A stretch of 36,138 nucleotides of DNA from an uncultured Eubacterium sp. (GTDB lineage: Bacteria; Bacillota; Clostridia; Lachnospirales; Lachnospiraceae): positions 1-36,138 of the forward strand of contig CANDMI010000037.1 of assembly GCA_947385775.1 (NCBI GenBank). The letters run 5' to 3'. Positions 1 through 36,138 of this stretch are shown here, one piece after another; the first letter of the stretch is position 1, and every line of letters begins with the position of its first letter. Position numbers and translations under genes: made by a program. Below the pieces are notes generated by a model, which saw only the letters and a list, made by a program, of their open reading frames with translations, did not search any database and was not told where the DNA came from.

Positions 1-53
1 AGAGCACTTGGCTACGGACCAAGGTGTCGGGGGTTCGAATCCTCTCACGCACG
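1..53 (+). tRNA. tRNA-Arg (anticodon ACG), 3' part
   Basis: The window opens inside a tRNA gene. The anticodon arm reads CTTGG-CTACGGA-CCAAG, a perfect 5-bp stem with a 7-base loop in which ACG occupies the anticodon, so it decodes CGN arginine codons. A T-loop TTCGAAT follows at 34-40, then the acceptor strand CACGCAC with discriminator G at 53. CCA is not encoded. The 5' half lies outside the window. The 3' end is the integration site of the downstream element, and insertion rebuilds an identical 3' end, so the tRNA should still work. Confidence 0.93.
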
Positions 54-55
54 TT
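33..55 (+). repeat. attL core of the integrated element
   Basis: This 23-bp stretch, the T-arm and acceptor 3' strand of tRNA-Arg plus TT, is repeated without mismatch at 17927-17949. A tyrosine integrase gene begins about 300 bp inside. Direct repeats of a tRNA 3' end flanking an integrase element are the standard mark of site-specific integration, so this is the attL crossover region. Confidence 0.92.
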
Positions 56-60
56 GCAAA

Positions 61-97
61 ACCCCTTGAAAACATAAGGTTTTCAAGGGGTTTTTTC
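61..97 (+). terminator. Element-borne terminator behind tRNA-Arg
   Basis: Arms 61-73 and 79-91 pair over 13 bp, and a run of six T follows. The stem resembles the displaced chromosomal terminator at 17953-17990 (both contain TTGAAAAC and GTTTTCAA). The element therefore appears to bring its own replacement terminator for the tRNA gene. Confidence 0.85.
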
Positions 98-110
98 TGT
101 GTTATAGTAG

Positions 111-151
111 AAAAGCACACAAAAAAGCACAAAACTTTGAAGGCACACAAA
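111..151 (+). repeat. Candidate integrase arm-binding repeats, left end
   Basis: Three copies of a GCACACAAA-like motif lie here (AAAAGCACACAAAAAAGCAC from 111, then GGCACACAAAG from 142). Nearly the same double motif, in the same orientation, is found at 17767-17790 just inside the other end. Short repeats inside both ends of a tyrosine-recombinase element are often the arm-type sites bound by the integrase N-terminal domain. This assignment is an inference. Confidence 0.5.
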
Positions 152-231
152 GTAAGTACTGATTGTAAAGTAATGAATAGATGTTTCTGTAAAAATAGAT
201 GTGGATTGCAGATAAAAGAATGGCAGATATA

Positions 232-282
232 CTCACGAGCGATAAAATATGCTATTTAGCCTAACGTATTAACGTTCGTGAG
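232..282. repeat. 10-bp inverted repeat upstream of the integrase gene
   Basis: CTCACGAGCG at 232-241 and CGTTCGTGAG at 273-282 can pair over 10 positions with one G-T pair. The repeat lies between attL and the integrase start and could be an accessory recombination site or a leader hairpin. Its role is unknown. Confidence 0.4.
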
Positions 283-362
283 TCAGCGTTATTGGCAAAT
301 TATTCTGCCTGTCAGTATAAATTGCTGTGGGATATATAGTTTCATCAGAAAGGAAAGTGGAT

Positions 363-1556
363 ATGGCTGTAACATGGACGAAAATAGAACCTAATATTTA
401 TCAATGTATCGAAAATCCCAAAAAGTTTAGAGTTGATCTGTATTATGGAAGGGATGAACGCGGCAGAATTATAAAAAGCAAAAAAGTAGTAGAAGGGAAT
501 CTGACAGAAGCACGCAAGCTGTTAAGAAATCACGAAAATCAAAGGGATAAGAAAATACTGCAAAAACCTACAAAAGTGACATTAAAGGAATTATTTGATA
601 ATTGGAATTCTAATATAGGGGATGTGCAGAATGTAGAGACTACACAGACTTCTACAAGGAACCTCCAACGGCATATGCTGGAATACTTTGGCGATATCCG
701 GGTGGATAAATTAAATACGTCTATGATACGTAAATATATGGCTTATTTAAGGACGGATAAGGGGCTGAGTGCAAAAACAGTAAATAAGCACCGTACCCAT
801 CTGCACACATTATTTGATTATATGGTTTCGGAAGAAGAAACCTACGGCATTTATAAAAATCCTGTAGATGCGATAAAACCTTATCCTGTGGAAGAATTTA
901 ACCATGAAATATATTCGCCGGAAGAAGCAAAAGAGTTGCTGATTGCATTAAGGGCAAGCGGGCGATGGGCACTGGAAATAGCGGTCAATCTGGCTTTTTG
1001 GTGCGGATGCAGGAGGGAAGAAACCTGTGCTTTGGAATGGCCGGATGTGGATATGGAAAGCAGGGAAATAAAAATCTGCCAGGTAAGGACTACAGCAAAA
1101 GGGACGATTGTTGAACGAAAATCTACCAAAAATAAAGAAATCAGAACAGTTGGTATACCTGACTGGCTCTATGACTGTCTTATACAGGTGAAACATCGTC
1201 AGAAAGAAATGCAGAAGTTATTAAAGGGTGAATATTATTCAGAAAAAAATTTTGTATTCTGCCATGATAATGGAAAACCGTGGAATCCCAATTCATTAAG
1301 CAATGAGTATAAAAGTTTTTTAGAAAAGAATGGATTCAAACATATCCGGTATCATGACCTTCGGCATACAAATCTTAGTATGTTAATGACAAAAATGAGT
1401 GCGGTAGACGTTGCAAAAATAGGCGGACATAAACAAGTGTCTACAACTACGGATATTTATGGACACTCGTTTGATGATTCCATAGAAAGGGGCGTTGAGA
1501 CAATGAATGAAATTATGGAGGATATATTAAAAGATAAAATGGATGCAGGAAGATGA
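363..1556 (+). CDS. int: Tyrosine recombinase / integrase
   Basis: This enzyme would catalyse integration and, with an excisionase, excision at the tRNA-Arg site. The 397-residue product has a basic N-terminal arm-binding region (about 1-60), a SAM-like core-binding domain (about 65-160, with the stretch TVNKHRTHLHTLFDYM) and a C-terminal catalytic domain. All catalytic residues are visible: R217 in GCRREE, H331 and R334 in HDLRH, H356 in GGHKQ and the nucleophile Y366 in DIYGH. The length fits Tn916/phage-type integrases. The Met at 363 is chosen because a purine-rich ribosome site (AAAGGAAA) lies 7 bases upstream; the in-frame ATG at 327 has none. The gene sits directly inside attL and reads into the element. 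Confidence 0.95.
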   Translation: MAVTWTKIEPNIYQCIENPKKFRVDLYYGRDERGRIIKSKKVVEGNLTEARKLLRNHENQRDKKILQKPTKVTLKELFDNWNSNIGDVQNVETTQTSTRNLQRHMLEYFGDIRVDKLNTSMIRKYMAYLRTDKGLSAKTVNKHRTHLHTLFDYMVSEEETYGIYKNPVDAIKPYPVEEFNHEIYSPEEAKELLIALRASGRWALEIAVNLAFWCGCRREETCALEWPDVDMESREIKICQVRTTAKGTIVERKSTKNKEIRTVGIPDWLYDCLIQVKHRQKEMQKLLKGEYYSEKNFVFCHDNGKPWNPNSLSNEYKSFLEKNGFKHIRYHDLRHTNLSMLMTKMSAVDVAKIGGHKQVSTTTDIYGHSFDDSIERGVETMNEIMEDILKDKMDAGR

Positions 1557-2080
1557 TTTACAGAATGAGATATGGATGCTGATATTACATACTTTACATA
1601 GTCTATCTAATTTTTTCAGGAATAGTTGAGTTTTAAAAGGGTATATTTTATCATCAGTATGTAAGGCAGAGAAAACTATGTCAGGTATGTCAGTGGAAAG
1701 AACTCGATAGGGTAGATTTTTTAATGGTATTTTGTAGGTTGGGAGAATTGGTTTTGAAGGACAGCTTGCAGAATTTTCCTATCTGAAAATAGGGGATAAG
1801 ACAAACGAAGTTGTATAGATTTTATTATGTAATATACCATTTTATTTGTGACAGTTTTGAACCATTTATGAATTAATTTAAGAAACCATTTTTAGAGAGT
1901 TATGTATAGTTTCCGCAAGATGGAGTGTTTGTCTGTCTTGCGGATTTTTATTTATTATTACTGCTATTATACGTAAAGGAGTATGCCGAGAAATTGGATA
2001 CTTCGTTTTGTAATCTTTTTGATTTTTGTGGAGAATGAAAGATAGACAAATTAATGACAATTGAATGAGGGAGAATAGAG
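1557..2080. other. Noncoding stretch between integrase and small ORF
   Basis: No convincing ORF is seen on either strand in this AT-rich interval. The only clear structure is the terminator hairpin at 1913-1950. The last 40 bases hold the ribosome site of the next gene. Int-to-cargo gaps of this kind often hold decayed sequence, but nothing recognisable remains here. Confidence 0.5.
1913..1950 (+). terminator. Rho-independent terminator
   Basis: CCGCAAGA (1913-1920) pairs perfectly with TCTTGCGG (1936-1943) and is followed by ATTTTTATTT. It lies 357 bp after the integrase stop and may end that transcript. Confidence 0.65.
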
Positions 2081-2329
2081 ATGTCAGAATTATGGACAAA
2101 AATTTATGATGAAGTTATTACTTATGAAAAAGACTGGACGGAAATGAGCCGCTGTGCGGAGAAAGGGGTTGCCAGATTATTCCAGAAGAATTTAGAAGAT
2201 CAGGAAGATGACAAAGTGGAACTTGCAAGGGATGATGTCATGGCTGTGGTAGACGATGCAGTATACGGGGGATTTTACCTGGGGATGAAATATGGGTTCC
2301 GTTTGTGTATGGAAATGATGGAGAAATAA
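2081..2329 (+). CDS. Small acidic protein of unknown function
   Basis: An 82-residue acidic protein begins at an ATG preceded by GAGGGAG. It is mostly helical in character and ends in a segment YGGFYLGMKYGFRLCMEMME. That ending resembles the tail of short clostridial mobile-element proteins of the DUF6809 type, where a similar YGFRLG motif occurs; this is a weak resemblance only. It lies 140 bp upstream of the Rpn-like nuclease gene in the same direction. No function can be given. Confidence 0.6.
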   Translation: MSELWTKIYDEVITYEKDWTEMSRCAEKGVARLFQKNLEDQEDDKVELARDDVMAVVDDAVYGGFYLGMKYGFRLCMEMMEK

Positions 2330-2469
2330 CAAAAAAGTGAAATATCATCGGGAAAGGCGGTGTAAAGGGGTATGGCCAACAAATAGAACAGTGCAAATAC
2401 ATTGCATTTTTTGTGGAAAGGAAATATAATTGAAACAGCAGGGGAGATGAAAAGGGAGGGATATGGAAG

Positions 2470-3435
2470 TTGGAACATGAAGAAACAGCAATCGCATATC
2501 AGAATAAGGATATTGTGAGCAAAGTGTTAGCAGAAAATTTTAAAGGGAAATCATTCCGGGTTTATGGGCTGGACCTGCCAGAGATCAGAAGGGCGCTCCC
2601 AACAAATATCCCGGCGGTAAAGGCGAATGAGCTGCGTCTGGATAATCTGTTTGAGCTTGTTGATGGTACAGTAGCGGTTGTGGACTATGAAAGCGTATAC
2701 CGGGAATCGGATAAGGAAAAATATCTTAACTACTTGACCGGGATAGTAAACCGTTACCGGAAAGAAAAGAAAAAATGCCCTAAATGCCGTATAATCGTAA
2801 TTTATACAGGGGATATCAGAAGGGACGAAACATCCGCTAAATATGATATAGGGGCCCTGCAGATGCGTATAGAACCGGCATTCCTTTCAGAGCTGGACGG
2901 GGATGGAATATACAGCCGCCTGAAAGAAAAGGTGGAAACGGGGGAAATGCTGACGGACGAAGAACTGATGCAGTTTATTATTCTTCCGCTGTCTTATCCG
3001 GAAAAAGAAAAGAAACAGGAAAAAGTCCGTGATACTGTTTTGCTGGCGGTACGGATCAGCGATCGGAACCAGCAGTTTTTTGCACTGGCAGGAATACTGG
3101 CATTTACAGATAAAATTATTGACCGGGAGACTGCAAATAAAATAAGGAGAGTGATTGAGATGACACAGGTAGCACAGATCTTTGAAGAAGAAAAGCAGCA
3201 GGCGATACTACAGGTAACACAGATCTTTGAAGAAGAAAAGCAGCAGGCGATACTACAGGCAACAAAGATTTTTGAAGAAGAAAAGCAGCAGGCATTAAAA
3301 GAAGAAAGGTTAAATACGGCAAAGCAGGTTGTGATCAATATGATAAAAAAGGATTATTCCTCAAAAGAGATTGCATCCCTGGTATTGGACTATTCACAGG
3401 ATGATGTGGATAAGCTGAGGAAAGAACTAGAATAA
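2470..3435 (+). CDS. Rpn/PD-(D/E)XK nuclease-family protein
   Basis: The 321-residue product resembles the Rpn / PD-(D/E)XK transposase-like family, whose characterised members promote RecA-independent recombination or cleave DNA. The likely nuclease core is LDNLFELVDGTVAVVDYES (about residues 56-74), with Asp and Asp/Glu at the expected strand positions, then a strand CRIIVIYTGD. The C-terminal part is a charged coiled coil made of three copies of a 15-residue unit (TQIFEEEKQQAILQV-type), followed by the typical family tail KEIASLVLDYSQDDVDKL. The start is TTG at 2470, supported by GGGAGGGA just upstream; the nearby ATG at 2463 is followed by TGA after five codons. A second family member lies at 16858-17727. 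It could act in element recombination or in defence; the substrate is unknown. Confidence 0.8.
   Translation: MEHEETAIAYQNKDIVSKVLAENFKGKSFRVYGLDLPEIRRALPTNIPAVKANELRLDNLFELVDGTVAVVDYESVYRESDKEKYLNYLTGIVNRYRKEKKKCPKCRIIVIYTGDIRRDETSAKYDIGALQMRIEPAFLSELDGDGIYSRLKEKVETGEMLTDEELMQFIILPLSYPEKEKKQEKVRDTVLLAVRISDRNQQFFALAGILAFTDKIIDRETANKIRRVIEMTQVAQIFEEEKQQAILQVTQIFEEEKQQAILQATKIFEEEKQQALKEERLNTAKQVVINMIKKDYSSKEIASLVLDYSQDDVDKLRKELE
3169..3297 (+). repeat. 45-bp in-frame tandem repeat (about 2.9 units)
   Basis: Units start at 3169, 3214 and 3259, each 45 bp and nearly identical. They encode a 15-residue coiled-coil segment inside the Rpn-like protein. The near identity at DNA level points to recent expansion and possible copy-number change by slippage. 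Confidence 0.95.
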
Positions 3436-3488
3436 TGGAACTATCTAAGGGATAGCAGGGTTAAAAATCAGACTCAGGAAAGCTGGTA

Positions 3489-3528
3489 AACAGAACGCAT
3501 TCACGGTTTAGAGTGCGTTCTGTTTTTA
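3489..3528 (+). terminator. Rho-independent terminator after the Rpn-like gene
   Basis: AACAGAACGCATTC (3489-3502) pairs with GAGTGCGTTCTGTT (3511-3524), a 14-bp stem with one G-T pair, followed by TTTTTATA. It ends the rightward transcript and also lies just beyond the end of the leftward repressor gene. Confidence 0.88.
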
Positions 3529-3575
3529 TAATGTAAATAACAAACTTCAAGGAATTTTATTATTTACAAGGATGA

Positions 3576-3950
3576 TCATGTGGAAAGATGGAAGGACTGG
3601 ATTACGAGGTTTATAAATTCTTCCATAATTTTCTGCTGTTTGGGGGAAAGCTTCTGTATACGTGAAAATGCGGATAAGGCATTTTCCGGGCCAGCGCTGT
3701 CATCACGGCCCAGCAGGAGAAAATCTGTTGAAATGGACAGGACATCGCACAGCCGGATAATGGTAGATACAGACATTCCGGTAACGCCCCTTTCCGCATC
3801 AGATAAAAACTGCGTGGAAACGCTGATGCGTTCCGCAAGCTGTTCCTGTGTATAGCCGGATAGTTCCCTTGCCCTGCGGCATCTTTCGCCAATCTGTATA
3901 TTTAATTCTTTTGGCTGTCGGCGTTTTACACCGTTTCTTTGATTATTCAT
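3576..3950 (-). CDS. XRE-family transcriptional regulator
   Basis: This 124-residue protein has a Cro/CI-type helix-turn-helix (about residues 18-74: IGERCRRARELSGYTQEQLA then VSTQFLSDAERGVTGMSV). A C-terminal extension with FSRIQKLSPKQQKIMEEFINLVI resembles clostridial helix-turn-helix repressors. It is the likely regulator of the element, divergent from the rightward genes. The Met at 3950 is chosen because AAGGTGG lies about 7 bases upstream; the 35-residue upward extension has no ribosome site. A palindrome at 3967-3987 near its own transcription start may be its operator. Confidence 0.88.
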   Translation of the reverse strand: MNNQRNGVKRRQPKELNIQIGERCRRARELSGYTQEQLAERISVSTQFLSDAERGVTGMSVSTIIRLCDVLSISTDFLLLGRDDSAGPENALSAFSRIQKLSPKQQKIMEEFINLVIQSFHLST

Positions 3951-3966
3951 GCAAATACCACCTTTT

Positions 3967-3987
3967 ACCATTATTATATTTAATGGT
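3967..3987. promoter_or_regulatory. Candidate operator of the XRE regulator
   Basis: ACCATTA (3967-3973) and TAATGGT (3981-3987) form a perfect 7-bp inverted repeat with a 7-bp spacer. The repeat lies between the predicted -10 box and the start codon of the XRE gene, where a dimeric repressor could block its own transcription. Confidence 0.5.
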
Positions 3988-3997
3988 TGCGCACTTA

Positions 3998-4026
3998 TAC
4001 ATAATGTGATATTATTAGATTGACAA
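3998..4026 (-). promoter_or_regulatory. Predicted promoter of the XRE regulator gene
   Basis: On the minus strand, TTGTCA (4026-4021) and TATGTA (4003-3998) are 17 bp apart and about 48 bp upstream of the chosen start codon. The -10 box is imperfect, so this is a moderate prediction. Confidence 0.45.
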
Positions 4027-4243
4027 CAAGCAATAGCATTAGATAAAAGGTTCAAAAGATTTGGCTCTTAATATTTGCGGTATATAAGATAATTGATAGA
4101 GTGATTTTACTTGGATTTTTAAAAATAGAAATGAATGAAAAAATTCAGAAAGTTCTTTGGAAACATACAGATTGCATAAAGGGATATAAGTCAGTGTATT
4201 CTATTAATCGATATATTGATGGCAGCGTTAGGGAGATAGTTAT

Positions 4244-4564
4244 ATGTCAAAAAAATGGGATAATATTAATTCAATAATTAGAGTAAATACTAAGAAAGAA
4301 TTTAGAGATAAGGTTAATAAACGTTATGGGAAGATTATAGTTTATGGAGATTTAAAAGAGAATATTATAGCATATGCAGGCGCAAAAAACTTAGGGATGA
4401 TTGTAGCTCTTCCATTGGAAATTATAGGATTATTTTTTTGGCCGGCAGGGATTATAGGAGGGAGTTTATTTATAGCCAATATGAATTTGTTCAGTAATTA
4501 CCAGTTAGAGGATAAGTCTGGTGAATTGGCTTTTATACATAGGAAATATCTCAAAAAGAAATAG
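4244..4564 (+). CDS. Small membrane protein, paralogue 1
   Basis: A 106-residue protein starts at an ATG with AGGGAGA upstream. A soluble N-terminal part (about 1-50) precedes a strongly hydrophobic stretch (LGMIVALPLEIIGLFFWPAG and onward, about 50-77) that could form one long or two short membrane segments. The C-terminus is positively charged. It aligns with the next gene: both have a TK-E--KY-I--G-L pattern, then a G/A-rich hydrophobic segment with a Trp-Pro. The two lie 11 bp apart in one operon. Function is unknown. Pairs of small membrane proteins in an element can be immunity, toxin or superinfection-exclusion factors, but nothing in the sequence proves that. Confidence 0.65.
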   Translation: MSKKWDNINSIIRVNTKKEFRDKVNKRYGKIIVYGDLKENIIAYAGAKNLGMIVALPLEIIGLFFWPAGIIGGSLFIANMNLFSNYQLEDKSGELAFIHRKYLKKK

Positions 4565-4575
4565 GAGGCTTTATT

Positions 4576-4857
4576 ATGAATAAAGAAAAATCTGTAAGTA
4601 CAAAGGCAGAATTGCAGTTAGCTGCCAGAGAAAAATATGAGGTAATTCATTTAAAAGGAGCGCTTGCTGCTGAATTGGCGAATGAGGCAGAAAAGCATCG
4701 GAAAGGCAATATTGCGGCTAATGTTGGACTTGTTGCTGGTTTATTTGCTTGGCCGTTGTTGATCGCAGGTGTTGTAGGGAAGGTTGTAACGGGTGATTTG
4801 AAATGTTATAAATATATTGATGATGAAAATGATTATAGGTTGGTGCTAAAACAATAA
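4576..4857 (+). CDS. Small membrane protein, paralogue 2
   Basis: A 93-residue protein follows its paralogue after 11 bp with its own site AGGAGG. It has an Ala/Glu-rich soluble N-terminus (about 1-48), a hydrophobic segment NVGLVAGLFAWPLLIAGVVG (about 53-72) and a short polar tail. Shared positions with the preceding gene suggest tandem duplication followed by divergence. The function is unknown. Confidence 0.65.
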   Translation: MNKEKSVSTKAELQLAAREKYEVIHLKGALAAELANEAEKHRKGNIAANVGLVAGLFAWPLLIAGVVGKVVTGDLKCYKYIDDENDYRLVLKQ

Positions 4858-5049
4858 ATTCTGGAAGTGATCTTGAATTATGATGGTACGGAAAGCCGAA
4901 TTTGTCAAAAAAAACTGACTGATGATTACGTAATAATTTGTATCCTATAAACAATCAATCCTTGATTTCGATTGTATAATTCTTGCTGCTGTGTAGATTG
5001 AGGACTTTCATTTGTTATAAGTGTGTGCCAATTGGATAAACATACGAAA

Positions 5050-5089
5050 AGAATCTGCGGAAATTCTAATTTATCCGCAGATTCTTTTT
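5050..5089. terminator. Bidirectional terminator
   Basis: AGAATCTGCGGA (5050-5061) and TCCGCAGATTCT (5074-5085) form a perfect 12-bp stem. T-runs are present for the rightward reading and short ones for the leftward reading. It separates the small membrane-protein pair from the convergent excisionase-like gene. Confidence 0.85.
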
Positions 5090-5271
5090 CAGTTTGTATG
5101 ATTTTTCGCATAATCAATAAGCGACTTCCGGCTGATGCGCCAGATCTTCCCTCCAACCCTCGAAGCTTTAATTTCACCTTCATTTAAAAGCCGGTACATT
5201 AAGTTTTTCCCGATTCCAAGCGCAATCCTTGCTTCTGTGGCAGTCATATAATCTGAATAGTCTTTGAACAT
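5089..5271 (-). CDS. Excisionase-like helix-turn-helix protein
   Basis: The 60-residue product is a complete small MerR-like winged helix-turn-helix of the excisionase (Xis / HTH_17) type: MTATEARIALGIGKNLMYRL, then a wing region SRVGGKIWRISRKSLIDY. Such proteins bend DNA at att sites and direct the integrase towards excision; some act only as regulators. A strong AAGGAGGA ribosome site precedes the ATG. It is leftward, opposite to the integrase, and its upstream region contains the structured 5361-5490 segment. Confidence 0.85.
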   Translation of the reverse strand: MFKDYSDYMTATEARIALGIGKNLMYRLLNEGEIKASRVGGKIWRISRKSLIDYAKNHTN

Positions 5272-5360
5272 TCTGTATTCCTCCTTCTACTCCCCGTATG
5301 GGTTATCTTATCACTTATTGTGTTGTTTAAGCAGATATATCAATATATTATTTCTGCATA

Positions 5361-5490
5361 AGGGACGTGTTTTTTAAACCTCTTGCTGTCCGGTGCCTAG
5401 CTGGACAGCTTATACTTGGGATAACCAGATCTGCACCATGCGTGTAAGAGGTATAGGGGGACCGGAGCGGTCGGAAAACACGTCCTTGAA
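5361..5490. ncRNA. Candidate structured RNA or ssDNA element with pseudoknot
   Basis: Four nested or serial helices can be drawn. P1 pairs 5363-5373 with 5475-5485 (11 bp). P2 pairs 5378-5384 with 5446-5452 (7 bp). P3 pairs 5385-5391 with 5403-5409 (7 bp). P4 is GACCG-GAG-CGGTC at 5460-5472. In addition GGTGC in the P3 loop (5392-5396) can pair with GCACC at 5433-5437, giving a pseudoknot inside P2. There is no ORF here. It lies between the leftward excisionase gene and a rightward operon with its own ribosome site at 5511. I do not recognise a known RNA family. Either strand could carry the function, and a single-strand replication or transfer origin is an alternative. Confidence 0.55.
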
Positions 5491-5517
5491 AAATAATGTT
5501 TTATTTTAGGAAAGGAG

Positions 5518-5643
5518 ATGAAAAAAGGCGCTATGAAACAGATTTTTTACAAAGTGGTGACAGCTGCAAAATGTGCGTTGAATGCTGTTTTATCACTGGC
5601 TTTACTGTTAAATCTGAGGAAAGGACGGGGAATGGCCCAGTAG
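5518..5643 (+). CDS. Tiny hydrophobic cationic ORF
   Basis: This ORF encodes 41 residues (MKKGAMKQIFYKVVTAAKCA at the start), with a hydrophobic middle CALNAVLSLALLLNL and a basic end. AAAGGAG directly abuts the first ATG; the second ATG at 5533 would give 36 residues and lies 15 bases from that site, so the start is uncertain. It could be a small membrane peptide. The next ORF starts one base after its stop, which suggests translational coupling and supports a real gene. Confidence 0.4.
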   Translation: MKKGAMKQIFYKVVTAAKCALNAVLSLALLLNLRKGRGMAQ

Positions 5644-5644
5644 G

Positions 5645-5815
5645 ATGAATGATTTTGGTTTTAACCATGATGACGAAATAAGCGGTAACGACCCATGCGG
5701 GGAAAATAAGGGAACAGATGGGGAACATACAGCGCTTGTCCATGTAATCAGCCTGCTCAAAGCCCTGGTTGGGATTCTGGATATTATAAGTGAACATCTG
5801 GGAAAGTACGGATAG
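5645..5815 (+). CDS. Small acidic ORF coupled to the preceding one
   Basis: This ORF encodes 56 residues: an acidic, polar N-terminal half (DDEISGNDPCGENKGTDGEH) and an amphipathic helix HVISLLKALVGILDIISEHL at the C-terminus. The ATG comes one base after the previous TAG. No family is recognised. It lies in the leader of the DUF932 operon and may be a small regulator or structural helper; this is not testable from sequence alone. Confidence 0.4.
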   Translation: MNDFGFNHDDEISGNDPCGENKGTDGEHTALVHVISLLKALVGILDIISEHLGKYG

Positions 5816-5826
5816 AAGCAGGAAAC

Positions 5827-5898
5827 ATGCAGAGGCAGAAGCAGTCTTGCAGGCGTTTGGCCAGTAAGAAGGAGACAGGCTGGACAGGTTTCAGGTAA
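5827..5898 (+). CDS. Very short basic ORF (23 residues)
   Basis: The ORF starts 11 bases after the previous stop with AGGAAAC upstream and encodes a basic, Gln/Lys-rich peptide (MQRQKQSCRRLASKKETGWT). It may be a leader peptide before the DUF932 gene or a chance ORF. Confidence is low. Confidence 0.2.
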   Translation: MQRQKQSCRRLASKKETGWTGFR

Positions 5899-5945
5899 AA
5901 AGAAAAACAGTGCAAAATATATAGGAAAAGAAAGGGGAATAAAAA

Positions 5946-6869
5946 ATGGCGGCAAATGTGGAGACAATGTTTTCTGTAAGGGAAAAACCCTGGCACGGGC
6001 TTGGGACAGTAGTAGCAGAAGCGCCGGCTTCGAAAGATGCTTTAAGGATCGCGGGGCTTGACTGGACCGTAAGCCAGATGCCGGTTTGTACGGAATACGG
6101 GATGATTGAAGGTTATAAGGCAAATGTCAGGAGTACGGATAACAAGGTGCTTGGCGTAGTCAGCGACCGTTATAAGATTATCCAGAATGTAGACGCATTC
6201 AGCTTTACGGATGCGCTGCTTGGCGAAGGGGTGCGCTATGAAACGGCTGGTTCCCTGCAGAACGGCAGGAAGGTATGGATGCTTGCAAGGCTCCCAAAGG
6301 AATATATCATTGCAGGGGAACGGATTACCCCATACCTGGTGTTCAGCAATACCCATGACGGTTCCGGAGCAGTCCGGGTCGCAGTTACCCCGGTCAGAGT
6401 TGTATGTAACAATACGCTGAACCTTGCGCTTTCTACGGCTAAAAGAAGTTTTGGCATGGTACATACCGGGGACATAAAAGGGAAAGTGCAGGAAGCAAGG
6501 AAGACGCTTTTCATGGCGGATTCTTATATGGAAGGGCTTGGGCGCGAATTTGAAAGGCTGCGGAAACAGAAGGTTACAGACGCCCAGGTGATGGAATATA
6601 TAAAGATGCTCCTTCCGCTTGAAAAGGATGCAAGCCCTGTAACTGTGCGCAATGTCTCAAAACTGAGGGATGATATGGCAGCGCGTTATTTTGACGCGCC
6701 TGATCTGCAGGATGTTGGGAAGAACGCCTACCGCTTTGTAAATGCGGCCTCAGATTTTGCGACACATGCAAAACCTGCAAGGAGGACCAGAAACTACCAG
6801 GAAAACTTGTTCATGCGCACCTATGAAGGGAATACGCTGATCGACAGGGCTTACCAGCTCGTGGCCTAG
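5946..6869 (+). CDS. DUF932 / phage-plasmid-like protein (TIGR03299 type)
   Basis: The 307-residue product matches the DUF932 family found widely in phages, plasmids and integrative elements. Recognisable parts are the N-terminal REKPWHGLGTVV, the central SDRYKIIQN and FSFTDALL, then GRKVWMLARLP, and TPVRVVCNNTLNLAL near residue 150. The molecular role is not established; genes of this family usually sit beside recombination and single-strand-annealing genes, as here. GAAAGGGG upstream of the ATG supports the start. Length is normal for the family and the frame is intact. Confidence 0.88.
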   Translation: MAANVETMFSVREKPWHGLGTVVAEAPASKDALRIAGLDWTVSQMPVCTEYGMIEGYKANVRSTDNKVLGVVSDRYKIIQNVDAFSFTDALLGEGVRYETAGSLQNGRKVWMLARLPKEYIIAGERITPYLVFSNTHDGSGAVRVAVTPVRVVCNNTLNLALSTAKRSFGMVHTGDIKGKVQEARKTLFMADSYMEGLGREFERLRKQKVTDAQVMEYIKMLLPLEKDASPVTVRNVSKLRDDMAARYFDAPDLQDVGKNAYRFVNAASDFATHAKPARRTRNYQENLFMRTYEGNTLIDRAYQLVA

Positions 6870-7339
6870 CTCCATATGGTCAGAAAGTCATAAAAATATG
6901 GCCTGGGGATGTTCCAGCGTGGTCCTTTCTTAACTTTGGATATTTCATTTCAGACAGTTTCCTAATTTTGCCGGTGATTGAATGCTTCGACAAAAGGGAA
7001 ATCGACAGTATACACAAACACGGGAAAGAGCCTCCAGCATCTTCCGGGCCTGTTTTTATATTCAGCGGTTAAGAGAAGGGGCGATTTGATCAATTTCATT
7101 TACTTAGGCTTTTCATAAGCAAAATTCCATTATGATAAGCTTTATAATCAAGTATTTCTTGATCCAGATTATAGCTGCACGGTTTAAGCTAATGACATTG
7201 TCAATTTTCTGGCTTTCCTACAGGATAACATCTGGGGGATTATCAAATCTTTTTAGCGGATAAATATGTTCCAGTGTATCAATAGCAGATAAAACGGTAG
7301 TTCTGGTTTCAATATTGAAAGAAAGGGGACATTTCGATT
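6870..7339. other. 470-bp gap with a possible decayed minus-strand gene
   Basis: No intact gene is seen. Reading the minus strand from about 7320 down to 7120 gives a stretch including TLEHIYPLKRFDNPPDVIL interrupted by stops, which looks like a fragment of coding sequence. EHIYP resembles the HNH-type motif seen in some nuclease families, but it is too short to assign. Hairpin-forming sequence (ATCAAG-TATTT-CTTGAT) lies near 7150-7170. Confidence 0.3.
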
Positions 7340-8284
7340 ATGATAGGAAACAAATTATATGAAAAGATACCGACAGCCGGAATGGATACAAACGAATGGC
7401 TGATGTTAAGAAAGACAGGGATCGGAGGTTCGGACGCAGGGGCAGTCTGCGGTTTAAATCCATACAGCAGCCCGATAAAAGTATTCTGCGACAAGACATC
7501 GGATGAAGTGGAAGAAAAAGACAGCGAATCCATTCGCATCGGACATGACCTGGAAGGTTACGTAGCGAAGCGTTTTACAGAAGCGACCGGCCTGAAAGTA
7601 AGACGTTCCAATTATATGTACCGGAGCATAGCGCATCCGTTTATGATCGCGGATGTGGACCGCCTGGTTGTCGGGGAGGACGCAGGGCTGGAATGTAAGA
7701 CCGCAAGCGTATACAATGCGGATAAATGGAAGGACGGGGATATACCACTGCATTATGTCCTGCAATGCGCCCATTATATGATGGTCACGGGGATGCGGAC
7801 ATGGTATATTGCCTGCGTAATCCTCGGAAGGGGGTTTGTTTACCGTAAATTAACATGGGACGACGGAATAGTTGACGGGCTGGTGAAAGCAGAAAGCTAT
7901 TTTTGGAACAGCCACGTTGTTCCGGGGATTATGCCGGATCCTGACGGTTCTCCAGTTTGCGACCAGGTTCTGCAGAAATATTTTAAAACAGCGGAAAAAG
8001 CAGATGCCATAGAGCTTGTGGGCTTTGATGAAAAATTAAAGCGCAGGGAGGAAATATTAAAGAATATGGATGCGCTTGCAAAAGAACAAAAGCAGATTGA
8101 CCAGGAAATCAAACTGTATATGAAAGACCATGAGCTTGCGGTAAACGGCAGTTATAAAGTATCCTGGAGCAATGTGGACACGGCGAGGCTTGACACAAAA
8201 CGGATCAAACAGGAAAAGCCGGAGATCTATTCTGACTACGTGAAAGTATCACATACGAGAAGGTTTGAAGTAAAGGCAGCATAA
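7340..8284 (+). CDS. YqaJ-family phage recombinase (lambda-exonuclease-like)
   Basis: The 314-residue protein is a PD-(D/E)XK exonuclease of the YqaJ viral recombinase family, which resects double-stranded DNA ends so that a partner can anneal the exposed single strands. Visible motifs are the start TGIGGSDAGAVCGLNPYSSP, E72 in GHDLEGYV, D105/D107 in ADVDRL, and the E118-x-K120 pair in LECKTA, which together form the metal site. A C-terminal coiled coil (about 225-270) follows. The likely annealing partner is the Rad52-like gene 300 bp downstream. The ATG has GAAAGGGGA about 8 bases upstream. Confidence 0.92.
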   Translation: MIGNKLYEKIPTAGMDTNEWLMLRKTGIGGSDAGAVCGLNPYSSPIKVFCDKTSDEVEEKDSESIRIGHDLEGYVAKRFTEATGLKVRRSNYMYRSIAHPFMIADVDRLVVGEDAGLECKTASVYNADKWKDGDIPLHYVLQCAHYMMVTGMRTWYIACVILGRGFVYRKLTWDDGIVDGLVKAESYFWNSHVVPGIMPDPDGSPVCDQVLQKYFKTAEKADAIELVGFDEKLKRREEILKNMDALAKEQKQIDQEIKLYMKDHELAVNGSYKVSWSNVDTARLDTKRIKQEKPEIYSDYVKVSHTRRFEVKAA

Positions 8285-8298
8285 AAGACGTGTCTATG

Positions 8299-8339
8299 AA
8301 AAGGCAGAAGTTCCGGATTCTGAGGGCTTCTGCCTTTTT
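8299..8339 (+). terminator. Rho-independent terminator after the yqaJ-like gene
   Basis: AAAAGGCAGAAG (8299-8310) pairs with CTTCTGCCTTTTT (8327-8339), with the T-run built into the 3' arm. It lies 15 bp after the stop codon, so exonuclease and annealing protein are probably made from separate transcripts. The remaining 240 bp before the next gene are AT-rich with no ORF. Confidence 0.85.
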
Positions 8340-8582
8340 ATTTTCTGTTATGGAAAATAAAATGATTTAAGCAATAAAATACAGCATTGATACCAGCAAT
8401 CAAGAAAAAGCCAGGAAACAAAAGATTTCTGGTTGGCCAGTATTATATAGAAAAAATATTGGCAACGCTTGTGATAGAAATGAAATATAAAATTTTGCAG
8501 ATCCATTATTTTTATATCAGGTAATTGTAAAACAACTTTGCAATTCGCTTAAATGTTTTGATATTTTGGAGAGGAGGAAAAG

Positions 8583-9383
8583 ATGGAAGATCACAGGATC
8601 AGGATGCTCCGCGCAGAGGAAATAGAGTGCCGTGCAGCCGTTGTGAAAGAAACAGGCTTAAGTATCCTGCTTTATAAGGACGCGAGGGTTGACCAGCGTA
8701 TTTTGGATGAGACATTCGGGATGTTCGGATGGAAACGCAGCCATCAGAGCATCGACGGGAACCTCTATTGCACGGTGGAAATTTTTGACAGGGAATCCGG
8801 CGTCTGGGTATCGAAGCAGGATGTTGGGACAACCGGATATACGGAAAAGGAAAAATCCCAGGCTTCGGACAGTTTTAAAAGGGCCTGTTTCAACTGGGGG
8901 ATAGGACGCGAGTTATATACAGCTCCGTTTATCTGGATCGTTTCCGGAAATGCTGGGATTCAGAAAAAAGACGGCCGTTTTTATTGCAGCGACCATTTTT
9001 CGGTCCGGGAGATTGCGTATAACGGGGACAGGGAAATTACCTACCTTGCAGTAGTAAATGACACAAATAAGGGGCGGCTTGTATATGAGTTCCGGAAAGA
9101 AAAAGATATGGCTGGACCTCAAACGAATGTTACCGGAAAAGCAGGGAAACTGGAGCCGGATTCGAAAACTACAGGAAGACCGAAGCCAGATTCGAAAACT
9201 ACAGGAAGGATTACAGATATGCAGATGCATTCGCTGGAGGAGGAAATGCAGCGGACCGGGGTCGGGGCCGATGCGGTAAAAGGAAGATACCAGATCGATG
9301 AACTCCGCAATATGTCTGCGGAACTTTATGGAAAAGTAATGCAGGCACTGGCAAAGACAAAATCAGCGGGAAATGTTGCATGA
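8583..9383 (+). CDS. Rad52/Rad22-like single-strand annealing protein
   Basis: This 266-residue protein looks like a phage Rad52-family annealing protein. The N-terminal 155 residues contain a region around GMFGWKRSHQSIDGNLYCTV and the family helix EKEKSQASDSFKRACFNWGI followed by GRELY. Such proteins form rings that anneal complementary single strands and work with a resecting exonuclease, here the YqaJ protein. A linker (about 190-210) contains PDSKTTGR twice from a 30-bp direct repeat starting at 9156 and 9186. The last 60 residues are a helical tail. Start: GAGAGGAGG precedes the ATG at 8583. Confidence 0.85.
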   Translation: MEDHRIRMLRAEEIECRAAVVKETGLSILLYKDARVDQRILDETFGMFGWKRSHQSIDGNLYCTVEIFDRESGVWVSKQDVGTTGYTEKEKSQASDSFKRACFNWGIGRELYTAPFIWIVSGNAGIQKKDGRFYCSDHFSVREIAYNGDREITYLAVVNDTNKGRLVYEFRKEKDMAGPQTNVTGKAGKLEPDSKTTGRPKPDSKTTGRITDMQMHSLEEEMQRTGVGADAVKGRYQIDELRNMSAELYGKVMQALAKTKSAGNVA

Positions 9384-9410
9384 AAGAAAATAATTATGGA
9401 GGTATTGGAA

Positions 9411-9650
9411 GTGGAAAAAGAAAATCCATTTAAAGGGCATACAGTAGCGGTAACCGGGAAACTGGAGCATTTTACAAGGGATGAGGTTATGAAAAAGATT
9501 GCATCCCTGGGCGGGGCGCCGAGAAGCGGGGTCAGCAGGAATACGGATTACCTGATCTGCGGAACAGGTTCTGGCAGTAAGCTGGAGAAAGCACAGGCTT
9601 TTGGGGCTAGGATCATTACAGAGCAGGAATTTATGAATATGATTGCGTAA
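9411..9650 (+). CDS. Stand-alone BRCT-domain protein
   Basis: The whole 79-residue product is one BRCT domain like that at the end of bacterial DNA ligase A: FKGHTVAVTGKLEHFTRDEV, LGGAPRSGVSRNTDYLICG, SKLEKAQAFGARIITEQEF. BRCT domains bind phosphoproteins or DNA ends and breaks. Being isolated, it may guide the adjacent annealing protein or act on the host ligase/replication machinery; this is inference. The GTG at 9411 is chosen because GGAGG ends 8 bases before it; the in-frame ATG at 9396 lies upstream of that site and has none. The Rad52-like stop is 27 bp upstream, so the two are probably cotranscribed. Confidence 0.85.
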   Translation: MEKENPFKGHTVAVTGKLEHFTRDEVMKKIASLGGAPRSGVSRNTDYLICGTGSGSKLEKAQAFGARIITEQEFMNMIA

Positions 9651-9664
9651 ATAGGGCGGAAACT

Positions 9665-9697
9665 GCCGGAATCTAAAAAGGTTCCGGCCTGTTTTTT
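9665..9697 (+). terminator. Rho-independent terminator after the BRCT gene
   Basis: GCCGGAA (9665-9671) pairs with TTCCGGC (9682-9688), followed by CTGTTTTTT. It closes the annealing protein-BRCT transcript. From here to 9938 the sequence is AT-rich with no ORF. Confidence 0.8.
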
Positions 9698-9938
9698 GTA
9701 AAATCAGATAATGGCGAAACCTGTTGTTCAGAAGCTGTATATATAACAACAGTTTACAAGTTTTTGATTCCATACTATATGCAGACTATATAGTCATAAT
9801 TAAATACAATATATGGACAAATACGTTTGAATCAGAAAAGTTGTAAGCTGGTGTATATTACACAATAAGAGGGCTATAGAATCCATATTTAAACAAACTT
9901 TTTGGAGCATATAGCAAAAGCTAAGTGGGGAGAAGAAA

Positions 9939-10937
9939 ATGCTACTGCGGAAACAAAAAAATATAGTATTTCGCAGCTTTCAGAGTCTCGTTATTGCCTG
10001 TCTTAAAAAAGAAGGGAGTGTTATGGACAGTATTATGAGTTACAGCGAATTTATATGGAGAATCATAGAAGGGCTGAAAGGAAAGATGGGGGATGGATAT
10101 TATTTTACTGCGGATGTGTCGCTGGGGAACAACGGCAGGGTCGAAAATTTCCTTATGATCAGAGATAGGGAAGCGCCTGTTGCTCCGCGTATACCAATGG
10201 GATCATTTTATAGCAGGTGCATACAGGAAGGGGATAAAATCCCTGGCCTTGTGGATGAAATTGTAGATATATATAGGAAGAATGAGCGCAATAGCAATTT
10301 TGACGCAGCTTCTTTTATGGAATGGGGACGTATCCAGAGTAATATACGCTGCTGCCTGCGGAATAAGGGGATGAATACAGCTATGCTGTCAGGGGTTCCG
10401 CATAGGGATATCCTTGATTTGTCTCTGACCTATTATACAAAACTGCCCCTGCCGGATGGGGGATTTGGAACGGTGCATGTAAACAACAGCCATATGGATG
10501 TATGGAGGGTAGATGAAAAGGAACTATACCGGACTGCGGTTCATAATATGGAAGAAACCAAAGACGTTGTCCTGGAAAATATTACGGATATTACAGGACG
10601 TCTGCTGGATGAACGGGGAATAGGGGGCCTTATAGATGCAGACCGTATAGCATGGATGTATGTGCTTGGGAATAAAAACAGGATTTATGGGGCCGTGCAG
10701 ATGCTGAATACTGGAATCATGGAAGAAGCCGCTGACAGGTTAGGGGATAATTTTATCATACTTCCGTCTTCGATTCATGAAGTAATCCTTGTGCCTGATG
10801 TCCAAGACCAGGAACTATCCTATTATAAGCAGATGGTAAAGGAAATAAATGAAACGGAGCTTGTACCGGAAGAAATATTATCCGGCAATGTATACCGTTA
10901 TAGCAGAAAGAAGAAAGGGGCTGGGATCGCGGCATGA
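9939..10937 (+). CDS. DUF5688-family protein
   Basis: The 332-residue protein resembles DUF5688, a family common in clostridial mobile elements: an N-terminal YSEFIWRIIEGLKGKMGDGY, a central LTYYTKLP, and a C-terminal half with ADRLGDNFIILPSSIHEVIL. The biochemical role is unknown. Two starts are possible. ATG 9939 has GGGGAG six bases upstream. ATG 10023 has GGGAG four bases upstream and begins close to where family members usually start. The first is listed on ribosome-site spacing, but the extra 28 residues look unconserved. It overlaps the next gene by 4 bp (ATGA), so the pair is translationally coupled. Confidence 0.8.
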   Translation: MLLRKQKNIVFRSFQSLVIACLKKEGSVMDSIMSYSEFIWRIIEGLKGKMGDGYYFTADVSLGNNGRVENFLMIRDREAPVAPRIPMGSFYSRCIQEGDKIPGLVDEIVDIYRKNERNSNFDAASFMEWGRIQSNIRCCLRNKGMNTAMLSGVPHRDILDLSLTYYTKLPLPDGGFGTVHVNNSHMDVWRVDEKELYRTAVHNMEETKDVVLENITDITGRLLDERGIGGLIDADRIAWMYVLGNKNRIYGAVQMLNTGIMEEAADRLGDNFIILPSSIHEVILVPDVQDQELSYYKQMVKEINETELVPEEILSGNVYRYSRKKKGAGIAA

Positions 10938-11290
10938 CAGGGAAGATGCAGTTAAAACGCGGAATGTTCCGTAATGAGGAGCGCACACTGTTTAAAAAGG
11001 TGGAACAGGAGCATGATTTGTTTATGTACCGGATGTTAGCAAGCCCTGCAGAGGATATATACGGCCATTGCGGGAAAATCCGGTTTTATGAATGCGTTTA
11101 TGAGTATTTTATGTATGCGGAGGAAATTGACAGGAAACATATCCTGGCCTGTTTAAAATGCAGTGATATCATGCGGACGTTATATGAAGTTTACCTGAAT
11201 CGGGAATATCTTGACTATTCCACGTTTGAGAAAGTCCGGGAACTGCTGGATGTGCTTGCAGAGGATATGGAGAGGTGCTCCGGGGCATGA
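10934..11290 (+). CDS. DUF3848-like protein
   Basis: This 118-residue helical protein resembles DUF3848: LFKKVEQEHDLFMYRMLASP, then a repeated acidic-helical pattern and LLDVLAEDME. It starts within the stop of the DUF5688 gene (ATGA overlap), so the two are made together. Family function is unknown; members occur in clostridial plasmids and integrative elements. A degraded second copy of its 3' half lies at 12024-12110. Confidence 0.65.
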   Translation: MTGKMQLKRGMFRNEERTLFKKVEQEHDLFMYRMLASPAEDIYGHCGKIRFYECVYEYFMYAEEIDRKHILACLKCSDIMRTLYEVYLNREYLDYSTFEKVRELLDVLAEDMERCSGA

Positions 11291-11632
11291 AACTATAATT
11301 TGTGAACCTTATGCAATGATTTACAGGGCAAAAAGGACGCAGTTTTGAAAGCCCATCCCCAAAAATAGTTTGAAGCAGCTAATTTGGAGATGGGCTTTCA
11401 GATATGAAAGACAGGGTTATTGTAATTTGGAGCAGAAAAACCTATGCACTGTAGTCTGTATGCATTCCTTCAAAGCATTCCTGTCCCAGTTGGTCAGGTC
11501 CATTTACGGCCATCTGTATAAGAAACAGAATTTATCAGAAGATGGAAATGCAGTTTATCCGTATCTTTCTGCACAGCAGGCCATATCATACGGCTGTTAT
11601 CCGGGGGATATTGCATGGGAAGGAACCCACTG
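11291..11632. other. Noncoding interval with a 15-bp inverted repeat
   Basis: Arms 11346-11360 and 11386-11400 match at 14 of 15 positions around GAAAGCCCATC with a 25-base loop. The repeat is not followed by a T-run, so it is a poor terminator. An open frame on the plus strand (11370-11714) lacks a ribosome site and overlaps the following minus-strand gene, so I read the interval as noncoding or decayed. Confidence 0.45.
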
Positions 11633-11830
11633 TTATTTGAACTCCTGTCCTGCGTTTGTCCCAGTATTTTTTGCATCTGCATCCATTTTCGCAGACACTT
11701 CAATCATTTTTTGAATTAATTCCCTGTATGTTTTCAGATGTTTTTTCTTCATGCATTTTTTAATTTTTTCCATTTCTTCATGTGTGAAATCGATAGTAAT
11801 TAGTTCCGTCAGAGCATTTTCTTCTTTCAT
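11633..11830 (-). CDS. Small ribbon-helix-helix-like protein
   Basis: This 65-residue protein has a short strand LITIDFT followed by two predicted helices (HEEMEKIKKCMKKKH and TYRELIQKMIEVS), the layout of a ribbon-helix-helix DNA-binding protein; similar small proteins are often antitoxins or plasmid copy regulators. AAGGAAGG lies upstream of the ATG. No toxin gene is adjacent on the same strand. The fold assignment is inferred from pattern only. Confidence 0.6.
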   Translation of the reverse strand: MKEENALTELITIDFTHEEMEKIKKCMKKKHLKTYRELIQKMIEVSAKMDADAKNTGTNAGQEFK

Positions 11831-12023
11831 TTTTTTCCTTCCTTTCTTGATTTAGATTATTTAAGAGTATTCGCATTATAAAATCTATCAGATAATTTAT
11901 GATTAAAATGTTGTAAGGGCAGGTTTAAAATTTTATGCAGTCATTTGTCTAAAGAACAATAAATGATTTATAAGTGCATTTATATAATAATAATTCCGTA
12001 ATAATAAACTTATAGATGGATGC

Positions 12024-12110
12024 AGTTTAAAATGCAGTGATACCATGCAGACATTATATGAAATTTATCTAAAACGGGAATATCTTGTCTAGCGAAGGAT
12101 ATGGAAAATG
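12024..12110 (+). pseudogene. Decayed partial copy of the DUF3848-like gene
   Basis: The stretch from 12024 (GTTTAAAATGCAGTGATACC onward) matches the segment of the DUF3848-like gene near 11148-11213 with scattered changes. It then skips about 45 bp and resumes with GAAGGATATGGAAA, matching about 11261-11277. It has stops and no start. It is a relic of a local duplication with an internal deletion. The rest of 11831-12233 is AT-rich and holds no ORF. Confidence 0.75.
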
Positions 12111-12162
12111 TGTATTGGGATGTAAAACGGAGTAATACGCGATTTTTTTAACAGTTTTAATC

Positions 12163-12206
12163 AACCCCATTTCGAAAAATGAATAAAAGCACTTTTCGGA
12201 ATGGGG
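12163..12206 (-). terminator. Terminator of the orphan minus-strand gene
   Basis: ACCCCATTTCGAAAA (from about 12163) pairs with TTTTCGGAATGGGGT ending near 12206, a 15-bp stem with one non-Watson-Crick position. It lies about 30 bp beyond the leftward stop codon at 12234, as expected for a terminator, though the T-rich tract on that strand is broken. Confidence 0.6.
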
Positions 12207-12233
12207 TATCAGATAAAAATATATGAGATTATT

Positions 12234-13628
12234 TTAGTGATCAAAAAGGTTATCATCATCAGCGGTAATATAAATTATGTGTGTTAAAATTTCATATAAA
12301 GAATCAATGCTTGTTTTATCGGAAATAAATTCTTCATAAAGCGAATTAGATTCTGTATTATTATGAGGAGAAAAGCTGTCAAAATATAAATTCATATAGT
12401 TATCTTCGGCTAATTCTTTAAAATGTAGCATATTTTCTTTAGAAGATAAACAAATCCATTCGTTAAATGCATTTTCATCTATTATCTTTTTATATAATTC
12501 GATAAAGATTTGTCTATGTATATTTATGAAACCAATGAGAGAAGCTTTGTCTTGTCTCAATTCTTTTCTATTGTCGGGTTTCTCTTTATATAGGCATAGT
12601 TCTTTGTTTAAAATATTGACGAAGTTATATAATGTGCATACGTTTTGCAATGTAATAATCTCGCTGATATTGCTTGTAAAGTTGTTATGTTTCCTGGTTA
12701 AAGATGATAAACATATGAAATTAAACCAATGAGTCATCTGATTCATTGCATATATTGTAAGTGGGAGATCATAATCAGACCAAGCATTTTTAAAATTGAA
12801 ATTTTCCAAAAAAGTAATAAAAACCTGTAAATTTTCACATTTCTTTTTTGTTTTTTTGTTAGTGAATATTCTGCATAACTCATGCTTTAAACGTTTTTTT
12901 ATTTTAGCGTCGCAATATATATAGTTTATACCAGTCATATCTCTGCATAAGTCAGTTAGTTTTTTATAGTCTTTTTCTACAGTTTTAATTGAGCTATTAT
13001 GATACTCACTTTTGTTTTTTATTAAAGAGAATAAGTATAAAATATAGTTGTCACCTGACAGGCTCTTTTGAAATATTTCAAGAATTTTGGTTTGGTCATC
13101 AGGCAAAGGTTCGGAAGGGAGCAGATGATGTTCCTTGTCCTTATAACATATGCGGCAAAATTCGTAATATGAGTCGGCAATAATATATAAAACTAAGGGA
13201 AAAATTTTTTTGCATAATTCTGGATATCGGCGGTATATTATTTTGAAAAATTGCAATGAATACTCAAAATTATTTGAAGAAGGGGTAGCTGCATATTGTA
13301 TTTTTATCATATTTTCGTGAGTACTATTGTTTTTTATTATATTTTTATGAATTTCCCATGAAGTAAATAGCATATAAAAAATTTTTTTAAAGTCTGTTTC
13401 TTCCTGATGGTTTAAATTTGCATCTGCCTTGGTGCTGGAAGAAAATAAATCTGATAATGTTTCTTCGTAATAGAAGTCGAAAAAGAAATATTGGGTTAAG
13501 TCAAAATATTCTGTTTCTGACACGTTACAGAATGGATGTTTTTTAATAATATCTTTTATAATGCTATTATAAGTACAAAGGTAAGATGAAAAATTTATAA
13601 TTATATCATATCCTTTCTGAGAAGTCAA
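12234..13628 (-). CDS. Large AT-rich orphan protein, possible cargo
   Basis: A 464-residue open frame on the minus strand has markedly lower GC than its neighbours. The product is rich in Lys, Asn, Ile, Phe and Tyr, mostly helical in character, without a signal peptide, clear membrane segment or recognisable catalytic motif. I do not recognise the family. The start is uncertain: the frame opens with TTG at 13628 (weak GGCAGG-like site upstream) and has no ATG before about codon 86; a rarer start just after AAAGGA near 13610 is possible. It is a lone gene against the direction of the helicase operon and has its own terminator. Composition and position suggest a recently acquired cargo gene, perhaps defence, but this is inference. 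Confidence 0.7.
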   Translation of the reverse strand: MTSQKGYDIIINFSSYLCTYNSIIKDIIKKHPFCNVSETEYFDLTQYFFFDFYYEETLSDLFSSSTKADANLNHQEETDFKKIFYMLFTSWEIHKNIIKNNSTHENMIKIQYAATPSSNNFEYSLQFFKIIYRRYPELCKKIFPLVLYIIADSYYEFCRICYKDKEHHLLPSEPLPDDQTKILEIFQKSLSGDNYILYLFSLIKNKSEYHNSSIKTVEKDYKKLTDLCRDMTGINYIYCDAKIKKRLKHELCRIFTNKKTKKKCENLQVFITFLENFNFKNAWSDYDLPLTIYAMNQMTHWFNFICLSSLTRKHNNFTSNISEIITLQNVCTLYNFVNILNKELCLYKEKPDNRKELRQDKASLIGFINIHRQIFIELYKKIIDENAFNEWICLSSKENMLHFKELAEDNYMNLYFDSFSPHNNTESNSLYEEFISDKTSIDSLYEILTHIIYITADDDNLFDH

Positions 13629-13746
13629 TATATTTTTTCTGCCTGCCCATGTGGGAAGATAATTGTATAGGCAGCATGTAGATTAGATTGAAAATTGGAG
13701 CAAAGTGGGTTAAATTTGTTGTGACGTCATAATTATTTTAACAGTT

Positions 13747-13758
13747 GATGCGCGCATC
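13747..13758. promoter_or_regulatory. 12-bp palindrome in the divergent control region
   Basis: GATGCGCGCATC is a perfect palindrome 28 bp upstream of the helicase-partner start codon and within the 157-bp region shared with the leftward orphan gene. Its position before the ribosome site suggests an operator for a dimeric regulator. Confidence 0.4.
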
Positions 13759-13785
13759 TGCAAGATCAAAACAGGAGGATCTAAT

Positions 13786-14361
13786 ATGTTCGAAAGTACG
13801 AAAAATTCAAATGGCATCAGTGTACATCAATTTGAGGTTGGAGATGGGTTGGAGGAAAAAATTGACCGATTTGAAGATAATATTAAAAAATGTATGCATA
13901 AAGTTTACAGTATGCGATTTTCTGAAGGCAGTCCTGAATATGCTGCTCTGATTTCGCCGAGTGGATTAAATCAAATTACAGAATATCGTTTTTATTCCAG
14001 TGCGTTATCGAAAAAGATATTCAGTGGGGAGGCAAAAGAAATCGCTACAGTAGAAGAACTCAGAGAATTTATTCAGCGAGATGATTTGCTGGAAATTATT
14101 TTTAGCTTATCAAAAAAACACAATGGTATCTATTGTAAAAAGTTACGGCTGACACATTTCTTCGAAGCTACCGATGGAGGTGTTGCAATCATTTTATTTA
14201 AAATTTTGACCAACGTGAAATGGAACAGCACAGCGTTTTATCTGGTTTCATACGATTCCGTGAATGGGATATCCTTTATGCGTCTTGACGAGACAGCATA
14301 TAAAATTTTCAAATGGTTTGTGGATTATTGTTTAAAAGAATCTGAGGAAGAATATGAATAA
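13786..14361 (+). CDS. Uncharacterised protein coupled to the helicase gene
   Basis: The 191-residue protein starts after a strong AGGAGG site and its stop overlaps the helicase start by 8 bp, so the two are translationally coupled and likely work together. The sequence has an acidic helical N-terminus (about 15-40) and a mixed alpha/beta remainder with the hydrophobic strand GGVAIILFKILTNV and the acidic end ESEEEYE. No catalytic, zinc or DNA-binding motif is obvious. It may be a replication accessory protein such as a loader or origin-binding factor; this rests only on context. Confidence 0.7.
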   Translation: MFESTKNSNGISVHQFEVGDGLEEKIDRFEDNIKKCMHKVYSMRFSEGSPEYAALISPSGLNQITEYRFYSSALSKKIFSGEAKEIATVEELREFIQRDDLLEIIFSLSKKHNGIYCKKLRLTHFFEATDGGVAIILFKILTNVKWNSTAFYLVSYDSVNGISFMRLDETAYKIFKWFVDYCLKESEEEYE

Positions 14362-16015
14362 AAACAAGAATGATTTAAGCGAATGGATTACGGAAAGGGG
14401 CTGTTTATCTGGCACTGATTTCAGGAAAAAGGATTCGTTTCTTGGTATGAAGGTTGAAGGTATGTGCATTTCGGAGGAAAAATTTGAACCACAGCCTGAT
14501 GAATTCTTAATGCAGGGATGCCAGGGGCAGGTTGTAAATTGCGCTATCGCAGATGACGAATTTTTGGATTATGAAATTATTGGCCATGCAAAAGAACACA
14601 ATGCGGAAGAATTGAAAAATGGCATTGAAGTTCAGATATTTGCAGAAAAGCCGCCGGACGTTCCACGTCAGCATATTCCAGATTTAAATTGGGAACAGTT
14701 TGCACGAGGGCCGAGTCGTGAAAAGAATATCGATTTTTTGCTTCGATGTATCAAGCAACGTGTTTCGTTGGTTTGTGCTGGTTCTAAGCGTTTGTTTGTA
14801 TTTAACGGAAGATATTATGAAAATATCAGCGAGTTAAAAAAGGCGGCATCCTATTACAAAAAGGTACTCGGTGAACAAACGAACCGACTTTTTCGGGATT
14901 ACTCTGAGATTCATAACCAATTGCTGAGTGATCCTGATATTAGCATCGACAGTATTGATCATCTGCCTATAAACCGGGACGTGATTGTTTTCCAGAACGG
15001 CACGTATGATGTAAAAATGGAAAAATTTTACAAAAACCAGTTTTGGCCAGATGATTATGCTTTCTCAATTTTAGCGACAGACTACGATGAAACAGATGAA
15101 TCAGGAAGGGATATTATAAATTCTTTTTTAAATACGTTTTGCGACCACAATGAGGAGCGTATAAGGCTTTTTTGTGAAATTCTAGGGTTTTGCATTTCGG
15201 GCTATGAGAATAAAAAATCATTTTTTTATTTTCTTGGTAAACCAGATGCAGGGAAAAGTACTGTGTGCAGGTTCATAGAACAGGTTATTGGGGAGAATTT
15301 GTACATGGCCTGTTCCATTCATGAACTTAATGGCAAATATGCGACTGGGGAGCTTTTTGGAATAAAAGTATGCGCAGACGAAGATGTTGCAGTGGACAGG
15401 GCTTTGAAAACAGATGATATTTCTCTGATCAAAAAAATTTCATCCTCTGATAAAATACGGACACGACAGATTTATCAGTCAGCGGTGCAAATGCGTCCGG
15501 ATTGCAAATTAGTATGGGCTGGGAATGGGATGGTTAAGTTCGACACAAAGGAAGATTTACAACCGCTTATCAACCGTATGGTCGTTTTCCCCTTGGATGT
15601 TTCAATTCCAAAGGAAGAACGAGATACAGAGATATTATCAAAGCTTATTATTGGACGTAATTATATGCTTACGCTTGCACTGAAAGCATTGCACAATTTG
15701 GTGCAAAACAGATTCATTTTTTCAGAGGTGGTTGATGCGGAAAAATATTTTAATTCATCAATTTATTTATATGGCGTTGAAGATTTTGTCCAAGAAAATT
15801 GTGTAATCGATGCGGATGCGGTTGCGTATACACAGGTTTTATATGGACAGTATCAGGATTTCTGCAAGGAAAACCCTGAATATAAGCGGCTTTCCAAAAA
15901 CCAGTTCATCCCATATCTTAGAGAAAAATATGGTGTGGAGAGATACAGCGATGGAAGCAGGAGAGGGATTCGGGGCATTCGGTTAAAAGATGGTCTGGCA
16001 GAAATTAATGATTGA
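14354..16015 (+). CDS. D5/P4-type superfamily 3 replication helicase
   Basis: This 553-residue protein resembles the helicase half of phage P4/poxvirus D5-type primase-helicases, which unwind DNA at an element's origin. A D5_N-like region (about 180-275) precedes the ATPase. Walker A is LGKPDAGKST (about 294-303), the Walker B-like strand KVCADED is near 338-344, and the sensor strand KLVWAGNG is near 385-392. A winged-helix-like end (RLSKNQFIPYLREKYGVERY) follows. The N-terminal 170 residues show no TOPRIM, AEP or zinc-finger primase motif, so it may be helicase only. It is coupled to the upstream gene and followed by repeats that could be its origin. Confidence 0.88.
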   Translation: MNKNKNDLSEWITERGCLSGTDFRKKDSFLGMKVEGMCISEEKFEPQPDEFLMQGCQGQVVNCAIADDEFLDYEIIGHAKEHNAEELKNGIEVQIFAEKPPDVPRQHIPDLNWEQFARGPSREKNIDFLLRCIKQRVSLVCAGSKRLFVFNGRYYENISELKKAASYYKKVLGEQTNRLFRDYSEIHNQLLSDPDISIDSIDHLPINRDVIVFQNGTYDVKMEKFYKNQFWPDDYAFSILATDYDETDESGRDIINSFLNTFCDHNEERIRLFCEILGFCISGYENKKSFFYFLGKPDAGKSTVCRFIEQVIGENLYMACSIHELNGKYATGELFGIKVCADEDVAVDRALKTDDISLIKKISSSDKIRTRQIYQSAVQMRPDCKLVWAGNGMVKFDTKEDLQPLINRMVVFPLDVSIPKEERDTEILSKLIIGRNYMLTLALKALHNLVQNRFIFSEVVDAEKYFNSSIYLYGVEDFVQENCVIDADAVAYTQVLYGQYQDFCKENPEYKRLSKNQFIPYLREKYGVERYSDGSRRGIRGIRLKDGLAEIND

Positions 16016-16303
16016 CTTTTGGCTGTTTACACATTTTACATACCTATGCATATGTCTAGATTTCTTTGAAAACCAGAAGGTTTTCTCATAAGATCTTATA
16101 AAATGGGAATGTGTTTTAAGTGTGTAAAATGTGTCAGCAAAAAACAGAATCAGGATTTTTCATACATATATTATTGAATCAAACCTAGTCTGGCGCATTA
16201 GACGATGAAGAATAAGTGTGTAAATACACTATCGGATTGTAGAGAATAATTAAATAGATATTCTTTGTCAGTGCGTCAGATAAAGAAAGCTGGCGCTTAG
16301 ACG
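16016..16303. other. Candidate replication origin (repeat-rich region)
   Basis: This stretch has no gene but has ordered repeats. A 12-bp inverted repeat pairs ACACATTTTACA (16029-16040) with TGTAAAATGTGT (16123-16134). A direct repeat TAAGTGTGTAAA occurs at 16117-16128 and 16213-16224. A second direct repeat CTGGCGC-TTAGACG type occurs at 16190-16204 and 16290-16303. Spacings of 96 and 100 bp recur. P4-like helicases bind iterated motifs next to their gene, so this is the best origin candidate in the element. Confidence 0.5.
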
Positions 16304-16426
16304 GCATTTTTGGTCTGTATATATAATGAAAAATATAATTTTCAAGACGTATATTATTTGTATATGGGTCCACATAAACAGGTTTGATAAGTAAAAAAAG
16401 GATTATGGATGAGGAGGATACAGATT

Positions 16427-16627
16427 ATGAATGAAGAATTACGGAACATGACGGTATTAACAGCAGGTGATATTCAGAAACTGCTTCGCATTGGAAAAAA
16501 TAAGACGTATGATTTTTTAAACAGTAAGAATTGTCCGGTACCGGTAATTACCATTGACCATCAAAAGAGGGTTCCGGCAAGGCAGTTTTTTGAATGGTTG
16601 GACAATCTAAAGGTAGCGGCAATGTAA
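16427..16627 (+). CDS. AlpA/excisionase-like helix-turn-helix protein
   Basis: A 66-residue protein of the small MerR-like winged-helix type: TVLTAGDIQKLLRIGKNKTY (recognition region), DFLNSKNCPVPVI, then a wing KRVPARQFFEWL. Such proteins regulate integrase or act as excisionase in satellites and islands. The Met at 16427 is chosen because GAGGAGG lies 9 bases upstream; the ATG at 16409 would lie before that site. It is the second such protein in the element; the other is at 5089-5271. A terminator follows directly. Confidence 0.82.
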   Translation: MNEELRNMTVLTAGDIQKLLRIGKNKTYDFLNSKNCPVPVITIDHQKRVPARQFFEWLDNLKVAAM

Positions 16628-16635
16628 GCGACAGG

Positions 16636-16664
16636 CCGGAGGTATTTTATACTTCCGGTTTTTG
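16636..16664 (+). terminator. Rho-independent terminator
   Basis: CCGGAGGTA (16636-16644) pairs with TACTTCCGG (16650-16658), one G-T pair included, and is followed by TTTTTG. It ends the AlpA-like transcript. Confidence 0.82.
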
Positions 16665-16857
16665 TATTGTTAACCGCAAGAGATAGAGAGATACTGTTTT
16701 AGTCCTAAGTAACAGATCTTAACGGTAAATATCAAATCAGAGTATTTCATAAAGATATGAATTTTACTAGGTAGAAGGATAAAAAGATATGGAAAGGAGA
16801 ACTTGTTTTTATACCAGAAATATCATATACTTAGGTAACAGCAAAGGAGATAAAACA

Positions 16858-17727
16858 ATGGGGAATGAGGATATGCAGTTTGATGAAAATGGAAATATCA
16901 AACGAGCTGCAAAAGACAGCATATTTACGCATTTATTTCAGGATAAGGAATATTTATTACAGCTTTATCAGGCGCTGCATCCAGAAGATACAGAAGCGGA
17001 AGAAAAAGATCTGACGATTATAACGTTGAAGAACATTGTTTCCGGCGGTATTTATAACGATTTGGGATTTATGTTAAAAGAGAAATTGATTTTCTTGATA
17101 GAAGCGCAGTCAACCTGGACTGTGAATATCCTGGTAAGGGTTTTAATGTATCTAGCAAAATCATATCAGGATTATATTATAAGAAAAGGACAAAATATAT
17201 ATGGGAGTAAAAGGGTAAAACTGCCCAAAGCGGAATTGTACGTAATATATACTGGGGATCGGAAAACAAGGCCGGATGTCCTGTCATTTGCACAGGAGTT
17301 TTTTCCAGGGCAGGATAGTTTTCTGGATATTAAAGTGAAAATGCTCTATGGGGATGGAACCGGGGATATTATCAGCCAGTACGTGGCATTTACAAAAGCA
17401 TTTGATGAGCAGATAAAAAAATACGGGTATACAGAACAGGCCGTGCGGGAAACCATCCGCATCTGTAAAGATATGGATGTTTTGAAAAAATATTTGGAAA
17501 GCAGGGAAAGCGAGGTAGTGGATCTTATGATTACATTGTTTAGTGATGAAGAAATTTGGAATATGTGTATGAAAAGCGAAAAAAGGGAAGCGGCAATAAA
17601 AACTACGATCGAAGATGGAAAAGACTATGGAATTTCAAGAGAAAAAATATTTATGAAATTACAGCAAAAATATGATTTGACCGAAGAAGAAGCAAGAGAA
17701 ATGTTAGAATTATACGGAAGGAAATAG
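16858..17727 (+). CDS. Rpn-family PD-(D/E)XK nuclease / transposase-like protein
   Basis: This 289-residue protein is a typical Rpn-family member: AAKDSIFTHLFQDKEYLLQL at the start, the nuclease core NDLGFMLKEKLIFLIEAQST (Asp, Glu-x-Gln; about 62-82), the following VRVLMYLAKSYQDYI, and the strand AELYVIYTGD. Family members cut DNA and promote recombination; some act in defence. The short C-terminal tail KIFMKLQQKYDLTEEEAREM is also usual. The Met at 16858 has AAAGGAG 8 bases upstream, so the 23-residue extension to 16789 is not used. It is the last gene before attR, mirroring the relative at 2470 near attL. Confidence 0.88.
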   Translation: MGNEDMQFDENGNIKRAAKDSIFTHLFQDKEYLLQLYQALHPEDTEAEEKDLTIITLKNIVSGGIYNDLGFMLKEKLIFLIEAQSTWTVNILVRVLMYLAKSYQDYIIRKGQNIYGSKRVKLPKAELYVIYTGDRKTRPDVLSFAQEFFPGQDSFLDIKVKMLYGDGTGDIISQYVAFTKAFDEQIKKYGYTEQAVRETIRICKDMDVLKKYLESRESEVVDLMITLFSDEEIWNMCMKSEKREAAIKTTIEDGKDYGISREKIFMKLQQKYDLTEEEAREMLELYGRK

Positions 17728-17766
17728 AAAAAGAATTGTTATAAGGACTCTGGATAAACGTTTATA

Positions 17767-17790
17767 AAAGCACACAAAAAAGCACACAAA
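17767..17790 (+). repeat. Candidate integrase arm-binding repeats, right end
   Basis: AAAAGCACAC followed by AAAAAAGCACACAAA repeats the left-end motif (111-134) with only one base missing there. It is about 137 bp inside attR, compared with 56 bp inside attL on the left. Confidence 0.5.
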
Positions 17791-17926
17791 TTATTCAAAA
17801 TGAATGGATATCAGATAAAACTGGCTGGGAATGTTTAAAGCTGGTTTTATGTAAAACCCTGTATTTACAGGGATAGAAGGGGAGCGGTTAATCGTATATG
17901 GATGATAAAAAATGTACCTCATAGCA

Positions 17927-17949
17927 GTTCGAATCCTCTCACGCACGTT
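17927..17949 (+). repeat. attR core of the integrated element
   Basis: Exact 23-bp copy of 33-55. The sequence to its left does not complete a tRNA, so this is the displaced original end of tRNA-Arg. The element between the two cores is 17,894 bp per unit (33-17926). Confidence 0.92.
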
Positions 17950-17952
17950 ACG

Positions 17953-17990
17953 AAAAGCTTTGAAAACATTGCGTTTTCAAAGCTTTTTTT
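17953..17990 (+). terminator. Original tRNA-Arg terminator, displaced by integration
   Basis: A 15-bp perfect stem (17953-17967 with 17973-17987) is followed by a T-run that reaches 17990. Before integration it would have followed the tRNA directly. It now sits behind attR, 17.9 kb away. Confidence 0.85.
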
Positions 17991-18073
17991 ATGCGCAGGC
18001 CCGCATATGGAAGTTTGCCGCTAAAGCATGCGGGCCGCGCGGCGAGCAGGAAAGATGCTCTTCCCTACTCGAT
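17991..18073 (+). repeat. Structured intergenic repeat, copy 1
   Basis: The copy starts directly at the end of the terminator T-run with ATGCGCAGGCCCGCATATGG. It can form hairpin 1 (GCCCGCAT 17999-18006 with ATGCGGGC 18028-18035), then CGCGCGGCGAG, then a weaker hairpin 2 ending in CTACTCGATT. The same arrangement occurs at 35905-35992 and 36084-36138. Stem bases differ between copies in a compensated way, so the structure seems to be conserved. Confidence 0.8.
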
Positions 18074-18138
18074 TTGAAACAACGGCATTCTTTTTCCATT
18101 TCTTCTTATGCTCAGCAGGAAACAAAGTTTTGAGCAGA

Positions 18139-18203
18139 TGTCAAATTTTCTAAATATTTGAGCAAGTTATAAAAATGTCAGATAGAAAAAACTCAGATAT
18201 AAT
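18139..18203 (+). promoter_or_regulatory. AraC-type site and promoter of the GH42 gene (site A)
   Basis: Half-sites TGTCA (18139-18143, weak) and GAGCA (18160-18164) are 21 bp apart around the shared core TTTTCTAAATA. Ten bases later come ATGTCA (-35, 18175-18180), a 17-bp spacer and a perfect TATAAT (18198-18203). The poor -35 box next to the site is what an activated promoter would show. Confidence 0.65.
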
Positions 18204-18240
18204 TTATATCGAAATCCAGCGAGATTTAAAACAGAAAACT

Positions 18241-18330
18241 GCGCCGCCTAAAAAGCTAGGCGATCGGAAAACGATGGAAGCTTGAATTTTCAGGAGATCG
18301 GAAAACGAAATCTGCCTAAGTAGGCGGGCG
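18241..18330 (+). promoter_or_regulatory. Structured leader of the GH42 gene
   Basis: Within the roughly 150-nt leader, CGCCTA-AAAAGC-TAGGCG (18245-18262) and GCCTA-AG-TAGGC (18314-18325) form hairpins, and the first GCCTA could instead pair with the distant TAGGC. GATCGGAAAACGA occurs twice (18262-18274, 18296-18308). There is no T-run, so any role would be at translation or RNA stability. Confidence 0.4.
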
Positions 18331-18360
18331 TATCAAACGAACACCTAAGGAGGGAAAAAG

Positions 18361-20376
18361 ATGTCAATCAAAAATAAGCTGATCTACGGCGGAGATTATT
18401 ATCCGGAGCAGTGGATGGATCATCCGAAGATTTTAGAGCAGGATATCCAGTTTATCAAAAAGGCCGGGATAAACCTGATCACGGTAGGCGTGTTTGCATG
18501 GTCTGTGATAGAGCCAAAGGAAGGGGAATATCATTTTTCGTGGCTGGAGGAGATCATAGACCGGCTGTATGAAAATGAGATTTCCGTTATGCTTGCAACC
18601 CCGTCCGGAGCCCGTCCGAAATGGCTGGCGCAAAAATATCCGGAAGCGCTGCGGGTAAATGAGGGCAGACAGCGGAATTTGTTCGGGGAGCGGCATAACC
18701 ATTGCTTTACGTCCCCTGTATACCGGGAAAAGGTAAGAAAGATCAATACAAAGCTGGCGGAGTGTTTCGCGGGGCATCCTGCGGTTGCGTTTTGGCATAT
18801 TTCCAATGAATATGGAGGGGAATGCCACTGTCCGCTTTGCCAGAAGGCGTTTCAGGAATGGCTCAGGAAAAAATACGGGACGGTAGAAAAGCTGAACAAG
18901 GCATGGTGGACGCGGTTTTGGAGCCATACCTACGATTCGTTTGAAGAAGTGGAAAGCCCTTCTTCTGTTGGAGAAAAGAGCATACACGGGCTGAACCTGG
19001 ACTGGAAAAGATTTGTGTCTGACCAGACCATTGATTTTATGAGGCATGAGATCCAGGCGTTGCGGGACGCAGGCGCAAAGCAGCCGGCTACCACAAATAT
19101 GATGTATGATTTTCAAGGGATTAATTATGGGAAAATGGCGGAATATCTCGATATTGTCTCATGGGATTCCTATCCGCTGTGGGGGAAGAAGGAAGATGTG
19201 AGGATCGCGCTGGATAACGGGATGCAGCATGATTATATGCGAAGCTTAAAGCACAGGCCGTTTCTGCTGCTGGAATCCTGCCCGTCTGCAACCAACTGGC
19301 AGGGGGTCAGCAAACTGAAAAAGCCAGGTGTGCTTATGAACGCCTCCCTGCAAAGCATCGCGCATGGCGGCGACAGCGTGCAGTATTTCCAGATCCGGCA
19401 GAGCCGCGGAAGCTCTGAAAAATTTCATGGGTCTGTGATCGACCACTATGGGGGAGCGGATACCCGGGTCTTTCTGGAAATATGCCAGGTGGGGCGTACG
19501 TTGGAAAGCCTGTCTGAAATAGCGGGGAGTGACGTACATGCAAAGGCCGCGCTTATTTATGATATTGAAAATCGCTGGGCCATGGAGGATGCTCAGGGGC
19601 CGAGAAATGACGGGCTGTATTATCATGAGGCCGCTTTTAAATCCTATCAGGCGTTAAAGCATTGCGGGCTGGATGTGGATGTGATCGATATGGATCAAAA
19701 GCTGGACGGATACCAGATTATTGCGGCGCCGATGCTTTATATGTTCCGGTCGGATATGGAAGGGAAGCTGCGTGAATTTGTAAAAAATGGCGGGACGCTG
19801 ATTATGACCTATTGGAGCGGGATTGTAAATGAAACGGATTTATGTCACCTTGGCGGGACGCCCCATGATCTGACAGATGTTTTGGGGCTTCGGAGCGAAG
19901 AAATAGACGGGCTTTACGACTGGGAAGAAAATACGGCGGAACCGGCAGCGGAAAATGAATTGGGCATTGTAAGGCCGTATACTGGAAAGAACCTGTGCGA
20001 CCTGGTTCAGCTAAAAGGGGCATTGGCGCTGATGGTATATGGCAGCGATTTTTATGCGGGCAGGCCGGCGCTTACGAAAAATACGTTTGGGAATGGGACG
20101 GCATATTATGTATGCGCGGATATGGAAGAGGCGTTCTATCGGGATGTTTATAAAAAAATATGTGAACGGGCAGGAATCCAGGGGCTTTTAGAGGATGTGC
20201 CAGAGGGGATTACCGTAAACAGCAGGGAAAACCGGGAATATCAATATCTGTTTATTCAAAATTACGGGCAGGAGCCGGTAAGGGTCGCCCTGCCGGAAGG
20301 TTATGAAATTCTGGCAGGCGAATATGAGGGCGCGGTAGCGGCCATGTCTACCGTTGTCTGGAAGCGCCGGAAGTAA
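18361..20376 (+). CDS. GH42 beta-galactosidase
   Basis: The 671-residue protein is a family 42 beta-galactosidase that removes terminal galactose from small galactosides, probably in the cytoplasm since no signal peptide is seen. The TIM barrel starts at YGGDYYPEQW. The acid/base is E150 in WHISNEYGG and the nucleophile is E305 in LLLESCPS. Four zinc-binding cysteines are in place (C115, C155, C157, C160). A trimerisation domain and a short beta domain follow (about 390-671). Length is normal for the family. TAAGGAGGG precedes the ATG. It is the first gene of the locus and is followed by an SGNH hydrolase. Confidence 0.95.
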   Translation: MSIKNKLIYGGDYYPEQWMDHPKILEQDIQFIKKAGINLITVGVFAWSVIEPKEGEYHFSWLEEIIDRLYENEISVMLATPSGARPKWLAQKYPEALRVNEGRQRNLFGERHNHCFTSPVYREKVRKINTKLAECFAGHPAVAFWHISNEYGGECHCPLCQKAFQEWLRKKYGTVEKLNKAWWTRFWSHTYDSFEEVESPSSVGEKSIHGLNLDWKRFVSDQTIDFMRHEIQALRDAGAKQPATTNMMYDFQGINYGKMAEYLDIVSWDSYPLWGKKEDVRIALDNGMQHDYMRSLKHRPFLLLESCPSATNWQGVSKLKKPGVLMNASLQSIAHGGDSVQYFQIRQSRGSSEKFHGSVIDHYGGADTRVFLEICQVGRTLESLSEIAGSDVHAKAALIYDIENRWAMEDAQGPRNDGLYYHEAAFKSYQALKHCGLDVDVIDMDQKLDGYQIIAAPMLYMFRSDMEGKLREFVKNGGTLIMTYWSGIVNETDLCHLGGTPHDLTDVLGLRSEEIDGLYDWEENTAEPAAENELGIVRPYTGKNLCDLVQLKGALALMVYGSDFYAGRPALTKNTFGNGTAYYVCADMEEAFYRDVYKKICERAGIQGLLEDVPEGITVNSRENREYQYLFIQNYGQEPVRVALPEGYEILAGEYEGAVAAMSTVVWKRRK

Positions 20377-20409
20377 GGAACGGTGTATAAGTTATTTATG
20401 CACTGTTCC
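20377..20409 (+). other. Intercistronic hairpin between GH42 and SGNH genes
   Basis: GGAACGGTG (20377-20385) pairs with CACTGTTCC (20401-20409), one G-T pair, directly after the stop codon. It lacks a T-run. It may protect the upstream message or lower expression of the downstream gene. Confidence 0.45.
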
Positions 20410-20452
20410 TATGCAGGAAAAATCTGCATACGTAGTTTTAAGGGAGGGCAAA

Positions 20453-21091
20453 ATGAAAAATGTGAGTTTTTCGATATTGGGAGATTCTTTTTCTACCTAT
20501 AAGGGATGGATACCAGAGGGATATGCGACCTGGTATGGAGACGGGGATACGAATATAAACGGAGTGGAGGAAACCTGGTGGCATCAGCTTATGCGGGAGT
20601 TTGAAATGACGTTGCTTTGTAATTGCAGTTATTCCGGCAGTACGGTGTGCACCACCGGGTATGAGGGGATGGAGGATTCCCAGGCGTTTGTAATCCGCAT
20701 GAAGGATTATTTTGGAGAAAAATCCGCTCCAAAACGAAAACCGGACGTGATACTCGTGGAAGGGGGGATCAACGATACCTATGCAAGCCCGGCAGGGGAG
20801 CTGCTGTATCAGGGCTGGACAGAGGAGGATTTAAAAAAAGCCCTCCCTGCATACTGCTATATGCTGGATTACTTAAAACGGCATCAGAAAGACGCGCGGA
20901 TTATCTGTATGATCAGCGATATCGTATCGTCTAAGCTTCGGACAGGGTATGTGGAGGCGTGCAGGCATTATCATACGGAGTATCTGTTGTTCCCGCCGAA
21001 AGAGTCGGACCCGAAACTGTTAAAGGACGGGCATCCGAATACAGAAGGGCATCGGGCTATTTATCAGGCTGTGCGGAAGATGTTTTTATAA
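20453..21091 (+). CDS. SGNH/GDSL-type hydrolase
   Basis: This 212-residue protein has the marks of an SGNH esterase: nucleophile S12 in LGDSFS, N107 in GGINDTY, and the C-terminal D192/H194 pair in KDGHPN. No signal peptide is seen, so it probably acts inside the cell, perhaps removing acetyl or other esters from imported galactosides; the substrate is inferred from context only. The Met at 20453 has AGGGAGGG upstream, whereas the ORF extension overlapping the GH42 end has no ribosome site. It probably shares the GH42 transcript (76-bp gap with a hairpin). Confidence 0.85.
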   Translation: MKNVSFSILGDSFSTYKGWIPEGYATWYGDGDTNINGVEETWWHQLMREFEMTLLCNCSYSGSTVCTTGYEGMEDSQAFVIRMKDYFGEKSAPKRKPDVILVEGGINDTYASPAGELLYQGWTEEDLKKALPAYCYMLDYLKRHQKDARIICMISDIVSSKLRTGYVEACRHYHTEYLLFPPKESDPKLLKDGHPNTEGHRAIYQAVRKMFL

Positions 21092-21129
21092 AAAAGGACG
21101 AAAAAGGATGCGGAATAAAAAGATGTAAT

Positions 21130-21194
21130 GAGCAATTTTTCTAAATAGGAAAGCAATTCTTAAAATTGTATATACATTATTAACATGCTAGAAT
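21130..21194 (+). promoter_or_regulatory. AraC-type site and promoter of the sugar-importer operon (site B)
   Basis: GAGCA (21130-21134) and AAGCA (21151-21155) are 21 bp apart around ATTTTTCTAAATA. Ten bases later lies TTGTAT (-35, 21166-21171), then 17 bp and TAGAAT (-10, 21189-21194). The distance from site to -10 box is the same as at site A. Confidence 0.7.
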
Positions 21195-21256
21195 GGCTTT
21201 AGCAGTTAGGAAATGCAACAAACTCATAAGAAAACAAAGAACAGGAGGAAAAAATT

Positions 21257-22627
21257 ATGAAGCAAAAATTATTAACTGCGTTTATGTGTGCAGCCCTTAC
21301 GGCGGCGACGCTTGCCGGATGCGGCTCCTCGGATAGCGGGGATGAAGGAAAAGGCAGCCAGGCGGTGGATGATAAGACGGCAGGCGATTCCACAGGCGAC
21401 AGCGCGCAGGGCGAAAAGGATGCGGCGGACGACGGCGCACAGGACGGCAAGGACGCGTCAGGAAAAGGCGGAGTGACAGACGAGCATCATTATGAAGGCA
21501 TCGAACTGACAGAGGATGATGTAGAGCTGACGGTCTGGGAATCTACAGCCGGGGCGGACGAATTTGTCATAAAGGCAGGGGAAAAGTTTACGGAAATGTA
21601 TCCGAATATCAAGATCAAATATGTCAATGTCGAGCTTGGAGATACAAAATCCCAGATCGCGTTGGACGGGCCTGGGGGCGTTGGGCCGGATCTGTTTGCA
21701 ACGCCAAACAATACACTTGGGGCGCTGACGGACGGAGGCCATATTTTAGAGGCGCCAAATCCGGAATATATTAAGGAAAAGTCGATTGAATCCTGCGCTA
21801 CGGCAGTTACCTATAAGGATACGGTGTGGGGGTATCCGATTTCCGCCGATACATACGCTTTGTTCTACAACAGGGATTTGATCTCGGATGAAGAGGTGCC
21901 GAAGACGTTTGATGACCTGAAAAAATGGTGCAAGGATTTTAACGCGAAAAATTCCGGCAAGCAGGGATTTTTGATGGGCATGGACGGCTATTACAGCTAC
22001 ATATTTACGACCAAAGACGGCAACCGCGTGTTTGGGCCGGACGGTACCGACGAGTCAAATACCAATCTGAATAATGCAACAGCCGTAGAGGGGATGAAAT
22101 ATTTCCAGTCCCTGCGTGAGATTTTGGACGCGCCTGCGGCGGATATTACAACCTCCTACTGCGACGGGGCGTTCCAGTCCGGCAAAACGGCAATGTATAT
22201 TACAGGGCTTTGGAATGTGGCAAACTTCAGGGAAGCGGGCATTGACTTTGGAGTAGTGGCGCTTCCATGCCTGCCGGGCAGCGACGAGCCGCCGGCTTCT
22301 TTTTCCAGCGCAAGGACGATGTGCATTTCCGCATATTAGGACCATCCGAATGAAGCGGCGGCATTTGGCTCTTTTATGATGTCCGATGAAATGCAAAAAA
22401 TGCGTTTTGAGGTAACAGGCGCGCTTCCATCTACGCTTGTAGAAGTGGATGCGGATTATGTGGCAGGATTTTCCGTACAGTTAAAGTATGCATTTCCAAC
22501 GCCTGCGATTACGAAAATGGATTATTTCTGGGACCCGATGAATGCGGCTACGCAGAATATCTGGGACGGAGCGGATGTTCAAAAAGAAATGGACGCGGTA
22601 AATAAGACCATTTTGGAAAGCAATTAA
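21257..22627 (+). pseudogene. ABC sugar-binding lipoprotein, interrupted by in-frame TAG
   Basis: The frame encodes an extracellular family-1 (MalE-type) solute-binding protein that would capture the sugar for the two permeases downstream. The lipoprotein signal is clear: a basic start, a hydrophobic stretch and the lipobox LAGC with Cys about residue 22. A long acidic Gly/Asp linker follows, then the binding domain. Codon 361 is TAG (22337-22339). The same frame continues past it with DHPNEAAAFGSFMMSDEMQK to the true end at 22627, so the intact protein would be about 456 residues. A single CAG-to-TAG change would explain this. TAG is a normal stop in the same operon (malF-like gene), which argues against recoding. 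The truncated product lacks about 95 residues of the C-terminal lobe. Start: ACAGGAGG upstream of the ATG. Confidence 0.85.
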
Positions 22628-22660
22628 ACACAGGCGGATTAAGAGAAATAAAGAGAAAAT

Positions 22661-22692
22661 AAGCAGCTTTTGCACATGCAGGGCTGCTTTTT
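22661..22692 (+). terminator. Intra-operon attenuator before the first permease gene
   Basis: AAGCAGC (22661-22667) pairs with GCTGCTT (22683-22689) and runs into TTTTT, while the permease ribosome site GAAAGGAG starts at once. Hairpins at this place commonly keep permease levels below those of the binding protein. Confidence 0.65.
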
Positions 22693-22707
22693 GAAAGGAG
22701 TGTGCAT

Positions 22708-24039
22708 ATGAACCAGTCTCAAAGTCTGAATCTTTCAAGGGACGGAAGCTCAAAAAATAAAATATTAGGAACGGCGGTCTTATTTATGGGGCTTTCGCAC
22801 ATCGTACATTTTAAGCAGTATGTAAAGGGCGCGCTGTTTGCGCTGTTGGAGATTTTAATGCTGATCTCGCTTCCGATGATAATTGGAAAGCTGTCTGACA
22901 TGGTAACCCTTGGGGAACCGCAGCCCCAGCTTCCGATCAAGCAGAGGGATAATTCGATTTTCATGCTGATAGACGGCGTTATGGTGTTGATGGTCGTGGT
23001 CTTGTTTTTAACCGTTTATGTCATATCGGTCAAAAGCGCGCTGGACGAATACCGGTTTTTCTGCATGAATGGTGAGATCGCTTCAAACCAGCAGTCTGTC
23101 AGGCAGATTTTTGGAAAATCATTTCCGATGATCGCGCTGGCCCCGGCAGTTATCCTTGTTGTATTTTTCGTCATCGTGCCGCTTATATTTTCAGCGGCGG
23201 TAGCGTTTACCGATTATTCGTCGCCAGAGCATATTCCGCCCAATAATACGGTAAACTGGGTTGGGTTTAAAAATTTTACCGCACTGTTTGGCGGGAACGC
23301 GTCCTGGACTTCCGCGTTGGGGCGTGTGGCGCTTTGGACGTTTGTATGGGCGATATTTGCCACATTTACCTGCTTTGCGCTTGGTATGCTGGTGGCGGTT
23401 ATTTTAAAAGAAACGCGCATTAAGATCGCGCCGGCATTCCGCGTGATTTTCATCCTGCCATACGCGGTGCCGTCCGTGATCAGTATGCTTGTATGGACGA
23501 ATCTGTTAAACGGATCTTTTGGAATTGTAAATAAAACGTTGCAGCAGATTAGCATGGCGGGCAATATCCCCTGGTTAAGCGACCCGACGCTTGCAAAGGT
23601 AAGCTGTATTTTGATCAACCTCTGGGCGGGCTTTCCATATTTTATGCTGCTGATCATGGGCAATATGACCTCTATCAGCGAAGACCTCTACGAAGCGGCG
23701 CGCATTGACGGGGCAAGCACATGGGTGCGGTTTAAAAAGATTACGCTCCCGCTTGTGATCTACCAGACAGCTCCGCTTTTGATCATGGGCTTTACGCATA
23801 ACGTCAATAATTTTGGAGCTATCTATTTTCTGACAAGCGGAAATCCGGTCGTATCCGATACAACGGTTACCAACGCGGGCGGTACGGATATTTTGATTAC
23901 CTGGATCTATAACCTGACGATGAACGCCTTGAAATACAATTATGCTTCTGTCATTGCGGTTATGATCTTTATTATTATGGCTCCGTTTGCGATCTGGAAC
24001 TTTAAAAATACAAAAGCGTACAAGGAGGGGGAAGTATAG
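22708..24039 (+). CDS. ABC sugar transporter permease, MalF type
   Basis: The 443-residue membrane protein is the first of two permease subunits of a carbohydrate ABC importer. It has a long N-terminal part with two membrane segments (about 40-65 and 85-110), then a core of about six segments and the cytoplasmic EAA loop EAARIDGASTWVRFKKITLP that contacts the ATPase. It resembles the extended MalF-type permeases of clostridia. The ATG at 22708 is chosen over the GTG two codons earlier because GAAAGGAG lies 7 bases before it. It overlaps the next gene by one base. No ATPase gene is present in the window, so a shared MsmK-like ATPase is presumably used. Confidence 0.92.
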   Translation: MNQSQSLNLSRDGSSKNKILGTAVLFMGLSHIVHFKQYVKGALFALLEILMLISLPMIIGKLSDMVTLGEPQPQLPIKQRDNSIFMLIDGVMVLMVVVLFLTVYVISVKSALDEYRFFCMNGEIASNQQSVRQIFGKSFPMIALAPAVILVVFFVIVPLIFSAAVAFTDYSSPEHIPPNNTVNWVGFKNFTALFGGNASWTSALGRVALWTFVWAIFATFTCFALGMLVAVILKETRIKIAPAFRVIFILPYAVPSVISMLVWTNLLNGSFGIVNKTLQQISMAGNIPWLSDPTLAKVSCILINLWAGFPYFMLLIMGNMTSISEDLYEAARIDGASTWVRFKKITLPLVIYQTAPLLIMGFTHNVNNFGAIYFLTSGNPVVSDTTVTNAGGTDILITWIYNLTMNALKYNYASVIAVMIFIIMAPFAIWNFKNTKAYKEGEV

Positions 24040-24884
24040 TGAAGTCAAAAGGAATAAAAAAAATATGGGGGTATCTTGCGGTTGCCCTGCTTGTGCTGAT
24101 CTCCTTTTGGGTGATCTATCCGCTTATTTACCTGATCAGCGGGGCGTTTGCGCCGGGATCTTCCATTGCGCAGCTTGCGGTTGTGCCGTTTCAGGACGGC
24201 TTTACCTTAGAGCATTTTAAATACTTGTTTGAACGTACAGATTATATCCAGTGGTTTTTGAACACGCTGTATGTCGCGGTTATGACTACGGTTACGACGG
24301 TGATCGTAGCGGCCCTTTCCGCGTATGTATTTTCCAGGTTCCGCTTTACCATGAAAAAACAGATGATGATGGCGATGCTCATTTTACAGATTTTCCCTTC
24401 TATCGTAGGGATGGTGGCGATGTATGTCATTTTGCTTCGCATGAACGCGCTGGATACGCTCTGGGGGCTTGTGCTTATCTATCTTGCGGGAAATATCCCG
24501 TACAACACCTGGATGGTAAAAAGCTATGTGGACACGGTGCCGCGTTCCTTGGATGAGGCGGCGCGTATCGACGGGGCTTCCCACTTTCAGATTTTCAGCA
24601 AAGTCGTGATGCCGGTAGCAAAGCCGATCCTTGTATTTTTGGCGATATCCAGCTTTTCCGCTCCATGGATGGATTTTATTTTCCCAAAGATGGTGCTGCG
24701 CTCCAGTGAAAAAATGACGTTGGCTATAGGCCTGTTTGGGTTTGTAACGGAAAAGAAGAATGACTTTACCGTATTTGCGGCAGGCTCCCTGCTGATCGCG
24801 ATACCGTTTATCCTGTTTTTCGTGTTCTCTCAGAACCTGATCGTGACATCCTTAGGTGGGGGGCAGTCAAGGAATAATATATAA
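24039..24884 (+). CDS. ABC sugar transporter permease, MalG type
   Basis: The second permease subunit, 281 residues with about six membrane segments, has the EAA loop DEAARIDGASHFQIFSKVVM and the MalG-type C-terminal end GGGQSRNNI. The start is GTG, sharing a base with the TAG of the MalF-type gene, with AAGGAGGGGG upstream. It pairs with the upstream permease to form the channel. Downstream by 50 bp is the GH35 gene, in the same direction. Confidence 0.93.
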   Translation: MKSKGIKKIWGYLAVALLVLISFWVIYPLIYLISGAFAPGSSIAQLAVVPFQDGFTLEHFKYLFERTDYIQWFLNTLYVAVMTTVTTVIVAALSAYVFSRFRFTMKKQMMMAMLILQIFPSIVGMVAMYVILLRMNALDTLWGLVLIYLAGNIPYNTWMVKSYVDTVPRSLDEAARIDGASHFQIFSKVVMPVAKPILVFLAISSFSAPWMDFIFPKMVLRSSEKMTLAIGLFGFVTEKKNDFTVFAAGSLLIAIPFILFFVFSQNLIVTSLGGGQSRNNI

Positions 24885-24934
24885 AATAAATAAGATAAAA
24901 AAATCCTGCAAGAAGAAAATATGGAGGGAAGAAA

Positions 24935-27181
24935 ATGAATTACAGTTTAAACGCGTCGGATTTCCAGCAGAAAAAAATCTGGGATCTGGGCGGGGACTTT
25001 TCCGGAAGCAGCGCGGATGGGGAGCGCATTTCATTTACGAATTACTATATGATGAAAAATGGGGAGCCATTTTACGGCATCAGCGGCGAATTTCATTATT
25101 CCAGAATGGATGCGTCCATGTGGGAGGATGAGATTGCAAAAATGCAGATGTGCGGGATTAATATAGTCTCTACCTATGTATTCTGGATCCATCATGAAGA
25201 AGAGGAAGGCTGTTTTGATTTTACAGGGCGCAGGGACATCCGCAGGTTTTTGGAGCTTTGCGCGAAATACGGGATGTATGTGATTTTGCGCATTGGCCCG
25301 TTTGACCACGGCGAGGTGCGTAACGGCGGCATACCGGACTGGATGTACGGAAAACCCTTTGAGGTGCGCCAGCTAAACGAGGGCTTTTTGTATTACACAA
25401 AGCGGCTGTACGAAAAAATCGCGCAAGAAGTGAAAGGGCTGTTTTTAAAGGACAACGGCCCGGTGATCGGGGTGCAGATTGACAATGAATATATGCATTC
25501 CTCGGCTCCGTGGGAGCTTACGACAGGCGTTTCCAATGAGTGGCTGTTTAAAGGAAACGAAGGGGACGCTTATATGTTAAAGCTAAAGGAGCTTGCGGCG
25601 GAATGCGGGCTGGTTCCGGCATTTTATACATGCACCGGCTGGGGCGGGGCTTCCTCGCCGGAGAGTATGCTGCCTTTATGGGGCGGATACGCGTTTCAGC
25701 CGTGGCTGTTTTATTCCTATCAGGGGGAGCATCCAAGCACGAAGGAATACGTATATCAAGACCTGCACAACAATGAAATACCAAAATCTTACAATTTTGA
25801 GCCAAATTACCAGCCGGAGGATAAGCCTTACGCCTGCTGTGAAATGGGCGGGGGCATGAACTGCTCGTACTATTACCGATTTGTTTTGCCATATAAAAGC
25901 GTAGATGCGATGGCAAATATTAAGATCGCCTCCGGCTGCAATTTCCTGGGCTATTATATGTTCCAGGGAGGCAGCAATCCGGTGGGCAAGCACGGCGCGT
26001 TTTTAAATGAAGGGCAGATGCCAAAGATCAGCTATGATTTCCAGGCGGCTCTGGGGGAATTTGGACAGGTAAGGGAATCCTACCAACGGCTGAAAGCGAT
26101 CCATTATTTTACAGCCGCGTTTGCAAAGCAGCTATGCGGGATGAAAACGGTTCTGCCAAAGGGGGCCAGCGGGATTGATCCGAAAGATTTGGAAACGCTG
26201 CGGTTTTCAGTGCGCACCGACGGGCACAGCGGGTTTTTATTCCTGAATAATTATCAGGACCATGAAAAGATGCCTGCAAAGGAAGAAGAAACCGTAGAAA
26301 TCCGCATGCCGCGGGAAACCATTGTATTTCCTAAGATCAGCATTGCGGGGGATGAAAACTGCATCCTGCCGTTCCATCTGGATTTGCAGGGGATCGACCT
26401 TGTATGCGCGACGGCGCAGCCAGTCACCTATATGGAAATAAACGGGGAGCTTACGTATGTGTTCCTGCGCCCGGATGGAATGCGCCCTGAGTTTGTATTT
26501 GAAAAGGGCGCATCCGTAAATGGCGGCGCGGCGCAAACATACCGTGTGGATGAAACGGCGCAGGCGGATACCTTTACCGTTTCCAAAGACGGGGTTAAAA
26601 GAACGATCATCTGCGTCAGCCGGGCGTTTGCAAACCGGATGTATGCGCTGGATCAAAAAGGATTTTTATTTACAGACGCGGCGGTCATGGTACGGGACCA
26701 GGCTGTGTATATAGAGACGGAGCAGGCCCGTTGTGACCTGTATGCGTATCCGAAGGATTTGCTTTCGGAGGGCGGCTTTGCGTTCGCGGCTTTAAAAGAA
26801 GGATGGGAAGGATGCCCGCAGGGGTTTGGACGGTATGAGACGACGGCGCAGGAAAAATCGATCCCGATTGAGGTAAAGGAAGTGGCGGAAAACCGCTATA
26901 CGATCACGCTTCCAAAAGATATGACAGACGGGGTAAAGGATGTGCGCCTGCGCATCGAATATCGCGGCGATATCGGCCATGCGTTTATTGACGGAAAGAT
27001 GATCCATGATAATTTCTGCAACAATGCCCCATGGGAGATTGGTATGCGGACATTTGCAGAAGCGTTAAAGGACTGCCCGCTGACGGTTTACATTACGCCG
27101 CTAAAAGAAGGGGCGAAGGTAAATGTGGAGTCCGCTATGGCAGCCCGGATAGAAGAGGTGGAGTCTTGCGTTGGGAAATAA
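24935..27181 (+). CDS. GH35 beta-galactosidase
   Basis: The 748-residue protein is a family 35 beta-galactosidase, acting on terminal beta-galactosyl groups. The barrel begins with GISGEFHYSR, continues through YVILRIGPFDHGEVRNGGIP, has the acid/base E185 in IDNEY and the nucleophile E303 in CCEMGGG. The C-terminal half (about 400-748) is beta-rich and carries a late jelly-roll-like domain. No signal peptide is seen, so it is probably cytoplasmic and cleaves what the importer brings in. GGAGGGAAG precedes the ATG. Having GH42 and GH35 together suggests two linkages or chain lengths are processed. It converges with the AraC gene; the 52-bp gap shows no clear terminator. Confidence 0.94.
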   Translation: MNYSLNASDFQQKKIWDLGGDFSGSSADGERISFTNYYMMKNGEPFYGISGEFHYSRMDASMWEDEIAKMQMCGINIVSTYVFWIHHEEEEGCFDFTGRRDIRRFLELCAKYGMYVILRIGPFDHGEVRNGGIPDWMYGKPFEVRQLNEGFLYYTKRLYEKIAQEVKGLFLKDNGPVIGVQIDNEYMHSSAPWELTTGVSNEWLFKGNEGDAYMLKLKELAAECGLVPAFYTCTGWGGASSPESMLPLWGGYAFQPWLFYSYQGEHPSTKEYVYQDLHNNEIPKSYNFEPNYQPEDKPYACCEMGGGMNCSYYYRFVLPYKSVDAMANIKIASGCNFLGYYMFQGGSNPVGKHGAFLNEGQMPKISYDFQAALGEFGQVRESYQRLKAIHYFTAAFAKQLCGMKTVLPKGASGIDPKDLETLRFSVRTDGHSGFLFLNNYQDHEKMPAKEEETVEIRMPRETIVFPKISIAGDENCILPFHLDLQGIDLVCATAQPVTYMEINGELTYVFLRPDGMRPEFVFEKGASVNGGAAQTYRVDETAQADTFTVSKDGVKRTIICVSRAFANRMYALDQKGFLFTDAAVMVRDQAVYIETEQARCDLYAYPKDLLSEGGFAFAALKEGWEGCPQGFGRYETTAQEKSIPIEVKEVAENRYTITLPKDMTDGVKDVRLRIEYRGDIGHAFIDGKMIHDNFCNNAPWEIGMRTFAEALKDCPLTVYITPLKEGAKVNVESAMAARIEEVESCVGK

Positions 27182-27233
27182 AAAGCGTTGTTGCATCTCC
27201 GGTGTATGAGCTTCGGATCATGTAACATGCGCA

Positions 27234-28085
27234 TCAAAAACGCAAGGACTGCCTGCGGTATTCCGCGGGGGTTGTGCCGGTATTTTTTTTAAAGGATGTG
27301 CAAAATACGCTTTCACAGGAAAATCCGGTCTGGAAGCAGACGTCTTTTACGGACATCTGCGTTGTGCGCAGCATATATCTGGCGGTGGCGATCCTTGTAT
27401 TGATGACATATTCGTGCGGGGTAAATCCGGTTTCTTTTTTAAACGTACGTATGAAATGGTAGGGGCTTAGCATCGCGAGCTTTGCCAGCGCGTCAATGGT
27501 AATATCCTCCATGAAATGCTCGTTGATATAAGAGACGATCTCCTCCATGGAATTTGACTGGGGATGGCTGTCCGCCTGAAGCGGCGCATATAAGATCAGG
27601 CTGGTCAGGATATCGGACATCTGCTTGGAAAGCAGCGCTTCGCGGATGGTTTCACCGCCGGAAAACGTATGGTAGATTTTAAGCATTTTGTTTAACACCG
27701 GATAAGGATCGTGGAGAGAGAAAATATTGCCAAGATGATTTATTGCCATTTCGTACCAGGCCCTTGCCACAGGGCCGTCGAAATGGATCCACAGGCATTC
27801 ATAGCCGTGGTCGGTGCGGTAGCCGTGGGGACGGTAGCAGTCCAGCAGCACGAAATGCCCAGAATCGGTTTCCTGGGAATCGTTTTCCATATTTACCGTC
27901 AGCTTTCCGGACTGGATGTACATAAGCAAAAAGCTGTCAAACAGGTTGCGGCGCTGGTGATAACCCGGCTCGTAAATAAAATGCCCGGTACAGAGTGGAT
28001 AAAAAAAGGCGTTTCGTCCCGAAACGGTCGGGGTATAGTTGTAATAGTCCGAGGATGGAGCGACAAATTTTTCGCAGGATTTCAA
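27234..28085 (-). CDS. AraC-family transcriptional regulator of the galactoside locus
   Basis: The 283-residue protein has an N-terminal cupin-like sugar-sensing domain (about 20-160, with LLDCYRPHGYRT and YECLWIHFDG) and a C-terminal double helix-turn-helix (about 185-280: EEIVSYINEHFMEDITIDAL, SPYHFIRTFKKETGFTPHEY, VCFQTGFSCESVFCTSFKKN, TGTTPAEYR). It lies divergent from the DUF5107 gene and convergent with the GH35 gene. It is the obvious candidate to bind sites A, B and C in response to a sugar. The start is TTG at 28085, supported by AGGAGG 8 bases upstream; there is no ATG near. Site C adjoins a possible -35 box of its own promoter, so it may control itself. Confidence 0.92.
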   Translation of the reverse strand: MKSCEKFVAPSSDYYNYTPTVSGRNAFFYPLCTGHFIYEPGYHQRRNLFDSFLLMYIQSGKLTVNMENDSQETDSGHFVLLDCYRPHGYRTDHGYECLWIHFDGPVARAWYEMAINHLGNIFSLHDPYPVLNKMLKIYHTFSGGETIREALLSKQMSDILTSLILYAPLQADSHPQSNSMEEIVSYINEHFMEDITIDALAKLAMLSPYHFIRTFKKETGFTPHEYVINTRIATARYMLRTTQMSVKDVCFQTGFSCESVFCTSFKKNTGTTPAEYRRQSLRF

Positions 28086-28147
28086 AATAATTTCCTCCTA
28101 AAATGCTTTATATAATAATATATTACACAGATTTTGAAAAAAATCAA

Positions 28148-28212
28148 GAGCAATTTTTCTAAATAAATAAGCAGGAATTGGGAATGCGCAAAGGCGGGGA
28201 AAGGGATATAGT
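28148..28212 (+). promoter_or_regulatory. AraC-type site and promoter of the DUF5107 gene (site C)
   Basis: GAGCA (28148-28152) and AAGCA (28169-28173) lie 21 bp apart around ATTTTTCTAAATA. The -10 box TATAGT (28207-28212) starts 34 bp after the site, exactly as at A and B; the -35 position (ATGCGC) is poor. On the other strand TTGATT (28147-28142) adjoins the site and could be the -35 box of the araC-type gene. Confidence 0.65.
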
Positions 28213-28246
28213 ATACGTATACTACGATGAAATCAGGAGGTTTAAA

Positions 28247-31200
28247 ATGGAAGAAGTAAGAGTATGGGAGCAGCGCGTAGTCATTCCGACTTATGAGATC
28301 GGGGAAGCGGAAAAAAACCCGATGTTTTTAGATAAGCGCGTCTATCAGGGGAGCTCGGGAAAGGTGTATCCGTATCCTACGGTGGAAAAAATAAGCGACG
28401 TAAAAACGGATAAGGAGTATCAGGCGGTTTATCTGGAAAATGAGTATCTGAAGGTTATGATCCTGCCGGAGCTTGGCGGGCGCATCCAAAGGGCGTATGA
28501 TAAGACCAACGGCTATGATTTTGTGTATTACAACCATGTCATCAAGCCTGCGCTGGTGGGGCTGGTGGGGCCGTGGATTTCCGGCGGCATTGAATTTAAC
28601 TGGCCGCAGCATCACCGTCCGACTACCTATCTGCCGGTGGACCATATGATCTGTGAAAATGAGGACGGGAGCAGGTCTGTGCTCGTGCATGACGTAGACC
28701 AGATCAACGGGACAAAGGGGATCGCGAAATTTACCCTGTATCCTGGGAAGGCATATATAGAGATCACCGGGCAGCTTTATAACCGCACGGCGATGCCGCA
28801 GACTTTCTTGTGGTGGGCGAACCCGGCGGTTCCGGTAAATGATGATACGCAGTCAATCTTTCCGCCGGACGTACACGCGGTCATGGATCACGGAAAGCGG
28901 GACGTATCCAGATTTCCAATCGCGACCGGGGTTTATTATAAAAAGGACTACAGCGAAGGCGTGGACATATCCAGATACAAAAATATCCCGGTGCCGACCA
29001 GCTACATGGCGGAAAAGTCGAAGTACGATTTTGTAGGAGGCTATGATTACGGCAAAAAAGCCGGGATCTTACATGTGTCGGACCACCATTTCTCTCCGGG
29101 GAAAAAACAGTGGACATGGGGCTGCGGCGATTTTGGAAAGGCATGGGACCGGAGCCTGACGGATGAAGACGGGCCGTATGTGGAGCTGATGACCGGCGTA
29201 TATACGGACAACCAGCCGGATTTCACATGGCTAAAGCCGCTGGAAGAAAAGACGTTTCGGCAGTATTTTATGCCATATAAGGCCGTAGGCCAAGTGAAAA
29301 ACGCTTCGATAGACGCGTGTGTCAACCTGACAAATGAAAATGGGAAAATCGGCGTAACCGTTTATGCAACCGGCAGGCATGAAGCAAAGATTACCGTAAC
29401 CTATGACGGGGAGGCCATCCTTTGTGAAAATGCGGTGATTTCCCCAACGGATATTTATGAAAAAAGCATCGCGTTTGACGCGGCGGATGAAACAAAGCTT
29501 ACGGTGAGCGTAACGGAAGGGGAAAGCGTGCTTGTAGCCTATACCCCGGAAAAACAGGAGATTCCAAAGCTGCCAAAGCCAGCGGAAGCAGTCGGCGAGC
29601 CGCAGGAGTTTCAGACGGTGGAGGAGCTGTACCTTGCGGGGCTGCATATCGAGCAGTACCGCCATGCGACCTATCTTCCAGACCCTTATTATAAGGAAGC
29701 GTTAAAGCGCGATCCGGGGGACATCCGTACGAATAACGCGTATGGAATGCTTTTGATGAGGCGGGGAAATTTTTCGGAAGCGGAAACGTATCTGAAAAAA
29801 GCGCTGGAGCGTATGACAAGGCGCAATCCAAACCCGTATACAAGCGAAGCGTATTATAACCTTGGCCTGGTAAGGTTTTATATGGGAAGGGACGATGAGG
29901 CTTACGACGATTTCTATAAAGCCACATGGAGCAATGAACAGCAGGAAATGTCATATTATTATCTGGCGGCTATCGACGCGAAAAACGGGCGGTTTGCCCA
30001 TGCGCTGGAAATGGCGGAAAAGGGCCTTGTAAAAAATATGCATAATGTCAAGGCGCGGGCGTTAAAAGTCTATATTTTGTGTAAATTGGGAAGGACGCAG
30101 GAAGCAAAAGCGTTTGCGCGGGAAAACCTCGCTCTGGACCCGTTTGATTATGTGACAGGCTTTGAGGCGGCTTTGTTGTCAGAGGATTTTGACGCGCAAA
30201 AAGAAAAGCTGAATGATCTGATGCGCGGCTTTGACCAGAATTACCTGATGTCCGCTAGGGATTACGCGGAAGCGGGCGCGTATGAAGAAGCGTTTTCCAT
30301 GTTGTCGGAGTGCGGGCAGCAGTCTCCGCTAATAGAGTATTATAAGGCGTACTATCTGGGGAAAATGGGCCGGAGTAAAGATCTGGAAGCGGCAAAAGCA
30401 AGGGTGGAGCAGGCGGAGGCCATGAAGCCGGATTATTGTTTCCCGAATAAATTAGAGGACATTGCGGCGCTTCGGTATGCGGTGGAAGAATTTGACGCGG
30501 GCATGGCTGCCTACTATCTTGGATGCCTGTATTACGACAAGCTGCAAAGGAAAGAATCCATCCGGCTGTGGGAGTTTGCCGCGGAAAAATATCCAGATTT
30601 TGCGACGGTGCACCGCAATCTTTCCCTTGCCTATTACAATACGAGGCAGGAAAAAGAAGCGGCAAAAGCCGAGATGGAAAAGGCGTTTGCGCTGGATACT
30701 TTAGATGTGCGCGTATTTTTAGAACTGGATCAGCTATATAAAAAATTAGGTTACAGCTTTGCGCAAAGGCTTGCGGAATATGAGAAGCATTCGGACATTA
30801 TAGGCGGCAGGGACGACCTGTTTATTGAGTATATCACGCTCAACAATATGACCGGGCAGCATCAGAAAGCATATGATCTTGCGATGGGGCGGCATTTCCA
30901 TACATGGGAAGGCGGGGAAGGCAAGATTACGATGCAGTACACGCTGGCCCTGGTGGAGCTGGCAAAGCAGGCTCTTGCGGCAGGGGACGCGAAAAAGGCG
31001 GAGGAGCTTTTGCAAAAATCCCTTGTTTATCCGCAAAACCTTGGGGAAGGGAAGCTGGAAGGCACAAAGGACAACCATGTATATTATAACTTGGGGCTGG
31101 CCCTGGAAGCGCAGGGACGCCAAAGGGAAGCGCAGGATTGCTTTGAGCGGGCGGCAGTAGGCACAGACGAGCCTGCGGGCATGATGTACTACAATGACCA

Positions 31201-31537
31201 GCCTGCGGATATGATCATGTACCAGGGGCTTGCAAAATTAAAGCTGGGAGAGCCTGCGCAGGCGAAATCCAGATTTTATCGTTTGATCGATTATGGAGAA
31301 AAACACTTGTGGGATGAAGTCAAAATTGAGTATTTTGCGGTATCCCTGCCGGAATTTCAGATATTTAATGAAGATTATACCGCAAGAAACAAAGCCCATT
31401 GTTATTATCTGATGGCGCTTGGCAATCTTGGACTTTCCAATGAGGAAAAAGCAAAAGCGTTTTTCCATAAGGCGCTTGAGATCGAGCCGTCGCATATGAT
31501 GTGTACATTGTACTTATCCAACTTGGAACACAGATAA
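28247..31537 (+). CDS. DUF5107 and TPR-repeat protein
   Basis: The 1096-residue protein begins with a DUF5107 domain (about 1-330), whose AVYLENEYLKVMILPELGGR resembles the sugar-binding supersandwich of aldose epimerases. A beta-rich link follows (to about 455). From about 470 to the end are many tetratricopeptide repeats (DIRTNNAYGMLLMRRGNFSE, AYYNLGLVRFYMGRDDEA and more). The family occurs in carbohydrate-use loci; its biochemical role is not known to me, and a sugar-processing or sensing role is inferred. The Met at 28247 has AGGAGG upstream and lies after the predicted promoter; the ORF extension to 28178 would overlap the promoter. No signal peptide. Confidence 0.85.
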   Translation: MEEVRVWEQRVVIPTYEIGEAEKNPMFLDKRVYQGSSGKVYPYPTVEKISDVKTDKEYQAVYLENEYLKVMILPELGGRIQRAYDKTNGYDFVYYNHVIKPALVGLVGPWISGGIEFNWPQHHRPTTYLPVDHMICENEDGSRSVLVHDVDQINGTKGIAKFTLYPGKAYIEITGQLYNRTAMPQTFLWWANPAVPVNDDTQSIFPPDVHAVMDHGKRDVSRFPIATGVYYKKDYSEGVDISRYKNIPVPTSYMAEKSKYDFVGGYDYGKKAGILHVSDHHFSPGKKQWTWGCGDFGKAWDRSLTDEDGPYVELMTGVYTDNQPDFTWLKPLEEKTFRQYFMPYKAVGQVKNASIDACVNLTNENGKIGVTVYATGRHEAKITVTYDGEAILCENAVISPTDIYEKSIAFDAADETKLTVSVTEGESVLVAYTPEKQEIPKLPKPAEAVGEPQEFQTVEELYLAGLHIEQYRHATYLPDPYYKEALKRDPGDIRTNNAYGMLLMRRGNFSEAETYLKKALERMTRRNPNPYTSEAYYNLGLVRFYMGRDDEAYDDFYKATWSNEQQEMSYYYLAAIDAKNGRFAHALEMAEKGLVKNMHNVKARALKVYILCKLGRTQEAKAFARENLALDPFDYVTGFEAALLSEDFDAQKEKLNDLMRGFDQNYLMSARDYAEAGAYEEAFSMLSECGQQSPLIEYYKAYYLGKMGRSKDLEAAKARVEQAEAMKPDYCFPNKLEDIAALRYAVEEFDAGMAAYYLGCLYYDKLQRKESIRLWEFAAEKYPDFATVHRNLSLAYYNTRQEKEAAKAEMEKAFALDTLDVRVFLELDQLYKKLGYSFAQRLAEYEKHSDIIGGRDDLFIEYITLNNMTGQHQKAYDLAMGRHFHTWEGGEGKITMQYTLALVELAKQALAAGDAKKAEELLQKSLVYPQNLGEGKLEGTKDNHVYYNLGLALEAQGRQREAQDCFERAAVGTDEPAGMMYYNDQPADMIMYQGLAKLKLGEPAQAKSRFYRLIDYGEKHLWDEVKIEYFAVSLPEFQIFNEDYTARNKAHCYYLMALGNLGLSNEEKAKAFFHKALEIEPSHMMCTLYLSNLEHR

Positions 31538-31571
31538 ATCGTCGGGCAGTTTCGGATCAGCGGCGATAAGC

Positions 31572-31603
31572 AGCCGGGGTATTTTTATACTCCCGGCTTT
31601 TTT
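31572..31603 (+). terminator. Rho-independent terminator after the DUF5107 gene
   Basis: AGCCGGG (31573-31579) pairs with CCCGGCT (31592-31598), followed by TTTTTT. It separates the sugar locus from the housekeeping block. Between here and 31832 lies a TATAAT at 31730-31735, probably the tlyA promoter, and a weak hairpin near 31650-31690. Confidence 0.85.
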
Positions 31604-31832
31604 GTGTATAGCCAAGCTGGGATATATCTTCATGCTTGACTATCACTTATCAAAAGTCCTTGAAACTGATTTTTTTCGAGGACTTTTATTTAGTTTCGAA
31701 AGAACCTTTTTTTTGCCAGCTAAACATGTTATAATAATCAAATAAAAATCGCCGAATGGCAGAATATATATACAAACCATTTGGCGCGCGAAAATAAAAA
31801 CAGGATATGCATAAAAGCAAAAAGGGCGGCGT

Positions 31833-32681
31833 ATGAAAAAAGAACGGTTAGATATCCTCCTAGTGCAAAGAGGGTTAGCGCCCTCCAGGGAGAAAGCGAA
31901 AGCGGTCATTATGGAGGGGAATGTCTATGTAAACGGGCAAAAAGAAGATAAGGCTGGTTCTATGTTTGAGGAAAGCGCCCCGATCGAAGTGCGCGGCAGG
32001 ACGCTTTGTTATGCCAGCCGCGGCGGTCTGAAGCTGGAAAAAGCCATTCAAAATTTTGGGGTATCGTTAGAAAATAAAATTTGCATGGATATTGGAGCAT
32101 CTACCGGAGGCTTTACCGACTGTATGTTGCAAAATGGGGCGGTAAAGGTCTATGCGGTGGATGTGGGATATGGTCAGCTTGCATGGAAGCTTCGCCAGGA
32201 TGAGCGGGTTGTGTGCATGGAAAAGACGAATATTCGCTATGTCACGAAAGAGGATATTGCGGATGTGATCGATTTTGCGTCTGTGGATGTGTCGTTTATC
32301 TCCCTTACGAAGGTATTAGGCCCTGCAAAAGAGCTGTTGGCTTCTGGCGGCGAGATGGTCTGTTTGATCAAGCCGCAGTTTGAGGCGGGGCGCGAAAAGG
32401 TTGGAAAAAAAGGCGTTGTGCGTGATAAGAAGGTGCATCTTGAGGTGATCGACCACGTATTGTCTTTTGCCAGAGAGACGGGATTTATTGTATTGGCGCT
32501 GGAATTTTCCCCGATCAAAGGGCCGGAAGGGAATATTGAATATCTGGCATACTTAAAGAAAACAGAGCCGGAAAAAACAGACGCGCAGCATACGGGAGAA
32601 CTAGGTGGGCAAAGGATGCAGGAGGGAGAGCTGGATTGTGCGGCGGTAGTGGAAGCGGCGCATACATTGTTGGATAAATGA
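31833..32681 (+). CDS. tlyA: TlyA-family rRNA 2'-O-methyltransferase
   Basis: The 282-residue protein has an N-terminal S4 RNA-binding domain (about 3-62: RLDILLVQRGLAPSREKAKA) and an FtsJ-like methyltransferase domain with the SAM-binding motif DIGASTGGFTD (about 86-96) and GEMVCLIKPQFEAGR. TlyA enzymes 2'-O-methylate cytidines of ribosomal RNA. It opens the tlyA-nadK-argR-recN block typical of clostridia. The C-terminus is extended by about 30 residues of Glu-rich sequence. It overlaps nadK by 4 bp (ATGA). Confidence 0.95.
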   Translation: MKKERLDILLVQRGLAPSREKAKAVIMEGNVYVNGQKEDKAGSMFEESAPIEVRGRTLCYASRGGLKLEKAIQNFGVSLENKICMDIGASTGGFTDCMLQNGAVKVYAVDVGYGQLAWKLRQDERVVCMEKTNIRYVTKEDIADVIDFASVDVSFISLTKVLGPAKELLASGGEMVCLIKPQFEAGREKVGKKGVVRDKKVHLEVIDHVLSFARETGFIVLALEFSPIKGPEGNIEYLAYLKKTEPEKTDAQHTGELGGQRMQEGELDCAAVVEAAHTLLDK

Positions 32682-33529
32682 AAAATTTTTTATTGATTGT
32701 AAATGCTTCCAAGGATTTTGATCTGGAAGAAACAAAAAAAATCTGTAAATATGTGGAGGAAAAAGGCGGAGCCTGCCATTACGCGTCCATGATGGACGGG
32801 CAGGTGGGCATTGAGGGATTTTCCAGGCAAAAAGATTTGCAGGGAGTGGAATGCGTCCTTGTGCTTGGCGGCGACGGCACTTTGATCTGGGCGGCAAGGG
32901 AGGCTGCGGCATGCAGGGTTCCGCTGATCGGGATCAATATGGGGACGCTTGGCTATCTTTGTGAGCTGGAAGTCGGCGAAAGCGCGTTTTGCGCCATAGA
33001 CCAGATCATGCAGGACTCCTATATCATAGAAGAGCGGATGATGCTTTCGGGCAAGATGCAGTATGGGGAAAAATCGTATTATGCCCTAAATGACATCGTG
33101 TTCCACCGTACCGGGCCGTTGTCTTTGGTTATTTTGATTGTGTATGTAAATGGAAAGTATTTAAACACTTTTCAAGGTGACGGCATTATTTTGTCTACGC
33201 CTACCGGTTCGACGGGCTACAATATGTCCGCCGGAGGGCCGATCGTAGACCCGAAAGCGCAGTTAATCCTGTTAACACCGATCAATGCCCATATGTTCAG
33301 CCCAAAAAGCATTGTGCTGGACGCTGGGGATGAGATCACGATTGAGGTGGCAAGCAGGCGGCTGCAAAAAGATGAAATGGTGGAAGTAAGCTTTGACGGG
33401 GACAGTGGATTTCGGTTACCGGTAGGCGGGCGCGTCCAGATATGCAGAGCGGAAAAATGCACGAAGATTTTAAAATTAAGCGAGATTAGCTTTTTGGAGA
33501 TTCTACGTAAAAAGATGCAGGAATACTAG
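32678..33529 (+). CDS. nadK: NAD kinase
   Basis: The 283-residue enzyme phosphorylates NAD to NADP in the cytoplasm. Family motifs are complete: LGGDGTLIWAAREAA (GGDGT, about 67-71), GINMGTLGYLCE, ALNDIVFHR (NE/D motif) and STPTGSTGYNMSAGGPIVDP. Normal length, start coupled to the tlyA stop. The 113-bp gap after it contains no ORF. Confidence 0.96.
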   Translation: MKNFLLIVNASKDFDLEETKKICKYVEEKGGACHYASMMDGQVGIEGFSRQKDLQGVECVLVLGGDGTLIWAAREAAACRVPLIGINMGTLGYLCELEVGESAFCAIDQIMQDSYIIEERMMLSGKMQYGEKSYYALNDIVFHRTGPLSLVILIVYVNGKYLNTFQGDGIILSTPTGSTGYNMSAGGPIVDPKAQLILLTPINAHMFSPKSIVLDAGDEITIEVASRRLQKDEMVEVSFDGDSGFRLPVGGRVQICRAEKCTKILKLSEISFLEILRKKMQEY

Positions 33530-33642
33530 AGCGTGTTTGAAAAATCATTCCAGCCATCGGCATTCCCCACTTCACGGAGAAATTAATTTCAGATTTAAGA
33601 ATAAAAGCCTGGATGGCGCAGGAGCGTCAGAAAGAGGAAAAT

Positions 33643-34107
33643 ATGAAGTCTTCCAGACAGGAAAAGATTTTGGAGATCATAAAAAAGCATGAGGTAGGCA
33701 CGCAGGAGGATCTGTCAGCCTATTTGGAGCAGGCGGGTTATCAGGTCACGCAGGCGACGGTGTCCAGGGATATCAGGGAATTGAAGCTGATCAAGGTGGC
33801 GCTTGACAATGGCAGGCAAAAATATGCTGTGGGAAACGAAGGGGAAGGGCAGCATATCGTGCGCAAATATATCCGCGTGTTCCAGGACGGCGTGCGGTCG
33901 ATTGATATGGCGCAAAATATCCTTGTGGTTAAAACAGAATCAGGAATGGCGATGGCGGTCGCGGCGGCATTAGACGCGATGGACTGCAAGGAGGTTGTAG
34001 GCAGTATCGCGGGGGACGATACGGTGATGTGCGCGGTGCGTACCGTGGAAGACACCGCCTTACTGATGGAGCGGTTACGGAAGTTAGCTGGCGCCACGGC
34101 GGAATAA
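33643..34107 (+). CDS. argR: Arginine repressor
   Basis: The 154-residue regulator has the ArgR winged-helix domain (RQEKILEIIKKHEVGTQEDL then QVTQATVSRDIRELKLIKV) and the C-terminal hexamerisation/arginine-binding domain (AVAAALDAM, GSIAGDDTVMCAVR). It controls arginine metabolism genes. The ATG at 33643 has AGAGGAAA just upstream; the ATG at 33613 has no ribosome site. recN follows after 70 bp. Confidence 0.96.
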   Translation: MKSSRQEKILEIIKKHEVGTQEDLSAYLEQAGYQVTQATVSRDIRELKLIKVALDNGRQKYAVGNEGEGQHIVRKYIRVFQDGVRSIDMAQNILVVKTESGMAMAVAAALDAMDCKEVVGSIAGDDTVMCAVRTVEDTALLMERLRKLAGATAE

Positions 34108-34177
34108 AATGTTAAGTCGGCGTTATTTCGTAAAATTCAGTGATTATGAATATAAATTCACGAAAGAAGGTGGGAGG

Positions 34178-35854
34178 ATGCTTCAAAATCTTCATGTAAA
34201 AAACCTCGCGTTAATTGATGAAGCCGAGGTGGATTTTTCAGAAGGGCTAAACGTGCTGTCCGGTGAAACCGGCGCGGGAAAATCAATTATCATAGGCTCT
34301 ATCGGCGTGGCGCTTGGAGAGAAGGTGTCAAAGGACATTATCCGAAAGGACGCGGATTATGCGCTGGTGGAGTTGATATTTTCGGTGGATGGGCCTGTGA
34401 AAAAAAAGCTGGCTGCGCTGGACATCCCGATGGACGACGAGCAGGTCATATTGACCAGAAGGATTACCGGCGGCAGGCCAATCGCGAAAATAAATTCCGA
34501 AAGCGTGTCTGCCGCAAAATTAAAAGAAGCGGCGGCTCTTTTGATCGATATCCATGGACAGCATGAGCACCAGTCGCTTTTGAACAAAAAAAACCATCTG
34601 CAAATTCTGGATTCCTATGCAAAAAAATCTTTACATAGCATTTTGCAAAAGTTGTCGGACACGTATCACGATTATTCGGTAATCCGTAAGGAATTAAAGG
34701 AAGCGGAAATCGATGCGGGCCAGCGGGAGAGGGAGCTTTCTTTTTTACAATATGAAGTGGAAGAAATTGAAAATGCAAATTTAATAAAAGGAGAAGACGA
34801 CGAGTTAGAAGCGCAATATAAAAAAATTTCCAACAGTCAAAAGATCATGGGAAGCATTGGGCAGGTTTATAAGCTGACGGCGGAAAACGGCGCGGCAGAG
34901 CTTACGGGACATGCCGTGCAGGAAATTTCCGGCGTCAGCGGCTATGACGAGCAGCTAAGATCCCTGGAAAGTCAGTTAATGGAAATTGACAATTTATTGA
35001 ATGATTTTAATTATGAACTGACAAACTATATTCAGGATGCGGAATTTGATGAAGAGCGTTTTTATGAGGTGGAAAAACGACTGGATTTAATAAATGAGTT
35101 AAAGGCAAAGCATGGAGGCAGCATAGAAAAAATTTTATCGGAATATGAGGATAAGAAAGAACGGATTGAAAAGCTGTCGGATTATGACGCATATCTGTCG
35201 GGCCTGCGGCAGGATGTGGAGCAAAAAGAAAATCAGTTAGCGCAGCTTTGTGAAAAAGCGTCCAAGATCCGCAAAAAAGCGGCTTTGGAGCTGACGAAAA
35301 AAATAAAGTCCGCTTTAATCGATCTCAACTTTTTGGACGTTCAATTTGAATTGCAGTTTACAAGGAAAAAGGAATATTCCGCAAACGGCTTTGATGAAGT
35401 GGAATTTTTGATTTCCACGAATCCGGGAGAGCCGTTAAAGTCTTTAACAAAGATTGCGTCAGGCGGTGAACTGTCGCGTATTATGCTTGCGATCAAAGCG
35501 GTGTTAGCCGACTGTGACGAAATCGGGACTTTGATCTTTGATGAAATTGACACCGGCATCAGCGGCAGGACAGCCCAGATGGTTTCGGAAAAAATGAATG
35601 TGATCTCAAGCAAGCATCAGGTAATCTGCATTACCCACCTGCCGCAGATCGCGTCCATGGCGGACAGTCATTTTTTAATCGAAAAAAGCGCAAAGCGTAA
35701 TAAAACGGTTACAAATATTAGAAAGTTAAATGAAGATGAAAGCATTCAGGAGCTTGGGCGGATGCTCGGCGGCGCAAAGATTACGGATACGGTGCTGCAA
35801 AGCGCAAAGGAAATGAAGGATTTGGCAGCCGCCACAAAAAATTCCCTGATTTAA
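34178..35854 (+). CDS. recN: DNA repair protein RecN
   Basis: The 558-residue SMC-like ATPase acts early in double-strand break repair. Walker A is GETGAGKS (about 31-38), a long coiled coil occupies about 150-385, the ABC signature is SGGELSRIMLAIK and Walker B is TLIFDEIDTGISG, followed by QVICITHLPQIASMAD. Length and all motifs are normal. The Met at 34178 follows GGTGGGAGG and starts directly at the conserved LQNLHVKNLALIDE; the ORF extension to 34109 is not needed. Confidence 0.97.
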   Translation: MLQNLHVKNLALIDEAEVDFSEGLNVLSGETGAGKSIIIGSIGVALGEKVSKDIIRKDADYALVELIFSVDGPVKKKLAALDIPMDDEQVILTRRITGGRPIAKINSESVSAAKLKEAAALLIDIHGQHEHQSLLNKKNHLQILDSYAKKSLHSILQKLSDTYHDYSVIRKELKEAEIDAGQRERELSFLQYEVEEIENANLIKGEDDELEAQYKKISNSQKIMGSIGQVYKLTAENGAAELTGHAVQEISGVSGYDEQLRSLESQLMEIDNLLNDFNYELTNYIQDAEFDEERFYEVEKRLDLINELKAKHGGSIEKILSEYEDKKERIEKLSDYDAYLSGLRQDVEQKENQLAQLCEKASKIRKKAALELTKKIKSALIDLNFLDVQFELQFTRKKEYSANGFDEVEFLISTNPGEPLKSLTKIASGGELSRIMLAIKAVLADCDEIGTLIFDEIDTGISGRTAQMVSEKMNVISSKHQVICITHLPQIASMADSHFLIEKSAKRNKTVTNIRKLNEDESIQELGRMLGGAKITDTVLQSAKEMKDLAAATKNSLI

Positions 35855-35876
35855 AAAGTGAAGCCGGGCTATACTA

Positions 35877-35905
35877 AGAGACAGAGGTATTCTGTCTCTT
35901 TTTTT
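35877..35905 (+). terminator. Rho-independent terminator after recN
   Basis: AGAGACAG (35877-35884) pairs with CTGTCTCT (35892-35899), with a T-run to 35905. The structured repeat starts directly at the end of the T-run. Confidence 0.88.
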
Positions 35906-35992
35906 ATGCGCAGACCCGCATATGGAAGATTGCAGCTAACGCAGCTGCGGGTCGCGCGGCGAGTAGAGAAGAAAAACCTTCTCTACTCGATT
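35905..35992 (+). repeat. Structured intergenic repeat, copy 2
   Basis: Same plan as copy 1: ATGCGCAGACCCGCATATGG, hairpin 1 (ACCCGCA 35913-35919 with TGCGGGT 35946-35952), CGCGCGGCGAG, then a strong hairpin 2 (GAGTAGAGAAG with CTTCTCTACTC) and CGATT. Hairpin 1 closes with A-T here and G-C in copy 1, a compensated difference. Confidence 0.88.
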
Positions 35993-36000
35993 GTACGCGT

Positions 36001-36083
36001 GCGCCCAGATGAAATAGTCAGAAAAAGCTGACGGTCGCCCGGCGCGCGAGTAGGGGAAGAAAGAGCTTCCCCTACTCGATTAA
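36001..36083 (+). repeat. Variant structured repeat, copy 3
   Basis: The first half differs (small hairpin GTCAG-AAAAAG-CTGAC at about 36018-36033), but the GCGCGCGAG link and hairpin 2 are shared. Hairpin 2 here is GAGTAGGGGAAG with CTTCCCCTACTC, again followed by CGATT. Its middle pairs are G-C where copy 2 has A-T, another compensated change. Confidence 0.8.
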
Positions 36084-36138
36084 GCAGACCCGCATATGGA
36101 AGATTGCAGCTAACGCAGCTGCGGGTCGCGCGGCGAGT
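36084..36138 (+). repeat. Structured intergenic repeat, copy 4 (cut by window end)
   Basis: From 36084 the sequence repeats copy 2 from GCAGACCCGCATATGG through GCGCGGCGAGT without a visible mismatch, then the window ends inside hairpin 2. The repeats thus form a tandem array that continues outside. Confidence 0.88.

Follow-up and report, generated by a model that had tools for sequence, protein, structure and literature searches.

A strongly folding segment upstream of a putative early operon in an integrated element of an uncultured Eubacterium sp.

Described leader RNAs and the locus

The ompA mRNA possesses a stabilizing stem-loop at its 5′ terminus, and the C4 antisense RNA is a known type of leader RNA. 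In the review PMC3997798, 5′ secondary structure is said to stabilize mRNA in E. coli, and the RppH of Bacillus is described as preferring single-stranded 5′ ends and needing at least 2 unpaired nucleotides; titles cited in the same article refer to a 5′ stem-loop with stabilizing effect in the aprE leader of B. subtilis and, likewise, to papA. According to PMC4825925, the CI RNA of phage P4 arises by processing of an untranslated transcript and prevents the replication genes from being expressed; IsrK of Gifsy-1, a further leader RNA of this kind, is covered there as well.

The segment analyzed herein spans positions 5361–5490 of the window (the whole 36,138-nt stretch of contig CANDMI010000037.1 under study). 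Like the stabilizing stem-loops of ompA, papA, and aprE, it would place a predicted hairpin directly at the 5′ terminus of a transcript and leave the ribosome-binding site (RBS) mostly open; unlike them, it belongs to a leader that is long and branched and for which the transcript, its start, and its effect are predictions. Like the P4 CI and C4-type RNAs, it would be a structured leader that separates the promoter from the early operon in a satellite or prophage, and, as in phage P4, a P4-type primase is encoded in the same element (Table 1).

This element is integrated, 17.9 kb long, and bounded by 23-bp direct repeats. The tRNA match at its left boundary covers positions 1–53 and is cut by the start of the window, and ARAGORN reported no complete tRNA. 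A 21-bp direct repeat (AAAAGCACACAAAAAAGCACA), found just inside both ends of the element (111–131 and 17766–17786), may represent integrase arm-binding sites. Besides the genes listed in Table 1, family matches identified a RecE-like exonuclease and a Rad52/Erf-like annealing protein between the 23-bp repeats. No relaxase or rolling-circle initiator was recognized among the element open reading frames (ORFs) scanned (ORFs that lack a family match or lay outside the scan could hide one), and nothing of a virion was recognized in them, the exceptions being a weak secondary match to PHROGs within the exonuclease and a holin match at 4576–4857 that stays below threshold. Because neither a relaxase nor a rolling-circle initiator and next to no virion genes were recognized, the element is probably satellite-like.

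The preliminary description, made from the sequence alone, placed the segment in a gene-free interval flanked by an excisionase-like gene and a recombination operon, and both points hold: the family matches of the neighboring ORFs agree with this arrangement, and the segment overlaps no ORF of at least 60 aa, the first small conserved ORF beginning 43 bases downstream. This ORF, p1, and the following p2 are located between the divergent excisionase gene and the DUF932 gene and have no Pfam or PHROGs match. ORFs similar to p1 occupy the same place in loci L039, L042, L043, L044, L046, L101, and L119 (8 loci including the window) and encode hydrophobic peptides often ending in LSL; a profile of 7 peptides (from the window and 6 of these loci, L039 being left out), compared with 2996 short ORFs upstream of DUF932 genes, recovered L039, its own members, and 2 insignificant matches (E 0.42 and 0.44). 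The p2 proteins, marked by HVISLLKAL, share 38% to 91% identity with the window copy. Upstream of the segment, a promoter-like motif (TTGTTT and TATTAT separated by 17 nt) is aligned directly before the leaders of the window, L039, L043, L044, L046, and L119, with the variants CTGTTT in L046 and an 18-nt spacer in L043. Its agreement with the −35 consensus is poor, and a consensus promoter scan did not report it. Of the 78 loci with at least 150 bases of DNA upstream of DUF932, 7 had a looser form in the 900 bases before that gene, 4 of them from this clade; L119 lay outside this set, and L046 was missed by the pattern.

Table 1. Coordinates of the segment, its stems, and other features of the element (window positions).
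Feature	Position	Strand	Remark
attL-like 23-bp repeat, tRNA 3′ end	33–55	+	exact direct repeat of 17927–17949
Tyrosine integrase	327–1556		
Cro/CI-type HTH gene (HTH_3)	3576–4055	−	
Excisionase-like gene (xis), divergent from leader	5089–5271	−	HTH_17, E 6.7e-11; TIGR01764 excise, E 3.3e-08
Promoter-like motif TTGTTT-17-TATTAT	5323–5351	+	conserved in 6-row alignment
Outer stem, 5′ arm	5361–5375	+	11 Watson–Crick pairs (5363–5373), 15 with G-U
Second stem, 5′ arm	5378–5384	+	
Hairpin	5385–5409	+	7 Watson–Crick pairs, 10 with G-U
Proposed pseudoknot arm GGTGC (partner 5433–5437), unsupported	5392–5396	+	competes with hairpin; AGTGC in L039
Second stem, 3′ arm	5446–5452	+	
GACCG-GAG-CGGTC hairpin	5460–5472	+	unchanged in L039
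Outer stem, 3′ arm	5473–5487	+	
RBS region of p1	5509–5520	+	outside main structure
Small hydrophobic ORF p1, 36 aa	5533–5643	+	similar ORF at same place in 7 further loci
Small ORF p2, 56 aa	5645–5815	+	aligned in 5 loci including window
DUF932/TIGR03299 gene	5946–6869	+	family matches
P4-family primase	14354–16015		TIGR01613
attR-like 23-bp repeat	17927–17949	+	exact direct repeat of 33–55

Predicted fold of the segment

All 5 complementary segments named in the preliminary description are present as exact matches at the positions given there. In the outer stem, GGACGTGTTTT pairs with AAAACACGTCC (5475–5485), and G-U pairs extend it at both ends. The second stem joins ACCTCTT to AAGAGGT over 7 bp, and the adjacent hairpin joins GCTGTCC (5385–5391) to GGACAGC (5403–5409), lengthened by G-U pairs to 5385–5394 with 5400–5409 in the minimum-energy fold. 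A separate hairpin is formed by GACCG (5460–5464) and CGGTC (5468–5472), and the proposed pseudoknot would pair GGTGC with GCACC.

On the plus strand, region 5340–5510 has a predicted energy of −59.5 kcal/mol (z −4.24) and on the minus strand one of −47.6 kcal/mol (z −4.14), in both cases with 0 of 200 dinucleotide shuffles folding as well. In a look-elsewhere scan, 130-nt windows of both strands were each compared with 12 shuffles and ordered by how far their energy fell below the shuffle mean; the segment ranked 6th (plus strand) and 14th (minus strand) of 1110 windows, 2 of which had been placed deliberately on it. The 5 windows with better ranks comprise 1 at 3456 and 4 that coincide with or adjoin copies of a dispersed palindromic repeat (35956 and 17951, both strands). 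Judging from the shuffles and the scan ranks, the nested stems exceed what chance would produce for this sequence, as had been proposed. The same does not extend to the pseudoknot pairing, because a 5-nt match easily arises by chance, and part of GGTGC already belongs to the hairpin stem in the minimum-energy fold, with which the pairing competes.

Downstream of the stems, the predicted unpaired probability is 0.66–1.0 over GGAAAGGAGA of the RBS region (0.94–1.0 for GGAAAG and 0.66–0.71 for GAGA), 0.15–0.18 for the final TG, and 0.39–0.77 at the p1 start codon. The folding model predicts that the RBS of p1 is not sequestered by the leader structure.

Relatives of the leader

In a protein search with DUF932, genome contigs supplied 79 loci and viral contigs another 30; some of these loci hold little DNA upstream of the gene. 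When region 4860–5945 was compared by blastn with 117 loci, similarity extended over the leader in L039 alone (besides L001, the window itself); in L043, L044, and L046 it fell at the excisionase end, and the other matches were short. Judged by coordinates and score, G399 and L039 represent one and the same contig region. Loci L042, L043, L044, L046, L101, and L119 have the divergent excisionase and p1 in common, and their leader sequences differ. Covariance model R1 recovered the window and L039 only among 82 sources (next best match E 3.6) and, with stricter filters, the source genome and one genome of the same genus among 195 searched. A DNA search of 397 family genomes returned the window itself and 7 stretches of 22–36 bases (E 6.7e-4 or weaker), which we treated as chance matches; phages and plasmids gave no match to the region at the DNA level, and a protein search with the excisionase found none in phages, plasmids, or viral contigs. 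One viral-contig match with an excisionase alignment (L122) was rejected, the surroundings of the gene, as read, being unlike the leader region. Rfam, in line with the earlier failure to recognize a published family, matched only the tRNA fragment in the whole window at the gathering threshold, C4 not being matched, and gave 5 matches in 4860–5945 at E ≤ 10, all below the gathering score and none overlapping 5361–5490. A narrow literature search, which is no proof of unpublished status, returned no published description of the leader.

L039 is thus the only relative that carries the leader sequence, at 94% identity. The 2 copies differ by 9 leader substitutions (6.8%), compared with 2.3% in 5272–5358, 3.0% in DUF932, 4.1% in p2, 5.4% in p1, 6.6% in the excisionase gene, and 9.3% in the interval between p2 and DUF932. 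Of the 45 pairs of the window fold, 39 are unchanged in L039, 1 is kept by a one-sided change, and 5 are broken; the compensatory changes by which the preliminary description proposed to recognize a new structured RNA amount to 0, and uncompensated pair changes, which it had named as evidence to the contrary, are what this sole homologue displays. The pseudoknot fares no better: with one arm changed to AGTGC and GCACC unchanged, 4 of its 5 pairs are left. The L039 region folds with a z of −1.26 (21 of 200 shuffles as good), and 93% of 2000 random sets of same-type substitutions leave a plus-strand fold at least as good as that of L039, a comparison that starts from the copy selected for its strong fold, is biased against that fold, and does not imitate the one-base insertion of L039. 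If anything, then, the observed substitutions damage the fold more than random ones would. On the minus strand, the energy is almost unchanged (−44.0 versus −42.7), and 79% of the 2000 random sets give a fold at least as good as that of L039, which means that so slight a shift does not point to constraint; a minus-strand RNA, in which several of the changes become G-U pairs, was set aside because random changes do as well. Comparison with relatives argues against a conserved RNA and lends no support to a new RNA family or to the pseudoknot. Overall, the preliminary interpretation is partly supported.

Folding of the other leaders is uneven. From near the predicted start to the RBS, z is −4.87 in the window, −4.77 in L044, and −3.06 in L043, against −1.69 in L119, −1.31 in L039, and +1.08 in L046. 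Over the first 60 nt, the values are −2.78 (window), −5.50 (L044), −3.08 (L043), −2.50 (L119), −0.69 (L039), and −0.37 (L046), and for segments delimited by eye, −6.21 (L044), −4.54 (L043), −3.20 (L101), −1.54 (L119), −1.05 (L046), and −0.78 (L042). At the leader position, L043 has a terminator-like hairpin, a 10-bp stem that runs out into 6 consecutive T, 3 of them paired. L044, L046, and L119 have in common a single 11-bp hairpin with a 7-nt ARAUYYG loop (31 of 33 cells paired), in which 3 pairs are changed on both sides; the set comprises 3 sequences only, and 32 of 500 shuffles are as good. The motif ARATYYGCA, present in the leaders of the window, L039, L044, L046, and L119, was not used as evidence, the window having 6 other plus-strand sites.

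Covariance model R2, which represents the promoter and hairpin of L044, L046, and L119, produced 20 matches at E ≤ 5 in the 82 sources, the 3 model sequences included, with L042 at E 0.015, L043 at E 0.022, L039 at E 0.11 (in an alignment that skips the hairpin), and the window at E 0.12; weak matches upstream of DUF932 also occurred, e.g., in L069, L071, and L104 (E 0.6–1.4). The source genome had no R2 match at E ≤ 0.01, and R2 does not recognize the window leader as a member of the L044/L046/L119 hairpin. Among the 397 family genomes, R2 reached E ≤ 0.01 in 8, including G195, from which L119 derives; the other 7, which have no relative of the excisionase, p1, p2, or DUF932 in the 3-kb stretch, were judged unrelated, their matches being mostly terminator-like hairpins. 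A hairpin may recur at the leader position in several, not all, relatives while its sequence turns over, and the branched fold of the window is not the form conserved among them. The window leader is 164 nt long versus 106–108 nt in L043, L044, L046, and L119. This difference leaves room for a single insertion; insertion of a mobile hairpin is less likely, with one copy in the source genome and no such copy seen elsewhere.

Possible roles of the leader

The complementary segments are real, and they most likely make up the folded start of an mRNA from a small mobile element in a gut bacterium; a new RNA family is unsupported. More specifically, we tentatively favor, at somewhat short of even confidence, a role as the 5′ untranslated leader of the p1–p2–DUF932–recombinase operon that protects the mRNA 5′ end in cis. 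The leader would be carried by this early operon of the integrative, satellite-like element, and transcription would begin approximately 8 bases after TATTAT, near 5359, as predicted from the motif. Folding of the RNA into a closed, branched stem (5361–5487) would set in close to the 5′ terminus, the outer stem closing once its 3′ arm is transcribed, with the RBS staying mostly open. The paired 5′ end would slow pyrophosphate removal and 5′-end-dependent decay of the operon mRNA, and the presence of a hairpin would matter, not its sequence. This role is supported by the conserved motif directly upstream in the 6 aligned loci, by a predicted structure that sets in at the predicted start and in which most of the RBS stays free, by the leader z values of the window, L044, and L043 together with the two-sided pair changes of the L044/L046/L119 hairpin, and by the precedent of stabilizing 5′ structures in other mRNAs. 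Against it stand the poor −35 match, the blindness of R2 to the window, the weak or absent excess folding of the L039, L046, L119, and L042 leaders, and the disruptive nature of the differences between the window and L039. A start exactly at 5359 would provide 2 unpaired 5′ nucleotides, the bare minimum quoted for Bacillus RppH.

A rather unlikely alternative is that the leader is transcribed and has no selected function, its fold being a chance quasi-palindrome that was noticed because the window holds the more perfect of 2 copies. The sole sequence homologue, in which 5 of the 6 changed pairs are broken and folding is near that of shuffles, fits this explanation, as do a leader substitution density within the range of its neighbors, from the promoter region to the p2–DUF932 interval, and several related leaders without excess folding. 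It accounts less readily for a window fold that no shuffle reached and that ranks so high in the scan, for the strong hairpins in the L043 and L044 leaders, and for the weak covariation in the related L044/L046/L119 hairpin. The segment shows how complementarity in a single sequence can mislead, with z below −4 and yet nothing in its only relative that points to constraint. Should the leader prove important, these loci, with their common promoter-like motif, divergent excisionase, and unrecognized small ORFs, would offer a small clade of integrative elements for studying the rapid replacement of leader hairpins.

Transcription attenuation, whereby leader hairpins would end operon transcription early unless relieved by a factor of the element or host, is unlikely. 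The L043 hairpin resembles intrinsic terminator and attenuator leaders at this very position, the terminator scan labels 5385–5409 of the window terminator-like, and the Cro/CI-type HTH gene suggests a lysogeny-like control region, but the window stems lack a proper T run: the tail TTATACTTGG following 5385–5409 is a poor one, none lies directly after the outer stem, and the scan yielded this 1 weak site versus 0.8 expected by chance.

It is improbable that an immunity RNA of the P4 CI or C4 kind is processed from the leader and pairs in trans with other leader copies, stopping the operon. The analogous position and the P4-type primase would suit such an RNA; however, sequence conservation does not reach beyond one relative, neither C4 nor any other Rfam family matches, and, unlike in P4 CI and C4, no antisense target segments beyond the stems are common to the window and L039, the extra downstream complementary segments differing between them. 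It would likewise be a long shot to regard the leader as a fast-evolving CI/C4-like RNA for immunity or copy control in an undescribed clade of satellite-like elements of Lachnospiraceae-type bacteria; specificity would then have to diverge between elements, so each would carry its own folded leader, branched in the window, a single ARAUYYG-loop hairpin in L044, L046, and L119, and terminator-like in L043.

Least probable is a DNA-level site, be it a transfer origin, a protein-binding palindrome, or a single-strand or replication origin (the former being the main alternative in the preliminary description), as the inverted repeats do fold on both strands with nearly constant minus-strand energy in L039, but random substitutions preserve that energy equally well, no rolling-circle initiator or relaxase was recognized in the scanned ORFs, and the primase present, of P4 type, is encoded approximately 9 kb from the segment.

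Several further features were observed in the window. A second, weaker excisionase-like ORF lies near the right end of the element (16409–16627; HTH_17, E 0.001, below the curated cut-off). Weak similarity to DUF2887 and a PD-(D/E)XK nuclease-transposase family marks the ORFs at 2470–3435 and 16789–17727, which may encode Rpn/PDDEXK-type proteins. The dispersed palindromic repeat, approximately 85–100 bases long with a GCGCGGCGAGTAG-like motif, occurs at 17993–18074, 35908–36010, and 36084–36138, one copy lying just outside attR; with 33 matches at E ≤ 1e-5 in the source genome, the query included, it looks like a REP/BIME-type repeat.
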